Shown here piece by piece: positions 1-64,000 of a stretch of 64,000 bases of DNA. Made by a program: the position numbers and the translations under genes. The stretch's first letter is position 1; each line of letters starts with the position of its first letter. The notes under the pieces were generated by a model, which saw only the letters and a program-made list of their open reading frames with translations, was not told where the DNA came from and made no database searches. This DNA is from Secundilactobacillus similis DSM 23365 = JCM 2765 (lineage in GTDB: Bacteria > Bacillota > Bacilli > Lactobacillales > Lactobacillaceae): positions 1-64,000 of the forward strand of contig NZ_BBAD01000003.1 of the NCBI RefSeq assembly GCF_001311075.1, written 5' to 3'.

Positions 1-44
1 TAAACGGGCTTACATCCCCGGTTTAAAAACCGGGGCATTACGCC
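1..44. other. Hairpin at left window edge, possible IS200/IS605-type end
   Basis: A stem CCCCGGTTT/AAACCGGGG (16-35) is nested between GGGC and GCCC. G/C-rich subterminal hairpins of this kind occur at the right ends of tnpB-carrying IS200/IS605 elements. No transposase is inside the window, so this is only a resemblance. Confidence 0.25.
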
Positions 45-61
45 CAATCCTCAGTAAATTG

Positions 62-113
62 AAAACAGTTCTGAGAACAACGGTATACGCCGAGGTCCTC
101 AGAACTGTTTTTT
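62..113. terminator. Intrinsic terminator, usable from both sides
   Basis: Perfect 14-bp arms AAAACAGTTCTGAG (62-75) and CTCAGAACTGTTTT (98-111) end in a T-run. It sits just downstream of rsgA (minus strand) and of whatever lies left of the window. Confidence 0.75.
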
Positions 114-128
114 AGTGGTTCAATTTAG

Positions 129-1199
129 CTAATGTCGCTTTCGCCGTGCTTGTTGCATCGCCGTTTTCATGGCTTTTTTGCTGCCAAACATTCGGTTGAT
201 CTTGGCTTCTTCACGCGCGCGACCACGAAGAGCGGTGTTTTCAGCTTGCTCGTCGGTGAGTTGCTGGTAGTTCCTTAACCGTTGAGCATCAAGTTGACCA
301 GTGTTAACGGCAGCTTGAACGGCACAACCGGGTTCATGCGTGTGGGTGCAGTTATTGAATTTGCAATTGACGACCAACGCTAAAATATCTTGAAAGGTTG
401 CGTCAACGTCGGCATCTAACAGGCCCAGTTCACGCATACCCGGCGTATCAATCACCAGACTGCCAGTTGGTAGTTGAAAGAGATCGCGACCAGTCGTGGT
501 GTGACGGCCGTGGGCATCACTTTGACGAACGGCTTGGGTGGCTAAGGTCCCATTGCCCAACAATCGGTTGATTAGGGTGCTTTTGCCGACACCCGATGAC
601 CCAATCAAAGCGTAGGTTAGTTGAGGTTTCAATAGTTGTTCAAGGGATCGAAGACCATCAGCCGCAACGGCATTACAGACGACAACGGGAGATGAACCGG
701 CGATGGCGTTAACGGTCAGCAGCTGATTCTCCAAATCACTAGCCTGATCAGCCTTCGTTAAAACAACCGTTGCGAGAGCACCGGATGCATGTGCTAATGA
801 CAAATAACGTTCAAGTCGCCGCAGGTTAAAGTTTTGATCAAGCGCCATACAGATCAGTAACACGTCCACATTGGCTGCAATTAATTGCGCCGAACTAGTG
901 CGACCAGCGGCCTTTCGCATCAACAAGCTTTGGCGTGGCAATAAACGCTCAATCACCGCAGTGTCAGCCACTTCACGAAGCCCGACCCAGTCACCAACAG
1001 TTGGGTAGTCTTCCGCTTCAAATGCCGTATTAAGTAACCGACCGGCAAGGGTTGCCTGAGCGATTTTTTCATCGGCTGCCACCGTCAAGAGCGTTCGGTT
1101 AACGCTTATAACGCGACCGAGGCTTAATGACGAAGTAAGTTGGGCCGCTAATTCTGAGCTGGCACCGAGTTGACTTAAAGTTAATGGTTTAAAATTCAA
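129..1199 (-). CDS. rsgA: Ribosome small-subunit biogenesis GTPase RsgA
   Basis: RsgA (YjeQ/EngC) is a circularly permuted GTPase that checks late maturation of the 30S subunit in the cytoplasm. The 356-aa product has the expected order: an N-terminal OB-fold region (about 30-100), then the G4 motif TKAD (148-151), the P-loop GSSGVGKST (200-208), the G3 motif DTPG (251-254), and a C-terminal zinc knuckle with Cys279, Cys284, His286/288 and Cys292. Length is slightly longer than the usual 290-350 aa. The chosen start is a TTG at 1199, seven bases after a strong GGAGGAG. An upstream small ORF ends with its stop codon overlapping this TTG, which suggests translational coupling. It is transcribed alone and followed by a terminator. 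Family assignment is secure; the regulation is inferred. Confidence 0.95.
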   Translation of the reverse strand: MNFKPLTLSQLGASSELAAQLTSSLSLGRVISVNRTLLTVAADEKIAQATLAGRLLNTAFEAEDYPTVGDWVGLREVADTAVIERLLPRQSLLMRKAAGRTSSAQLIAANVDVLLICMALDQNFNLRRLERYLSLAHASGALATVVLTKADQASDLENQLLTVNAIAGSSPVVVCNAVAADGLRSLEQLLKPQLTYALIGSSGVGKSTLINRLLGNGTLATQAVRQSDAHGRHTTTGRDLFQLPTGSLVIDTPGMRELGLLDADVDATFQDILALVVNCKFNNCTHTHEPGCAVQAAVNTGQLDAQRLRNYQQLTDEQAENTALRGRAREEAKINRMFGSKKAMKTAMQQARRKRH

Positions 1200-1246
1200 T
1201 TTGTTGCTCCTCCTAGAGATAACTGGAGGGTGCTAGTTGTGAGCAT
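1196..1246 (-). CDS. Putative 16-aa leader peptide overlapping rsgA start
   Basis: ATG at 1246 follows AGGAGGGCA and opens a 16-codon frame. Its TGA overlaps the rsgA TTG start (sequence ATTGA). The tight Shine-Dalgarno and the stop/start overlap argue for translation and coupling, but the peptide has no recognisable relatives and could be chance. Confidence 0.4.
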   Translation of the reverse strand: MLTTSTLQLSLGGATN

Positions 1247-1295
1247 TGCCCTCCTGTAACAAGACGGGGTTCACAACAATATCCGAGATTAACAT
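1233..1295 (-). CDS. Putative 20-aa upstream leader peptide
   Basis: ATG at 1295 lies behind AAAGGAAA and opens a 20-codon frame ending in TAG at 1233, inside the next small ORF in another frame. Translating ribosomes here would cross the arms of two competing hairpins (GGAGGG 1225-1230 with CCCTCC 1249-1254; GTTGTGA 1236-1242 with TCACAAC 1271-1277). It is a candidate attenuator component, not a proven gene. Confidence 0.3.
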   Translation of the reverse strand: MLISDIVVNPVLLQEGNAHN

Positions 1296-1414
1296 ACACG
1301 GTTTCCTTTCCGCTCACCGGCTTGGTGCGAGTGAGGCTTAAAAGTAGTGTAACATAACGATAAGAAAATCAACACATTAGTGACATGATTTCACGATATC
1401 GATGGACAAAAAAA

Positions 1415-2290
1415 CTAAGCATTATATGAAATGAACGATAAGAACGCTGAAACAGTCTCATTAGCTGCTGACTTAGGATAACACCAACCTAAACTCATCG
1501 TCGTCGACAGATCAGTCGCAATCGTCGCGTACCCGAGACCGGGGACGTTTTGGGGAATTTGAGACTGTGGCAAAATCGTGAAGGCTGGTTCCATCAGTAA
1601 TTCGGTCAGCATCAGGTCTAGTGATGAATATTGCTTGATTTGTCCATTAAAATCAGCTTCGGTTAGCAAAGACGTGGGTTGTTGGTAGACAAAACCTTCA
1701 GGACCGTGTCTTAATTTAAGGTAGGCGAATTGCTGAAGGTCTTTTAGATTGAGTGGTTGCGTGAATCGGTCAAGTTCCTTTTTGGCTGCCAGTACGATTA
1801 GTTGGTCCGGCGACTCTTGGCGCCAATTGAGTTGTGGCGCATCATGATTGACGATGCCCAGCCCAAGATCGGCCTTCCCGGTTAAAACATCTCCAATGGC
1901 GTCTGATGAATAGCGTTGATTAAGTTTGACGTCAACGTTAAAGGCCGTTTTAAAATGGATCAGTTGATTAATAAAAACCTGAAACTGTGGGGTGACGTAC
2001 ATTGAAACTCGCAATGGTTTAGCAGTTTGATGCCCAACCTGCCAGAGATCGACTAATGATTGATTATAATCTGCTAGAATTTTTTTAGCTGACTGAAGAA
2101 AACTTTCGCCGGCCGGAGTTAAGGTGACCGAATGGTGGTCGCGAATCAATAATGTTTGATCGAGCTCAGCTTCCAAACTTTTAATTTTGGCACTAATTGC
2201 CGGTTGTGAAATAAAATTTTTTCGTGCCGCTTTAGTAAAGTTCAATGATTTAGCGACGTCAACGTAGTATTTAAGTGAATCAAAATCCAT
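1415..2290 (-). CDS. LysR-family transcriptional regulator
   Basis: This 291-aa cytoplasmic regulator has the standard LysR layout: an N-terminal winged HTH (about residues 1-60, with the AARKNFISQPAISAKIKSLE recognition region) and a periplasmic-binding-like effector domain to the end. Length matches the family. The ATG at 2290 has an AAGGTG ribosome site. It is divergent from the dehydrogenase/NmrA operon starting at 2414 and is separated by 123 bp, the usual geometry for a LysR regulator and its target, so it probably controls that redox operon. The effector is unknown. Confidence 0.9.
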   Translation of the reverse strand: MDFDSLKYYVDVAKSLNFTKAARKNFISQPAISAKIKSLEAELDQTLLIRDHHSVTLTPAGESFLQSAKKILADYNQSLVDLWQVGHQTAKPLRVSMYVTPQFQVFINQLIHFKTAFNVDVKLNQRYSSDAIGDVLTGKADLGLGIVNHDAPQLNWRQESPDQLIVLAAKKELDRFTQPLNLKDLQQFAYLKLRHGPEGFVYQQPTSLLTEADFNGQIKQYSSLDLMLTELLMEPAFTILPQSQIPQNVPGLGYATIATDLSTTMSLGWCYPKSAANETVSAFLSFISYNA

Positions 2291-2356
2291 TTAGGCACCT
2301 TCTTTGTTATAAATTTCACTTATGATCCGTTATCATTATCCGGTATTTCCACTTTA

Positions 2357-2372
2357 TTGTAAACGCTTTTAG
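2357..2372 (+). promoter_or_regulatory. cre-like site upstream of dehydrogenase operon
   Basis: TTGTAAACGCTTTTAG keeps the central AANCG core of the CcpA site WTGNAANCGNWWNCAW but misses two flanking positions. It suggests carbon catabolite control of the 2414 operon. Confidence 0.4.
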
Positions 2373-2413
2373 AATGAAACTGTACTCAAAAAAGAACTTA
2401 GGAGGCAGTTATC

Positions 2414-3397
2414 ATGCTTAGAAAATCGGTTTATTGGTCAGCGGCCGGCGTTGCGGAATACCACGAATCTGAAACTCGACCGGTTAAGGACGATGAAGTG
2501 TTGATTGCAAACCACTACTCATTGATCAGTCAGAGTAGTGAACATAGTTGGTTCGTGAACGATAAGGCCCACGTGGTGTTGGGCACGACCTTCCCGTTTA
2601 TCCCGGGTTACAGTGCTGCGGGGTACGTTGAAGAGGTTGGCAAAAATGTCACGAAGTTTAAACCAGGGGATAAAGTCATTGGCGCACCCGTCACTGGCGC
2701 CCATTCCAACTATACCTACGTGGACGAAATCAACACGTACCATGTGCCGGATAACGTCGCATTAGATGATGCGGTTTTCTACAATTTGGGCATGACCGCA
2801 CTCTTCACGCTCGATAAAGCGGCGTTACATTTAGGTCAATCAGTTGCCATTATCGGCGCCGGTGTTGTTGGCCAAATTGCGATTCAGGGCGCTAAGGCGG
2901 ATGGGTTGCATCCCATTATTGCGTTTGACATTCAAGAACAACGACGTCAGGCAGCTAAGGATGCTGGCGCGGATTATGTACTTGATCCAAATGATTCGGC
3001 GGCTATCGAGAGCTTGATCAGTGAGCTGGGTGGCGGTGTCGATGCAGCGCTGGACGTTTCTGGGAGTAATGCTGGGATGAACCTCGCGATTCAACTCGCT
3101 AAGCCATTAGGTGAAGTGATTTTCTGTACCGCCAATAATGATGATCAAACGTTGCGTTACGGTGAATTGTTCATCAAGAACTTAACGTTAAAGGGCGATT
3201 TCGTGAACACTGAGTGGGACCGGCAACGTAAGGCAATCAGTAATTTCCTCTGGTTGCTGAGTGCAGGTAAGATCAAGGCACCACAACACGCTGATACGAT
3301 TTATGAACCAACGGATGAAAACATCAAAATGCTGTATGGTAAAGTTTTGCAGCATGATAACACGATTAACAACCCGATCTTCAAGTGGCGTGAGTAA
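2414..3397 (+). CDS. Zinc-type alcohol dehydrogenase-like (MDR superfamily) oxidoreductase
   Basis: A 327-aa medium-chain dehydrogenase/reductase: GroES-like N-terminal half and a Rossmann C-terminal half with the dinucleotide motif GAGVVGQIA (about 148-156). It lacks the four-Cys structural zinc lobe seen in the second dehydrogenase of this window (5698). The catalytic zinc ligands are also not obvious, so it may be a zinc-independent NAD(P)H reductase. A good AGGAGG precedes the ATG. An NmrA-like gene follows after 27 bp in the same operon, and a divergent LysR gene lies upstream. Together these suggest an inducible redox detoxification unit. The substrate cannot be read from sequence. Confidence 0.85.
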   Translation: MLRKSVYWSAAGVAEYHESETRPVKDDEVLIANHYSLISQSSEHSWFVNDKAHVVLGTTFPFIPGYSAAGYVEEVGKNVTKFKPGDKVIGAPVTGAHSNYTYVDEINTYHVPDNVALDDAVFYNLGMTALFTLDKAALHLGQSVAIIGAGVVGQIAIQGAKADGLHPIIAFDIQEQRRQAAKDAGADYVLDPNDSAAIESLISELGGGVDAALDVSGSNAGMNLAIQLAKPLGEVIFCTANNDDQTLRYGELFIKNLTLKGDFVNTEWDRQRKAISNFLWLLSAGKIKAPQHADTIYEPTDENIKMLYGKVLQHDNTINNPIFKWRE

Positions 3398-3424
3398 TTG
3401 ACTTTAATTTAGGAGGAAAAGCAC

Positions 3425-4266
3425 ATGACAAAAGTTTTAGTAACCGCATCGTTCGGTCATATTGGCCAAACCATTATTCCGTTATTGGCAGCCGATGGCG
3501 TTGAGGTCCGGGCAGTTGATCCTGATCCGGCGAATGAATCAGCATTAAAGAAATTGGGTGCCAAGGAAGTCATCGTTGGCGATATTCGCGGGATGAGATT
3601 ATTGATCAGGCAGTTGAAGGCGTCGATAAAATTCTCTTGATTTTACCGGATGCGTTAACGGGCATTGTCCCAATGGCGATGCGAATCATTGCGGCCGCGG
3701 AAAAATACAATGTGAAACACTTCGTCTTCTCATCGTGTCTCAACACCGTTATGGAATTGGTTCAGCACTGGGAAAAATACGAAATCGAAGATGCGCTGAT
3801 GGGATCCACGCTCAATTACACCATCACCAAACCAAGTGGTTACATGGAAGGACATTTTCCAACTGGCCCAGATAGCGTCTTTGAAACCGGTGTCTACACA
3901 ACGTTTATCAAGGTTGACCAACCATCCAATATGATTAGCTTGACGGACATCGCTGCTGCCAATGAAAAAGTATTGTTAAGTGATGACGAGTACTATGCTT
4001 GCTCATTGGACCTCTGTTCAGCTGGCAATAGGACCACGCGGGAATACGCGCAAGAGATTTGTGATAAGACCAATCAAAAACTCCAAATTAACCAGATTCC
4101 AGTTCCTGATTTTCCAACGGTGCACGCCAACGATCAATTTGGTCGGATCGCGGCATATCACGGCAACCATCCTTATAAGGGCAACCCGCTTGATTTTAAC
4201 GCCTTAATGGGCCGGCCAGCAAAGACCTTCAGCGAATACGTTGATGAAGTAATTGCTGGAAAGTAA
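3425..4266 (+). pseudogene. NmrA/SDR-type NAD(P)-binding protein, frameshifted
   Basis: Two reading frames together make one atypical short-chain dehydrogenase of the NmrA/YtfG type, about 280 aa. The N-terminal part (3425 onward) starts MTKVLVTASFGHIGQTI, a Rossmann GxxGxxG-like loop, and leads into GDIR. The second frame resumes with DEIIDQAVEGVDKILLI and runs to 4266 without further breaks. The break is at about 3593 within CGCGGGATGAG; one extra G restores GDIRGDEIIDQAV. These proteins sense or use NAD(P)H or reduce quinones. It follows the MDR dehydrogenase with an AGGAGG site and a terminator after the stop. The break is probably a sequence error (see findings). Confidence 0.8.
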
Positions 4267-4301
4267 TGCTTATTGATTTTGTGAAAGTTATCATTCCACG
4301 G

Positions 4302-4325
4302 AAGAGCCGATTGTCGGCTCTTTTG
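4302..4325 (+). terminator. Intrinsic terminator after NmrA-like gene
   Basis: GAGCCGA and TCGGCTC form a short GC-rich stem followed by TTTT. Confidence 0.8.
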
Positions 4326-4476
4326 CGTTGCTAGAGTTCACTTCACATCCGTCAAATTTAGATGACATGGAACTTAAGTAGAGATAAGAAATATAAAGAA
4401 ATTGATTGAGTAAGTTTCACAGCTTAAGGTATACTAATGGTGTTAAATACTAATTGATGATTAAGGATGGGATGAT

Positions 4477-5393
4477 ATGCGACTAGTTCACTTGATCCAA
4501 AAAATTATCGTGAGTACGGTTGGGGTTACAGCGTTAGTTTCCGGCGGGATTGCAGTCACAGCACACGCACAAGCAACGCCACAGCAAGTTACGGCGCAAC
4601 AACGGACAGTTAAAAATCAGTTGCAGACTTATATCAATCGGGTCACCAAGGATGGGACCGCTAGTGTGGCCTTTTATAATCTGGGTGCATACAGCAATAC
4701 GCCAGCTGGCCGTGCGCAAAGCCGGGCTTTTTATGCTCCTGGTAAGCTAGCGGTTTATAGCAAGAATGCCCATAAGCCTACACTTCGGCTAGTACCTATA
4801 AGCTGTTCGTGGCGGCGAATATCTACTCGCGCATCCACTATCAAAATTTAAGTCGAAGTATCACCAAGACCACGGGTTTTCAGGAAATGATCCTGCATAG
4901 TCGCAACGAATTTGCGGAACACTATCTGCAAACGCATGGTTATGATCGAGTGAACACGTTCAATGCCCATCAGAATTGGTATTCACACGTCTTTGCGACG
5001 GGCAGAGCAGCCCGCACAACGGCCGCGACATTAGTTTCAGTAGTTCGAAAGCTGGATCAGCAACAATATCCGTTCAACGATGCAACCAGCCGTAACCAGT
5101 TATTATCGTTGATGCGGCGACAAGTTTATCGTTCTGGAATTCCCAAGGGGGCAGCGGCCGCAAATAAGGGAAGCAAAGTGGCGGATAAAGTTGGGTGGCT
5201 GTATTCGTTTAATAACGATGCCGGCATTGTGACATTGCCCAATGGCCAGCGCTATGTTCTCGTTGTCATGACGCACGGTCACGGTCAAAGTGGGTTTAGC
5301 GGCTTTCCACGGATTGCGACGATTACTAAGAATGTGCAAAAAATTGTCTATGGTGCATCGACGTCTCAAAAAGTTGCGGCACTGTACCAATGA
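4477..5393 (+). pseudogene. Secreted beta-lactamase-like serine hydrolase, frameshifted
   Basis: The first frame encodes a signal peptide (cleavage after AHA near residue 31) and the start of the mature protein; the second carries the rest to 5393. Restoring one base at about 4788 (ACACTT to ACACCTT) gives SASTYKLFVAANIY, placing an SxxK active-site motif (STYK) where a class A beta-lactamase/DD-peptidase-like enzyme needs it. Further along are SRNE in the position of SDN and a KVG in place of KTG, so substrate range is probably not classical penicillin hydrolysis. Enzymes like this in lactobacilli are extracytoplasmic and presumed to act on peptidoglycan-related substrates. It is monocistronic with a terminator at 5499-5522. 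The frame break cuts exactly before the catalytic serine. Confidence 0.75.
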
Positions 5394-5498
5394 GCAGATC
5401 ACTTCTAGCGGTTATTTGAATGATGGTAACCACGCGTACACGGGTGAAGCGATTGCCAGAAAGTAGTGTTATATTTGTGAAAAATAGTGTTTCGTTAA

Positions 5499-5522
5499 AA
5501 GAGCTGGTATTCGGCTCTTTTT
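5499..5522 (+). terminator. Intrinsic terminator
   Basis: AAAGAGC and GCTCTTT arms with a 9-base loop and T6 tail. With 5523-5697 it fills the gap before the next gene, which otherwise holds a cre box and promoter. Confidence 0.7.
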
Positions 5523-5597
5523 TACATCAATCAGCGAAGATGATAGGCGCTGAGATACCTGAACGGTAGCCGCTTACAAGAACTAATTTCCAAAATG

Positions 5598-5613
5598 ATG
5601 AAAGCGCTATCAA
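5598..5613 (+). promoter_or_regulatory. Perfect cre (CcpA) box
   Basis: ATGAAAGCGCTATCAA fits every position of WTGNAANCGNWWNCAW. It lies 85 bp before the butanediol-type dehydrogenase start, consistent with repression or activation by CcpA. Confidence 0.75.
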
Positions 5614-5697
5614 AAATAGCTTGTGTTACGAATTTGTGAGGTTTATCATGTATTTGTAATTAAATATTGTTCTATCATTTATTAGGAGGCCATCAAC

Positions 5698-6768
5698 ATG
5701 AAAGCAGTTCGAATTTACGGCGAAAAAGATATTCGGGTCGAAGATGTTGCGATTGAGGATCCCAAAGACGATGAAGTTCAAGTTAAGGTTAAGTACTGCG
5801 GTATCTGCGGGAGTGACCTGCATGCTTACTTGGAAGGCTGGGGTTTGCCGACTGTACCTCATCCGTTAACCGGGAAGACGGTGCCAATCACGCTGGGCCA
5901 CGAATTTTCAGGTGAAGTGGTCAAAATCGGGAAAGATGTGACTAATCTGAAGTTAGGCGATAACGTCGCAATCGAACCATTGATTGCCTGTGGCAAGTGT
6001 GAAAACTGTCGGAAGGGCGACTACAACTTCTGTAACAACGCTGTGGGTCCCGATGGCTCTGGAAACTTCCTCGGTTTCTCGCAAGATGGTGGCTTTGCAG
6101 AGTTCGCAAACGTTCAAGGCGTCTTTGCGCACAAACTGCCAGAAGGCATGGATCCTAAATTAGGCGCTGTTGCTGAACCTACCGCCGTGGTTTATGAAGC
6201 CGTGAAAAAGAGTGGTCTCCAAGAAGGTCAAGACGTTGCCGTTATGGGCGCTGGCCCAATTGGACTGTTGATGGCTTTGTTGGCTAAAATCAGTGGTGCG
6301 AACAATATTTATATCGTCGATGTTTCTGAAGTTCGGTTGGAAAAAGCAAAGGAATTGGGAATCGAAAAGACGTTGAATCCTAAAGAAGTCGACGTGAATG
6401 ATGCCATTCGTAAGGAATTGCCAAACGGTGTTGATATTACCTTTGAATGTGCCGGGGCGCAAGCAACCTTTGATACCGCACTGAAGGTAACGAAACGGAC
6501 CGGGGTGCTTCAAGTGGTTGCTTTGTTTGGTCAAGACGTCTCAATGAACATGACGGATGCTGTGATCATGCAAGGCATCGATATCATTACCACGTTATGC
6601 TACAACAACAGTTTCCCGGCTGTTTTAGGGATCATTAACAATAACCAAGAGGACTTCCGGAAGATCATCACTAAGGAAATTGGCTTAGATCAAGCAGTGG
6701 ATGAGGGCATCAAGTCCTTGTCTGAGGATAAATCGCAAGTGAAGATTTTGGTATCGCCAGATTTGTAA
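5698..6768 (+). CDS. Zinc-containing 2,3-butanediol/sorbitol-type dehydrogenase
   Basis: A 356-aa medium-chain zinc dehydrogenase close in layout to (R,R)-butanediol dehydrogenase. Visible features: catalytic zinc region CGICGSDLH with the conserved GHEFSGEV helix, a four-cysteine structural zinc lobe (CGKCENCRKGDYNFC, about residues 99-113), and the NAD-binding GAGPIGLL (about 184-191). It would interconvert acetoin and 2,3-butanediol or oxidise a related polyol with NAD in the cytoplasm. A strong AGGAGG precedes the ATG. It has its own promoter region with a perfect cre box and a hairpin after the stop, so it is a monocistronic, carbon-regulated gene. The exact substrate (butanediol, sorbitol, threonine) is uncertain. 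Confidence 0.85.
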   Translation: MKAVRIYGEKDIRVEDVAIEDPKDDEVQVKVKYCGICGSDLHAYLEGWGLPTVPHPLTGKTVPITLGHEFSGEVVKIGKDVTNLKLGDNVAIEPLIACGKCENCRKGDYNFCNNAVGPDGSGNFLGFSQDGGFAEFANVQGVFAHKLPEGMDPKLGAVAEPTAVVYEAVKKSGLQEGQDVAVMGAGPIGLLMALLAKISGANNIYIVDVSEVRLEKAKELGIEKTLNPKEVDVNDAIRKELPNGVDITFECAGAQATFDTALKVTKRTGVLQVVALFGQDVSMNMTDAVIMQGIDIITTLCYNNSFPAVLGIINNNQEDFRKIITKEIGLDQAVDEGIKSLSEDKSQVKILVSPDL

Positions 6769-6784
6769 TGTGAAATGAGTGGGG

Positions 6785-6813
6785 TAGGTCACCTGAGTTA
6801 ATTGGGTGACCTA
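6785..6813 (+). terminator. Hairpin after dehydrogenase
   Basis: TAGGTCACC/GGTGACCTA stem, T-poor tail. The rest of 6814-7074 holds purine-rich sequence, a palindrome ATCTTAGCTAAGAT at 7050-7063 and no convincing gene. Confidence 0.55.
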
Positions 6814-7074
6814 TTTAATTTGAAATAAAAAAACAATATGAGAGCGATGCGCGTAGATAGGAGTGTGAGGGCAGATGGGAATGAAGACGGGGAAGATGCG
6901 AGGTGATGTCGGTAAACTGAAACATGGAACGATAAATGTTGTTAATTAGACGTTAATAATAAAATGTTACTTTAACCTAAAAAATAAAAAAACAACCACT
7001 AATCAAACCACTTAAAATAATGGGCCATAAATTCAAAAAGACCCTAGCAATCTTAGCTAAGATCTTATCATTAA

Positions 7075-7527
7075 CTACCGTTTAAAAATTGTAGCACCAT
7101 AATCCTCATTACCAGTATAATTCCCACGTAATTGAGCAAAGTGCTTTGGAATTAAATCAAATTGATGCGCATTTTTAATATGAATTTTCACCAGCTCATA
7201 CTTTGTTTTCGTGTAATACTTTCGGCCATAATAATTCCATTTACTCGTATGTTTTAAATTTTTAAACTGCCAGTGAACCGTTACCATCGTTAATCTAGTA
7301 CTATTCGCATGCGCATATCCCAGCGTTTTAAACGTCAATGTATTTCCCTTAAAGATGGTTCGATCGTGAAAACCGCCTTCAGTTCCTGATGTGGTTCTGT
7401 ACCAAACGTGATGGCGAATTCCGGCAGGTAAGTAGGTCGTTTTGGCCTGCACCTGATGGGTAAGACCTATACTACCAATTGAAAAGGCTGCGATTCCGGC
7501 CGCAAGACCAATTACTAGTTGTTTCAT
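7075..7527 (-). CDS. Small secreted protein, unknown function
   Basis: A 150-aa protein with a clear signal peptide (LVIGLAAGIAAFSIGSIG hydrophobic core, cleavage after VQA, about residue 28) and a basic, Tyr/His/Lys-rich mature part of about 120 aa with no membrane anchor. Composition and the mature N-terminus (KTTYLPAGIRHHVWYR) resemble the small secreted proteins of unknown role common in lactobacilli. The gene at 50922 encodes another protein of the same length and general style. Monocistronic. I do not recognise a domain; a beta-rich extracellular fold is a guess. Confidence 0.7.
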   Translation of the reverse strand: MKQLVIGLAAGIAAFSIGSIGLTHQVQAKTTYLPAGIRHHVWYRTTSGTEGGFHDRTIFKGNTLTFKTLGYAHANSTRLTMVTVHWQFKNLKHTSKWNYYGRKYYTKTKYELVKIHIKNAHQFDLIPKHFAQLRGNYTGNEDYGATIFKR

Positions 7528-7724
7528 AAATTATCCCCCTAAACTAGGCAAATTAATAAGCAGAAGTTTAAAACGATTGCGCAAGTGTCAATCACTTTAA
7601 AATTATAATAACATTAAACAACAAAATGAAGCGAGTCAATTTAATTCTTAGCTAATCAGCTAAAGGGAAAAACAGCGAAAAGGGACGGCGTCACGAAACT
7701 TCACTTGACTATTTAAGAATTCTT

Positions 7725-7799
7725 AATGACGCTAATAAAATATAAAACGCACCCAGCGATTACAAAATTGGGTGCGTTTTATATTTTATTAGCGTCATT
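7725..7799. terminator. Perfect 31-bp inverted repeat, 13-base loop
   Basis: Arms 7725-7755 and 7769-7799 are exact reverse complements, with an inner GC-rich part flanked by A/T tracts. It lies between two minus-strand genes and probably ends transcription from 7839, but it is much longer than a terminator needs to be. The rest of 7528-7838 holds only the promoter area of the 7527 gene. Confidence 0.65.
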
Positions 7800-7838
7800 T
7801 ATTCGTGTCCATTATTAATAGCAGTAATTAAAATCAAT

Positions 7839-8093
7839 TCATTCGATCAGTGCTTGAAAAACATCTTTTCCATCACGCGCCGCCAAAATCAGCTTCGCCA
7901 ATTCAGCGTTCGTCAATGGTCGGCCGAGCTGATTAACAAGCCGCAACTCATCACGGACATTTAACGGATCTAGCAATTGATTATAAGCTTTCACCGCTAA
8001 CGCAAATTCGCGCGTGTCTCGAGAAAATTGCTCCATTTCCTGGCTGTACTGATTAAGTTGCTTTAGCAATTGCGATTCCGTTAATTGATCCAT
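7839..8093 (-). CDS. Small helical protein, unknown (84 aa)
   Basis: I chose ATG 8093, which follows GAGGCGG, rather than a start further upstream. The 84-residue product (MDQLTESQLLKQL...) is predicted entirely helical, acidic and soluble, with an N-terminal segment of coiled-coil character and LTNAELAKLILAARDGKDVF near the end. This size and all-helix look are shared with bacteriocin immunity-type proteins, but there is no adjacent bacteriocin gene, so that is only a possibility. It lies downstream of the adhesin gene 8228, separated by a terminator. Unknown function. Confidence 0.55.
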   Translation of the reverse strand: MDQLTESQLLKQLNQYSQEMEQFSRDTREFALAVKAYNQLLDPLNVRDELRLVNQLGRPLTNAELAKLILAARDGKDVFQALIE

Positions 8094-8187
8094 GATGACC
8101 GCCTCGATTCGGGTATTTGCATTTATCATAGCATGCAATTCGACTGAGCCGAGATATTTAAGCTTACCATTTTTTCTGAAATACGAA

Positions 8188-8215
8188 AAAGGCCATCCAT
8201 TCACGGATGACCTTT
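8188..8215 (-). terminator. Terminator of the LPxTG protein gene
   Basis: On the minus strand AAAGGTCATCC pairs with GGATGGCCTTT, followed by T residues. Confidence 0.75.
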
Positions 8216-8227
8216 ATTAGACTCATT

Positions 8228-11179
8228 TTATTCGTGACGCTTGAACTTACCAAAACCTAGACCTGCTAGTGCGAGGAGAACCAAGCCAAGTAATGAAGCT
8301 GGCGTCTTCGCAACTTCATCAGTTTGTGGTAACTTGGCTACCTCGTTTGGGGCAGTTGTTGTGGTTGAGGAAACCGGTGCTTCTGCCGAAATCGTTGCTG
8401 GCACTTGCGCTGCTGCAACAGTGTTCGTTACGGTTTGACGACCAGTAGTCGTTTGAGATGTAACAGTTTGCGTTTCAGCGAACGTCTTAGAAGTTGAGCC
8501 AGTTTGCGTTTCAGGATCGTCAGTGTTTGGTACCACGGTTTCACTCGTTGAACCAGAAACTACTGGATTGGTAGTTTCAGAATCAGTACCAGTAGTAGGT
8601 GGCGTTGTTGAATCAACATCCCCATTATCGGAAGGGGTCGTTCCAGTTGAACCGTTATCCGTTGGCGTGGTTGGAATTGCGGTGTAAACAACGTTATCTT
8701 CCGTTGTAATCGTGCCATCTGGATTAACCGTTGCCGTAATCGTGTCCTTATCAGCCGTGTAGCCTGGTAATTCTGGCACATCCAAGGTCAGCGTGTCACC
8801 AGTTTTACCACTGGCATCCTTAATCGTCTGTGGTTGTGATTGACCATCAACCGTTGCAGGAACGGTAACATCGGCAATTACCGAATTAGCGGTGTAAATC
8901 AAATTATCCTTGGTCGTAATGGTACCGTCCGGGTTCACCGTTGCCGTCACGGTCGTCTTATCAGGCGTGTAGCCTTTGATTGTTGGTACCGTAATGGTCA
9001 GCGTATCACCAGTTTTACCAGTGACACCAGTTACCGTTTGCGGTTCACTTTGATCACCAACAGTTGCTGGAATGGTGACATCAGTCGTCACTTCGTTTGG
9101 CGTGTAAATCACCTTGTCAGTAGTTGTAATCGTGCCATCTGGATTAACCGTTGCCGTAACGGTACTTTTATCAGGCGTATAACCTTCAACAGCCGGAACG
9201 TCTAACGTTAATGTATCGCCGGTTTTACCAGTCGCATCCTTAATTGTTTGTGGTGCTGATTCACCAGCAACCGTTGCTGGAACCGTAACGTCAGTTGTGA
9301 CTTCATTTGGTGAGTAAACTAAATTGTCCTTAGTCGTAATCGTCCCGTCCGGATTAACCGTTGCCGTGACCGTTGCTTTATCGGGCGTATAGCCTTCAAC
9401 AGTAGGGGCATCCAAGGTTAAGCTATCCCCAGTTTTACCGGTAACGTTGGTAACCGTTTGAGGCGCATCTTCACCAGCAACGGTTGCTGGAATTGTGACG
9501 TCAGAAGTTGCTTCGTTTGGATTGTAAGTTACAGTATCATTTGTAGTAATTGTGCCATCTAAATTCACAGTAGCTGAAACAGTTGTTTTATCTGGTGTAT
9601 AGCCTTCAAGCGCGGGCATTGTCAACGTTAAGGTTTCGCCAATGTTACCGGTAACGTCCGTAAAACTCGTTGACTTCGTTGGCTGTTCGGCACCGATAAC
9701 CGTTGTTGGGACATTAACATTACTCGTTACGGTATTGCCGGTGTAAGTCACCGTGATGACTTCATCGGTAGGCGTAGTCGCATTATCTACAACCATCGCG
9801 ATTTTTCCAGCTACACTAGTTTTATCAGCAGTGTAACCCTCAATTTCAGGTGTGTCATGTTCTAAATACGTATCAGCGCCGGCAACTGGTTCATACCAAG
9901 ATGTACCTGTTCCATGGTTGGTGTATGCGTGATAAGTCATTGATTCAGTAATTGAATCTGGTAGTGGTGTCTCACCAAGTAATTCGCTGCCGTCTGCAAC
10001 TTGATAGTTAATGGTCCGTGTGACGGTGACTTCACCATCATCGGTAACGATGGGCACTAAGTAAACATTATATGCCCAGATATTATTTTCAACATACGTA
10101 AGTGGTGTATCCCACGTTGCATCTGTAACTTCTGTAAAATTACCATTTGTTGGTGCAACCAACTTAGATAAAGTATACCCATTACTTGAAAATCCTGCCA
10201 ATTGAGTAACGTATTTTAAACTCACCGATGAATCGGGCACGCCGTTAATGGATAAACGGCCAACCAGAACACTGATGTCGGGATCCATCGAGTGCAGTGT
10301 TGAATAGACATTAATGTTAATGACACCCGATAACTCAGGATTGACCACATCATCCGCCAACATTTCAATCTTAGGCGTCACCCCTAAAGCCGCGGCCTTG
10401 GTTGCTAAAGCCGTTTTCAACGAGGCTAAATCAGCATCACTAATTTCTCCGCCAACTTTAGCGGTTGCGGTTGTTTCATCCAAAGTTACGTTTTTAGGTA
10501 AAGTGATTGTTGTTGCGGTTTGATCAATATCAGTAGGGGTAGCAACTGAATCAGTTGCTACCTCATGAGTTGCATCCGCTGTAGCTGATGTAGCTGAAGT
10601 AGCGTCAACCACTTGGGCATCTTCAGATTTAGAAGCTTCAGAAGAAGCCGCGGCAGTCGAATCATCACTTTGAACAGCATCAGTAGCCACTGAGTCATCC
10701 TTGGCGATTGATGATTGTACAGCAGTCGTATCACTAGTACTTGCTACCTGAGTATCATCAGTTTTAGTAGTCGTTTCAGCCGTCTGCGTATTAGTATCAG
10801 CGAGCGCAGTTGTGCCTGAAGTCGTATTATCCAGCGTTGTAGCATGATCATCATTAACAACAGCTGAGTCATCAGTCGTCTGAGTGGTCGTGTTAGTTAC
10901 TGAAGCACTAGTATCATTAGTTGTCGTTGCATCACCAGTAGTTACCTGACTCGTATTATCATCACTAACATTCGATGCAGTAGCTGATGTATCCGCCACC
11001 GTTGCCGTTACAGCATTATCAACCTGAGTTGTTGCCGCACTTGCTGTTTGATTGGTTAGCGCTAACCCTCCCCAAAGCGCAACGCTTGCTAACGCTGACG
11101 TCATCATGAATTTACCGGCTTTAAACATCTTATACCGGTAACTAAGCTTACCCTCACGTGCTAATTGTTTAATTCTCAT
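8228..11179 (-). CDS. LPxTG cell-wall-anchored repeat adhesin
   Basis: A 983-aa surface protein. I start at ATG 11179, since GGAGGAG lies just before it; a TTG 15 bases upstream falls inside that ribosome site. Order: KxYKxGKxW-like signal (YKMFKAGKF, then a hydrophobic stretch ending NQTASA at about 49), a long Ser/Thr/Asp-rich low-complexity spacer (about 50-210), a unique globular region (about 215-480), five tandem modules of about 69-72 aa, a Ser/Thr/Pro-rich wall-spanning region, and a sorting signal LPQTDE with hydrophobic segment and KFKRHE tail. Such proteins are exported and fixed to peptidoglycan by sortase A, and usually mediate adhesion or aggregation. The ligand is unknown. Its own promoter and terminator make it monocistronic. 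Confidence 0.88.
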   Translation of the reverse strand: MRIKQLAREGKLSYRYKMFKAGKFMMTSALASVALWGGLALTNQTASAATTQVDNAVTATVADTSATASNVSDDNTSQVTTGDATTTNDTSASVTNTTTQTTDDSAVVNDDHATTLDNTTSGTTALADTNTQTAETTTKTDDTQVASTSDTTAVQSSIAKDDSVATDAVQSDDSTAAASSEASKSEDAQVVDATSATSATADATHEVATDSVATPTDIDQTATTITLPKNVTLDETTATAKVGGEISDADLASLKTALATKAAALGVTPKIEMLADDVVNPELSGVININVYSTLHSMDPDISVLVGRLSINGVPDSSVSLKYVTQLAGFSSNGYTLSKLVAPTNGNFTEVTDATWDTPLTYVENNIWAYNVYLVPIVTDDGEVTVTRTINYQVADGSELLGETPLPDSITESMTYHAYTNHGTGTSWYEPVAGADTYLEHDTPEIEGYTADKTSVAGKIAMVVDNATTPTDEVITVTYTGNTVTSNVNVPTTVIGAEQPTKSTSFTDVTGNIGETLTLTMPALEGYTPDKTTVSATVNLDGTITTNDTVTYNPNEATSDVTIPATVAGEDAPQTVTNVTGKTGDSLTLDAPTVEGYTPDKATVTATVNPDGTITTKDNLVYSPNEVTTDVTVPATVAGESAPQTIKDATGKTGDTLTLDVPAVEGYTPDKSTVTATVNPDGTITTTDKVIYTPNEVTTDVTIPATVGDQSEPQTVTGVTGKTGDTLTITVPTIKGYTPDKTTVTATVNPDGTITTKDNLIYTANSVIADVTVPATVDGQSQPQTIKDASGKTGDTLTLDVPELPGYTADKDTITATVNPDGTITTEDNVVYTAIPTTPTDNGSTGTTPSDNGDVDSTTPPTTGTDSETTNPVVSGSTSETVVPNTDDPETQTGSTSKTFAETQTVTSQTTTGRQTVTNTVAAAQVPATISAEAPVSSTTTTAPNEVAKLPQTDEVAKTPASLLGLVLLALAGLGFGKFKRHE
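8690..9722 (-). repeat. Five tandem 207-bp coding repeats
   Basis: Units begin at the conserved DVTxPATVxG segment and repeat every 69 codons through GYTPDK and NPDGTITT motifs. The unit nearest the N-terminus is the most diverged, as expected from tandem expansion at the C-terminal side. Confidence 0.8.
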
Positions 11180-11329
11180 ATTGATCTCCTCCAAGAGATG
11201 ACGATTGAACCCATCAACCGTATCTAATACTATGCCAGCAAGTAAGGGTACCAGACTCAGTTCATTAAACTAAATCATCCCCAAATATCCCTACTTGTAT
11301 GAAACATTAATTGGCATTTGTCCATCACT

Positions 11330-11358
11330 AGTGTAACAAGTTATATTACAAAGCACAA
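11330..11358 (-). promoter_or_regulatory. Promoter of LPxTG adhesin
   Basis: Minus strand TTGTGC (11353-11358), 17-base spacer, TACACT (11330-11335); leader about 150 bases. Positions 11180-11485 otherwise carry no gene. Confidence 0.6.
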
Positions 11359-11435
11359 CCTTTTTGTAACATAACTTGCAATTTTCTTCACAAAAAATTC
11401 ACATTTACCAGTTTTTCTTCAAATTCGACTCAAAA

Positions 11436-11463
11436 AACGACTTGATTCGCTAATCAAGTCGTT
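11436..11463 (-). terminator. Terminator of LysR gene
   Basis: AACGACTTGATT/AATCAAGTCGTT perfect 12-bp stem with T6 on the minus strand. Confidence 0.8.
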
Positions 11464-11485
11464 CATTGGCTTAATATTTAAGTCC

Positions 11486-12364
11486 TTATGCTGGCCAAGC
11501 TGCCCGAAACCGATCAACAATCGGGGCCACTTGAGCGCGATTCATTCTTAAATAATTCGCGTAAATTGGCATTTTTGCAGCTGCATCCGTAATCGGCAAA
11601 CAAACACGACTATCAGTTGATGGGTGATCATCCAACGACTTTTCTAACTGGCTGACATTAGTACTGAAATAAGGGAAATCCGAATAGCTAGTGATTTCGG
11701 CTAATGCATCCTGTTGTGCCTGATAAAAGAATTTTGCGTCGGGAATGTTTTGCTGGATGACCGCTCGCCAAGGACCAATATCACTTAAAACGACAAAGCT
11801 CAGGCCTTTCATTTCGGCAAAGGTAATCGTCGCCTGATTGGCCTGAAACATAAACTGATTCAAATTGACCGCTAGTCGCTCCGTTCCTAGCAATTGCGAT
11901 TCGATTTGCGCATCAACAAGCGGATGATTGTTAAATAACAACCCATAGGTCGCGGTCAAAACCGCTTGAATCGCTTCAGTTGAATCGGTCAAATTTGCTA
12001 AAGGACGTAATTTCACGTTATTCGAGAGTTCCGGTAACAGATGAGCCATCACAAACAACGGACCTGGGAGGGTCGCGCCCACAGTCAGAATTCGTTGACT
12101 GGTTTCAAAATTACGGATACGGTTCACCGCCTGTTGATTGGCCTGTAATAGGGCGGCGGCTTCTTTGGCTGCCAACTTACCAGTTGCCGTTAACCGAAGT
12201 CGATTAGGTTGACGGTCAAACAAAATGACGCCCAGTTCCGTTTCTAGTTTTTGCAGCCCGCGCGTCACCGTTGGCTGAGTCACGTTCAGCATCGCCGCAG
12301 TCTGCGCTAACGTTCCTGTCTGCGCAAAGGTCACGAGTTCTTCTAGCAGATAATTGTCCAGCAT
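11486..12364 (-). CDS. LysR-family transcriptional regulator
   Basis: A 292-aa LysR protein: winged HTH in residues about 1-60 (TQPTVTRGLQKLETELG) and a C-terminal effector-binding domain. It is divergent from two aldo-keto reductase genes (12493, 13370). Between them lies an 8-5-8 inverted repeat AGTATACG-N5-CGTATACT, a likely operator. The most economical reading is that it senses an aldehyde or redox cue and drives the reductases. It has its own terminator. Confidence 0.9.
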   Translation of the reverse strand: MLDNYLLEELVTFAQTGTLAQTAAMLNVTQPTVTRGLQKLETELGVILFDRQPNRLRLTATGKLAAKEAAALLQANQQAVNRIRNFETSQRILTVGATLPGPLFVMAHLLPELSNNVKLRPLANLTDSTEAIQAVLTATYGLLFNNHPLVDAQIESQLLGTERLAVNLNQFMFQANQATITFAEMKGLSFVVLSDIGPWRAVIQQNIPDAKFFYQAQQDALAEITSYSDFPYFSTNVSQLEKSLDDHPSTDSRVCLPITDAAAKMPIYANYLRMNRAQVAPIVDRFRAAWPA

Positions 12365-12389
12365 TTAAAAATCACCACTTTCTAGTCGA

Positions 12390-12410
12390 AGTATACGTTA
12401 CTCGTATACT
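12390..12410. promoter_or_regulatory. Operator candidate for the aldo-keto reductase unit
   Basis: Perfect dyad AGTATACG (12390-12397) and CGTATACT (12403-12410) in the divergent intergenic region, 26 bp from the LysR start. Confidence 0.55.
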
Positions 12411-12459
12411 AGCATGCTTAATTGGTAATTTTCAACCCATCACATTCAGACTATAGTGA

Positions 12460-13367
<908 letters not shown>

Positions 13368-13369
13368 CT

Positions 13370-14233
13370 ATGAGCACAACACCAACGATTCAACTCAACG
13401 ACGGTAACCAAATTCCCGCAATTGGCTTTGGCACGTTTCAAATTCCAGCCGATGGGTCAACTTATCAAGCCGTCAGCAAAGCCTTAAAAGCGGGATACCG
13501 TCACATTGATACCGCCGTCGCGTATTTCAACGAAACTGAAGTCGGCCAAGCCGTCCGAGATAGTGGGATTCCTCGAGATCAACTCTGGATCACCAGCAAA
13601 CTCTGGCTTCAGGATTATGGCGTAGAACCCGCAACTCGCGCCATCGATCTATCACTTAAAAAGTTAGGTTTAGATTACATTGACCTATACCTGATTCACC
13701 AACCTTACGGCGACGTTCCCGGGGCTTGGCAAGCAATGACGGCCGCACAAAAAGCCGGTAAAATTCGCTCGATTGGGGTCTCAAACATGACGCCCAAAAT
13801 TTGGCAGCAATTCGTGCCCGCATTTGATGTCAAACCCGCCGTTAATCAGGTCGAATTCAACCCATTGTTCCAGCAAACTGAGCTCCGAAACTTGATTGCA
13901 GCCGATAACGTGAAATTGGAAGCTTGGGCACCTTTGGGGCAAGGTGATCAAACCTTGTTAACCAACCCGGTGATTACCAGCTTAGCTACTAAATACAACA
14001 AAGATGCTGGCCAAATTATCCTTCGATTTGAAAATCAGCTCGGCGTCATTGTATTACCTAAGTCAACTCACCAAGAACGGATTCAAAGCAATCTTGATCT
14101 ATTTGACTTCACATTAACGGATACCGAAATGGCTCAGTTAACGATGTTAGATACCGGTAAGGGGCGCCATGATCCGGATGCACCTGGCGTTCAAGAGATG
14201 CTGTCAGCCTATGATGTGCACGCTAACGACTAA
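13370..14233 (+). CDS. Aldo/keto reductase (second of tandem pair)
   Basis: An intact 287-aa aldo/keto reductase with the full catalytic tetrad: Asp and Tyr in DTAVAYFNE, Lys in TSKLW, His in LIHQPYG. It also has the GVSNM strand and the C-terminal NADPH phosphate-binding segment LPKSTHQERI. TIM-barrel fold, cytosolic, NADPH-dependent reduction of carbonyls. AAGGAGG precedes the ATG, which begins 2 bp after the upstream paralogue, so the two are co-transcribed under the divergent LysR regulator. Substrate unknown. Confidence 0.92.
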   Translation: MSTTPTIQLNDGNQIPAIGFGTFQIPADGSTYQAVSKALKAGYRHIDTAVAYFNETEVGQAVRDSGIPRDQLWITSKLWLQDYGVEPATRAIDLSLKKLGLDYIDLYLIHQPYGDVPGAWQAMTAAQKAGKIRSIGVSNMTPKIWQQFVPAFDVKPAVNQVEFNPLFQQTELRNLIAADNVKLEAWAPLGQGDQTLLTNPVITSLATKYNKDAGQIILRFENQLGVIVLPKSTHQERIQSNLDLFDFTLTDTEMAQLTMLDTGKGRHDPDAPGVQEMLSAYDVHAND

Positions 14234-14249
14234 CTCACTAATTCGGCCC

Positions 14250-14311
14250 AACTAAAAAACGAGTTTAAACAGTGCTCCCGTGATGGCACATGTTTAAACT
14301 CATTTTTAGTT
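14250..14311. terminator. Bidirectional terminator between convergent genes
   Basis: AACTAAAAA..GAGTTTAAACA pairs with TGTTTAAACTC..TTTTTAGTT, with a loop of about 19 bases. The right arm overlaps the stop of the gene at 14310. Confidence 0.75.
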
Positions 14312-15786
14312 ACTCACGCATTGTCCCTTCTGGAAAGGTCAGGTGATACAAGCGGCTAATAATCGTATCCCAAAGGTTCTGGGTAGTCGCTTGTTTAACG
14401 TTGAGAATTTTCTTTTGCGTAGTTGCATTCAACTGACTAATGTCACTTGAGACTGAATGGTGCATGCCATCCGGATTAATAATGATCAAGTCAGTTTTAG
14501 CATCCGCCAGCACTGATTGTACCCGGCCGGTCGGATAATGAGCATCATTAAAAGCAACGACTCGAGCGCCATACTGCGTTAGCCGCCTAACCAACGAGGC
14601 AGTGGTTGTCCAGTCGATGACCACGATCAACCGATTCTTCAAAACCTGTCTGTACAGCACGCGTTGTTTAATTTGGTCATCATTTAGTGGTACTGATTGC
14701 TTCGTTTTAATGCGAAGTGGTTTGTTTTTAGCGAGCAGTTTTGGGAGAATCCGCTGATTGAGGGTCGTATCCTGAGCAATTTGAATTTGCTCTTGGTGCG
14801 CCAACTGTTCAAGTTCAGTTAACGTGGTCGCGTTAATTGCATTTGACTGCTGATAATGGGTTGAAAGTTGCCGAATCAGCGGTCGAAGTAGCGTTAACAC
14901 CTGAGCAATGTTTTCTTGATCAACTAAGTCAGTCACCATGGCAACGTGTGCTTCAAGTGGCAAATACCGTTCAAAATAATCAGCTAAAACTTGCGTGTCC
15001 ATCTGTCGCAATAACTGGCGACACTGCCATGGTGCCAAGTGATTGTCACGATACAGCAGTTGCAATAAATCGCGATGCCGCTTGTCACGCCGCTGCTGTA
15101 ATTCTTCGTTGGCTTGAAGAAAGCGGCGTAGGAGTTTCTGATATTGATTTCGTAAATTTCGATAATCGCCATTGAGTGCATCAATGACCATCGTGAGTTC
15201 ATTGTTGGCTAACACTCGATGTATGTCTTGATAGGTGGCATTCAGTTGTTGATACTGTTCCTTTAACCGATTATGGCGATTACCAATCCGGTCACGCTGA
15301 CTAAGGAGTTGCCCATTTTGCTGTTGCGCTTCCGTTAACGCCTGCGTTAACTCATCGATATCGGCTTGATGCTGTTGCTTGGTCACGTAGTCAGTTTGAA
15401 CGCGTGATTGCTGCGCTTTTAGCTGTTGTTCAGCAGTTTGTCGCTCACTTTGCTCACGTTGAGCGGTCTGTTGAGCGGTTACCAAGCTGACTTTAGGCGC
15501 CGATTTTCCTGTATCTGGTGAGCAAGTTGCGTTTTAAGCGTTTGTTCTTGAACCGTTACGCGTTTAAGTGTTTTTTTAAGTTGCCGAACTTGCCTCTTCA
15601 AGGCTGCATCCGTTGAAGTTGGCGTAGATTCAACGATTGGCTCGGCTGAGGTTTCCGTTGAATCAGGTATCGACTTTTCCTGTCGTTGTTGAAGCAGCGC
15701 CTTAGCACGTTCCTGTGGGCTAAGGCGAGTTTGTTGGGTGGTTTGAAAATGGCGATTATAGCGGCAATGACGTTTTTGGTGTTCAC
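14310..15786 (-). pseudogene. SOS-boxed coiled-coil protein with DUF2325-like C-terminus, frame-disrupted
   Basis: Restored length is about 492 aa. GTG 15786 follows GGAGG by eight bases. Adding one A to an A-run near 15770 gives an N-terminus MNTKKRHCRYNRHF, and one more base near 15495 joins the frame to the long one ending at 14310. The protein is a long charged/Gln-rich coiled coil (about 40-260), a helical middle part, and a C-terminal alpha/beta domain with RLIVVIDW, a YGARVVAFND strand and KTDLIIINPDGMHHSV. That last pattern resembles DUF2325 (hydrophobic strand, Gly-Ala, aD-hVII, His-Ser/Asn). A LexA box sits 23 bp upstream, so damage-induced expression is likely. Function unknown; the architecture suggests a filament- or nucleic-acid-associated protein, which is speculation. 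Confidence 0.65.
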
Positions 15787-15808
15787 AAAGCGGACCTCCA
15801 GTCTCTAT

Positions 15809-15822
15809 CGAACATACGTTCT
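15809..15822 (-). promoter_or_regulatory. LexA (SOS) box
   Basis: CGAACATACGTTCT matches the Gram-positive LexA consensus CGAACRNRYGTTYC at 13 of 14 positions. It lies between the promoter area and the ribosome site of the coiled-coil gene. Confidence 0.75.
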
Positions 15823-16065
15823 TAAATGGCTAATTTAAGCATAACATGTTCACCTAAAAACACAAGCGAACAGGTCGCCAGCAATTAAATCATGAACAAA
15901 AACCAATTTTGTCATTTTATGAAACATTCCATGCTCAATATACCGACTTACCTAGAAATGAAATCATTTTGCAACACAAATCGGAGGTAAACTCATACAA
16001 TGTTGACGAAACCAATTACAGCTTAACGCATTCAAAAATTAGTTCACAAACGGAGGGTGAGCAAT

Positions 16066-16482
16066 ATGGCAAAACAAATTCCACGAAAATCTCGACGGGT
16101 CATCTCTGCCGTTCATTTAAATAAGGATGAAGCAGGTGAACTAACCCTCAATTTGACTCATGAATACCAGTGGCGAACTGGTGCACATACCTATTTTGCC
16201 AATGGGGAACCAGCGCAAAACACTGAGCCAACAGTTGGCACAATTGCGATTGCCAAGACTTACCGTGGGGATAAGCGGGTCGTCATCGTTGACTCAACGT
16301 TCGTTGCCAAAGAAGTTGTCTCACCTAATGAACTCATTCAGGCCAATCGGTTACGCCGGATTACACAATACACGGATGAAAAATTACCGCCAGCGCTCGT
16401 CGATCAACTCAACCAGTATTTAGCCGCTCGAACGCGTTCACCTGAAGCCGAAGTTGTTCAAAATCAGCCCGAGAGCGATTGA
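16066..16482 (+). CDS. Hypothetical protein, 138 aa
   Basis: I take ATG 16066 (MAKQIPRK), seven bases after CGGAGGG, rather than the in-frame GTG nine bases upstream. The product begins with a basic stretch, has a beta-rich middle (AHTYFANGE, TIAIAKTYRGDKRVVIVDS) and a helical C-terminus (ALVDQLNQYLAAR), with no signal peptide or membrane segment. No family recognised. It is divergent from the SOS-boxed coiled-coil gene with a 280-bp gap that shows no further gene, and precedes the hydroxyacyl-CoA dehydrogenase by 79 bp. Confidence 0.65.
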   Translation: MAKQIPRKSRRVISAVHLNKDEAGELTLNLTHEYQWRTGAHTYFANGEPAQNTEPTVGTIAIAKTYRGDKRVVIVDSTFVAKEVVSPNELIQANRLRRITQYTDEKLPPALVDQLNQYLAARTRSPEAEVVQNQPESD

Positions 16483-16561
16483 TTGACTTTAACTAATAAT
16501 CATTCTATTCTAGCTGTGCAATATTGCGAAACTGTCGTCAACCCAGAAAGGGGCCATTTTG

Positions 16562-17458
16562 ATGAAAGCTAACAAAGTTGTTGTTTTAGGCGGTGGCGTT
16601 TTAGGAAGCCAAATTGCCTATCAGTCCGCATTTTCAGGTATTGATACTGTTATCTACGATATTAACGATGCCGCTATTGACGCCGCTCAGCAAAAGCTCG
16701 ATCAGTTTCCGGATCAGTATGCGCATGATTTAGGGGCAACGGCTGAACAATTAGCTGAAACCAAGGCACGGTTATCATTAACGCTGGACTTAGAATCGGC
16801 TATTACCGGTGCTGATGTCATTGTTGAAGCTGTTTCGGAACGAATTTCAATTAAAGAGTCGCTTTATAAGAGTTTAAAACCCTACATTGGTGAAGAAACG
16901 TTGTTGTTAACCAACACATCAACGTTACTGCCAAGCCAACTGATTGGGTTTGCACCTAACCCTAACCGCTTCTTAGCAATGCACTTTGCCAATCAAATTT
17001 GGGTGCATAACGTGGCCGAAATCATGTGGGCCCCAGCTACGCCACAAACGACGATCGATGATGCGACCGACTTTGCGAAACAGATCAAGATGCTGCCAAT
17101 CCTCATTCAAAAGGAAACGTCTGGTTACGTCATGAATTCGATTTTCCTACCGATGATCAACGCTGCCTTATTTCTATGGGCTGACGACGTTGCTGATCCA
17201 CAATCGATCGATAAAAACTGGATGGTCAGCATGGGCGTTGACCGGGGACCGTTTGGCTTCCTAGATATCATGGGACTGAACACCGCGATTAATATTGAGA
17301 AAGGATTCCTCGCTAATACCAACGATGAGCGTTATCAACGTATCATTGATAAATTGCAGATACTAGTTGATGCTAATCAACTGGGCGTTGCGACCGGGCA
17401 GGGGTTCTATCACTATCCGGAGCCGGAGTATCAGGCTGCGGCGTTTACGCAAGTTTAA
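16562..17458 (+). CDS. 3-hydroxyacyl/3-hydroxybutyryl-CoA dehydrogenase family protein
   Basis: A 298-aa protein with the N-terminal Rossmann motif VVVLGGGVLGSQIA (about 7-20) and the family's TNTSTL plus PNRFLAMHFAN stretch, which carries the catalytic histidine region. It ends in the helical dimerisation domain (GPFGFLDIMGLN). It would oxidise or reduce 3-hydroxyacyl-CoA with NAD(H). Lactobacilli lack beta-oxidation, and no other CoA-pathway gene is nearby, so the true substrate may be another 3-hydroxy acid. AAAGGGG precedes ATG 16562. A perfect 67-nt palindrome ends the unit. Confidence 0.85.
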   Translation: MKANKVVVLGGGVLGSQIAYQSAFSGIDTVIYDINDAAIDAAQQKLDQFPDQYAHDLGATAEQLAETKARLSLTLDLESAITGADVIVEAVSERISIKESLYKSLKPYIGEETLLLTNTSTLLPSQLIGFAPNPNRFLAMHFANQIWVHNVAEIMWAPATPQTTIDDATDFAKQIKMLPILIQKETSGYVMNSIFLPMINAALFLWADDVADPQSIDKNWMVSMGVDRGPFGFLDIMGLNTAINIEKGFLANTNDERYQRIIDKLQILVDANQLGVATGQGFYHYPEPEYQAAAFTQV

Positions 17459-17462
17459 ATTA

Positions 17463-17529
17463 AAGCTGACACACAAAAGCACCGCCACTTTCCAAATTGG
17501 AAAGTGGCGGTGCTTTTGTGTGTCAGCTT
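17463..17529. terminator. 67-nt perfect palindromic terminator
   Basis: 33-bp arms around a single central A (17496), serving the convergent dehydrogenase and xerS genes. Confidence 0.75.
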
Positions 17530-17530
17530 A

Positions 17531-18613
17531 TTAATCATGCAACCGATTCAACGCATCTCGCTGCTTTGTATCCACCACGTGAGTATACAACCCAGTTGCG
17601 CTAGTCGAGCTTTGGCCCAATTGAGTGGCCACAAGGTGCTCATTCTTCGTTTCAAGGTAGAGCTTCGAGGCTAACGTATGTCGCAGTTTGTGTGGCGTGA
17701 TTCGCACGTGGTTGAAGGCTTGTGAGTATTTGGCGACCAACAACTCCACCGTTGCGGTTGTGATGCGGCGAGGGGCTTCCGTGCCCTTAGTTAAAAAGAG
17801 GGCTGGCGTTTGAGCCGTTGCCTGATACCGAGTTTGGCGGATATCCAGATATGGCTGAACGTAGGGGAGCACCCATTTGGCGATGGGTACTGAATCCCAC
17901 TTACCGCCTTTGCGCCGGACGGAAACCGTGGCTGCTTTGACGCTGAGGTGCTTCACATCCATATTCGTCAGTTCAGATACCCGGATGCCAGTCCCCAGCA
18001 TCAACGCGTTAATGGCAACGTCACGTTCGCGGTCCCGCTGATAATAACGTTGCTTACGCTCGCTATCGAGGGTTTCGCCATAACCAGACTGGATGTAATT
18101 AAGATAATCAACATCCGTGTGACCCATCATCAACTGATCCTTGATGTGCCGCGCCCGAGTCGCATAGGTTTCACTATCCTGCACCAAGGCAATTTTCTTC
18201 ATGACATTCCGGTAAAAGTAGGGCTCGCCCTCGGCATTTTCCGATTCTTCGGTCAAATACCGAAAAAGGGCCGACAACGCGTTCAGGGAACGATTGACCG
18301 TTCGCCGAGATAGCGCGCCTTCCGGATGAGTTGCCGTTTGCTTTCCACGATTTAATAGGTAGGATTTGTATAATTCCATATCCTGTTTCTTAAACGTGGC
18401 CAACTCCTCAAGTGTGATTTGAGCAGGCGTTGATGCCTGACTAATCTCGGTATCGATCATCCAAGTAAAGAACCGGTGAAATTCATTTAAATACTGATAC
18501 AACGTCGCTGGCGACAGCGGCACGGTTGACTTCGTTAAATAGTAGTCGCCAACGTAATCGGGCAACTTTGCTACCAGGGCGTCGTTGTGCTTCACATAGC
18601 TGGCCTGATCCAT
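17531..18613 (-). CDS. xerS: XerS-type tyrosine recombinase
   Basis: A 360-aa site-specific recombinase that aligns by eye over its whole length with streptococcal XerS: the DYYLTKSTVPLSPATLYQYL and EGEPYFYRNVMKK regions are characteristic. XerS acts alone on a dif-type site to resolve chromosome dimers. An N-terminal core-binding domain (about 20-160) is followed by the catalytic domain with Arg in GTGIRVSEL, Lys in RRKGGKWDSV, HKLRH and nucleophile Tyr343 (TGLYTHV). Unusually the third catalytic-pocket histidine (LGH) is Gln334 (LGQSS). GGAGG precedes the ATG. No classical dif(SL) sequence was recognised upstream. An unrelated integrase is unlikely given the full-length match and the absence of phage genes. 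Confidence 0.8.
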   Translation of the reverse strand: MDQASYVKHNDALVAKLPDYVGDYYLTKSTVPLSPATLYQYLNEFHRFFTWMIDTEISQASTPAQITLEELATFKKQDMELYKSYLLNRGKQTATHPEGALSRRTVNRSLNALSALFRYLTEESENAEGEPYFYRNVMKKIALVQDSETYATRARHIKDQLMMGHTDVDYLNYIQSGYGETLDSERKQRYYQRDRERDVAINALMLGTGIRVSELTNMDVKHLSVKAATVSVRRKGGKWDSVPIAKWVLPYVQPYLDIRQTRYQATAQTPALFLTKGTEAPRRITTATVELLVAKYSQAFNHVRITPHKLRHTLASKLYLETKNEHLVATQLGQSSTSATGLYTHVVDTKQRDALNRLHD

Positions 18614-18642
18614 GTTGCCACCTCCAAAAATGGTTTGTTAAC

Positions 18643-18668
18643 CGAACTTGAGTTCACCTTTTATTATA
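18643..18668 (-). promoter_or_regulatory. Extended -10 promoter with GAAC-N4-GTTC dyad before xerS
   Basis: Minus strand TGCTATAAT (-10 at 18663-18668), then GAACTCAAGTTC (18644-18655), a perfect 12-nt dyad. The centre does not fit the LexA RNRY rule, so the regulator is uncertain. Confidence 0.4.
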
Positions 18669-18796
18669 GCATATTCAATCACCCAATACGGCCGCTAAAC
18701 CGAGCGTCAACGCTGCAAATTGCTGTAAACACAATTCATCGTTTCACCGTAGTTACCACCACTCAACTCGCATCCAGCGAGAACCAAACTCCAATT

Positions 18797-18811
18797 ATGA
18801 GAATTTCTCAT
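18797..18811. promoter_or_regulatory. TGAGA-N3-TCTCA dyad
   Basis: ATGAGAATTTCTCAT, 85 bp before the secreted hydrolase gene; the same dyad occurs at 34067 and, one base off, at 27172. Nearby, a 9-2-9 hairpin GCCAGTTTA/TAAACTGGC (18845-18864) lies in the leader. Confidence 0.45.
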
Positions 18812-18895
18812 CACCCATTAACATCCAGTTGAGTGATGGGAACCGCCAGTTTATCTAAACTGGCTGTAATGAGTATCTAGGGAGGTAACTGTACC

Positions 18896-19737
18896 GTGAA
18901 ACGACTGATTATGATTATCGTTACAATATTGGTTTTACTTGGCATCAGCATTAATATCATCGCACCGGCTGCTGAAGCGACGCCCAAGCCGCGGACCACA
19001 CCGACACTTTATCTTCACGGTTATGGTGGTGGACCCAAATCGATGGCATTTTTAATGAACCAAGCTGTCGAGCACGCCCGGCGCAGTCTGCGTTAGTGGC
19101 AACCGTCAGTCCAACTGGCCAAGTTCAACTACGCGGTGATTGGCGGGCGCACAACCGCCATCCGCTGATTCAAGTGATTTTCACCGATAACCATACCCGT
19201 GATGCCAAACAGTTAAGTCGTTGGTTGCGTAACGTGCTGGTGGCACTACAAGCGCGGTACCAGTTTAAACAATTTAACGTGGTAGCCCATTCGCTGGGGA
19301 ACAGTGCTGTACTTCAGTACCTACTTCAAAATAGCGACAATTCTAAACTGCCGCAGTTAGCCAGATACGTCGCCATTGCCGGCAACTTCGATGGCATTCC
19401 CGGTCAACACCGGCACCAACATCCCAACCGAATTTTACCAAGTGGGCGGCCAACCTGGGAAACACCGGCTTATCAAGCCGCGTTGACTCACCAAGGCCAA
19501 CTCCGGCTTCAACACACCCGGATCCTTAATCTTTATGGCAATCTTGCGGATGGCAGTGATTCAGATGGTAAGATTCTCAACGCCAGTTCTCGGTCACTCG
19601 GCTACCTCGTTCGAGACCGGGTCGGCAGTTATCACGAACACGTCTTTTATGGCATTTACGCCCAACACTCGCGGCTACGACGCAATCCACAAGTTGCCGA
19701 GATAACGGACACTTTCTTGTGGCAGTCTCAAAATTAA
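18896..19737 (+). pseudogene. Secreted DUF915-type alpha/beta hydrolase, frameshifted
   Basis: Both frames together form an exported alpha/beta hydrolase of about 280 aa. The first part has a signal/anchor helix (residues 4-22) and the oxyanion-type strand TLYLHGYGGGPKSM. The second carries the nucleophile elbow AHSLGN and the late Asp/His region (GSDSDGKI, SYHEHVFYG). This matches DUF915 hydrolases, common and usually multicopy in lactobacilli; substrate unknown, cell-surface esterase-like. The break at about 19080 (GCCCGGCGCAG) is healed by one G, giving ARAQSALVATVSPTGQV. GTG 18896 follows GGGAGG. The response regulator gene begins 67 bp later, so it may belong to that operon. Confidence 0.8.
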
Positions 19738-19804
19738 CAAACCCTTAACAAGCTCGCATGATACACTAAGAAAAAGAAATGATGTCAAAAAGGGGATCAG
19801 ACAA

Positions 19805-20506
19805 TTGAAAGTAACGGTTATGTTAGTTGAAGATGAAGTAGGATTACGGTCTTACCTGCAGTCTGAGTTAAGCTTTGAAGACTACAACGTGATTGCCGTC
19901 CCGGATGGTGAAACTGCTTTAAGTGAATTTGCGGCGCACCCGGATGATATCTCACTCATTATTTTAGACTGGATGTTGCCCGGCATTGATGGGTTGGGCG
20001 TGATTCGCAAACTCCGCCGTCACTACGACGTGCCCATCATGATGATGACCGCCCGTGATTATGTTGGCGACAAGGTATCCGGCCTAGATGCTGGTGCCGA
20101 TGACTACATCACCAAACCCTTTGAAACCGAGGAGCTTCTCGCCCGGGTTCGGGTGATTCTCAGGCACAATAATCAGCGTAATATCACGAATAAAAAATAC
20201 CGGGTCGGTGACCTCGAACTCGACATCAAAACCCGTCAAGTCCTGTATCAGGGAACCGAAGTGCAGTTGACCCAACGCGAGTTCGATTTACTACTCACGT
20301 TCATGCAACATCCGGGAGAGGTTTTGACCCGGGATGACTTACTGGATGATGCTTGGGGGACCAGCTTTGAGGGGCAAGTCAACATTGTGGACGTTTACGT
20401 GCGGTATTTAAGAAATAAAATCAACCCCCAACTCGATGGGCAGTTGATTGAAACCGTTCGGGGCGTCGGGTATCGGCTAAGGAGTGCTGATGAGCATGAA
20501 GCGTAA
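19805..20506 (+). CDS. OmpR-family response regulator (system 1)
   Basis: A 233-aa response regulator starting at TTG 19805 behind AAGGGGATC. The receiver domain has the acidic pair VEDE and phospho-acceptor Asp in LILDWMLPG (about 57), Thr in MMTARD and Lys in TKPFE. The winged-helix output domain follows (about 135-228) with VRYLRNKI and ETVRGVGYRL. It overlaps the histidine kinase gene by 17 bp, a translationally coupled pair. It is strongly similar to the regulator at 27287, so the two systems are paralogues. The surrounding genes suggest control of envelope-lipid and wall genes; the dyads at 18797, 27172 and 34067 are candidate sites. Confidence 0.93.
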   Translation: MKVTVMLVEDEVGLRSYLQSELSFEDYNVIAVPDGETALSEFAAHPDDISLIILDWMLPGIDGLGVIRKLRRHYDVPIMMMTARDYVGDKVSGLDAGADDYITKPFETEELLARVRVILRHNNQRNITNKKYRVGDLELDIKTRQVLYQGTEVQLTQREFDLLLTFMQHPGEVLTRDDLLDDAWGTSFEGQVNIVDVYVRYLRNKINPQLDGQLIETVRGVGYRLRSADEHEA

Positions 20507-21881
20507 ACTACTCAATACTAGCGCGGCCCGAATCACCAAGGTCTATGGTCTGCTCTTGCTGGGGATCACGTTGATTCTCAGCATCACGATCGTTTCGGTG
20601 GTGGGGTATAAACAGTACCGGTTAGAGCGCCAACAAGCGGTTGGCGTTGCCAGAGGACTGAAGCGGTCGTTTATCGCCAATCGCAACGACTGGTTTTGGT
20701 GGCGCTTGGGTAATTCGACCGATACCCACAACACCTTTGTTCGCATTCAAGTGACGCCCACGAAGAAGAAGTCCTATGCCTTGAAGTCACCGCGAACGAA
20801 GCGTTTTTTAGCACAGCAACAAGCTGCTAAAACCCACCGGCTCAGTGATAATATCAGTTATTCGTCTAAGGTTGGTCTCTACTATCACGTAAGTGCCACC
20901 GATGAGGATCGCGATAATGGCATCGCTCACGTCCAATACGACGTCTGGTTAAAGTTGAACGGCGTCATTTACCTCTTATGGCTCCTGATTCGGTTGATTC
21001 TGCTCATCGTGCTTGCGTTCTTCGCACTAGGTATTTGGCTAATCTACCTACTGGCGCGTCAGTTAAACCGGCCACTAGCAGACTTAACCGAAACCACCAA
21101 AACCATTAACCACGACCTCTCCAACCAGTACCAAACCCAACTGCCGGTCCCTAAATCGCCGCAAGAAGTGCACGATTTGAGTGAAGCCTTCAATCAGCTA
21201 CTGGCATCGCTAAACCAACAGGCAAGGGCGGATCGAGAGTTCGTGTCAAATGCCTCCCATGAACTCAAGACCCCAATCGCAACGATTCGTGGCCACGTGT
21301 CATTGATTAAACGACGCGGTAAGGATCATCCAGAAGTCATTCCCAGTTCCCTTGAGTTCATCGATCAGGAATCAGAACGGATGCAGCGATTGGTACAAAG
21401 TTTGCTGAAACTGTCTCGAGCCAATCAGTTGACACTAGTGACGGCCCCCGTTAACGTTAGTCAGCTCGTAACGAACACGGTGGATGGCTACGGTGCTTCA
21501 CTCTCTCAAGACGTTCTCGTTCACGTTGCGCCTGATATCGTGGCTGAAGTCAATGCTGACAGCGTTGAGCAAATCTTAGTTAGCCTGCTAAACAACGCCC
21601 AGAAGTACTCACCGACCCAATCAACGATCGTCGTCGGATTAACCAGTACGCCACACAGCCTCCAACTCAGTGTGACTGATCAAGGGCAGGGGATTGATGA
21701 CGACCAAAAAGCGCACATTTTTGATCGGTTCTACCGTGCCAAAACAGTACGGGCAACCGTTGAGGGTAACGGCTTAGGCCTAGCTATCGTGCAGCAACTC
21801 GTTACCTTGCACCATGGTCAAATTGAAGTCAGCGATAACCATCCGACTGGGACTAAGTTCGTCATTAAGCTTCCTATTTAG
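20490..21881 (+). CDS. Sensor histidine kinase (system 1)
   Basis: A membrane kinase of 463 aa from ATG 20490, behind AAGGAG. Two transmembrane helices (about 15-37 and 155-190) bracket an extracytoplasmic sensor of about 115 aa. Then come HAMP, the HisKA box FVSNASHELKTPIATIRGH, the N box LLNNAQKYSP, and the G boxes DQGQGID and GNGLGLAIV. It autophosphorylates and signals to the adjacent regulator. The sensor carries ANRNDWFWW and NTFVRIQV, which recur in altered form in the kinase at 27997, so both probably sense similar envelope cues. A terminator follows. Confidence 0.92.
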   Translation: MSMKRKLLNTSAARITKVYGLLLLGITLILSITIVSVVGYKQYRLERQQAVGVARGLKRSFIANRNDWFWWRLGNSTDTHNTFVRIQVTPTKKKSYALKSPRTKRFLAQQQAAKTHRLSDNISYSSKVGLYYHVSATDEDRDNGIAHVQYDVWLKLNGVIYLLWLLIRLILLIVLAFFALGIWLIYLLARQLNRPLADLTETTKTINHDLSNQYQTQLPVPKSPQEVHDLSEAFNQLLASLNQQARADREFVSNASHELKTPIATIRGHVSLIKRRGKDHPEVIPSSLEFIDQESERMQRLVQSLLKLSRANQLTLVTAPVNVSQLVTNTVDGYGASLSQDVLVHVAPDIVAEVNADSVEQILVSLLNNAQKYSPTQSTIVVGLTSTPHSLQLSVTDQGQGIDDDQKAHIFDRFYRAKTVRATVEGNGLGLAIVQQLVTLHHGQIEVSDNHPTGTKFVIKLPI

Positions 21882-21902
21882 CACACAATTGACATCATTA
21901 AT

Positions 21903-21944
21903 AAACCGCGTTGATTTGCAGCATTGCAGGCAACGCGGTTTTTT
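21903..21944 (+). terminator. Terminator of two-component operon 1
   Basis: AAACCGCGTTG/CAACGCGGTTTTTT, loop of 17. Confidence 0.85.
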
Positions 21945-21997
21945 GACATCTAGCTATCAAGCCGTGGTTTCAAGCCGCAAATCAAATTAAACCTTGC

Positions 21998-22010
21998 ATT
22001 CTCTGAGAAT
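21998..22010. promoter_or_regulatory. ATTCTC-T-GAGAAT dyad in promoter spacer
   Basis: The dyad lies within the spacer of a promoter with TTGCAT upstream and TAAACT downstream, immediately before the MFS gene; the position suits a repressor. It is related to, but not the same spacing as, the TGAGA-N3-TCTCA dyads. Confidence 0.35.
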
Positions 22011-22076
22011 CCTGCTAAACTAGATATTTGTTAGCCTGCTAACATAAATTGATTTCTAAGGAGACGTGAACCTCTC

Positions 22077-23489
22077 ATGGCAACAACTCAACAATCTGAT
22101 AAAATTCCACCAAAAGTCATCGGCGCCATTATTGCCACCGGTCTCATGTCGTTTTGTGGCGTCATCATTGAAACCGCAATGAATATTACCTTTCCAACAT
22201 TAATGCGGGAATTTAACGTTGCCACCAATCTCGTCCAGTGGATGACAACGATTTACCTCCTCGTTGTGGCCGTTATGGTGCCGCTTTCGGCAACTTTAAA
22301 GCGCCGCTTCAAAATGAAACAGCTCTTTTTAACTGCGATCACCCTGTTTATCATCGGGGTCATTTTAGATGGCATTGCGCCCGCATTTTGGGTACTGCTT
22401 CTCGGTCGAGCTGTACAGGGCCTTGGTACCGGGATCGCGCTGCCACTCATGTTCAACATCATTCTTGAACAGGTACCACTCGCCAAGCGGGGGACGATGA
22501 TGGGGGTCGGCACCTTGATCACTGGTGTTGCACCCGCCATCGGCCCAACCTTTGGGGGGATCGTTGTGGCAACCTTAGGCTGGCGTTACATCTTTGCGTT
22601 TTTAATGCCGCTTTTGATTATTGCGTTGATTTTAGGCATCTTTTGCATTCAACAAAAAGTGCCCACCAGTGCCGCAACCATCGATCAGCTTAGCGTTATC
22701 TTCATCATCGTTACGTTTGCTGGATTGATTTTCGGGATCAGCAACCTTGGTAGCCAAGCCTTTTTAAGCATATCTGTCGGCGGGGCACTACTAATCGGCA
22801 TTATCAGCCTCGGTTTATTTGTCGCGCGAAGCCGTCAACTTGAGCAACCCATCTTAGATTTAAAGTTATTCAGTAATGTTGATTTTAGACGGAACCTCAT
22901 CTGCTTCTGCCTGATTCAAATGGCCGCACTGGCGCTGTCATTCTTGCTGCCAAACTATATCCAACTCGTGAACGGGCAAAGCACCTTAATGGCTGGTTTG
23001 TTGGTCCTACCAGGGGCCGCACTTGGCGCCGTCTTGGCACCAATCAGTGGTCAACTTTACGACCGCCTTGGCGCCAACTTGCCACTTCGATTAGGCTCAG
23101 GCCTGACTGTGATTGGCATGCTAGGGTTTTGGTTGTGGGGTCACCACCTCAATGATGTGATGATCATTGGCCTGTATCTGTTCTTTATGTTGGGAATGGG
23201 ACTGCACTACGGTAATCTAATGACCAATGGCTTACAACATTTAACTGCAAGTCAAAATAGCGATGGCAATGCCATTTATAACACGGCTCAACAATTCATG
23301 GCCGCTTTGGGAACCAGCATCTCCGCTGCCATCGTCGCAACGAGTCAGGCCCATGCCGGTAGTCAAGCAACGTTAACTGCCGCTGGTTCTTGGAACGCAT
23401 TTGGCCTGTTTGCTATCTTGTTGATCATCGAATTCGGATTGATCATTTGGACAACGACACGGGAAAAGAACAGCGTAACAGCACACTAA
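22077..23489 (+). CDS. DHA2-family MFS multidrug exporter (EmrB/QacA type)
   Basis: A 470-aa integral membrane protein with about 14 hydrophobic helices. It has the motif-A-like loop after helix 2, LGRAVQGLGTGIALP (DHA2 motif) near residues 105-120, and GPTFGGIVVATLGWRYIF (antiporter motif C) near 150. Proton-coupled export of drugs or toxic metabolites across the cytoplasmic membrane is expected; substrates cannot be predicted. Monocistronic: a dyad-bearing promoter is upstream and a long hairpin is downstream. A GGAG site lies 12 bases before ATG 22077. Confidence 0.9.
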   Translation: MATTQQSDKIPPKVIGAIIATGLMSFCGVIIETAMNITFPTLMREFNVATNLVQWMTTIYLLVVAVMVPLSATLKRRFKMKQLFLTAITLFIIGVILDGIAPAFWVLLLGRAVQGLGTGIALPLMFNIILEQVPLAKRGTMMGVGTLITGVAPAIGPTFGGIVVATLGWRYIFAFLMPLLIIALILGIFCIQQKVPTSAATIDQLSVIFIIVTFAGLIFGISNLGSQAFLSISVGGALLIGIISLGLFVARSRQLEQPILDLKLFSNVDFRRNLICFCLIQMAALALSFLLPNYIQLVNGQSTLMAGLLVLPGAALGAVLAPISGQLYDRLGANLPLRLGSGLTVIGMLGFWLWGHHLNDVMIIGLYLFFMLGMGLHYGNLMTNGLQHLTASQNSDGNAIYNTAQQFMAALGTSISAAIVATSQAHAGSQATLTAAGSWNAFGLFAILLIIEFGLIIWTTTREKNSVTAH

Positions 23490-23507
23490 GCAATCAGTTA
23501 CTGCACA

Positions 23508-23563
23508 CAAAAATAAAGGTTCATTGAATGTCAAGTCAGGCATTCAATGAACCTTTATTTTTG
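23508..23563. terminator. Bidirectional terminator, 23-bp perfect stem
   Basis: Arms 23508-23530 and 23541-23563 with a 10-base loop, between convergent MFS and glycosyltransferase genes. Confidence 0.8.
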
Positions 23564-23629
23564 CGTTAGCTTCAACCGCCCGTTACCATTGGTCGTCCTT
23601 ATCACCTCCCGTGGTATGGGTGGGGCGCA

Positions 23630-25587
23630 TCAGCGTGAAAATTCATACACAAATGACTCAAACGGGCGACTTCGATGTTGGTAAACCAGTGGCTCAGGGG
23701 CCAGTCGGTAGGCAATCGTCTTTGATAGCAGGAGGCCCTGAGTTCGATTAAGTTGGTTGGTCACGCGAATTTGGTAGTGGCCAACTGGAATGGTGTGGTG
23801 ATATACGAGTGCGCGTTGAGTTCGCAGCAAGTGATAACGTTGATGCGTCTTTTCGTTCACTAAGATGCCATCAAATTGGGCATGTGGCGCTACTGAAACG
23901 GCCATTTTACGAGCCGCCACGTTAAGTCTAACTCGTTGTGAAACCGTTTCGTGGGCCGCAATCGGCGTTCGTTTCGCGTCGAACTGTAACGACAATTGAC
24001 TCATTTGACTCGCTACCATCACTTTGTTTGGTCGTGGTAGCGGCACGCTTTCGGTAACGTACATCCCCGCCAAGCCAAGGCCGAGTACCCCAGTCACAAT
24101 CATCCGTCGCCTGAGCGACCAAGCCTCTCGAATCGGTGTCACATCAGGGAGCCGCATCGTACTGATCAATAGAAGCAGTGGTGCAATTGCTTGACCATAC
24201 CGTGGTTCACTTTCCCAAAGCAAGGTGTGAAAGGCAATGTAACCTAACGCAGTTAAAATGGCGAGGGTCATGACCGGATCATCATGCCGCTTAGGTTGGC
24301 GCCAATACCGAAGACATTTGATAATGGCCAACAGATCCAACATGATGAACCCAATTCTCATGATTGTCGAGCCAATAATACTCAGTGGCGCCTCAACGTG
24401 TTGATACCAGGCGGGCGAAGATACTAAACCGCCCGTATAAGCTGATTGAAGCCGTGTCACGTTCAGCAAGATAGCCGCCTTCAATCCCCAACGCTTCACA
24501 ATGCCCCAAGCACCCAGCTGTTTGAGCCGAGCAGGGAGGGCGTGTTTAAGATACGTTTGTCGTTGCTGGATGTTCGGCAGTTGGCTGAGTTTTTGAACAT
24601 CACTAAAGTTGTATTTGCCAGAATAGTTTGGGTTGTAACCCATCCAGATCCAGTGCATCGTTGGAAACTGTTCGGTTGGGTGAGCGGTAAAGTGCCTGCG
24701 CGTTTTAGGCCAGCAGCAGTTGGCATCATCAAGGCAAATGCCAGCATAATCACTGCAAACGGTACCCAGTAACGTTTGAGAATCTTACGGCTCCGAATTG
24801 CCAGCACGATAACGGCTAGTACAACCGCGACCGCCATGACGATTAGATTTGGCTTGATCACGCCACCCAAAACAATGTCGATGAGCAAGGCGATGCCGAA
24901 TAGCCACCGTTGCCGAGTTGAGTAGTGGGGCCACCGCAGTAGGATGTTGAACGCAATGCTCAAACACAGTAACGTTGGCACATCTGAATAAAAGACTTGT
25001 AAGTAGTAGGTGTACGCAAACGGGCTTACTAAGAAGAAAACCGCCAGTGTAACTACGGCTGCTTGATGCTTCGTCAAGTAGCGCACCGTCCAGAGCGACA
25101 TAGCAATTAAGCTATCCAGTAAAATCAGTGATAAAACGTGAATCGCGGTAGTTGTGCCAAGCTGAACTAAACTAGCCAGTTTAAGCCATCCCGCCAACAA
25201 AACCGTTAACGGAACGTTATTGGGAAAGCGCCAAAAGTACAGCGAACTACCCCAATCATAGTGACCCACACTGAGTTGCTCAGCTTGATAAATAACCCGG
25301 AACGGATCATGAAAGACCGAGGCGGGTAAGAAGTTCAACACAAACAATTGAACTAAAACCATCACCACAAACGCAATCACAATCAGTCGATTGACCAATT
25401 GCGTCGACAGCTGGTTGACCCGCTGAATGTACCAACGGTGGCCGGCCCAAACGACCAGACAGCCCAGTAACACTAATACCGTTGCCTTAAAGTTTTGTGG
25501 ATAGACAATGTTTGAAAAAATGCCGATCATCAGTGCAAGTGCTAACAGCAACCCCAGCCAGTTAGACACCGTTCGACGACGTGCCAT
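23630..25587 (-). pseudogene. ArnT/PMT-like membrane glycosyltransferase (GT-C), frameshifted
   Basis: The restored product is about 652 aa. The start is ATG 25587 behind a G-rich ribosome site. The first frame gives about nine membrane helices, including an early loop with HDPFRVIYQAEQ (Asp near the external face, as in GT-C transferases). After a break near 24663 the second frame resumes with MHWIWMGYNPNYSGKY, further helices and a beta-rich extracellular tail. One added C (TTCCAACG to TTCCCAACG) gives NSFPTMHWIWMGYN. GT-C enzymes take sugars from polyprenyl-phosphate donors outside the membrane. Neighbouring PAP2 and DedA genes and the GT2 gene at 34167 fit a lipid-carrier glycosylation pathway for wall or lipoteichoic acid. 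The specific donor is unknown. Confidence 0.7.
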
Positions 25588-25607
25588 AAGAATTCCCCCC
25601 AATTAAA

Positions 25608-26288
25608 CTACTCCAGCGATGCTGGTTGTTGTGTTGCTTGTTGCGCGACTAGTGTTGACTGTGGCGCCCAACGTAGGTAGCCCCAACGTGCAACTGCCCA
25701 CCAAGTGATTGCGAGACAGAGTCCGGCTAACACATCCGTTGGGTAGTGCACGAAAAGGTAGATGCGATCAAAGCCCATCATACCAAGCCAAATCACTGAA
25801 ATCAGTGATAACAGCAATTGCACTTCCCAGTTTTTAAATAGGGGAATCACCACAAATAGCAAGATCAGCACTAGGGTTGCCGTCCCGGTGGTGTGACCGC
25901 TGGGAAAACTAAACCCACCCTGTGCGACTAACTTACCGATAGGCCGGGCGCGGTGCAACAGGTATTTGCCAAGATAGGTCCATACGCCGATTCCGGCTTG
26001 AACAATGACTAGCCAACCGGTGGTGAACCAGTCACGGTGCCAGGCAAAGTAGCCCATGATGAGTAAACTCACCAGTAAGTTTGCGACTGGCGTACCAAAC
26101 GCCGCTAATGTTGCAAAAAAGTGCGTGCGCTGCGGTGAGGCCAGCGGTCGAACCGCTTGTTGAATCGGCTGATCAATAGCGGTCAACCAACTAGCGTGCA
26201 GCGCTACCCCGACTGCGAGACCCAAAAAGATGAGCAGCGCCACGGTGCCGGCAATCAGCCAACCGTGGTTATTTGATTTCGTTAACAT
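25608..26288 (-). CDS. PAP2-family membrane phosphatase
   Basis: Start chosen at ATG 26288, giving 226 aa; it overlaps the end of the dedA-like gene by 20 bp, implying coupling. About six membrane helices. The three PAP2 signature motifs are present: KYLLHRARP, FSFPSGHTTGT and YLFVHYPTD, with the catalytic His in SGH and the second His in HYP. Such enzymes dephosphorylate lipid phosphates, typically undecaprenyl pyrophosphate, at the outer face of the membrane, recycling the carrier for wall synthesis. The GT-C gene follows 20 bp later, so DedA, PAP2 and GT-C form one operon. Confidence 0.9.
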   Translation of the reverse strand: MLTKSNNHGWLIAGTVALLIFLGLAVGVALHASWLTAIDQPIQQAVRPLASPQRTHFFATLAAFGTPVANLLVSLLIMGYFAWHRDWFTTGWLVIVQAGIGVWTYLGKYLLHRARPIGKLVAQGGFSFPSGHTTGTATLVLILLFVVIPLFKNWEVQLLLSLISVIWLGMMGFDRIYLFVHYPTDVLAGLCLAITWWAVARWGYLRWAPQSTLVAQQATQQPASLE

Positions 26289-26946
26289 TTGACTCAATTC
26301 CTTTTCTTCGATTTTGAGCACGTTGCTTTAACGCCATGATGGCAGCTGGTAAGAGGGAAATCACCACGATGGCGATCATGATCAATTCAAAGTGGGTCTT
26401 AACGACTGGAATGTTGCCGAAGAAGTAACCCGCCAAAACAGCGACGCTGACCCAGCTGATACCACCTAACACATTGAACCATGCAAAGCGGCGGTATGGC
26501 ATCCGACTGATTCCGGCCGTGAACGGAATCAACGTCCGAATCAATGGCATGAACCGACCGAGAAAAATCGCCCAACTACCGTGTTTTTCAAAAAACGTGC
26601 TGGCGTCCTTTAAATACTGTGGTTTTACCCACCGTTGCCACTTAGGCTTCGTCAACTGGTGACCAAAGTGCTTCCCAATTTCAAAGTTGAGCCCATCACC
26701 CAAAATGGCCGCAATCGCCAACAAGCCGATTAAAATCACCGGATTCAAACTGTGCGCACTCATTGCGGCGATAGAGCCGCTTAAGAACAGCAGTGAGTCG
26801 CCCGGTAAGAAGGGGCAGATGACCACCCCAGTCTCAATAAAGATAATCGCAAACAGACCGAGATAGACAAGACTGCCGTACTGACTGATGAGAATTGGCA
26901 ATAAGTGGTTCGCATTTAAAATAGACGCAAATAAAGTCGTTAGCAT
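26269..26946 (-). CDS. DedA-family membrane protein
   Basis: 225 aa from ATG 26946 (ribosome site GGAAGG); an earlier in-frame start lacks a good site. DedA hallmarks are the acidic ETGVVICPFLPGDSLL segment and the FLGRFMPLIRTLIPFTAGISRM motif with two key arginines, plus four or five helices. DedA proteins, including UptA, are now known as flippases returning undecaprenyl phosphate to the inner leaflet. Here the gene is first in an operon with PAP2 and a GT-C glycosyltransferase, exactly the lipid-carrier functions that would work together. It is divergent from two-component system 2. Confidence 0.92.
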   Translation of the reverse strand: MLTTLFASILNANHLLPILISQYGSLVYLGLFAIIFIETGVVICPFLPGDSLLFLSGSIAAMSAHSLNPVILIGLLAIAAILGDGLNFEIGKHFGHQLTKPKWQRWVKPQYLKDASTFFEKHGSWAIFLGRFMPLIRTLIPFTAGISRMPYRRFAWFNVLGGISWVSVAVLAGYFFGNIPVVKTHFELIMIAIVVISLLPAAIMALKQRAQNRRKGIESNVNEIK

Positions 26947-27171
26947 AGCGGGTTCCTTCCTTTTCTGCTGATTCGTGGTCAGCAACGTGAATTTACCCTT
27001 ATTCTAGACAACCTCCAATTCTTTAAAAAGTGGGCTAATCTGAAGCAAAAATAAGAAATTCACAGAAAAAGCGGTTTCCCCGAGTTAATGCTCCTATAGG
27101 ATAGCGTACTTCCGTGAAAAGGTGGCTAATTTTAGCTTAAATTTTTACAAAATTTTTTGCTTGAATTAAAA

Positions 27172-27186
27172 ATGAGAATTTCACAG
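27172..27186. promoter_or_regulatory. TGAGAATTTCACA operator-like site before system 2
   Basis: ATGAGAATTTCACAG differs by one base from the TGAGA-N3-TCTCA dyad. A related AAGAAATTCACAG is at 27053-27065, nearer the divergent dedA gene. Candidate autoregulatory sites of the response regulators. Confidence 0.4.
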
Positions 27187-27286
27187 GACAAATGCTAACT
27201 AGTCAACTAAGATTAATGAGAACGACTATGCTAAACTAATGTTGGCTGTTAGCTAACGAGATCAAAAACAATGAGGTGAACCTAGC

Positions 27287-27988
27287 ATGTCAACCACACT
27301 ATTATTGGTAGAAGACGAGGAGGGGCTCGTTGACTACCTACGGACTGAACTACAATTTGAAGATTATACCGTATACGTTGCAAATGACGGTAAGACCGCC
27401 CTTAGCACGTTTGAAAACTTACGCGGCCAGTTAGACGTGATTTTACTCGATTGGATGTTACCGAAACTAGACGGACTAGAAGTTTTGCGCCGAATTCGCA
27501 AAACCAGCGATATGCCCGTAGTCATGATGACCGCTCGCGATTACGTTGGCGATAAAGTCGCTGGCCTAGACACCGGCGCAGACGACTACATCACGAAACC
27601 CTTTGAAATCGAAGAACTCTTAGCCCGATTACGGGTGATCTTGCGACACAAGAAAACGGAAACTCGCCCATCACAGGAGAGTAGTTACCAAATCGATGAC
27701 CTGATTTTAAACACCAAACTGCGTCAAGTTACCCGTAATAACCAAATCATTCAGCTCACCCAGCGAGAGTACGAACTATTACTGACGCTGATTCAACACT
27801 CTGGTGAAACGATGAGCCGCGATGACTTGCTCAACACCGTTTGGGGGATCGACTTTGAAGGTCAGCCCAATGTGGTGGACGTTTACATTCGCTACCTCCG
27901 AAATAAAATTGATCGCGATTTTGGCGCTAAACTCATCCACACTGTTCGCGGCGTTGGTTACGTGTTGAGTGCTAATTATCAAAGCTAG
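27287..27988 (+). CDS. OmpR-family response regulator (system 2)
   Basis: A 233-aa regulator with the same length and architecture as the one at 19805. The receiver has VEDEEG, phospho-acceptor Asp in ILLDWMLPK (about 56), MMTARD and TKPFE. The C-terminal winged helix has LTQREYELLLT and VRYLRNKI-like IRYLRNKI. It ends 9 bp before its kinase. A leader of more than 100 bp separates it from the divergent DedA operon, carrying the TGAGAA-type sites. Likely to control envelope genes on both sides; the sensed signal is unknown. Confidence 0.93.
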   Translation: MSTTLLLVEDEEGLVDYLRTELQFEDYTVYVANDGKTALSTFENLRGQLDVILLDWMLPKLDGLEVLRRIRKTSDMPVVMMTARDYVGDKVAGLDTGADDYITKPFEIEELLARLRVILRHKKTETRPSQESSYQIDDLILNTKLRQVTRNNQIIQLTQREYELLLTLIQHSGETMSRDDLLNTVWGIDFEGQPNVVDVYIRYLRNKIDRDFGAKLIHTVRGVGYVLSANYQS

Positions 27989-27996
27989 GGGGCGAT

Positions 27997-29412
27997 GTGG
28001 TGACTAAAACAACACAACCCGTCACAACTGCCAAGGCGATTCAACGAAACTTTTTCGTCCTCTTCACCCTAGTGACCCTGATGATTGGGATTGCAGTCGT
28101 GGGGGTCGTTGGAGTTCAACTCGTGCGCGAACGGCAACAAGAATCCGTACAACTTCTCAGCAGTCTGAAACGCTCGATCATTGACGACCGGCCGGATTGG
28201 AATGAGTGGCGTAAGAGCAGCACGATCAACACTAAAAATACCTACGTCCGAGTTCATAATGCTAAAATTGGCGAAGTGCCTGGTACCTATTACTCAAAGG
28301 GCACCCAAAAATTTCTGACGCATAAGCGCATTGAAATGCCCATTTTTTCAGCTGTCAGTTACGTCCATGATGTCGGATTCGTCTATTACCGATCCGGAAC
28401 TCGCTTAGGCATTAAGTCTGAAATTTGGCTGAGTTTAAATTCCGTAACGACCATCCTACTCTCTGTCATCGTGACCGTGGCGGTGCTCCTCTTAATTGGT
28501 ATCACCATTGGGGGGTATTTAATCACCCTCATTGCCCAAAAGTTGACCAGACCGCTGGCTCACCTAAGCCAAGTCGCGCAAGCGCAAAGCGAAACCAATA
28601 ACGATTATGCAGAACCATTACCAACGCCAGCAACCCCGGTAGAGGCGCAACAACTCGCCACCAGTTTCAACAAACTGTTGGCAACTATTAACGCCAAGAA
28701 TCAGCAGGAAAAAGCCTTTGTTGATAATGCCGCGCATGAGTTGCGCACCCCAATTGCCGTCATCTTGGGGCACAGTAAGTTGATTCAGCGGCGGGGCGCC
28801 GACCATCCAGAAATCGTGGCGCATTCGGTCGATTTCATTACCGATGAAGCGACGCGGATGCAGCAGCTGGTCAACCAGTTGCTGGTATTGTCCCGCGCAG
28901 ACCGTGCGCAACCAGAGTTAAGCTACATTAACTTATCCGATATCGTGTTCGAAACAGTCGAAGAGGAACGGGCGGTGCTTCCGCAAACCATTTCGGTCAC
29001 CGGCGACCAAGCGGCCATCGCTTACACCAACGCGGACAATGTTCAACAGATTCTCCGAGCATTGATCGATAACGCGGGTAAATACTCACCAAAGGATAGC
29101 CTGATTCAGGTTCAGCTGGCGACAACCGCCGCCAACATTACGATTTCAATCAAGGATCAGGGGACCGGCATTCCCGCCGATGAACGTGAGCACGTTTTCG
29201 ACCGGTTCTACCGAGGCAACGATGCTCGAGATCAACGAATCGACGGTACTGGGTTAGGCCTATCAATTGCGAAACGGTTAGCCACCTTGAACCGAATTGG
29301 GTTGAGTTTGGCACCGGTTGAACCCACTGGAACGGTGTTTACGTTGACGTTTGCTAATCCGAAACAGGGGATGGCTGATTCAGCCTCACCGAGTGGTGCG
29401 GTTGGTAATTAA
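27997..29412 (+). CDS. Sensor histidine kinase (system 2)
   Basis: A 471-aa kinase read from GTG 27997 just after GGGGGCGAT (GTG 28000 is equally possible). Two helices (about 20-42 and 150-180) frame an extracellular sensor containing DRPDWNEWRKS and NTYVRV, shared in pattern with kinase 1. HAMP, HisKA (FVDNAAHELRTPIAVILGH), N box (LIDNAGKYSP) and G boxes (DQGTGIP, GTGLGLSIA) are all present. It forms an operon with the upstream regulator and ends at a terminator that abuts the 338-bp inverted-repeat element. Confidence 0.92.
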   Translation: MVTKTTQPVTTAKAIQRNFFVLFTLVTLMIGIAVVGVVGVQLVRERQQESVQLLSSLKRSIIDDRPDWNEWRKSSTINTKNTYVRVHNAKIGEVPGTYYSKGTQKFLTHKRIEMPIFSAVSYVHDVGFVYYRSGTRLGIKSEIWLSLNSVTTILLSVIVTVAVLLLIGITIGGYLITLIAQKLTRPLAHLSQVAQAQSETNNDYAEPLPTPATPVEAQQLATSFNKLLATINAKNQQEKAFVDNAAHELRTPIAVILGHSKLIQRRGADHPEIVAHSVDFITDEATRMQQLVNQLLVLSRADRAQPELSYINLSDIVFETVEEERAVLPQTISVTGDQAAIAYTNADNVQQILRALIDNAGKYSPKDSLIQVQLATTAANITISIKDQGTGIPADEREHVFDRFYRGNDARDQRIDGTGLGLSIAKRLATLNRIGLSLAPVEPTGTVFTLTFANPKQGMADSASPSGAVGN

Positions 29413-29423
29413 ACAGCAAATAA

Positions 29424-29459
29424 GAAAGCCTTGGAGAAAAATTCTTCAGGGCTTTTTTT
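29424..29459 (+). terminator. Terminator of two-component operon 2
   Basis: GAAAGCCTTG/CAGGGC stem followed by T7; the T-run overlaps the left end of the TIR element. Confidence 0.75.
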
Positions 29460-29795
29460 GCTGTTGCTTGTGTCCAGCGTAAGTGTTGGGCGGATTTTGG
29501 GTGAAGGCTGTTTGTCATCGCTTCGCTCGCCAAAGCCGCACGAAAACCGGCGCTCTCAGGCTACAAAATTCGGCGCCACTTAAACTGTCATTTCTAGGGT
29601 TCCTGAAGTTGTAGGAACTTGTCAATCACGCACTTTCTGGCCACCGCGCCGAATGGTGCTGCGCGAGACTGAGAGCTGTATGTAGGGGCACTTCGATAAA
29701 ACCGCCAGGCCCGGGCGCTTTCACCGAAGTGCCCCTACACACCGCTCTCAACCCGTCTCGCTCCGCACACTTACGCTGGACACAAGCGACAGCAA
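29458..29795. repeat. 338-bp structured element with 29-bp terminal inverted repeats (MITE-like or ncRNA)
   Basis: Ends 29458-29486 and 29767-29795 are inverted repeats with one mismatch (TTGCTGTYGCTTGTGTCCAG core). Inside are further perfect stems: ATTCGGCGC 29569-29577 with GCGCCGAAT 29646-29654; TGTAGGGGCACTTCG 29681-29695 with its complement 29725-29739; GAGAGC/GCTCTC and GCGAGAC/GTCTCGC flanking that. No coding frame is supported. It fills most of the 495-bp gap and could be a non-autonomous element or a large folded RNA. Confidence 0.6.
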
Positions 29796-29849
29796 CTATC
29801 GATGAAGCATGCCAGAAGACAAAGTGACATTAATTAATTATTCTTTTTG

Positions 29850-29879
29850 TTTGCGCAAGCAAATAAAAGATGCTATACT
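29850..29879 (+). promoter_or_regulatory. Promoter with MarR-type operator before MFS-marR operon
   Basis: TTGCGC (29851-29856), 17-base spacer, TATACT (29874-29879). The dyad TTTGC-N4-GCAAA (29850-29863) covers the -35, as expected for autorepression by the MarR protein encoded second in the operon. Confidence 0.65.
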
Positions 29880-29908
29880 ATCGTCGAACTTGAAAGGAGG
29901 AGCACGGG

Positions 29909-31294
29909 ATGGGAAAGGTTCGTCGTTGGCTATGTCTGGTTATCTTAGGGCTGTTTTTCTTCATGATCATCGTGGACGGTAGTATCGTCACAATCGCGAT
30001 TCCAGTGTTGGCGCAGGCTTTTCATGTCGGCACTGCGCAGGCCAACTTGATTATTGGGGTTTATTTGATCGTCATCAGCGCTTTATTATTACCGTTTGGT
30101 CAATTGGGTAATCGGTTTGGGCGCATTCGACTCTTTCAATTCGGCATGATTGTTTTCCTATTAGGATCGTGGTTTTCGGGTAGTGCACGGTCGCTCAGCA
30201 TCATCCTGCTAGCCCGGGGCATTCAGGCCGTGGGCGCCAGTATGGTCATGGCCAATAGTTACGCCATCGTCACGGACATGTTTCCGCCAAATGAACTGGG
30301 TCGAGCGTTTGGGGTCGAGAGCGTATTTATTTCGATGGGCGCGTTAGCTGGACCAGGACTGGGGGGCTTATTGCTTCACTACTGGGGCTGGCCGTACATT
30401 TTTTGGTGTAACTTACCAGTGGGAATCCTTTGCGTTAGCGTCGCCTGGTGGTTGTTTGAGCAACAGCCACCGCGGCCCGTAACCGGACGCTTTGACTGGG
30501 AAGGGATGCTGGTACTGTTGGTAATGGCCACGGCCTTTTACACTATGTCTAGCGTGATGATGACCCATCCTTGGCTTGCGAGCGGTTTATTCGGTATTTT
30601 TCTACTTGCTCTCGGCTATTTTTGGCGGCACGAGCAACGCGTCACGCTACCATTACTGGATGTGACATTGCTCAAACAGCCAAATCTTCGATTACCAACG
30701 CTGGCGGCTTTCTTCAGCTTCATTGCGGCTTATTTTTTCACCCTGTTGGCACCAATCTACCTGCAACTCGTGGTGGGATTGCCCAGTCAAATTGTCGGTG
30801 GTATTCTAATGGGCGCCCCAATTATTGCCGTTTTTGCTAATCCGTTGGCAGGGGTGTTGACCGATCGTTTTTCGCGCATTCACGTGATGACGGTTGGCAT
30901 GGGCATTTTGATCATTGCAGGCATCGGACTTTTGACACTGAATGGTGCCCATGAACCTTGGGCCGTCTTAGGGTGGTCCGGACTGTCCGCCATTGGGACG
31001 GCGCTATTTTCAACTGCCAACAACACCTTCATTATGGGAAGTGCATCTGCGGAACAACGGGGAATGGTTGGGGCGGTCACGTCACTGGTTCGTGAATTTG
31101 GGCTGGTACTTGGTACGGTGTTGGTCAGTCTTAATTTTTACGGTAAGTTATCGCTGACTGCTGGCAGACCCATCGTCAATGCAATCAACGTACCCAAGGG
31201 ACCGTTGCTGGCAGCGCAAAGTCTCACTTACGCGCTGGCGTTGCTGTTATTGCTGATTGCCATGCGATATATTAAACGACTTGAAAGGAGGTGA
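29909..31294 (+). CDS. DHA2-family MFS multidrug exporter
   Basis: 461 aa with about 14 hydrophobic helices. DHA2 signatures are visible: ARGIQAVGASMVMANSYAIV near residue 105-125 and GPGLGGLLLHYWGWPYIF (motif C, about 148-165). Proton-driven drug/toxin efflux is expected. AAAGGAGG precedes the ATG, and the marR gene follows after 6 bp, so this is a typical self-regulated efflux cassette. It is only distantly similar to the MFS protein at 22077, so not a recent duplicate. Confidence 0.9.
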   Translation: MGKVRRWLCLVILGLFFFMIIVDGSIVTIAIPVLAQAFHVGTAQANLIIGVYLIVISALLLPFGQLGNRFGRIRLFQFGMIVFLLGSWFSGSARSLSIILLARGIQAVGASMVMANSYAIVTDMFPPNELGRAFGVESVFISMGALAGPGLGGLLLHYWGWPYIFWCNLPVGILCVSVAWWLFEQQPPRPVTGRFDWEGMLVLLVMATAFYTMSSVMMTHPWLASGLFGIFLLALGYFWRHEQRVTLPLLDVTLLKQPNLRLPTLAAFFSFIAAYFFTLLAPIYLQLVVGLPSQIVGGILMGAPIIAVFANPLAGVLTDRFSRIHVMTVGMGILIIAGIGLLTLNGAHEPWAVLGWSGLSAIGTALFSTANNTFIMGSASAEQRGMVGAVTSLVREFGLVLGTVLVSLNFYGKLSLTAGRPIVNAINVPKGPLLAAQSLTYALALLLLLIAMRYIKRLERR

Positions 31295-31300
31295 TAGCGA

Positions 31301-31735
31301 GTGTTAACGGATAAGGATTCGATTGACCGAATCAGTGCAACATTAAACAGTACGTCGCGATTGACGATTGCTTATTTGGATAACGTGCTGGCACCATTAA
31401 ATTTAACCGCCAGTAACTACTACTTTATCCTTAAAATTGCGCGGGCGAAAACTTTGACGCAAGAACAGTTATTTAAACAGATTCAGCTCAGCCCAAGTAA
31501 CGTAACTCGTCGTTTGGACCAACTCATCAACCGGGGATTGATTGAGAAACAACGTGATCCAAATGACGGTCGGGGCTGGTTGATCAATTTAACAGCTACG
31601 GGGCAACAACTAGTCCCGCAACTCAACCAGATCTTAGCGGACGCAAATGCTGCTATGTTTAACGGCGTAACCACGCAGCAACAAGATCAGTTAGTCACGA
31701 TTTTGCAACAAATTAATCAAAACATCGTTGAGTAG
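31301..31735 (+). CDS. MarR-family transcriptional regulator
   Basis: A 144-aa regulator from GTG 31301, with AGGAGGTGAT just upstream overlapping the exporter stop. The winged HTH spans about 50-100: QIQLSPSNVTRRLDQLINRGLIEKQ recognition helix region and DPNDGRGWLINLT wing. Dimeric MarR proteins bind palindromes and release on ligand binding; the TTTGC-N4-GCAAA palindrome over the operon's -35 is the natural target. It therefore most likely represses the upstream exporter and itself until a toxic compound is present. Confidence 0.9.
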   Translation: MLTDKDSIDRISATLNSTSRLTIAYLDNVLAPLNLTASNYYFILKIARAKTLTQEQLFKQIQLSPSNVTRRLDQLINRGLIEKQRDPNDGRGWLINLTATGQQLVPQLNQILADANAAMFNGVTTQQQDQLVTILQQINQNIVE

Positions 31736-31763
31736 GTATTTGGCATAACGGAGGATGATTACC

Positions 31764-32351
31764 ATGTTAAAAGCACTCAGTATCAATGGCATTACCCAAC
31801 CTAACTTGATTCTACCAGATGAATTCAAAAAAGTGGCCAGTGACACGCGAACTAGAAATGACGAACCCGTTTTGGTGGAGCGTTATCAGCGTGACACAGA
31901 CGTACAACCGAATCACGAACACGCCGTTTTGGTTTGGGGCGAAGACCATCGCTTGCTCAGCTTTAACAACTTTTCGCTAGCCGATGATTCTGGCAAATTA
32001 CCATCGAAACGCCAGGCCGCCAAGATTGCGTTAGCGACTATGACGGCGCTTGATGACCAGTACGCTAGCGAACTCAGCTATATGCGAACCGATTTACTGA
32101 CCCGGGCCTACCTCGATGACAACGACCAACTCGTCACGATTCCAATTCAATGGGTCAAATTTGCCCACCCAAATGGCAGTTATAACTGGGTATCAGTCGG
32201 TGCTGGTGGTCAGGTGATCGAGATGGAACGTGAATCCTACTGGGATTACTTCCTCAGTCGCCGGTCAACTGAAGAGTGGAACTACGACAACTGGGTGCTT
32301 GCTTACGAGGGCAAGGGACCACAGCCAGCAGCACCAGAGGCCTTAGCTTAA
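31764..32351 (+). CDS. Hypothetical protein, 195 aa
   Basis: ATG 31764 follows GGAGGATGATTACC; an earlier in-frame start lies inside that site. A soluble acidic protein without signal peptide or helices long enough for membranes. Trp-rich C-terminal half (YNWVSVGAGG, EEWNYDNWVLAYEG). I do not recognise the family. It lies 28 bp after marR and 14 bp before another small gene, so it may be part of the efflux operon or a separate two-gene unit. No function can be assigned. Confidence 0.7.
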   Translation: MLKALSINGITQPNLILPDEFKKVASDTRTRNDEPVLVERYQRDTDVQPNHEHAVLVWGEDHRLLSFNNFSLADDSGKLPSKRQAAKIALATMTALDDQYASELSYMRTDLLTRAYLDDNDQLVTIPIQWVKFAHPNGSYNWVSVGAGGQVIEMERESYWDYFLSRRSTEEWNYDNWVLAYEGKGPQPAAPEALA

Positions 32352-32365
32352 GGGGGAAACCGTTC

Positions 32366-32587
32366 ATGGATAACGAATTTAAGCTGGAACAACTCATTTC
32401 ACAGTTAGGTCAGGTCAATGATCGAATTGAACGGTTGGAAAACGTGGATTACATGACGGCGATGTACAAGGGCTACAGTGCCGCTGGGGAAACCGTTGAG
32501 GAAATTTTGGACGATATTGAATCGTTACGTGATCAAGCTGACCATTTAACGGTGCAACTTGAGGCGTTGGGGGAACGATTGGACTAG
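32366..32587 (+). CDS. Small coiled-coil protein, 73 aa
   Basis: ATG 32366 follows AGGGGGAAA, 14 bp after the preceding hypothetical gene. The product is acidic and almost wholly helical with heptad-like spacing (LEQLISQLGQVNDRIERL; IESLRDQADHLTVQLEALGE), suggesting a short coiled coil. No signal peptide, unknown function. It may partner the product of 31764. A terminator follows at 32645. Confidence 0.65.
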   Translation: MDNEFKLEQLISQLGQVNDRIERLENVDYMTAMYKGYSAAGETVEEILDDIESLRDQADHLTVQLEALGERLD

Positions 32588-32644
32588 GAAAATAGGGCTA
32601 AGAACGCTGATGCGAAACGACGGGCGTTTCACCTTGGATAATTG

Positions 32645-32700
32645 ATCAGAACACCAAAAAAGGTTATCCAAAATCGGGTAGCCTTTTTTGGTGTTCTGAT
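32645..32700 (+). terminator. Terminator, 19-bp core stem
   Basis: ATCAGAACACCAAAAAAGG pairs with CCTTTTTTGGTGTTCTGAT. Confidence 0.75.
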
Positions 32701-32844
32701 ATTGGCATAGTTGAAATTCGAGAAATAGCAAACAATCAGTCGCTTTGAAAAAATCGGCTTTCTGGTACGCTTGAAACTATGGTCATCTCCCGTACGCCCA
32801 TTTAGTGGCTGCGCACCAAAATTTATTCGATAGCGAGGTTCCTC

Positions 32845-33057
32845 ATGTTTAATTTTTTAAAGCAGGCGATTATCAACCACTTGGAAAGTGAAGTGAACCT
32901 GAAAGGCTTACTCGTGGTTTATTTGGTTGATTTGAATATTGCGCTATTTATTAGTCAATATTTTCTTGGTAGCCGTTGGCCGATGGTGATTGGCGTTCAT
33001 TTGGTTGCATTATTTGGTTTGTATGGTGTTTATCACAATAAGCAATTGAAGAAATAG
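32845..33057 (+). CDS. Small membrane protein (paralogue A of four)
   Basis: 70 aa, ATG after GCGAGGTTCCTC. Amphipathic start (MFNFLKQAIINHLESEV), the motif KGLLVVYLVDLNIALFIS (helix 1), SRWPMVIGVHLVALFGLYGVY (helix 2), and a basic tail NKQLKK. Two membrane segments. Repeated as paralogue B at 33142 and, frame-broken, as C at 33438, each with the same GAGGTYYTC ribosome site; a diverged fourth copy is on the opposite strand at 33721. No family recognised. Small two-helix proteins in lactobacilli include bacteriocin-immunity and toxin-like peptides, but nothing here proves either. Confidence 0.7.
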   Translation: MFNFLKQAIINHLESEVNLKGLLVVYLVDLNIALFISQYFLGSRWPMVIGVHLVALFGLYGVYHNKQLKK

Positions 33058-33141
33058 ACCTAGTATGAGTGCTTGCCCACTTTTTTTCAGTTCCATCCAA
33101 CACCCGATAACATCTAAAAAAATCTGACAGTGAGGTTTTCA

Positions 33142-33363
33142 ATGTTAACAATATTTAATTACATCAAAAACGCAATGATCAACCATTTCAACACCGACGT
33201 GAACCCGAAAGGCTTGCTCATGGTTTATTTGATTTCGTTGAACCTTGCGCTATTTATTAGCCCATACTATCCTGGGAGCCGTTGGCCGCTAGTGGCTGGG
33301 ATCCACTTTGCGATGCTGCTGGGTATTTATGGTATCTACCACAATAAGCAACTGAAAAAATAG
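33142..33363 (+). CDS. Small membrane protein (paralogue B)
   Basis: 73 aa from ATG 33142 (GTGAGGTTTTCA before it; an upstream in-frame GTG lies within that site). Closely matches paralogue A: NYIKNAMINHF, KGLLMVYLISLNLALFIS, GSRWPLVAGIHFA, YHNKQLKK. The 84-bp gaps between copies are themselves partly similar (ribosome-site region), so the cluster arose by tandem duplication. Predicted two transmembrane helices. Function unknown. Confidence 0.7.
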   Translation: MLTIFNYIKNAMINHFNTDVNPKGLLMVYLISLNLALFISPYYPGSRWPLVAGIHFAMLLGIYGIYHNKQLKK

Positions 33364-33437
33364 ATGCATGTCCGTGTTTTTTTAGCTTTGTCAAACGCAT
33401 TAAGGTACTTAGAAATTAATTTGACGCGAGGTCTTCA

Positions 33438-33655
33438 ATGTTCAACTATATCAAAAACGCAATTATCAACATTTCAACAGTGACGTCACTCCGAAAGGTC
33501 TCGTTATTATTTATTTAATTGCGTTGAATTTTGCGCTGTTCATTAGTCCATACTTTCCTGGTAGTCGCTGGCCAATGATCACTATGGTTCATTTGGTGAC
33601 GCTGCTGGGTGTGTACAGTATTTATGTGAGTTATCGTCAAAATCACCACAAATAA
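33438..33655 (+). pseudogene. Small membrane protein (paralogue C), frameshifted
   Basis: Starts MFNYIKNAIIN, then shifts frame near 33470. Adding one C (AACATTTC to AACCATTTC) gives NHFNSDVTPKGLVIIYLIALN and the second helix GSRWPMITMVHLVTLLGVY, for a 72-aa product. Same ribosome site as A and B. The tail differs (SYRQNHHK). Probably intact in the organism. Confidence 0.65.
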
Positions 33656-33660
33656 AAATT

Positions 33661-33713
33661 TCAAAGGGGGCCTTCAAGGAAAATCAGTTGATTTTCTTGA
33701 AGGCCCCCTTTGA
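33661..33713. terminator. Bidirectional terminator
   Basis: TCAAAGGGGGCCTTCAAG pairs with CTTGAAGGCCCCCTTTGA, with one bulge in the upper stem, between convergent paralogues C and D. Confidence 0.8.
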
Positions 33714-33720
33714 ACTGCTG

Positions 33721-33933
33721 CTATAAACTATCCAAAAACATTTTTAAATAAACCAAATAAGCTAGGATACCTGTATCCACCATAATATTATGCCACGGAT
33801 AAACCAACATAAAATTGCAGATACAAAAATAAATGGCCAACGTAAATATCGCCGCATAAAGTTCGATGCCGCGTGGCTTGATGCCGTTTGCTTCAAATTT
33901 TCGAGTGATGGCTACTTTCCATTTGCTAAACAT
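33721..33933 (-). CDS. Small membrane protein (diverged paralogue D)
   Basis: 70 aa on the opposite strand. Layout resembles copies A-C: a basic amphipathic N-terminus (MFSKWKVAITRKFEANG), then KPRGIELYAAIFTLAIYFCI in the place of the KGLLxxYLxxLNxALF segment, then a second helix. Sequence identity is low, so relationship is inferred from length, helix positions and clustering. Ribosome site GAGGTGACCC before the ATG. Unknown function. Confidence 0.6.
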   Translation of the reverse strand: MFSKWKVAITRKFEANGIKPRGIELYAAIFTLAIYFCICNFMLVYPWHNIMVDTGILAYLVYLKMFLDSL

Positions 33934-34066
33934 GGGTCACCTCAAACAGTTATTTGGTTTAATTTTAGCATAGTTAACATGATCAATTAAATTGTTTTTC
34001 TGTTAGCATAAGCCTTTACTGAAATAATCTACTCAGCAACCAACTTAATGCGCAACATCCGCCAAC

Positions 34067-34081
34067 CTGAGAATCTCTCAG
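34067..34081. promoter_or_regulatory. TGAGA-N3-TCTCA dyad before GT2/PAP2 operon
   Basis: CTGAGAATCTCTCAG, 85 bp before the start codon and upstream of a TATACT -10 (about 34129), a position suited to an activator. Matches the dyad at 18797. Confidence 0.45.
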
Positions 34082-34166
34082 AAACTTCTTTTTTTGAACC
34101 AGTTTTTCTATCGACCAACTGCGCCTATACTACGGGTATTCATTAACGCAAAGGAGCACAGTCGCC

Positions 34167-35111
34167 ATGAAAACAATTTCAATCGTCGTGCCTTGCTACA
34201 ACGAGCAAGCCGCCATTCCATTATTCTATAAAACCGTTGAAGGGATTTTAACCAAATTTAGCGAAAACGAAGCCGAACTTTACCGGTGGGAGTACTGGTT
34301 CATTAACGATGGCTCCACTGATCAATCCTTGGACCAACTTAAAATTCTAAACGCTGAAAATCCAAAAGAAGTGCACTACGTCGATTTTTCTCGCAACTTT
34401 GGTAAAGAATCCGCGTTAAAAGCTGGCCTAGATCAGGTCAGTGGCGACTACATTGCCGTCATGGACGTTGATTTACAAGACCCACCAGAATTACTGCCGA
34501 AGATGATTCGCCTACTTAACACCACTGATAACGACGTCATTGCCACCAGGCGCGCCAACCGGAAGGGCGAACCCGCCGTGCGCTCGTGGTTATCCAACCA
34601 GTTCTACAACGTGATCAACCACATTTCACAGGTCAAAATGCAAAACGGTCTGCGTGATTATCGCTTAATGCGGCGCTCAGTCGTTGATGCGATTCGCGAA
34701 TTACCGGAATATAACCGGTTTTCAAAGGGCATCTTCGGTTGGGTCGGCTTCAAAACGGAAACCTTGGAGTTCGCGAACCAACCGCGAGTGGCGGGGGAAA
34801 CTCACTGGTCAATGAAGCAGCTCGTTAATTACTCACTGGCTGGCATCATGGACTACTCGGAAGTGCCATTGAACCTCGCCTCTTGGGCGGGCATCGTCTC
34901 CTGTGTCTTTGCCATTATCGGTCTCATCATCGTGGTTAGTCGGAAGTTATTGTACGGCAACCCGACAATGGGCTGGCCGTCAATCGTTTCGATTATCCTG
35001 TTGGTTGGTGGGATTCAACTATTTAGCCTAGGGATTATTGGCAAATACATTAGTAAAATCTACCTCGAATCTAAGCACCGGCCAATTTACCTCGTTAAGG
35101 AAAAGCGGTGA
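34167..35111 (+). CDS. Polyprenyl-phosphate glycosyltransferase (GT2, GtrB/CsbB-like)
   Basis: 314 aa. The N-terminal GT-A domain starts ISIVVPCYNEQAAI, with INDGSTD, the metal/nucleotide motif DVDLQDPPE and the acceptor region ATRRANRKGEP. Two C-terminal membrane helices (about 230-255, 265-290) and a basic tail follow. This layout is that of dolichol-phosphate-mannose-synthase-like enzymes (GtrB, CsbB, YkcC) that load a sugar on undecaprenyl phosphate at the inner face of the membrane. The product would feed a GT-C transferase such as the one at 23630. It overlaps the following PAP2 gene by 4 bp (GTGA). The dyad upstream links it to the two-component systems. Confidence 0.9.
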   Translation: MKTISIVVPCYNEQAAIPLFYKTVEGILTKFSENEAELYRWEYWFINDGSTDQSLDQLKILNAENPKEVHYVDFSRNFGKESALKAGLDQVSGDYIAVMDVDLQDPPELLPKMIRLLNTTDNDVIATRRANRKGEPAVRSWLSNQFYNVINHISQVKMQNGLRDYRLMRRSVVDAIRELPEYNRFSKGIFGWVGFKTETLEFANQPRVAGETHWSMKQLVNYSLAGIMDYSEVPLNLASWAGIVSCVFAIIGLIIVVSRKLLYGNPTMGWPSIVSIILLVGGIQLFSLGIIGKYISKIYLESKHRPIYLVKEKR

Positions 35112-35767
35112 GCGGCATGAGACTAAAAACAACTTCAGATACAACACCTCAACTACCTTGGCTGGTCGTCGATTGGCTGGCAATGATTCTCCTGAGTCTA
35201 AGCGTTAAATTCTGGTTACCGCTCCAGCAATTTGACCAACAAACCAGCCACTGGGTTCATCAATGGGCAACGGCAAGCCGAACGTTTATTTTTAATGGGG
35301 TGACACTTAGCGGAAGTCCGATTTTAACGTTGGTACTCGGGATGCTGATTGCCTTACTGTTTATCAGCCGGGAGGATTTGACCCACGCCGCACTGGTGCT
35401 CAGTAGCGTCCTCGGTGTTCAAGTCATCGCTTGGTGTCTAAAACACGTGATTCAACGTCCGCGACCATTAGCCAGTTTAACGCTGACCCAGGGCTTTAGT
35501 TTTCCTAGCGGTCACGTGGTCGGCGCGACGATGTTGGTGTTGATCATTTGTCACTACTGGCATCCGCAAACGGTGCGGAATCGCGTCTTAGAACTCGTGA
35601 TTGCCATCGGCTGGTTGGCACTCGTTGCACTTTCTCGAGTTTACTTGCAGGCCCATTATCCTACGGATGTTGTGGGGGCGATGTTGCTGGCATGGAGTTG
35701 CTGGCAGACGGTGCGGTATGGGTTTGAGCGGTATCGATCACGGCAGGTTGTGCAAAATATCAATTAA
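35108..35767 (+). CDS. PAP2-family membrane phosphatase
   Basis: 219 aa from GTG 35108 overlapping the GT2 stop (ATG 35117 is an alternative). Five or six helices and the three PAP2 motifs: KHVIQRPRP, FSFPSGHVVGA, SRVYLQAHYPTD with the catalytic histidines. Probably dephosphorylates undecaprenyl pyrophosphate or a similar lipid, recycling the carrier used by its operon partner. A second member of the family is at 25608; the duplication across the envelope region supports a shared pathway. Confidence 0.9.
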   Translation: MSGMRLKTTSDTTPQLPWLVVDWLAMILLSLSVKFWLPLQQFDQQTSHWVHQWATASRTFIFNGVTLSGSPILTLVLGMLIALLFISREDLTHAALVLSSVLGVQVIAWCLKHVIQRPRPLASLTLTQGFSFPSGHVVGATMLVLIICHYWHPQTVRNRVLELVIAIGWLALVALSRVYLQAHYPTDVVGAMLLAWSCWQTVRYGFERYRSRQVVQNIN

Positions 35768-35780
35768 ATAAATCATCATT

Positions 35781-35842
35781 AACAAATAACAGTCGTTAAT
35801 AACGGAAATTAATTTTTCGTTTATGAACGGCTGTTATTTGTT
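35781..35842 (+). terminator. Terminator of GT2/PAP2 operon
   Basis: AACAAATAACAG/CTGTTATTTGTT outer stem with an imperfect inner extension. Confidence 0.65.
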
Positions 35843-35973
35843 GTTACCGGTAATTTGTGAAATCGTTTTAACGTTCGCTATTGCAGGGGTTCGATTGTTT
35901 GATCATCTGAATTTTTTTTGCCAATAACCGTAGCCAAAAAGACCCGTACCTGTTATTATGAGGTCAGATAAAG

Positions 35974-36015
35974 CTATAAGTTAACGGAGCCTAGGAGCCT
36001 CTTGATAACTTATAG
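35974..36015 (+). promoter_or_regulatory. Leader hairpin of the giant adhesin gene
   Basis: CTATAAGTTA (35974-35983) pairs with TAACTTATAG (36006-36015), about 160 bp before the start, downstream of a possible -10 TATTAT (35954-35959). More short repeats (CTAAGGT/ACCTTCAGTTAG) follow, implying a long structured 5' UTR. Positions 35843-36172 hold no gene. Confidence 0.4.
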
Positions 36016-36172
36016 TTTCAACTAGGATTGCATCAACTAAGGTTGGGGACCTTCAGTTAGATTAGCAGTCGATTCCTGACTGAGTAACAGTTGATAAATC
36101 GCTAGTTGGGCCCGTCGACCAACGATGGGAATTGAATAGGAACGGATCAAACGTTAGGGGGAACGTATTTTT

Positions 36173-39100
36173 ATGATGGGGAAAAATAATCACCAACAGC
36201 TTGTGCGTGATAACACGGTCGTGCACTATAAAGCATATAAAGTAGGTAAGCATTGGGTTTTTGCCGGCATTACAGCACTCACAGTCGGTGCTGGATTACT
36301 ATTTGGAGGAAGTCAACAGGCGCAAGCAGCTACGACCGAGACATCAGACCCAACAACGAGTGTGGCCGATGCAGGTACAAGTAGCGATATACAGGGCAAA
36401 ACGGTCACTTTGAATGCAACTTCAACTGCGGATACTAATGCAGCAGCTCAACCACCAGTCACAAGCGATGAAACTGACGCGAATGCTAGTCGTATAACTA
36501 CGGCAAACTCGATTTCAGATGGAACGCTAACACTGTTGATAATGGAAACAGTGGTAATCAGCCAGAAGCGACGGCTACATCAGCTACTTCACAGCAGCCA
36601 AATTCTGATACTGCTGATACCACTGTGCTAAACTCGGCAGTGGATTCGACCAAAACTTCAATTGATGCCAATGATGCCGCATCCGTAAATGTCGAAACGC
36701 AACCCGATAACCAGCAAGTCTATAAAACACCAACGGTTAAATCGGGCGTAACAGAATCCGCCAGCATTGCGCCGACAACCGATACTGGGAGTAATGTGGT
36801 AACAACGAGTGGCACCGAGTTTACATTGAAATTCACTGCGGCTGCTGGCGATAAGGTTGAGGTATATGTGGACGGTGCTGACACTGACAGTCCCTTGTTT
36901 GATGGTGCCTACAGATCATACATGTCTGTTTCAAACGTTGCCAAAGCAACCATGGGTGTTACTACGAGTGTCCACTCAGGTATTGGCACTGTGCCATCCA
37001 TTACCAATGACATCACTCAGGATGGTACCTATGCACAGCCATTTAATCTGAAACTTAATAATACTTATACTCAGTATTCACCAACTGCGACTACTAAAAG
37101 TACCGTAACAGTTGATAAGAAAATCGTGGTCAATATCAACGGCGTAAAGGCGGCAGACTATACTTACTCGGTAAATTACAACGTTGCACCGTTGCGATTA
37201 CTCGAAAGCGGTAACTACAACCCGCTAACAGTATACAGTGATTCACCTGTTACATTTGTACTACCTCCATTCGGACTAAGTGACGTTAATCAATCTATCG
37301 TAGCTACTTCAGCTGGTTTAAATAAACTCGATGCTAAAACCGCTGAATTCCGGGTTGCAATGCCCGATGGCTTTAAATTAGATGAAACAGCAACTGCGGC
37401 ATTAAATGCAAGTAAGAGCCTTAACGTTGTCCAAGCACCATCTTCGAGTGATATTTTAGTTGAATACGATTTAACCAATACCTCAAATCCAGTAACAAAC
37501 GATTCATTCATTTCCGTCAGTGGGAGTTTTACTAAATATGTAGCTGATACTTCAGTAACTGCTTCTGCAGGTAACGTCTTCACCGTTGTTACAAACAGTG
37601 GTGAAACATACAGTTCAACCTCTACTAACCTCAACGTTTTCAATTACAAAAGTGGCAATGATTCAAGTAGCACACCTGTTGGAAAATACGATTATGCTGC
37701 ACCTGATTCGACTCCCAACACCGAATACATCTCTGTCCAGCGAGCTGGTTCGGACAAAGATACTTTAAATCTCGCACTCGGGATTAGTAATTATCATGGT
37801 CCGGCGATGCAAAACGCAACTAGTTCACTTTCAATTCCGAAGGGATTTACAACTCAAAGTGTTTCGGTAAACGTTCCAGCTTCTTTATTGACAGTAACCG
37901 GACAACAAAACATTCCGTATGAGCTTACCTATTCAGATGGTACTAAGTTGAACGGGATGCTAATAAGTGGTACCAACGCAATTACAATTACTGCTGGTAA
38001 AACGGTACAGAGTCTGAACTATCAGTTTGATGTGCCAGCGACTACTTCAACAGTCATGCAATCTGGTAGATATGATTCCGATAGTGGCTCTGCAACAGCA
38101 CGATATTTTGATCGCAATTACGATACTTATACATTACCAGTCACATCCTTAACCGTCACCGTTGATTCAAGCGTTCAAAAGGGCGATTATCAATTTCCAG
38201 TCATCATTGCTGGAACAGACACCTCTGGTCAGCCGATTGATGCTACAGGTACTCAAACGGTAAATGTGATTGATTCAACTTACGTTACAACTAGCAGCAT
38301 TTCTGCCAAAGATCAGTCATCGACTTCTGCTGGCGAAAATTTAACCGCTAAAACCGTAAGTTATGCCGGCGCTACCCCTCAAGTTTCTGCTAATCGAAAA
38401 CTCAGTGATGGCACCACAAGTACCTCAATACAACCAGTTGACTTATATCTGAACCAACCAATCATTTATTTAGTGGCACCAGCTCAAACGCATTTAATAA
38501 CAAATGAAGCTACTCTTATTAATGGTTTACCTGGCGTAAAACTTACAAAGTATACAACTACAACTGGATTAAACGGCTATAAAATCGATCTCACTCAAGC
38601 CGCTCGCCAATCTAGCGAACCATATTATCGAGGGAGCGGCACTGGCAATCCCTATAGAGATTCACAAACGATGGGTGTCACGGGTGTCTTTAATTTGGGA
38701 AACTCGGATAGTATTTTACAACGGATTTTGTATGACTTTGATATTCAAGCCGATCCGGATGCGGTGGCTGGCACCGGTACCCTTAAAATGTATTATACGG
38801 TCAAGGATCAAGTTCAAGATATTTCAAATGGCGTTGATACTGATGGTGTAATGACTGGTGATCCAACTGCCGTTTTCGTTCCTATCCAAAGGGCCACCTA
38901 CACCATCAAAAACATGAGTGGCGTCTACGGTGTTACCATGGTTCAGGGCTCCAATGACACGGGCTATTCCCGAGCTGGAACGACTTCCATCTACCAACCA
39001 CTAGCTGACAACCAATTTGCAGTCAACGTTCAAAACTTAACCGCCAACGGACTGACTAATGTATCCGAACTAATCAATCTGCCAACAATTGGTGATGCGC

Positions 39101-42100
39101 TAAAGTCTCAATATAACGTTCAACTCACAAAGGGTGCTGCCAGCGTGCCAACCGGTGTCACCGTTAGCTACAGTACTCTGGCCCAGGACCAACAATCTGG
39201 TACCTTGACGAACCCAGATTCAACCGGCTACGTCAGCGCTGAGGATGTCACGGACTGGTCAGCAATTAAATCTATTCTGATTCAAACTGATAGTTTGGCA
39301 GCTAATACTAACTTAGGTCGGGTTGTGTTCAACGTTCAAGATGCCAAGCAATTAACTGATATTGGTAAAACCGCTTATTTCGATAGTGGCACGTACGCTG
39401 ATGGTTTGACCCCAATCGCGTTGAAACAAGCTTCCGCTGCTAGCATGACCATCAGTGGTAAAGCAACGGTCAAGTATGCTTATCAATTACCTGATGGCAC
39501 CACGATACCTGCTTCGACCCTGACACAAACTTTGAACATTAACCAAGATACGCTGAAAGTCCCAACTATCAAAAATACCGATCTGCCAACCGGTTACCGG
39601 CTAATCAACCCCACGACTGGCCTAGCCATCACCTCAACAAACAGCACCGCAGCCTATAAAATCGGCAACATCGTCAACAGTGATGCTGATTACAGTACCT
39701 CGGCGGCCAAAACGGAACCGCAGTGATCGGCCAAGTTGCCACCTATGATTTCGATGGCGATACCATTTTGATTCCAGTCGTCGACACCGCAACGCAAACG
39801 GTAACGGTCAACTATATCGATGACATAACCCAAACGACACTCGCAAGCAAAGTCCTGACTGGCGCAAGTTTGACACCGGTACTTGATGGAACGACTGCTT
39901 ATGTCACCACGCCAACAATCAACAATTACGTCAAAGCCGGTTACAAATTAGTCAGTGACGCAACTAACGGGACTAGCTTGACCTTTGACGATGATTTGAC
40001 GCAAAGTCCCGTGTATGATGTTCATTTGACGCATACCACGACCATCGTGACGCCAACAACCCCAGGAACTCCCGGGAATCTGATTCCTAACACCACAACC
40101 CAATGGCCAGCGGGCGTAACGGCAACTGACCTGAAAAAGGACGTTACCCGGACCATCAATTACGTCTACGGTGATGATCAAAGTCAAGTAAGTGCGCCGG
40201 TCGTTCAAACAGCGACCTTCACGCGAGATGCCATTGTTGATAATGCAACAGGAACGGTTTTAGGCTACTTGCCGGATAGCAGCTTGGCTGCTTACAAAGC
40301 AGATCCAACGAGTGTTGCTTTATCGAAAACGGATGGCTGGTCTGCTACTCAAACATTCGCAAAAGTCGATTCACCAACTGCAGATGTTAAAACCGGATAC
40401 ATTCCAAATCAAACTACGGTAACAGCATTAAACGTTGCGGCAACCGATACTAATTCTGAAGTCAAAGTCATCTACGCCCAGATTCCAAAATCGGTTGCAA
40501 TTGCTTATTACGATGAAAGTGACGCTAATCGAGTTTTGGAAAAGGCCAACTTAGATGGTTACGTTGGCAAGGTTGAAAACTACGATACAACGTACCAGGC
40601 TACTTTAGCCAAATATGAAGCGATGGGGTATGTTTTCGATAAAATGACGGGAAACGCACTTTCCGATTCAGACCGCATGATCACCTATACCGGAACTGAT
40701 ACACCACAATCAACCGCTGTTTACCTGAAACACGCAGCTATCGCAGTAACACCAGATCAACCAGCAGCTCCTGGTAGCGATATGCCAAATACAACGACGA
40801 AATGGCCAACCGAAATCGGTGACCTCAGCCGGACCATCACCCAAGTCATCAACTACGTCTATGATGATGGTACTCAAGTTGCACCATCCGTGACTCGGTC
40901 AGTCACGTATCAACGCGCTGCAATCGTTGATGCTGTCAGCGGTGACTTTATCGGTTACTTACCAGTTGCAGTTGCTGATAACTATATCAGTTACGAAAAT
41001 AACGACTCAGAAACGCAAACGACAGCTGTTAAACCAACTGATACGCCAAGTATTGATGACGGTTGGAAAATCAGCAGTGGCGATGCCAACTTTGCAGCGC
41101 TCACGAGTCCGGTAGCCACCAAAGCAAGTTACACTGCTGATTTAGCAGCAACCACCGCTTACACAGCATTACCATCAACGGGTTCTGCTAAGTTAACGGT
41201 AACTTACACGCCTGATCAACAGCTTGTGACAGTCAGTTACATCGATGACGATGCCAATGCGCCGAAGTTCACGTGGATACGATCAATGGCGTAACGGCCG
41301 GTACTAATAATTACAGTCAGGCTCGAACCGCTGTTGAAAGTGATTTAACTAAGTTAGGTTACACGATTGTCGGTACGACCTTGCCAGCCGGAAACGTCAT
41401 CACCTTTGATGACGATGCCACAACACCGCAAACCTACCTCGTGCATTTGAAACACCAAACGGTTACTGTAACGCCGGATCAACAAGACGCCAGGCACAAC
41501 GATGCCATCAACTGATCTCAAATGGCCAAAGGGCGCACAAGCACTTGATCTCAATCGAACAGTCACTCAAACCACTAACTACGTCTATGCATCTGGTGGT
41601 AAAGCGGCAGATGGCATGACCCAAACGGTAACTTTCCAACGAGCAGCCATCGTTGATCGAATCACCGGCCAATTATTAGGTTACTTGGCGCCTGATCAGC
41701 TTGTGGCTTACCAAACGGATCCAACCAGTGTGACCTTAACAAGTGACGCCGGTTGGCAGGCAACGACTGCCACAACGTTCAACTCACAATCGAGTCCAAA
41801 GATTACTGGTTACACACCTGATTTGGCCAATACAGCTGACTATTCGGTAACGCCAACCACCGGCGATCTTAAGTTGACCGTTACCTACAACCCTGATCAA
41901 CAAACCGCAACCGTCACCTACGTCGATGACGATGCCAATGGCGCACAAGTTCATCAAGATACGATCAATAGCGTCTCAAACGGCACGCATGACTATAGTC
42001 AAATTCGAACTGCCATCCAAGGCGGTTTAACCAGACTAGGGTACACCATTGTTGGCACTGATTTGCCAACTGATAACATCATTGTATTTGATACCGATGA

Positions 42101-43193
42101 CGCCACACCGCAACAATTCACCATCCATCTCAAGCACCAAACCCAAACCATCACACCGGCTCAACCAGGTCGCCCAGGCGAGCCAATCATTACCAACAAT
42201 CCTGATGGACCAAAGTGGCCAGCTGGGTCCGACAAGACCGGGTTAGAGCAAGTAGTAACTGAAACCGTTAACTACGTCTACGATAAAGATGGCCAACCAG
42301 CCGCGCCAACCGTCACTGATACGGTAACGTTCACCAGAACTGGAACGGTCGACTTGACTAACGGCCAGATAACCTACACCGATTGGGTCGCTAAAGACGG
42401 TAAAACGAGCTTTACCGCCAAGCCATCACCAGTTATCACTAGTTATCTAGCTAGTGAAGCAACCGTGCCAGCAGTTACTGGATTAACGCCAACCTCAAGT
42501 GACGTCACCAAAACGGTAACCTACAAAGCGCTGGGCGGCTACACCACGAACCTGCCGAACGTCCCAACCATCACGTATCCAAATGATCCAACTGATGCGG
42601 GTAAAACGATCACGACGGTCATTCCTAACGTCCCAGATTATCAACCAGTTGGACCAGACGGACAGCCATTGCAACCTGTTGATTCGGGTGATTTGACGAA
42701 AGGGTATTTGCCACCGATCGTAACGGATCCATATGTCGATACACCGATTACTTATCAACCAACGGTAACACCGGGAGGCACTGATGGCGAATCAACCAAC
42801 ACGCCAGTGATTACAACAACTGAGACACCCGCAACGGCGGTAACACCTGAAACACCCGCGTCAGCGCAAACGACTAATGTACCAACTCAACCAGCAACAC
42901 CGATCAATGCTAGCGCTACGCCAGTTCAATCAACAGCCAAGACGCCAACCAACGCAACGCCATTGCAATCGGCAACAGAGCAGGCCACTGCAACGAGGAA
43001 AATTGCGACCGAAACCGGTCTTCAAGCAACAAAGGCACTGACTCAAGCTAACCAGAAGGGGGCCAATGCTAAATCGATTACTACCAAGCTACCACAAACG
43101 AATGAACGACCGGCTACTGGTCTTTCGCTCCTTGGACTAAGCTTGCTTGGCCTGCTGGGTTTAGGCAAAACTCGTCGGCGAAAGGACGATTAA
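36173..43193 (+). pseudogene. Giant mucin-binding-type LPxTG surface protein, broken into five frames
   Basis: Five consecutive frames (from 36173, 36625, 39723, 41273, 41502) make one product of about 2340 aa once the breaks near 36535, 39712, 41255 and 41480 are healed; three need one base (A, A and G runs), the fourth needs two. It opens with an exact KxYKxGKxW motif (KAYKVGKHW) and a signal peptide ending QAQAA. Then come a Ser/Thr-rich stretch, a roughly 1000-aa beta-rich region, and at least five MucBP/Mub-B2-like modules (VTVNYIDD, VTVSYIDDD, VTYVDDD, VINYVYDD, TVNYVYDK). A Pro/Thr-rich spacer and the sortase signal LPQTNE with hydrophobic segment and RRRKDD tail end it. Expected role: sortase-anchored adhesion to mucus glycoproteins. 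Ribosome site AGGGGGAAC. Confidence 0.82.
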
Positions 43194-43257
43194 ATTGTGC
43201 CATGCACGCAGACTTAGCGTGCGATACCACAACGCTTGAATCATAATTTTTATAACG

Positions 43258-43312
43258 ACTAACAAGCACCCCCTAAATTCCCGATACCGGAACTTAGGGG
43301 GTGCTTGTTAGT
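43258..43312. terminator. Bidirectional terminator
   Basis: ACTAACAAGCACCCCCTAA pairs with TTAGGGGGTGCTTGTTAGT between convergent adhesin and GH78 genes. Confidence 0.8.
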
Positions 43313-44868
43313 TAAAGATATCGCCGCAACAAATACGCCGGATAAGCACTCCAACCAAAACAGTACCCGTTCAGCAAAATCGAGCCATACGGTGAGTAGT
43401 TCGGATCATGCGCATCATAGACCTCCCAGAACGTATCGGCACCCCGATCAACCATGCCTTGCCAAAATAACCGAATAACGGCTAACGCATCATCTTGGTG
43501 GTGGTGTTTAAACAGCGCCTCCGCCAACAGTCCCTGCGTATTCGGCGTGGTCACGGTTCGTTCGAGGTCAAATTTAAGTAGCCGGTCAATAATCGCTTCA
43601 GTAGTCGCCGGGGGTAAAATATCTGCCAACAATACGTAGATTTGACTCAGCGGACTAATTTCACGCTTGGGGCCACTGATCACTGCATTTAGCTGTGCAT
43701 CAAAATAGTGATCCAGCGTAGTCTGCGTCAGGTCAGTTAACCAGTCTTCATAGTCAGCCAACTGTGGATCCGTCATCCGGCGTGCAAGCGCAACAAACCG
43801 TTGCACCGTCATTACCGCCTGTAACTGAACCGCCGCTTCTTTATCAACCTGACTGGACCAATCAATGAAAACGTCTTGACGGGGACCGACTAAGTTAGCT
43901 GTCAGTTCCGTCTTCAAAAACGCCATCACACGTTGTGCCACCGGATAAAGTTCCCGTAACGTTACTAAATCATCCGTTGTGTCAACGTAATCGGCTAACG
44001 CAATCGGAAATAGTAACTCATAGTCAAACCAAAATAAGTCATCTGCTACTGGTTGGCCGGTTAGCGTTAAGATATCCGCTGGAATGCGACCAGCGTCATC
44101 CATGAAACTGCCAAACAGGTAAAGGCAACGTTTGGCAACTATTGTATTTTGAAAGGTCGCATAATTCACCAGTGCCTGCGTTCGAAAATCGCTTAACCAT
44201 AGTCGACGATCCCGTTTGGTACCGTCTTCGAAGACGACCTGCATGGTATTTTTTAGTGTCTGGATACATTTCTTATCAATCGTTTGTAGCCACTCGGGTA
44301 ATTGCGTCAGCGGGGCGACAGTTTGATTAATTGCAGCACCTTCAGCGTTGAACACCGGTTGACTAAACTGCGGTTGCCACTTACGAGATTGACCAACAGC
44401 TGCCAGCGCAATATACCGGCAGCTGTACCGCCGCTCAAACGTTAGCCGTTGTGGTAAGACGTCAACGTGCCGTTGTTCATCTTGAATCCAAGATAGCGGT
44501 AGCCAACTGTCGACAGTTGCTGCATCTTCATCGAGTTCTGCCAGCGTTTCCGCAAACCGAACGTGAAGCAATAGCGGGGCGTCCATTGGTGCGCCTGTCG
44601 CTTGAAGATCAACTGCAAAGTGGCCGACGACTAATTCGCCTAAATCATAGACTAGCTGAGTCTCGTTAGGTAAGGTGACTGATTGTGAAACAGGTTGAAA
44701 ATCACAGGTTGCGGCCGTTTTGATGGCTTGTCGAATCGGAACACATTCGCGATGTTGCAACGGTTGTGTCAAGTCAACGCGTGACAACAACTCGTGGTTA
44801 ACCGCAAACGACTGATCACTAATTTCCTGAAACTTCTCCTCACTATTCAAGTTAAACGAGACGGTCAT
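43312..44868 (-). CDS. GH78-like alpha-L-rhamnosidase family protein
   Basis: 518 aa, cytoplasmic (no signal). An N-terminal beta-sandwich (about 1-165) is followed by an (alpha/alpha)6 barrel. Family marks are GTKRDRRLWLSDFR (about 218-231, with the acidic/Arg cluster typical of GH78), the C-terminal GADTFWEVYD motif and NGYCFGWSAYPAYLLRRY. GH78 enzymes release terminal alpha-L-rhamnose from glycosides, often plant flavonoids. This copy is shorter than classical GH78 proteins and could have another specificity. Its ATG overlaps the pnuC stop (ATGA), so the two are co-translated, an odd pairing with a vitamin transporter. Confidence 0.78.
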   Translation of the reverse strand: MTVSFNLNSEEKFQEISDQSFAVNHELLSRVDLTQPLQHRECVPIRQAIKTAATCDFQPVSQSVTLPNETQLVYDLGELVVGHFAVDLQATGAPMDAPLLLHVRFAETLAELDEDAATVDSWLPLSWIQDEQRHVDVLPQRLTFERRYSCRYIALAAVGQSRKWQPQFSQPVFNAEGAAINQTVAPLTQLPEWLQTIDKKCIQTLKNTMQVVFEDGTKRDRRLWLSDFRTQALVNYATFQNTIVAKRCLYLFGSFMDDAGRIPADILTLTGQPVADDLFWFDYELLFPIALADYVDTTDDLVTLRELYPVAQRVMAFLKTELTANLVGPRQDVFIDWSSQVDKEAAVQLQAVMTVQRFVALARRMTDPQLADYEDWLTDLTQTTLDHYFDAQLNAVISGPKREISPLSQIYVLLADILPPATTEAIIDRLLKFDLERTVTTPNTQGLLAEALFKHHHQDDALAVIRLFWQGMVDRGADTFWEVYDAHDPNYSPYGSILLNGYCFGWSAYPAYLLRRYL

Positions 44869-45608
44869 TCAGACACCTCCGCCTCATCGGTTACTTTTTG
44901 CTCCCGCAATTGGAGCGTCCAAAGCACGAGTTCAGCGACGTGCGAAATGTTCCATAACACCCACTGACTAGCGCCGAAGCGGAAGGCCATTAAGATCATC
45001 GCGCCAACTTGTAAGACGGTGCTCATTGAATCCATGTACGGATGTGGGTCAATGGTTGCGGTGATGAATGGTACCCTAGATAAAAAGGCGGCCAAAAGTA
45101 GCCAACTCACCACTAAAACCACCGCCATCAACAGCCAGCCCTTCACCGACATCGTCCGTGCCACAACCTTTTCCTGAGTTGCTTTGGTTTTGGCTTGTTG
45201 CTGATCCGCCTTAGTCCACTGATAAATACCAACCAGGTCCATCACGATAAAAAATAAGTTCAAATACACTTCGCCATACAGGTGACTATCAAAGGACACG
45301 TAAATATAGGCACAACTATTCAAGATTCCCCAAAAATAATTGGTGATCCGGCCATTCGCAACCAGCACAACACTAAAAACTCCGGTCACACTAGCCAATA
45401 AACTAATGTTGCCAATCGTCGTGTTATTGGCATGAACCAAAAAATGGCCATTGCTGAACACGATGAAAAACGACACGAGTTGGATGGCTAACAGTGCCAG
45501 TAAATACACCCGTTTTTGACCACTAACTTTGAATAAATCACTAAACAGATACTTAGGCGAAAAGGTTCGGGTCAAACCCGCCCGCCAGATATTGGGCTTA
45601 ACTTCCAT
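44865..45608 (-). CDS. pnuC: Nicotinamide riboside transporter PnuC
   Basis: 247 aa with seven predicted helices. PnuC features include VASVTGVFSVVLVANG-like segments, the Trp-rich WGILNSCAYIYVSFDSHLYGEVYLNLFF stretch in two parts, QWTKADQQ, and the C-terminal helix ending NISHVAELVLW. PnuC facilitates uptake of nicotinamide riboside, which a kinase then traps for NAD synthesis; lactobacilli usually depend on such salvage. Ribosome site AAAGGA. A perfect dyad GTGTC-AA-GACAC lies 37 bp upstream, suggesting repression by a NiaR-type regulator. First gene of an operon with the GH78-like gene. Confidence 0.88.
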   Translation of the reverse strand: MEVKPNIWRAGLTRTFSPKYLFSDLFKVSGQKRVYLLALLAIQLVSFFIVFSNGHFLVHANNTTIGNISLLASVTGVFSVVLVANGRITNYFWGILNSCAYIYVSFDSHLYGEVYLNLFFIVMDLVGIYQWTKADQQQAKTKATQEKVVARTMSVKGWLLMAVVLVVSWLLLAAFLSRVPFITATIDPHPYMDSMSTVLQVGAMILMAFRFGASQWVLWNISHVAELVLWTLQLREQKVTDEAEVSE

Positions 45609-45644
45609 GAGTGAAATCCTTTCAAACCATCTTAGATTTTATAG

Positions 45645-45656
45645 GTGTCAAGACAC
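45645..45656. promoter_or_regulatory. Operator candidate (NiaR-like) for pnuC
   Basis: GTGTCAAGACAC is a 5-2-5 dyad directly preceded by TATAG, overlapping the likely pnuC promoter. It resembles the NAD-responsive NiaR sites of Firmicutes as I recall them; assignment is tentative. Confidence 0.45.
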
Positions 45657-45902
45657 GATGGCTATTACCCAATAGTTAACGTCAAAGTAGGGTGGCTTGT
45701 CAATCATTTTTTTAAATGGGTTTAATTCAAATCAGGATAATAGTTGGTGGCTAGTCAGCTTACGTGAGTTACCCCAATCACATCGGTTTTAATCTAAAAC
45801 AGCCTTAACTGACAATTAAAACAGCATCTTATCTCTCAATTACTCGCAACTATGTTACACTATTTAATTGGAATCAACTGAACAAGAAAGGCGGTGGCCC
45901 CT

Positions 45903-46147
45903 ATGCCACAAAAACCATTATCCGAGTATGAAGTCGACATCCCAGCCGTTGCAGAACTTCTCGCCAACGACTCAACCATGGCCGACTTTTTTAACGCATT
46001 GACCCCCGGTTATCAACGTGAGTGGCGCGCTTTATCTTCGGCGCCAAAGCGGAAGCAACCAAGCAACGCCACATCGAACAAATGAAAACGGTCTTCCAAG
46101 CCGGCTACAAATCTAAGCGAGCTTACGATTCACGACCAAAGGATTAA
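45903..46147 (+). pseudogene. YdeI/OmdA-type small protein, frameshifted
   Basis: ATG 45903 (MPQKPLSEYEVDIPA) after AAAGGCGG. The N-terminal frame reaches LTPGYQREW; the other then gives ARFIFGAKAEATKQRHIEQMKTVF and ends at 46147, for 81 aa in all. Adding one G at about 46025 (GTGGCG to GTGGGCG) joins them. The conserved GYxREWxxFIxxAKxxxTRxRRI pattern is the C-terminal domain of the YdeI/OmpD-associated family, whose role is poorly known (linked to stress and peptide resistance in some bacteria). Monocistronic with a terminator. Likely intact in the organism. Confidence 0.7.
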
Positions 46148-46161
46148 TTAATGTGCCCTGA

Positions 46162-46211
46162 CAAAAACCTCGGCTAACTTGAACCCTAAGTTGTCGAGGT
46201 TTTGCTTTTTT
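46162..46211 (+). terminator. Terminator
   Basis: CAAAAACCTCG/CGAGGTTTTG outer stem, inner AACTT/AAGTT, and T6 tail. Confidence 0.8.
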
Positions 46212-46332
46212 GAGCTACTAAATATTCGTTTTTAACGTTAAAACCTAGTAAAAGACGCACATTAATATCATTTGTACTATTTATTAAAGGATTTTTCAGT
46301 AAACATTTAGCCACATATCATGTAAAATCGGT

Positions 46333-46379
46333 TATAATACGAATATTAATCAGAATCGTTCTGAAAAACGTTCCGATTT
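46333..46379 (+). promoter_or_regulatory. folD promoter region with 12-bp tandem repeat
   Basis: TATAAT at 46333-46338, followed near the likely start of transcription by CGTTCTGAAAAA and CGTTCCGATTTA in direct repeat (46357 and 46369). A repressor site is possible. Confidence 0.45.
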
Positions 46380-46442
46380 AGAGAGAAAGCACCGGCACCA
46401 GCATGATGAGCGCGCACCAAAAACGAAAGGGTGGTATGGAGA

Positions 46443-47311
46443 TTGATTATTGACGGTAAAGCCTTATCCAATCAGTTAGACGTAAACATGAAGCAGGAGG
46501 TGGCTGATTTAAACGCCACTGGCCTGTACCCGACTTTAGTTGTGATCATTGTCGGCAACGATCCCGCCAGCCAGATCTACGTACGTAACAAGCACCGTAA
46601 GGCCGTGAAGCTCGGCATCCGTTCCATCATTGAACGCAAGCCAGCCGACATGACACAGGCTGATTTATTGGCGTTGATTGCCAAATACAACGCGGATGAC
46701 CAAGTTCACGGCATCCTTGTTCAACTGCCATTACCAAAACAAATCGACGAAACCGCCGTGATTCGCGCCATTGACGTGAAAAAAGACGTTGACGGGTTCA
46801 GTCCCGAAAACGTCGGTAAGCTATTTGCTAACAGTCACGAGCACTATCCCGTTTCCTGCACGCCAAAGGGCATTATGACGATGCTTGACCACTACAACGT
46901 TAATCCAGAGGCAAGCACGCCGTCATCGTTGGTGACTCCAACATCGTTGGCCGGCCAATGGGGGCCTTGTTACTGAACGCGGGCGCTACGGTGACGTACA
47001 CCCATATTTTGACGCAGGACCTATCATCATTTACCCGTACCGCTGACATTTTGGTCGTAGCTACCGGTGTTGCGCACCTCATTAAAGCAGGGGATATCAA
47101 ACCCGGCGCGACCGTTATCGACGTTGGCATGGATCGCGATGAAAATGGCAAGCTGGTCGGTGACGTGGATTATGATAACGCCGTAAGAGTTGCCGGTAAT
47201 ATCACCCCAGTTCCCGGCGGCGTTGGCCCCATGACCATCACCACTCTGATGCAGCAAACCATCGAACTCGCCAAGGTCGCTAATCGCCGAGTCCTTACTT
47301 CCGTTCATTAA
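46443..47311 (+). pseudogene. folD: Bifunctional methylenetetrahydrofolate dehydrogenase/cyclohydrolase FolD, frameshifted
   Basis: FolD interconverts methylene-, methenyl- and formyl-tetrahydrofolate for purine and formyl-Met synthesis. The restored protein is about 289 aa from TTG 46443 (an in-frame GTG lies 12 bases upstream). Frame 1 has the catalytic Tyr/Lys region (SQIYVRNKHRKAVKLGI), the Gln-Leu-Pro-Leu-Pro signature (GILVQLPLPK) and DVDGF. Frame 2 continues with [19 protein letters not shown] and [10 protein letters not shown]. One G at about 46910 (GAGGCAAG to GAGGGCAAG) restores [21 protein letters not shown]. As folD is normally required, this break is strong evidence of sequencing error. 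Confidence 0.9.
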
Positions 47312-47406
47312 TTTTAGTTAAGTTTTGAACATCGCTATTCTCATTTAAGTATAGTAAAATGTTTATTGTAGCTTAATTTTAAGTTAATTAACGGAAGGAT
47401 GACGAC

Positions 47407-48768
47407 ATGAAACGACAACTTAACGCCGGGCAGATCCAAATGATTGCCATCGGCGGGACCATTGGGGTGGGACTCTTCATGGGTTCCGCGTCAACGATCA
47501 AGTGGACCGGTCCCTCAGTCCTATTGGCGTACGCCGTCTCCGGATTGGCCCTGTACTTTATTATGCGGGCCTTCGGTGAAATGCTGTACGTTGATCCTGA
47601 CACCGGTTCGTTTGCGAAATTTGCGTCCGAATATATGCATCCGTTCTTTGGCTACCTTACTGCTTGGAGTAACATCTTCCAGTGGGTTGCCATTGGGATG
47701 AGCGAAATGATTGCGATTGGGAACTACGTCAAATTCTGGTGGCCGGATCTACCGGGCTGGATTCCGGGGTTGATTGCCATCGTCACGCTGTGTTTGGCTA
47801 ACCTCGTTTCTGTGAAGACCTTTGGGAATCTAGAATTTTGGTTCTCACTGATCAAAGTGGTAACCATCGTCTTGATGATCATCGTTGGTCTTGGCTTGAT
47901 CCTGTTTGGCTTTGGGAATGGCGGTCACGCGATTGGATTTAGTAACCTCTGGCGTCATGGGGTATTTACCGGTGGCGTGAAAGGCTTTGTGTTTGCATTA
48001 TCCATCGTGCTGGCATCCTATCAAGGGATTGAGTTTATCGGTATCGCGGTAGGGGAAGCGCATAATCCACAAACTGCACTGGTTCGAGCGATTCGCTCAA
48101 CGGTCTCTCGAATCCTGATTTTCTACATCGGGGCAATCTTTGTGATTTTGTGTATCTACCCATGGGACAAATTAGGTCAAATTGGTTCACCGTTCGTTGA
48201 AACCTTTGCGAAGGTCGGCATCACTGCCGCAGCTACGATCATCAACTTCGTGGTTATCACGGCGGCCTTATCTGGCGCCAACTCCGGCATTTACAGTACT
48301 AGCCGAATGATGTACACGTTGGCGAATAATCACCAACTGCCGCGTAAGTTTGCGTTGTTGAACCGTCACGGGGTGCCACTGTACGCCATCATGACGATTG
48401 CGTTTGGCATCTTTCTCGGGGTCATTTTAAACATGACGCTGCCACACTTCATTAAGGACGCCAGTGACATCTTCGTTCTAGTTTACAGTTCGAGTGTGCT
48501 ACCCGGAATGGTACCGTGGTTCGTGATTTTGATCAGTCAACTCAAGTTCCGCAAGCAACATCCCGACATCATCGCTAACCATCCATTCAAGATGCCGTTA
48601 GCCCCATTTTCAAACTACATCACCATTGCGTTTCTCTGTGTCACCTTAGTGTTCATGGTTTTAAATCCCGAAACGCGAATTCCAGTCTTCATCGGAATCG
48701 CCTTTCTGGCCTTCATTTCCTTGACCTACTGGTTGAACCGGAAACGTTGGGCTGCTGAAAATGATTAA
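47407..48768 (+). CDS. APC-family amino acid permease
   Basis: 453 aa, 12 predicted helices. It has the amino acid transporter (AAT) family start: GQIQMIAIGGTIGVGLFMGSA in helix 1 with the unwound GTIGVG substrate site, then ALYFIMRAFGEML, helix 6 SYQGIEFIGIAVGEA, and SGANSGIYSTSRMMYTLA. These proteins import amino acids with protons. The closest overall layout is that of CycA/AnsP/GabP-like carriers (alanine, serine, glycine, asparagine), but the substrate cannot be fixed. Own promoter and terminator. It lies 95 bp after folD but with a clear gap containing TATAGT-like sequence. Confidence 0.88.
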   Translation: MKRQLNAGQIQMIAIGGTIGVGLFMGSASTIKWTGPSVLLAYAVSGLALYFIMRAFGEMLYVDPDTGSFAKFASEYMHPFFGYLTAWSNIFQWVAIGMSEMIAIGNYVKFWWPDLPGWIPGLIAIVTLCLANLVSVKTFGNLEFWFSLIKVVTIVLMIIVGLGLILFGFGNGGHAIGFSNLWRHGVFTGGVKGFVFALSIVLASYQGIEFIGIAVGEAHNPQTALVRAIRSTVSRILIFYIGAIFVILCIYPWDKLGQIGSPFVETFAKVGITAAATIINFVVITAALSGANSGIYSTSRMMYTLANNHQLPRKFALLNRHGVPLYAIMTIAFGIFLGVILNMTLPHFIKDASDIFVLVYSSSVLPGMVPWFVILISQLKFRKQHPDIIANHPFKMPLAPFSNYITIAFLCVTLVFMVLNPETRIPVFIGIAFLAFISLTYWLNRKRWAAEND

Positions 48769-48781
48769 TTAAATTAAATTC

Positions 48782-48837
48782 AAATAGCGCTCAAGCAGCT
48801 ACCGTCAGTTGACGGGGAGGTGCTTGAGCGCTATTTT
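48782..48837 (+). terminator. Terminator of permease gene
   Basis: AAATAGCGCTCAAGCA/TGCTTGAGCGCTATTT, inner stem CCGTC/GACGG. Confidence 0.85.
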
Positions 48838-48900
48838 TGTGTGCTTCAGAAAAAATGGTCGTTGAATAAAGCAAATGGTCATGATGCCACGTAATTAAAA

Positions 48901-48931
48901 AACAGCTGACCCCGTTGGAAGGTCAGCTGTT
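48901..48931. other. Isolated hairpin in 454-bp gene-free gap
   Basis: AACAGCTGACC/GGTCAGCTGTT, 11-bp stem, without T-tail. The rest of 48838-49222 shows no gene; A/T-rich promoter-like sequence precedes 49223. Confidence 0.5.
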
Positions 48932-49222
48932 AGTCATCCGTCGAAGGACTCGTAATGATCATTACGCCTTAAGTTTATCATCTAAAAAGTTAGTTGTGCT
49001 AAAAAACTATTGTTCACAACGGAAGTTCAATGGTTCAACTAATGACAATTGGAGGGATGATGGTATTTCCATAATTTTTATAATTTTACTTTAATTCATT
49101 GCCATGGTTTTCACGGCATTATGCCGGTAAATCAATAGTTTACGCCCTTGATGACTCAAGTTTTTATATATTCTATTTTATTAATCTGTTAGAGTTAATT
49201 TATCAATGAAAGGGGTATCATC

Positions 49223-50824
49223 ATGAAAAGTAGATATTTAGTATTAACTGCCGCCACCGCATTAACAATTTGCGGCGCTCCAACGGTCAATGCCAAGACC
49301 AAGACCGTCAACTTGAAGGTCACTACGTTAAAATTCGGGGCGAAGACGATTTCTGGAAAGGCCACACCCGGCGCGAAAATTCGAGTGACGCGGTATGCTA
49401 AGACGTATGCGACGGGGAAGGCAACCAAGCAGGGGACGTTTAAGTTTAAAGCCAAGGTTAAGCTCAAAGGTGGCTGGCATTATAAGGTGGTGGCTACTAA
49501 GAAGGGGTATCAGAGTAAGGTGTTGAAGCGTTATGTTGTTAAGCCTAAGACGACCGCTAAAACTAACCAGCAAATTACGGCACTACAAAGTCAGATCAAT
49601 GCATTGCAGCAACAATTGGCTCAATTGGGTAACACAAACAATACGGATGTATCGGTACAATCGAGTGATTTAAAGAATCAGATTGCTAGTTTGAAAAATG
49701 AATTGGCTGCTGTTCAGGCGAAAGTGGCGCAGAGCAAGGCTGGTAACAAATCAAATAATTTTTCAAAAGATACAACTGAACTAGATAACGAAAGGCCAAC
49801 AGTTCCATTCGATGAAAAAACAACAGAATATTATATCTATCCATACGGAAAAATCTATATGTATCCAGATATGGAGCGAAAAGGGCAGGCTGAGATTCTT
49901 ACACAGGGAACTGATTCGGAATCAAAAATGATAACTGTTCAGATATATGGCCATTTACCAAAACCTGAAAACAATAAAGAACTCCCCTCATGGTATAACA
50001 CTAATTACCCGTCATCAAAATTTGGCACAATGTTGATTGAAGTTAACGGTAAAAAGCGCTATGTGCAAATGGATTCGTTAAAAGGTCTTGCAGTTGGAGA
50101 TTCCTATTACCGCTTGACTAATTTACCTGATGATCTAGGCACTGGAACGATGAAACCTGATGAGGTTAAATTTACGCATTCACCTATGGACGGTGCTCGT
50201 TGGACACAAATTACCATGAACGGTACAAACGGTAACGAGAAGTATTGGTATTACCATGCTGATACTAAGAGTTGGGATAACGAATGGCATTCTACAAGTT
50301 CTAACATCGATAAAGATAATGAAACTGATACTACTGACCCATTCTCAGGTACACCAACCGAATACTATATTGAAGGATACGGTGATTTTTATTTATTTCC
50401 CGATAGACAAGCCCAGGGATACGCTACAAAAATTATGAATTCACCTCGTAATGATGCAGACAGAATTAAGAGTATTAAGGTATTCGGACAGTTACCACCT
50501 GTAAAAAATAACGAAACCTTGCCGTACTGGAACGCAGATAATCATGTTCATACACTCCCAGTAGAAATTAACGGCCAACAAGGGTACGTTCCAGATTATG
50601 TTGTAAGTCAAATTGCTGTAAATACCAGTTATTATTGCCTTTCAAATCTACCTGATGATGTTGGTTGGGGAACCATCGAACCAAAAGATGTAAGTTTTAA
50701 ATTTCCACTGGCAAATGATGCTCATTATAAACAATACAGTTTGAACGCTAAGTATGGTGTTACAATTCAATGGCGCTATAATGCCACAACCAAAACTTGG
50801 CAAAACATGGATCTTAGCAAATAA
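49223..50824 (+). CDS. Modular secreted protein: Ig-like domain, coiled coil, duplicated C-terminal module
   Basis: 533 aa, ATG behind GAAAGGGG. A signal peptide (cleavage after VNA, about 24) is followed by a bacterial Ig-like beta domain (about 26-107, with ATPGAKIRVTRY and GTFKFKAKVKLKGG). A short coiled coil comes next (about 115-175: ITALQSQINALQQQLAQL), then two related modules of about 150 aa. These modules begin TEYYIYPYGKIYMYPD and TEYYIEGYGDFYLFPD and share NLPDD.GxGTxxPxxVxF near their ends. No anchor, so secreted or bound non-covalently. The last two thirds are visibly more A/T-rich than the first third, suggesting domain shuffling. Function unknown; surface binding plausible. Confidence 0.75.
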   Translation: MKSRYLVLTAATALTICGAPTVNAKTKTVNLKVTTLKFGAKTISGKATPGAKIRVTRYAKTYATGKATKQGTFKFKAKVKLKGGWHYKVVATKKGYQSKVLKRYVVKPKTTAKTNQQITALQSQINALQQQLAQLGNTNNTDVSVQSSDLKNQIASLKNELAAVQAKVAQSKAGNKSNNFSKDTTELDNERPTVPFDEKTTEYYIYPYGKIYMYPDMERKGQAEILTQGTDSESKMITVQIYGHLPKPENNKELPSWYNTNYPSSKFGTMLIEVNGKKRYVQMDSLKGLAVGDSYYRLTNLPDDLGTGTMKPDEVKFTHSPMDGARWTQITMNGTNGNEKYWYYHADTKSWDNEWHSTSSNIDKDNETDTTDPFSGTPTEYYIEGYGDFYLFPDRQAQGYATKIMNSPRNDADRIKSIKVFGQLPPVKNNETLPYWNADNHVHTLPVEINGQQGYVPDYVVSQIAVNTSYYCLSNLPDDVGWGTIEPKDVSFKFPLANDAHYKQYSLNAKYGVTIQWRYNATTKTWQNMDLSK

Positions 50825-50921
50825 CGCTTTAAGCAACGCATCAAACAATCAACTACCTAAAATTTATAGATAGATAATGCTATAATAAGATATCTTGATA
50901 AGATTAGGGGATGAATCAAAG

Positions 50922-51374
50922 ATGGGATTGAATAAGCACGTTAAAGCCTTGTTCTTGGGAGTAGTTGCTTCAACTGGCCTATTGATTGGCGTTAGCACTG
51001 CCGGAACTACAACTGCCCATGCGACAACTTGGCACAAGGGTACGCCAGTTGCGTTACGAGGAACTTGGGAAACTAAACCGGTTTCTCAATATAAGTTCCG
51101 TTATAACTTTATCTTAGGTAAATCAACGCTATCAAGTGGCGGTGGCCCTGGTGATGGGACGCATCTAAAGCAGACTGCTTATCACCACAAGGCCGGTAGT
51201 CGTTATTACTACGTTCGCGGACATGAATGGTTGTATACTGCTGGTCATGACATATACTATTATCGCTTCTACAAAGTTGGTAATAAGTTCAAAGCCACCA
51301 ACTATCTCATTTATCACAATAGCAAGTTTACCAAGGGTTATGGTCCCGAAGGCCATCTATACTACAAACAATAA
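50922..51374 (+). CDS. Small secreted protein, unknown function
   Basis: 150 aa from ATG 50922. Upstream in-frame starts would put acidic residues before the signal sequence, so I prefer MGLNKHVKALFLG. The signal peptide ends AHA (about 35); the mature part is Tyr/His/Gly-rich and basic (RYYYVRGHEW, DIYYYRFYKVG). It is the same size and kind as the product of 7075, sharing a TTW/Y-hK-G start to the mature protein, so both may belong to one loose family of secreted lactobacillar proteins. No enzyme motif seen. Confidence 0.7.
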   Translation: MGLNKHVKALFLGVVASTGLLIGVSTAGTTTAHATTWHKGTPVALRGTWETKPVSQYKFRYNFILGKSTLSSGGGPGDGTHLKQTAYHHKAGSRYYYVRGHEWLYTAGHDIYYYRFYKVGNKFKATNYLIYHNSKFTKGYGPEGHLYYKQ

Positions 51375-51452
51375 CTTGAACAACAAATGACTCAGCTCTC
51401 ACCCTCGAGACTGGGTCGTTTTTGCGTGTTCGTACCCACTTTTCAAGAATAG

Positions 51453-51481
51453 TTGACTATCAGAACATACGTTCGTATAAT
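51453..51481 (+). promoter_or_regulatory. SOS promoter with LexA box in the spacer
   Basis: TTGACT (51453-51458), 17-base spacer, TATAAT (51476-51481). The spacer contains AGAACATACGTTCG (51462-51475), whose complement CGAACGTATGTTCT fits the LexA consensus at 13 of 14 positions. Confidence 0.85.
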
Positions 51482-51501
51482 ATATTCAAGAGGTGGTTGG
51501 G

Positions 51502-51818
51502 ATGATAAAGGAATCTAGGCAACTGAAGGCCCAATATGATTACTACTTTCTACGTGAGTATCGTTTCCGCTATTGGTTACTAGTAGTTGATAATCATTTC
51601 TTCGACCAGTACTACTTCTTTCTCGAAAAGCAGAAACTGGGAACGGCGCTCTTACATTCGCACGAGTTGCTAGCAATTCCCAGAGATAAGCCTTATACGA
51701 ACACGTACTAGCCGACTTGCACTCATTTTCAGCGTTAACGATCTATTACCGCAACACGCATCAGCTTATCCATCCGACCAGAGACATCACTAACGATCCC
51801 ATTCACGGCCATGGATAA
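51502..51818 (+). pseudogene. Small SOS-operon protein, frameshifted
   Basis: ATG 51502 after GAGGTGG. The first frame gives MIKESRQLKAQYDYYFLREYRF and ends after 69 aa. One base added near 51704 continues it to 51818 (VLADLHSFSALTIYYRNTHQ), 105 aa in total. Basic, Tyr/Phe-rich, no signal peptide. First gene after the LexA-controlled promoter, ahead of yolD and the Y-family polymerase. No family recognised. Such small first genes in UvrX operons may be polymerase accessory or regulatory proteins; that is inference from position only. Confidence 0.6.
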
Positions 51819-51851
51819 GATTGACAGATTAAGTTTAAAGGGGTGATCAGC

Positions 51852-52226
51852 ATGATTCACGAAGTACCTAAAGAAAAATGGCTATACCGCGACCGCGGAA
51901 TGGTGAAATGGCTGGGCTTTTTCATGTCTGATCACACCAACTTTATGGATCAGGAGCGCGCCAATGAACAAGCGTTAACGCGGTTACCTCAACAACCAGC
52001 CGAAACAATTGATTCACTGCTACAGCAAAGCTGGGAACACACTAAGACCGTTAATTTACAAATTGAGGTCAGTAATCATCTAGCCAACCATCAGGGAATC
52101 ATCATCGGGTTTGAACGGCCCTTTGTTTTTTTACAGACGGATACCGGCATGCTGACGATTTTATTTAACGCGATTCGCCACGCGGAACTAATCAAACGGG
52201 AAAAGTGGTGGGTGCAAGATGTTTGA
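51852..52226 (+). CDS. YolD-like protein
   Basis: 124 aa from ATG 51852 behind AAAGGGGTG. It carries the YolD-type features: DRGMVKWLGFFMSDH near the start, and a C-terminal half with an SH3-like strand pattern (GIIIGFERPFVFLQTDTGMLTILF, in two parts). YolD proteins are nearly always encoded directly before UvrX/YqjW-type polymerases and are proposed to act like UmuD. Here the genes overlap by 8 bp, so translation is coupled. SOS-induced through the box at 51462. Confidence 0.85.
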   Translation: MIHEVPKEKWLYRDRGMVKWLGFFMSDHTNFMDQERANEQALTRLPQQPAETIDSLLQQSWEHTKTVNLQIEVSNHLANHQGIIIGFERPFVFLQTDTGMLTILFNAIRHAELIKREKWWVQDV

Positions 52227-53513
52227 GACGCCCTTATCAGATCCTGATTACCTACCCGTTCACGATGTCATGTGCATCGACTGCAAATCGTTCTATGCGT
52301 CAACTGAAGCCATCAAACGCGGTGAATTTCCAACCTCCGCCAAGATTGCAGTCCTGTCACGTGAGGAGTCTAGTGGTGGTTTAATCCTAGCGGCGAGTCC
52401 CTACAGCAAACAGACCTATGGGGTCAAACTGGGAACGCGTCGCTTTGAACTCAACGACACCATGAACCTTGAACTGGTCGAGCCACATATGCAGGACTAC
52501 ATCAAACTCAACTACCGCATTAACACCATTTACCGCCAGTTCACTGATGACGCGCACTGGTTTCCGTATTCGATCGACGAATCCTTTATCGACGTCAGTG
52601 CCAGCCACCGCCTGTTTGGTGATAATCGAGCGATTGCGCGTCAAATTCAGCAACGGGTCTTCAACCAGACAGGAATCATTACCACGATTGGCATTGGCCC
52701 GAATCCATTGATGGCAAAGCTGGCATTAGATAACGATGCTAAGCGACAGGCGCCTTGGATTGCTGAATGGGGGTATGAGCGGGTACCAGAAACCATTTGG
52801 GCGATTCCGAAGCTTACTGATATGTGGGGGATTGGGGATAAAATTGCGAAGCGCCTGAACGCCATCGGTATTTTTAGCGTGAACGAATTGGCGCACGCCG
52901 ATATCAAGCGCTTAAAGCGCCAATTCGGCGTTCTAGGTGAACAGCTTTACTACCAAGCATGGGGCATCGATTATTCGGATCTCAGTAAAAAATACGTCCC
53001 CCGTAGCGATAACAAGGGCTACGGTAACTCCCAAATTCTGATGCGTGATTACACGAACCCACGCGAACTAGAAACGGTCCTCGCTGAAGTTGCGGATCAG
53101 GTCGCTACTCGGTTACGCGACCATCACGTCGTCAGTGAACTGGTCAGTTTATCGATTGGCTTTGCAGATACCGATAAAGCCGGTAAAACCCGATTCTCGG
53201 CTCAAATGCACGTGGAAGCAACCAATGATACCCGCCAGCTCACTGAAGCCATCTGGTACCTCCTATATGCTAAGTGGGATGCAGTCCAGTGCGCTCGGTT
53301 GGGGTACGGTGCGCTAAGGTCTCTCAGCAACGACTGATTCAGTTTTCATTATTTGAGGACCCGGCATTAACGTTACATAAGCAGCAACTAGCGATTACGA
53401 TTGACCGTATCCGGAAGAAATACGGGTATAAGGCGCTGGTTCGCGCGTCATCGTTGACTGCGGGTGGCACAGCAATTGAACGGAGTGGGTTGGTTGGGGG
53501 ACACCATGCATAA
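52219..53513 (+). pseudogene. Y-family translesion DNA polymerase (UmuC/UvrX type), frameshifted
   Basis: Restored length is 431 aa, normal for the family. Frame 1 holds the palm active site (VMCIDCKSFYAS with the first metal Asp, and YSIDESFIDVS with the Asp-Glu pair), TTIGIGPNPLMAKLALD, a helix-hairpin-helix-like WGIGDKIAKRLNAIGI and most of the little finger. After the break near 53288 frame 2 gives PVRSVGVRCAKVSQQRLIQFSLFED, whose QFSLFED is a likely beta-clamp-binding segment. One added C (GTCCAG to GTCCCAG) restores AVPVRSVGV. It performs error-prone bypass of DNA damage under SOS control with YolD. The break is probably not biological. Confidence 0.88.
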
Positions 53514-53624
53514 TTGATGGTATTAGGTCTCGTTTCACATACGCTCACTGGAAATTTCACCCATTATGATAAACTGGATAGGTAAGGATTCCGTGAATAT
53601 CCAAGAAGCTGGAGGCCAACCACC

Positions 53625-54539
53625 ATGAATTTTGAACAATTACTCTACACCGAAGTCCTGTCTCAGCATAACTCGATGCAAAAGGCTGCGGATGCCCTGC
53701 ATATCAGCAAATCCGGTTTGAGTGGCGCCATCAGTCAGTTAGAAACTGAGCTGGGCGTACAACTCTTCGACAAATCGACCAGTGGAACCAAATTAACGCC
53801 TGAAGGCCGCCAATTACTATCATCGGTTTCCGATATTTTGCGCGATAAAAATCAACTCGAAAACATCGCTTCGGTGGTTGCTAGTCCCCAAGAGCATCAA
53901 AGCTTGTCCATTCAATACATGAACATTATGCTTAAGCCATTCATGACCACTTTTATTGATGGTTACTCGACCAAGTATCACAATTTGCAGTTGAACATCA
54001 GCTGTCACGAATTCAGCTCGATTGTCCATCGTGTAGCGAATCAAGAGATTGATGCTGGGTTCGTCGCCATTAGCAGTGCTTTAGATGACTCAATTGCTGA
54101 TTTAGAATTCACACCGGTCAGCACCAGCAAGTTAGTCCTGATGTGTGCGCCGGATAATGAGCTGACGCATTTAAATCGACCAATTACAATGGCGGATCTA
54201 AAAACGCAGCGATTCAGCATGTTTAACGATGAGTTCCATGATAGATTGTTTGACCGCCTACAATTTCAATGTGGGCCACTGCCACTGATTGCTAGAATCG
54301 ACGACTCTTGGGCAATGGAACAGGTCGTGACGAAATTAAATACGGTCTGCTTTGGCCGCGTCTTTCAAGGCAACCTTTCCAGCACCAACGAGCTTTCCAA
54401 TTTAAGCTGGATCGACGTCAGCAACATTATCGATGACACCTTTGTGCTTGGCTGGTTGACCAATCCGAACCACAAATTATCAGAACAGGCCCGCAGCTTG
54501 ATCGATGAAATAAGTGCACAACTAAAAAAGAATGCCTGA
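53625..54539 (+). CDS. LysR-family transcriptional regulator
   Basis: 304 aa: N-terminal HTH (NSMQKAADALHISKSGLSGAISQLE) and LysR effector domain. GGAGG precedes the ATG. It is convergent with the Old Yellow Enzyme gene at 54563 and shares a terminator, so it need not regulate it. It has no divergent neighbour in good geometry; the next gene to the left is the polymerase, same strand. Target and effector unknown. The HTH departs from the usual STQPALS pattern (HISKSGLSGAIS), though this is within family variation. Confidence 0.88.
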   Translation: MNFEQLLYTEVLSQHNSMQKAADALHISKSGLSGAISQLETELGVQLFDKSTSGTKLTPEGRQLLSSVSDILRDKNQLENIASVVASPQEHQSLSIQYMNIMLKPFMTTFIDGYSTKYHNLQLNISCHEFSSIVHRVANQEIDAGFVAISSALDDSIADLEFTPVSTSKLVLMCAPDNELTHLNRPITMADLKTQRFSMFNDEFHDRLFDRLQFQCGPLPLIARIDDSWAMEQVVTKLNTVCFGRVFQGNLSSTNELSNLSWIDVSNIIDDTFVLGWLTNPNHKLSEQARSLIDEISAQLKKNA

Positions 54540-54554
54540 CTGGCATTCTTTTTT
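54524..54554. terminator. Bidirectional terminator
   Basis: AAGAATGCC-TGACT-GGCATTCTT with T7; the left arm overlaps the last LysR codons. Confidence 0.8.
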
Positions 54555-54562
54555 TGCGTAAC

Positions 54563-55747
54563 TTATTTAGTCCCATCATGAGTCACAGCATCAGAAAGCT
54601 TAACATCCGTTAACGTTTGCAAGTAATCCGTGCCCGGCATTGCAAAGTAAGGGGTGTTCGCTAGTAACTGAATCAATCCCGGTGTGAGCTTTGATGCATC
54701 AACCGATTCTTTGTTGAATTCTAACAAAATATCGTCAGCGTGACCCGTTTTGATCTTTTCAGCAATTTGTGGGTCAATTAAGGTTGCTCGACCAAGGGCT
54801 GCAATGTCAACGTAGTTTAAAACATCTTCCATTTTAGCAACTGTATTGAGGCCACCAGCAATCATCAATAGGGCAGGTGCTTTAACACCAGTCCCTAGTA
54901 ATTGGGCAAAATTCTGGTCCGAATCAGTTGGCGTTTTGGCATAATCATTCGTTGATAGGTGAACGTAGTCAAATTCAAATAATTCAGTCAATTTTTGAAC
55001 CAGTTGCTGTGATTCGTGCCAAGTGTAGCCAACGTTTTCACCATGAATTTCTTCCGGACTGATCCGGTAACCGACGATAAAGTCATCAGGTGCGTAGGCC
55101 TTAACGGTCTTAAAGACCTCGCGAGACACTTCAATCGCAAAATTCATCCGTTTCTCTAAGCTACCACCCCAAAAATCGGTCCGATGGTTAGAAAAAGCAG
55201 AGAAGAATTCCTGAAGCAAGTAGTGGTTAGCCCCGTGAATCTCAATGCCATCAAAGCCACAGTCAATGGCACGCTTCGTGGCGGCGCCAAAATCATGAAC
55301 AATATCCCAAACTTCATCTTCGGTCAATTCATGCAACGGGTAGTCGATCCATGGGAAGTCCATGTCAGTTGGTACCTCAACTCGGCCACCTAACTCGTAA
55401 CGGTACTGTGCTTCACGTCCAGAATGAACGATTTGCAGGATTGCTTTGTTACCATCTTTCTTTAGACCATCGGCAATTCGCTTAAAGCCGGGTTTGAAAT
55501 CATCGTTGTAGATTGCTAACTGTTCACGATCCGGGGCCCAAGAACGAGATGGACCACCGTTAGGGCTAACACTGGTGTATTCGACGATGACCATTCCAGC
55601 GGACTTAGAACGCGCACTATAGTAATCAATCGTATCCTGAGTGACTTTTTCGTCTGAACCACTATTTGTTAACATTGGTGATTGGGCGATTCGAGTATCA
55701 ATCGTTGCACCGTGGCGAAAAGTAACAGTATCGGTGAGTTTTTTCAT
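54563..55747 (-). CDS. Old Yellow Enzyme-family NADH-dependent flavin oxidoreductase
   Basis: 394 aa, FMN-binding TIM barrel. Motifs: RIAQSPMLTNSG near the start, LQIVHSGREAQ, the active-site segment GFDGIEIHGANHYLLQEF with the His/Asn pair, and AALGRATLIDPQIA at the phosphate-binding end. The FadH/YqiG-like group reduces activated alkenes such as enoates and quinones with NAD(P)H. AGGAGG before the ATG. A second member lies at 57016 with about half the residues alike by eye. The LysR gene at 55974 is upstream on the same strand. Confidence 0.9.
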   Translation of the reverse strand: MKKLTDTVTFRHGATIDTRIAQSPMLTNSGSDEKVTQDTIDYYSARSKSAGMVIVEYTSVSPNGGPSRSWAPDREQLAIYNDDFKPGFKRIADGLKKDGNKAILQIVHSGREAQYRYELGGRVEVPTDMDFPWIDYPLHELTEDEVWDIVHDFGAATKRAIDCGFDGIEIHGANHYLLQEFFSAFSNHRTDFWGGSLEKRMNFAIEVSREVFKTVKAYAPDDFIVGYRISPEEIHGENVGYTWHESQQLVQKLTELFEFDYVHLSTNDYAKTPTDSDQNFAQLLGTGVKAPALLMIAGGLNTVAKMEDVLNYVDIAALGRATLIDPQIAEKIKTGHADDILLEFNKESVDASKLTPGLIQLLANTPYFAMPGTDYLQTLTDVKLSDAVTHDGTK

Positions 55748-55833
55748 GATTGAAGCCTCCTGTATTTAATACACCAAGTGTATCTTTTCACAAGTAGCTT
55801 GGGAATATCGAGAAAGCGGTCGGGGTGTTCAGG

Positions 55834-55852
55834 TTTGGTGAACACCTAAAAA
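55834..55852. repeat. 19-bp repeat, left copy
   Basis: TTTGGTGAACACCTAAAAA, identical in the same orientation to 63341-63359, 7.5 kb away. Here it also forms an 8-bp stem with GGTGTTCA at 55824-55831. Confidence 0.6.
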
Positions 55853-55973
55853 TTAATAATTGAATTGCTATTTTTAAATTAAATCGTTAGGTTGCTGAGT
55901 AATGGCTATTACTCTCCTCGATAAAAACATTATCATTCCTGATGTGACGGCATCAATAATTATTTAAATTCTG

Positions 55974-56891
55974 TTATTGGTCATGTAACTTTTGCTGCCG
56001 GTCGGGGTTGATCCCATAGACATGCTGAGATACTGATAATAGTGCGTCCATTTCCGGTGTGTTTTCCTTGCTGTCACGGTGCGCCATAATAAATGTATGC
56101 TTTAATTGGTTGATTGGTATCGCGATACGCTGAATCATTAACCGCGAATTCGTCAGATAGCTGGTCGGCACGATCGACCAACCGGCTTTATTTTGGACTA
56201 ATTGTACCACGAGCTTAGGATCGCTGACGTTTAATACTGGAATCAAAGATAGTCGTTGATGCTTTAGGTAGTCTTTAACCAATTCACCTGTAATCATCGA
56301 AGTATCAATAGCAATGTAGGGGCGTTCTACCAGTTTTCTGAGTTGATCAGCAGTTGCAATATCGGGGTAATCAGTTGGCGTGATGATGCTGAAGGTTGTT
56401 TCACGATAAATCCGATAAGAAAAGTTACTTGTACGTTTAGACTTCGGTCCGATATAGAGATCGCTTTGATTATCTCGGACAGTCTTTTCAGCGGCCACGG
56501 ACGGAGCTTCATGGACTTCGAGGTGATACTGTGGGTATTTTTGAATGAATTCTGCAAATAACCGACCAATTTCTAACTGATTAAGATGCGAGCTTAACGC
56601 AATCGAAATATTGCCTGATTTCGATTGTGAAATTTCATTCATAATTTCATTTAAGCTGGCTTGCTGTGAAATAATTTCTTGCAGACCATGTAAATAAATG
56701 TTGCCAGCATAAGTTAATTTAAGCGGCTTGGCCGTTCTGTCAAGAAGCTGAGTCCCCAATGTCGACTCCGTCTGGGTAATCAGTCGACTAACATACGGCT
56801 GTGAGACATATAAGTGTTTAGCAGCAGCTGTAATACTGCCAAGATGTTCAATGGCAATCAAAATATCCGCAATTGTTTTTTGGTTTTCCAT
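55974..56891 (-). CDS. LysR-family transcriptional regulator
   Basis: 305 aa with N-terminal HTH (GSITAAAKHLYVSQPYVSRLI) and C-terminal effector domain. AGAAGGA lies before the ATG. It is divergent from the Old Yellow Enzyme gene at 57016 over 124 bp. In the gap, ATAAC-N6-GTTAT (56907-56922) is a plausible LysR site next to its own start. It therefore likely regulates that reductase, and itself. Effector unknown. Confidence 0.9.
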   Translation of the reverse strand: MENQKTIADILIAIEHLGSITAAAKHLYVSQPYVSRLITQTESTLGTQLLDRTAKPLKLTYAGNIYLHGLQEIISQQASLNEIMNEISQSKSGNISIALSSHLNQLEIGRLFAEFIQKYPQYHLEVHEAPSVAAEKTVRDNQSDLYIGPKSKRTSNFSYRIYRETTFSIITPTDYPDIATADQLRKLVERPYIAIDTSMITGELVKDYLKHQRLSLIPVLNVSDPKLVVQLVQNKAGWSIVPTSYLTNSRLMIQRIAIPINQLKHTFIMAHRDSKENTPEMDALLSVSQHVYGINPDRQQKLHDQ

Positions 56892-57015
56892 ATTTATCCT
56901 TCTTTTATAACAAAACTGTTATGAGTTTACTTAAAAAACGGTATTCGACTTTGTGATTAATTATACTATACTTAATTTGTAAGTTAAATCACTTGTTATA
57001 CGTGGAAGGATGATA

Positions 57016-58202
57016 ATGATGTCAAAAACGAAATACAGCTTTTTGAATGGTTTTGAATTTAAAAGTGGCCTTAAAGTCAAGAACCGAATTGTTATACCTC
57101 CAATGACTGAGGCTTCTGGGTTTGAAGATGGTTCAATCACGTCTGATGAATTACGTTATTTTAAGATTCATAGCGGCGGTGTTGGTTTATTTATCTCACC
57201 AGTCGCTAACGTCTCTGAAAACGGTAAAGGGTTTGAAGGCGAATTATCAATCACAGATGACCGATTCTTACCAGGACTAACCAAAATGGCTTCCGCAATG
57301 AAACAAAACGGGACTAAAGCGGTATTACAAATTTTTCACGCTGGACGAATGTCGAATTCTAAAATTTTACGTGGTGAACAAACCGTTAGCGCCAGTGCCG
57401 TAGCTGCTGAACGACCAAACGCTGAAACGCCACGCGAATTGACCAATGACGAGATTGAACAAATCATCACGGACTTTGGCGAAGCGACTCGTCGGGCAAT
57501 TGAAGCTGGTTTTGATGGTATCGAACTTCATGGGGCTAACACATATCTGTTACAGCAATTCTTCTCTCCACACTCCAATCGCCGAACTGACAAATGGGGC
57601 GGTTCCGTTGAAAAACGGATGACTTTCGCATTAGAAGTCATCAAAACTTGCCATACCATGGTCGAAAAGTATGCTGACCGACCATTCTTGATTGGCTATC
57701 GACTCAGCCAGAAGAGATTGAAAATCCCGGAATTCGAATGGCGGATACATTGCAATTTATTGACACACTGTGCAATCAGCCAATCGATTACCTACACATC
57801 TCGATGGGCTACGCTTGGCGAACTTCATTGAATGATGAATCTGACACGGAGCCATTAATTTTAAAAATTAAACGGCAAGTTGCCGGTCGTTTACCATTGA
57901 TCTCCGTGGGTTCCGTTGAAAAACCAACGGATGCTCAAAAAGTTATGGATGCTGGTCTCGACTTCGTGGCACTGGGCCGCGAAATGTTACGGGAACCTAA
58001 CTGGGTTCAAAAGGTCGAAAATAACGATGAAGCCGCAATTCGTTACACGATTTCAACATCAGATTTAGATGAATTAGGCATCACGCCAGCAATGTGGAAC
58101 TTCCTGATTGTACGGCTACAATCCGCAATGCACGTTTCAAATCAACCAGACTATGATAAAGGTCTCTTCAATCATAAATTAGCACCACATGAAGGCGCTT
58201 AG
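57016..58202 (+). pseudogene. Old Yellow Enzyme-family flavin oxidoreductase, frameshifted
   Basis: Restored length is about 395 aa. Start taken at ATG 57016, six bases after GGAAGG (57019 is also possible). Frame 1: RIVIPPMTEASG, LQIFHAGRMSN, GFDGIELHGANTYLLQQFFSPH with the active-site His/Asn. Frame 2: DYLHISMGYAWR, LISVGSVEKPTDA and ALGREMLREPNW. One C added near 57710 (AGCCAGAAG to AGCCCAGAAG) gives RLSPEEIENPGIRMADTLQF. NADH-dependent enoate or quinone reductase, regulated by the divergent LysR. Paralogue of 54563. Probably intact in the organism. Confidence 0.85.
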
Positions 58203-58205
58203 ACG

Positions 58206-58242
58206 CGAAAAAGTTCACCTCAATATTTGGTGAACTTTTTCG
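58206..58242 (+). terminator. Terminator, perfect 14-bp stem
   Basis: CGAAAAAGTTCACC/GGTGAACTTTTTCG. It also ends the convergent AraC gene's side of the 210-bp gap. Confidence 0.85.
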
Positions 58243-58412
58243 TTTGTGGTCACAGTATTTATAACGCCTAAACATAGTATTTTAAATTTGGGGCCATGAA
58301 ATTCCATTTCTTACGTATCTAATCACTTATAAGGACAAGTCATCATGACTTTTTTAGGTTAATTACCTATCGTTGCACTTCAATTCTAGGTAAACCCCAA
58401 ATACCTCAGTAA

Positions 58413-59450
58413 CTATTTTTGATATTTTTGTCGATAAGCAGACGGCATTATGCCGTAAGCCGCTTCAAATGACGAGTTAAAATTAGTGCGATTGTTAAAC
58501 CCGAGCGTGTTAGTAATATGAGTAATTGAAAATCGTGAATTTTTTAAAAGAAAGGCGGCCTTTCTCAGACAAATTAAATTGAGATACGCCTTGATTGAAA
58601 TACCATACTCTTTGATAAAACTTCGATTCAAATAATTCCCGTTATAGCCCATCTCTTCACCTAATTCTAAGTAAGTAATTTTTTTACAAATACTATCTAA
58701 TAACTGTCGAGTCAACTGCGCAATTTCATTACCTTTATTAACATTGACGATAACAGGGTCACAGCGATAGAGCGATGGCTGGGAAAACAGATCTAAAATT
58801 CGAATGTAGAGCCCATTTACGATGTAATCGTAACCGGCTCTTTTTTGTGTTAACTCATTTTCAATTTGGGAAATAATTTCAGATAGGGCCGTTAAACCAA
58901 CGTTGTCGGAATTGATTGGATGAAAAATTAAACAGTTCTTTTTAGTGTCCGAAATTTTCGTGTCTTTTGAAAACAATTCGTATAGAGCGGAACTATTCCG
59001 AATAAATCGGTGTTCTTTATCCTGCAGACACTGTTGAATAACCTCAGGCGCAATATCCAGAAATGCCGTTACCTTTTCTTTTTCGCGATGACCTTCAACA
59101 TGAAAAGTATCACGATTAACCAAACAGGCATCCCCAGTATTTAGATTAACGGGAGTGCCATCCAAGTTGATGGAAAGTTCACCATCTATAATAACGATTA
59201 ATTCATAATAATTATGAGAGTGAAGGACATTGATACCTTCAAAATTATTCAATTCGGTCAAATTCATAGAAAAGGCGGAAAAGTCGGTAAGCGAATATTT
59301 GTAGAATAACGATTTAGTGTCCAATTTTTTAAATAATTCCAAGTGTAATTTGTCATTACTTTGACGAATTAAATTCAAATTACTCATTGGAATTGTTTCA
59401 TTGCTATTCGTTTTTAAATTCTTATGTTGGTAGGTTGTATCAAATTTCAT
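58413..59450 (-). CDS. AraC-family regulator with cupin sensor domain
   Basis: 345 aa. An N-terminal cupin (about 75-130: LHSHNYYELIVIIDGE, then NLNTGDACLVNRDTFHVEGH) binds the inducer. The C-terminal AraC domain has two HTH units (TYLELGEEMGYNGNYLNRSF and SITHITNTLGFNNRTNFNSSF, ending GIMPSAYRQKY). GAGGTAAT before the ATG. Divergent from the GH2 and MFS genes, so it most likely activates them in response to the sugar or glycoside they handle. Lysine- and isoleucine-rich and A/T-rich compared with the left half of the window. Confidence 0.9.
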   Translation of the reverse strand: MKFDTTYQHKNLKTNSNETIPMSNLNLIRQSNDKLHLELFKKLDTKSLFYKYSLTDFSAFSMNLTELNNFEGINVLHSHNYYELIVIIDGELSINLDGTPVNLNTGDACLVNRDTFHVEGHREKEKVTAFLDIAPEVIQQCLQDKEHRFIRNSSALYELFSKDTKISDTKKNCLIFHPINSDNVGLTALSEIISQIENELTQKRAGYDYIVNGLYIRILDLFSQPSLYRCDPVIVNVNKGNEIAQLTRQLLDSICKKITYLELGEEMGYNGNYLNRSFIKEYGISIKAYLNLICLRKAAFLLKNSRFSITHITNTLGFNNRTNFNSSFEAAYGIMPSAYRQKYQK

Positions 59451-59564
59451 AGATTACCTCATTCATCTCATCATTAGTATATTTTTAGTACATATAGAGT
59501 AACTTATAGTAAAAAAAACGCACAAATCATCACTCCTTTTAGATTTAACATAAATTCGTAAAGC

Positions 59565-59580
59565 TTGCAAGCGATTACAA
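59565..59580 (+). promoter_or_regulatory. Perfect cre (CcpA) box before the GH2 gene
   Basis: TTGCAAGCGATTACAA fits every position of WTGNAANCGNWWNCAW, 17 bp before the TTG start, a position for repression. Confidence 0.8.
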
Positions 59581-59596
59581 AATAAGGAGTGATCTT

Positions 59597-62048
59597 TTGA
59601 GAACGATTGATTTGAATAAACAATGGGTAGTTAAAGACCGAATTTCAGATGTTAGTGATCAAGTTTTTGGTGGTGCTCAAGCAACTGAAATTAAAGTTGA
59701 TCTGCTACGATGCAATGATTGAAACAACACGGGACAAAAGTAACGCAACTGGTTCTGACATGGGCTATTTTGAAGCAAAAGATTATGAATTTACCAAAAC
59801 ATTTACGATCAGTTCAAGCAATCAATGTGCGGAAATTATTTTGCAATTTGCTGGTATTTATGGAAATTCAACGTTTTTAATCAACGATCAAGTCGTTGGT
59901 CGTCATAGTTACGGTTTTGGACCATTCTCATTTACGGTTCAAGACTACATTAATTTTGGTCAAGAAAATGAACTTAAAATTTTGATCAGAAACTCACAAC
60001 AACCATCTACACGTTGGTACTCAGGTGCTGGTTTGCTTCATTCAGTCTCATTACTTATCGGGGACGTTATTAGAATCGACAAAAATTTAGTTAAAATATC
60101 AACTGAAAATTGTGACGAAGATACCGCAGATTTGGTATTAGATACCAACATTTTAAATAGTCAATTAGGCAGTAAAAAAGTCACTTTGAAACACGAAATT
60201 TTTGATCAAAATCAACAAATCGTCGCGGTTAGAGAACAAGTTATTAATCTGCAATCATTACAAACCACGCACACTACAACTCGAATTTACATCCCACAAC
60301 CAAATCTTTGGTCAGTTGAAACACCGTACCTGTATACCTGCCGAACGTCTTTGATGCAAGAAGAAACTAGCATCGACGAATGCACAAATAGCTTTGGCAT
60401 CCGTACGCTTCGATTAAATAATCAACAAGGCCTGTTAATTAACGGAAAATCGGTTAAATTACGTGGCGGTTGCTTACACCCCGATAATGGTGTACTGGGC
60501 ACCGCCGGATATTACACTGCTGAAGAACGCAAAGTACTCAAATTAAAATCAGCAGGTTATAACGCGATTCGGTCAGCACATAATCCTATCAGTCAAGAAT
60601 TATTGGAAGCCTGTGATCGTCAAGGAATGCTGATTATGGATGAATTTACGGACGTCTGGACAAAAGCAAAGACACCGTTCGACTATGCTTCATATATGGA
60701 AACCCAGTGGAAGCAGGATATTGATAATTTAGTTAATCGTGATTTCAATCATCCTTCAGTCATTTTATATTCGATTGGTAATGAAATCCCCGAAACCGGG
60801 ACTGATAAATCTACTTTTTGGGGACGTCAATTCATTGATGAGATTCATGCGTTAGATACCACGCGATATACGATTAATGCAATTAACCCAACAATGTCTA
60901 ATATGGATAAATTACCTCAAATTGCTGAATCATTAAAGGAAACAATTCCCGATCAAAATATCAACGATTTAATGAACAACTTCAACGAATTAATGCCTCT
61001 GGTAAACACTCACGAAATTACTAGTCGTGCAATTTCAGAATCAGCCGATATGGTCGATATCGTTGGGTATAACTATGCTGCAGCTAGATATGAGTTAGAT
61101 CATAAAGATTTTCCTAATCGTATTTTTATCGGCACCGAAACTAACCCTGCGGATTTAGCAACGAACTGGCAGCTCGTGACGGAAAACAGTTATGTATTAG
61201 GCGATTTTAGCTGGACGGCCTGGGACTACCTTGGGGAAGTGGGAATTGGAAGAATTGTACCGGATGACGGTAAGCAGTTCTTTACTGGCGCATATCCATG
61301 GCTTTCATCAGCTTGCGGTGATTTTGACTTGATTGGCGAACGGAAGCCCGTATCTTATTGGCGGCAAACGGTTTGGTCTGACAATCCTAAGCCGTATATT
61401 GCCGTACAAAATCCAGTCAATTACGGTAAGAAAATGTTTGCGGGAAATTGGGCTTGGACAGACACACAGCATTCGTGGACCTGGCCAGAATCTGAAAACC
61501 AATCGACAACTGTTGAGGTGTATTCAAACGCTGACGAAGTTGAGTTGATTTTAAATGGTCATTCGCTTGGGCGAAAGAAGCAGGGCGAATCAACGATTAA
61601 AAATTATTTTAAATGGCAGCTTAAATACGTTCCGGGTCGTCTTGAAGCAATCAGTTATGTTGCCGGTAAAGCCGTTGGTAAAGACGAACTCCATACAACT
61701 AAACCCGCTACGAAAATTCAAATCACTGCCGAAAATAAAACTCAGGACTTAAAACAGTCGTTGCACTACTTTAACATCACAGCAGTTGATGCCAATGGAG
61801 AACTGGATATCAATTGTTTATCACATATTAAAGTAACGGTAACGGGGGATGCTGAGTTAAAGGCCGTCACTACGGGTAATCCTATGCCAGACGATAAATA
61901 CGTATCAAATAGTCATGATTTGTACCAAGGCAAGGCCTTAGTAATTATTCAAACAAATACTGAAACAAATTCCAAGCCGAGTGTGGCAACAATTCACGTT
62001 TCTTCGGAAACATTGGCCGATACAGAACTAAAAGTGGATTTTAGTTAA
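59597..62048 (+). pseudogene. Glycoside hydrolase family 2 (beta-galactosidase/glucuronidase-like), frame-disrupted near N-terminus
   Basis: 817 aa when restored. Start is TTG 59597, eight bases after AAGGAG (MRTIDLNKQWVVKDRISDV). Near 59705 two bases, such as CC in CTGCTACGAT, are missing before PYDAMIETTRD. GH2 order: jelly-roll (to about 180), Ig-like domain, TIM barrel with AHNPISQELLEACDRQGMLIMDE, the acid/base Glu in ILYSIGNEIPE and the nucleophile Glu in IFIGTETN. Two C-terminal beta domains follow (DUF4982-like, ADEVELILNGHSLGRK). Cytoplasmic; it would split a beta-glycoside imported by the MFS protein next door. Sugar specificity undetermined. Controlled by AraC and CcpA. Confidence 0.85.
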
Positions 62049-62069
62049 CCGGAAAGGGAGATTATTAAA

Positions 62070-63283
62070 ATGGAAAACAGCGTAAAAACCAAAAGTGTCC
62101 TACAACGTCGGATCGCCATACTAGCTTTAGGGACGATGTCGATGGTTTCATTAGCCATTTCACCATCCTATGCTGCGATTGCTCAGGCATTCAAAGCTAG
62201 TAATACAATGGTTCAAATGCTCACGTCTATTGCAAATTTAGCGGCTTTAATCGCCGGGTTAATGGTTGGTCGCTTAGTATCAGGAAGTATGTCGCGAAAA
62301 AAGATTGTGGTAACCGCAGTTGCATTAATTTGTATCGGGGGACTATTGCCGCTAGCAATTCATGGTAGCATGGGCATTTTAATCGTTTTTTCAGCGATTA
62401 TTGGTTTTGGCCAAGGAATGGTTACCAATATGGTGCAAATTTTGATTACAGAAGAACTCCCCGAAAAAAATCGTCAATCAGCAATGGGGCAAAACACCAC
62501 CTTTACCAACATTGGCGCGATGGTTTTGATTACCCTTGGTGGTGTTTTAGCTGCTAAATCTTGGATTAACAATTACTGGGTCTTCTTAATTCCCGTACTG
62601 GTATTGATAATCGTCATGATTTGCTTACCAAGTCAAAATATTTATGCCAATCAAGCAAAAGATGACGCCGATGTTGATGCTAACGTTGATAACGGTAAAA
62701 TTGAATTAAACAAATACAGCTGGGCAATTACTTTCCTAGGATTTTTATCCATGCTCTTATATAACGTCTTTTCAAACAATATTTCGATGTTCGTGGTCAG
62801 TCATAAGTTAGGTGGTAGCGCACAAGCTGGTATTCTTTCAATGATTGGTTTACTGGGTGGCCTGTTAGCAGGTTTAATAGTCGGTAAGCTGGCTAAAATT
62901 TTACCAAAATATACCATTAGCATTTCATTCTTATTGATGGCACTTTCATATTTAATCATTGGCTGGTCAAATTCCATGTCATTGGTTATTGTAGGTAGTT
63001 TCTTGTCCGGCGCTGCTTTAAGTGTCTGTATGGCTCAATATCCATTCTTAATTTCGATTTCAATTAAACCTAGTAGTTAGGTATGGCATTTGGCGTTTAC
63101 AATGGCGGTCTGGCAATTGGAGGTTTTTTGAGTCCACTAATCATTAATCCGCTGACAAATGCACTTCAAAATACGTTGCATATGAACATTTTCCTCGTGT
63201 CAGGTGTTTTAAGTGTAATCATCACCGTATTGATTGTTTTGGTCCAATTTCAGGCAAGACTACTCAAACAGAATTTAGCTTAG
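62070..63283 (+). pseudogene. MFS transporter of the GH2 unit, frameshifted
   Basis: About 404 aa with 12 helices. Frame 1 (to 63080) gives helices 1-10: MVSLAISPSYAAIAQAF start, and IGFGQGMVTNMVQILI, then ends SISIKPSS. One T added near 63072 (AGTTAGG to AGTTTAGG) continues LGMAFGVYNGGLAIGGFLSPLI to 63283. It starts 21 bp after the GH2 stop behind AAAGGGAG, so it is in the same operon and presumably imports the beta-glycoside. It lacks the typical DHA2 export motifs of the other two MFS proteins. Confidence 0.82.
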
Positions 63284-63300
63284 TTTGTCAAAAGAAGTTT

Positions 63301-63336
63301 CCTAATCCTGTCTTGCACGCATGTTAGTGATTAGGG
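63301..63336. terminator. Weak hairpin after the MFS gene
   Basis: CCTAATC/GATTAGG, 21-base loop, no T-tail. Confidence 0.35.
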
Positions 63337-63340
63337 TAGA

Positions 63341-63359
63341 TTTGGTGAACACCTAAAAA
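63341..63359. repeat. 19-bp repeat, right copy
   Basis: TTTGGTGAACACCTAAAAA, identical to 55834-55852; together they bracket the LysR-OYE-AraC-GH2-MFS block. Confidence 0.6.
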
Positions 63360-63440
63360 ATCAATTAACACCGCAAGCGACAGCTGGTGTCGCTACCAAG
63401 TGCTAATCTTAAACCATCAAACTTGATGGAGGTACTTGCC

Positions 63441-63845
63441 ATGCAACCCGTAGACTACACCGTATTAGGTTACTTGTTAGAAGACTTTTCAACTGGAGAT
63501 AATTACGATCCACACACCCTGAACCCAGAATTAGATTCAAACGTCTTTTTTGACGATGACATTCAAGAACCTAATCTGGTCCGTATCGGTCTGAATCTGA
63601 CTTTTAGCGATAAAGACGACCCGGATAACTTCTTCAAAATTGTCGTGCTCGTAAGATTAGACATTCCATCTAATAAAGCCATCAAAGTCGACTGGCATTG
63701 GTGGGACTTCAAGGACAACGAAACCCTGTTTGATAACTTCTATGATATTTGTCGAAATACCGTGAAATACGAAACTCGGTTGGATATTGAAGGTGGTTTT
63801 GATGTCGAAGATTTTCGCAATGACGTTTATAACAGTTATCTTTAA
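63441..63845 (+). CDS. Hypothetical acidic protein, 134 aa
   Basis: ATG 63441 eight bases after GGAGG; in-frame starts upstream lack a site. A strongly acidic soluble protein (DDDIQEPNL, DKDDPDNFF) with alternating beta strands (IGLNLTFS, FKIVVLVRLD) and a Trp-rich patch (VDWHWWDF). No signal peptide. No family recognised; acidic beta proteins of this size include phage-type and immunity-type proteins, but the context gives no support. Another gene begins 33 bp later, so the two may be an operon. Confidence 0.7.
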   Translation: MQPVDYTVLGYLLEDFSTGDNYDPHTLNPELDSNVFFDDDIQEPNLVRIGLNLTFSDKDDPDNFFKIVVLVRLDIPSNKAIKVDWHWWDFKDNETLFDNFYDICRNTVKYETRLDIEGGFDVEDFRNDVYNSYL

Positions 63846-63878
63846 TGATGACTGACTGCCACTGAAAGGAAGGTTGCT

Positions 63879-64000
63879 TTGAACCCACACTCACAAACAA
63901 GGCACGCGACTGAATTGACGCACGCCCAAATTGCTGCCTTACCATTAACCTTAACGGCTCAACAATTTGCAACCTGTGTTCACGCTAATCAACACCGCAA
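63879..64000 (+). CDS. Partial gene running off the right edge
   Basis: TTG 63879 behind AAAGGAAGG opens a frame that stays open to the window end (40 codons; MNPHSQTRHATELTHAQIAA...). Ala/Thr/Gln-rich, helical look. Too short to identify. Probably in one operon with the acidic protein. Confidence 0.5.
   Translation, partial: MNPHSQTRHATELTHAQIAALPLTLTAQQFATCVHANQHR

Follow-up and report, generated by a model that had tools for sequence, protein, structure and literature searches.

The second rsgA gene and its upstream region

The window, i.e. the whole stretch of 64,000 nucleotides analysed here, encodes an RsgA-type GTPase close to its start, and the region ahead of this gene holds two short ORFs and a set of complementary segments (Table 1). 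The product matches PF03193 with an E-value of 3.5e-48 and 164 bits (cutoff 30) and TIGR00157 with 147 bits (cutoff 100), placing it among the RsgA GTPases. The same genome also has an ordinary rsgA with 29% identity to it, and hence we named the window's gene rsgA2. The earlier note called the gene simply rsgA; judged by sequence comparison, it is a second RsgA paralog, RsgA2, distinct from the housekeeping one. In a tree of 117 proteins, built with a quick method and containing long branches, three housekeeping copies stand apart (branch 5.0, support 100), and the window's protein groups with the leader-bearing rows, not with the ordinary rsgA orthologs. L121 and L125 join the housekeeping side of this quick tree with support 81.

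Table 1. Features of the rsgA2 locus, in coordinates of the window.
Feature	Position	Strand	Description	Basis or remark
rsgA2	129..1199	-	RsgA-type circularly permuted GTPase, 356 aa; TTG start at 1199-1197	Pfam, TIGR00157, paralog search
ORF2	ATG 1246 to TGA 1196	-	16 codons, MLTTSTLQLSLGGATN; AGGAGG at 1255-1250 ahead	Stop overlaps the rsgA2 TTG
Segment 4 (S4)	1209..1214	-	AGGAGG, rsgA2 Shine-Dalgarno (SD), 9 nt before TTG
Segment 3 (S3)	1225..1230	-	CCCTCC, partner of S2 or of the rsgA2 SD
Leader peptide ORF (ORF1)	1233..1295	-	20 codons, MLISDIVVNPVLLQEGNAHN, ATG 1295 to TAG 1233 (stop included)	Homologous leaders in relatives
Segment 1' (S1')	1236..1242	-	TCACAAC
Segment 2 (S2)	1249..1255	-	AGGAGGG, pairs with S3	Position conserved in relatives
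Segment 1 (S1)	1271..1277	-	GTTGTGA, possible partner of S1'
Ile-Val-Val codons	1272..1280	-	ATT GTT GTG	Conserved peptide motif
SD of ORF1	1302..1311	-	GGAAAGGAAA
Possible 5' hairpin	1313..1335	-	CTCAC...GTGAG, ahead of the leader SD	By eye
Candidate extended -10 promoter element	1346..1354	-	TGTTACACT	By eye; similar TGGTACAAT in relatives

A consensus promoter scan did not list the candidate -10 element at its position. Several relatives have hairpin-like repeats of different sequence at the place of the 5' hairpin. Elsewhere in the window, the overlapping frames 3425-3640 and 3637-4266 (3425-4266, forward strand) look by eye like one interrupted gene, and 4477-4851 and 4809-5393 have a similar look.

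The automatic start calls for 41 leader-bearing rsgA2 genes are TTG (17), ATG (13), ATT (5), CTG (4), ATC (1) and GTG (1), where the ATT call of L049 is wrong by eye (TTG) and the remaining four ATT cases are close relatives. ATT, CTG or ATC follows a strong SD in L012-L014, L016, L034, L036, L038, L042 and L048, and in others TTG does; the four ATT-start genes could alternatively begin at an ATG that overlaps the SD. The non-TTG starts (ATT, CTG, ATC) possibly reflect an IF3-sensitive initiation. One could then imagine a feedback from ribosome quality or initiation, with immature 30S subunits or low IF3 as the signal and weak start codons making rsgA2 sensitive to it. Non-ATG calls are indeed common in these genes, but GTG or TTG also starts the ordinary rsgA and the four ATT cases have their alternative ATG; we consider such a feedback improbable.

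Leader ORFs and pairing segments in the relatives

RsgA2-like proteins are found in 9 of the 15 genomes of the genus (E below 1e-60) and in 97 of the 397 genomes of the family (E 1e-40 or better). We analysed the upstream regions of 100 family loci, a set that includes near-duplicates so that the counts are not independent. A translational-type leader precedes 42 of them and L124 is one more with the same ORF, while in G205 (L035, also labelled L140) an insertion, TnpB-like in appearance by eye, separates the leader from rsgA2. In 37 loci (between L052 and L090; e.g. MSVVQ, MSAVC, MSVIR, MLFI and MAVID) the gene is preceded by a tiny ORF of 4-5 codons and in three by a 'KKSIV' leader; the remaining 16 have no acceptable leader (some have other SD-preceded ORFs, e.g. 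MPIAVK) or run into the end of a contig. Close upstream of the gene, 33 of the 37 tiny-ORF loci and all three KKSIV loci have a terminator-like hairpin with a T-run. Many tiny-ORF loci also show by eye a GTGTACCC...GGGTAC pairing candidate. The leader classes follow the protein tree, the translational class needing 5 changes versus 33.9 on shuffling, with the same quick method and long branches.

Searching more widely, we detected an RsgA2-like protein in 59 of 295 genomes at the order level, 11 of these 59 belonging to the window's own family, and, with a stricter E of 1e-50, in 133 of 299 at the class level, where the window's genome is among them. An SD-preceded ORF with Ile-Val occurs in 7 of the 20 best-scoring order-level loci outside the family and in 13 of the 29 best-scoring class-level loci; the rest of these loci have no such ORF or a different one. 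In the plasmid collection, 129 records encode a protein that matches RsgA2 with an E of 1e-40 or better, 68 of them from Rhizobium and 2 from Listeria.

The 20-codon ORF with its own ribosome site, pointed out in the earlier note, is present and recurs ahead of rsgA2 in the relatives. By sequence comparison it is a conserved leader peptide, and as in the ermC-type attenuators it is a short, SD-preceded leader ahead of the gene. The leader stop lies 25-69 nt from the rsgA2 start codon, leaving out the mis-called 86 of L049. Ile-Val is encoded in 39 of the 49 translational leaders (42 from the family and 7 from the order) and lacking in 10. The Ile codon is ATT in 39/39, and the Val codons are GTA (22), GTG (15), GTT (1) and GTC (1). 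Among the distinct peptides, 37 of 47 have Ile-Val versus 8.2 expected from residue shuffling (highest 17 in 2000 rounds), a statistic in which related peptides are not independent. The columns ATTGT and G-AGG are invariant in the aligned group I leaders (19 of the 23 prepared; L037, L041, L046 and L049 were left out). Only one of the 37 tiny ORFs (MSAIV) has Ile-Val.

The conserved residues raise the thought of an amino-acid starvation attenuator, in which the leader would sense uncharged Ile or Val tRNA and RsgA2 would answer the supply of branched-chain amino acids, and the invariant ATT for Ile fits this. Classical starvation leaders carry runs of regulatory codons, but each leader here has few of them; moreover, 10 of the 49 have no Ile-Val and several leaders of 4-5 codons have a single Val (MSVNN) or neither residue (MSARN). 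We regard a starvation sensor as rather unlikely.

The same earlier note proposed a second ORF of 16 codons with AGGAGG ahead and a stop overlapping the TTG. This ORF2 exists in the window, and in the relatives ORF1 is kept but ORF2 is not: a start 3-12 nt after S2 is found only in the window and 2 of the 23 other group I leaders, and the few ORFs in this position among group I leaders encode unrelated peptides. The scan misses starts at 2 nt (an ATG is there in L044 and L049), and S2 was misplaced for L043. We rejected ORF2 as a functional cistron.

The pairing anatomy also differs from the one proposed. Both hairpins described there, GGAGGG (1254-1249) with CCCTCC (1230-1225) and GTTGTGA (1277-1271) with TCACAAC (1242-1236), exist, but they share no bases; rather than being mutually exclusive they cross, GGAGGG lying within the loop of the other, and together they would form a pseudoknot. 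The AGGAGG assigned to ORF2 as its ribosome site is better read as switch segment S2, and the SD under control as that of rsgA2. The proposal missed that CCCTCC (S3) is also complementary to this rsgA2 SD (AGGAGG, 1214-1209). What holds is its general idea, a ribosome-based attenuation of an RsgA-type GTPase, which the comparison with relatives supports well; its anatomy does not hold.

S3 is common to the S2:S3 and S3:S4 pairings in 49 of the 49 translational-type leaders, with an overlap of at least 6 nt. By sequence and energy model the two pairings are mutually exclusive and one of them hides the SD of the gene, as in the ermC-type attenuators. A joint S2:S3 and S3:S4 match as good as the real one was found in 0 to 8 of 200 shuffles across the 49 leaders, and in 2/200 for the window. 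Taken singly the pairings are less telling: in the window S2:S3 was equalled by 10/200 shuffles and S3:S4 by 19/200, and S2:S3 is unremarkable in some leaders, where many of 200 shuffles were as good (L044 195, L037 94 and L040 86). The two pairings overlap again in 16 class-level leaders, which were picked for having an ORF and 12 of which have Ile-Val. Joint shuffle matches number 0 to 2 of 200 in 14 of these 16 and are higher in L199 (6/200) and L223 (11/200); for L199, L206 and L223, most shuffles do as well as S2:S3 on its own.

The segment sequences vary while the arrangement is kept. S2, S3 and S4 are GGAGGAC, GTCCTCC and GGAGGAC in close relatives and GGAATCC, GGATTCC and GGAATCC in more distant ones. 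In L036 the S2 GGAAGAC goes with the S3 GTCTTCC, in L011 the S3 GTTCTCC with the S4 GGAGAAC, in L188 the S2 CGGGGGTATT with the S3 AATGCTCCC and the S4 GGAGC, and in L205 the S3 AGGATTCC with the S4 GGAATCC. We tried covariation as a proof and dropped it as uninformative in the 13 closest leaders, where the observed score was reached by 500/500 shuffles for S2:S3 and 205/500 for S3:S4; an S3 serving two partners would explain this. The S1:S1' pairing, which would close the switch in free RNA as the upstream hairpin 1:2 fixes the OFF state in ermC-type attenuators, was matched by 62/300 shuffles in the window, and its equivalent in the relatives shows no covariation. The folding of the window's leader region is no better than that of shuffles (z -0.35). 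Hence the window sequence alone makes a weak case for a switch; once the relatives are compared, both the leader ORF and the arrangement of three segments are solid.

The leader tends to be found at rsgA2 only. A leader model, R1, gave 28 hits in the 397 genomes, 25 of which are at rsgA2: 19 training sequences and six new ones (G205, G394, G203, G370, G386 and G266). Two of the three weak hits elsewhere (E 2.6e-4, 0.0012 and 0.0073 for the three) are within coding sequence and one is upstream of another gene. A leader cassette common to other genes was thus not found with R1 in these genomes, in a scan with strict filters and 9 candidates scored per genome that may miss weak relatives. A further model, R2, returned as its 8 strong hits exactly its 8 training sequences, plus 7 weak hits, one of which (G129) adjoins its rsgA2. 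The ordinary rsgA has the leader with the triple in 0 of 15 loci (L023 has no start call, and L022 has a short ORF without the triple). Among the 34 window genes of at least 200 aa, three have an upstream ORF; with the thresholds used, the triple is present at rsgA2 only, and one other gene narrowly misses them. Plasmid DNA gave no match to the leader. Rfam gave no match above the gathering score in the window, in 8 loci or, for 13 further loci, at their leaders; a purine riboswitch that it reports in L205 (2625-2726) is away from the leader. What this comparison establishes is that the leader ORF exists and is conserved, that the leaders share the arrangement of three segments, and that it is associated with rsgA2.

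A folding model of the proposed switch

We modelled the switch by forbidding pairing under the ribosome footprint and comparing the openness of the rsgA2 SD between ribosome positions. For group I, the swing compares a ribosome with its P site at the Ile, Val or next codon with one four or six codons beyond Val. Its mean is 0.37 for the 22 group I leaders modelled and -0.02 for shuffles (standard deviation 0.03, highest of 30 set means 0.04). In the window it is 0.37 (SD openness 0.54 versus 0.17), matched by 0 of 30 shuffles. No shuffle of 30 equals it in 14 of the 22 leaders, and 1 to 9 of 30 do in L034, L036, L037, L039, L040, L042, L043 and L046. A much weaker mean of 0.09 versus -0.02 (highest 0.03) came from 16 independent leaders of the order and class levels, in a run that set the OFF positions by S2, unlike the 22-leader run, and left out leaders without Ile-Val. 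This mean is carried by L188, L193 and L207; L210 is reversed, and 12 of the 16 are matched by at least 2 of 20 shuffles. In group II leaders the SD is most open when the P site lies one to four codons upstream of Val, and hence the stall codon does not seem fixed. The modelling thus supports the switch in the window's own group, group I, and the model predicts that a ribosome on Ile-Val opens the SD.

Could an unremarkable short ORF have come to stand here by chance, with SD-like repeats pairing because SDs are purine-rich? The weak single-sequence folding statistics would suit this, but the conservation in relatives despite changing sequence, the controls, the swing against shuffles, the R1 hits at rsgA2 and the shared-S3 counts all disfavour it, and we find it highly improbable.

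The same models bear on a plain translational coupling, in which a ribosome reaching the end of the leader (or of ORF2) would occupy S3 and thereby free the SD, or would reinitiate at the TTG, with no regulated stall. In many of the class A models the SD does open with a ribosome at the leader end, to 0.96 at most, with lower values of 0.2-0.4 in L015, L034 and L045 and of 0.33-0.37 in the window, where the ORF2 stop does overlap the rsgA2 start. But no more than 3 of 24 group I leaders, the window included, have ORF2, the leader stop is 25-69 nt away from the start codon, and coupling alone leaves the Ile-Val motif and the terminator-type loci unexplained. Coupling without a stall seems to us an unlikely account.

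We propose that the region 1199-1311 (reverse strand) is probably a leader-peptide translational attenuator of rsgA2 that resembles that of ermC. In the ordinary state, ribosomes translating the 20-codon leader would cover S2, so that S3 would pair with S4, i.e. the rsgA2 SD, and the start would be kept closed. A ribosome held at or near the Ile-Val codons would leave S2 free to pair with S3 and release the rsgA2 start. S2:S3 has an energy of -15.7 versus -10.0 for S3:S4 and the SD is unpaired at 0.35 in the free RNA; S2:S3 being the stronger, the free RNA would be only partly closed. Stalling in the leader presumably does occur, and its signal may be a translation inhibitor or a defective early elongation. 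RsgA2 itself could be an inducible factor that comes to the aid of stalled ribosomes or of 30S subunits, the part that HflXr plays among the HflX proteins.

Known attenuators and the possible role of RsgA2

The ermC and ermA attenuators resemble the proposed switch in having a short leader peptide, alternative hairpins and the release of an SD when a ribosome stalls in the leader; details are given for ermC (PMC6310831), and erm(A) L1 has an aliphatic stall motif, IAVV (PMC12698558). The Ile-Val of the window differs from this IAVV. The erm gene encodes an rRNA methylase whereas the window's gene encodes an RsgA-type GTPase, the closing hairpin is only a candidate in the window, and the drug dependence belongs to the erm side.

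By analogy, the nearest functional precedent for RsgA2 would be HflXr (lmo0762) of Listeria monocytogenes, a homolog of a housekeeping ribosome GTPase that is under a small leader ORF and attenuation. It is induced via the leader ORF and protects against lincomycin and erythromycin (PMC6310831). HflXr resembles the terminator-type rsgA2 loci of the relatives; it differs in being an HflX and not an RsgA, in its RLR motif and in being controlled transcriptionally, whereas the window's version is translational. Drug resistance has been demonstrated for HflXr, while RsgA2 is known here from its sequence. The uORF-dependent transcription and translation attenuation of vmlR and other ARE-ABCF ribosome factors, as described in PMC9226507 and PMC10201436, is similar by description, and their products are ABCF ATPases, unlike RsgA2.

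The name rsgA2 was given to lp_1687 of L. plantarum WCFS1 in a hydroxytyrosol transcriptome (PMC7278804), not necessarily of the window's subfamily, and RsgA, not necessarily the RsgA2 copy, decreased in E. faecium under chloramphenicol according to PMC12441150. In searches of open-licence PMC papers, including passages of PMC6310831, PMC12441150, PMC7278804, PMC6912228 and PMC12698558, we found no rsgA leader described.

Given the proposed leader switch in the window and the similar ones before rsgA2 in many relatives, RsgA2 may serve as an inducible factor for ribosome repair or drug response, and the analogy with HflXr points to a role in translation stress. We tentatively speculate, at somewhat less than even confidence, that an unreported family of leader-peptide attenuators controls the second RsgA in many Bacilli, translationally with mostly Ile-Val leaders and transcriptionally with Val/Ile ORFs of 4-5 codons, that RsgA2 is a dedicated inducible GTPase for 30S rescue or drug protection, and that the short Ile-Val peptides form a new class of arrest peptides. 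Ribosome-assembly GTPases are thought of as housekeeping. If our speculation is true, a second RsgA would stay silent as long as ribosomes do not run into trouble on a tiny leader, making it a stress or drug-response factor like HflXr. The purpose of RsgA2 would then have a directly testable handle, and the Ile-Val leaders would join the small set of known regulatory stalling peptides.
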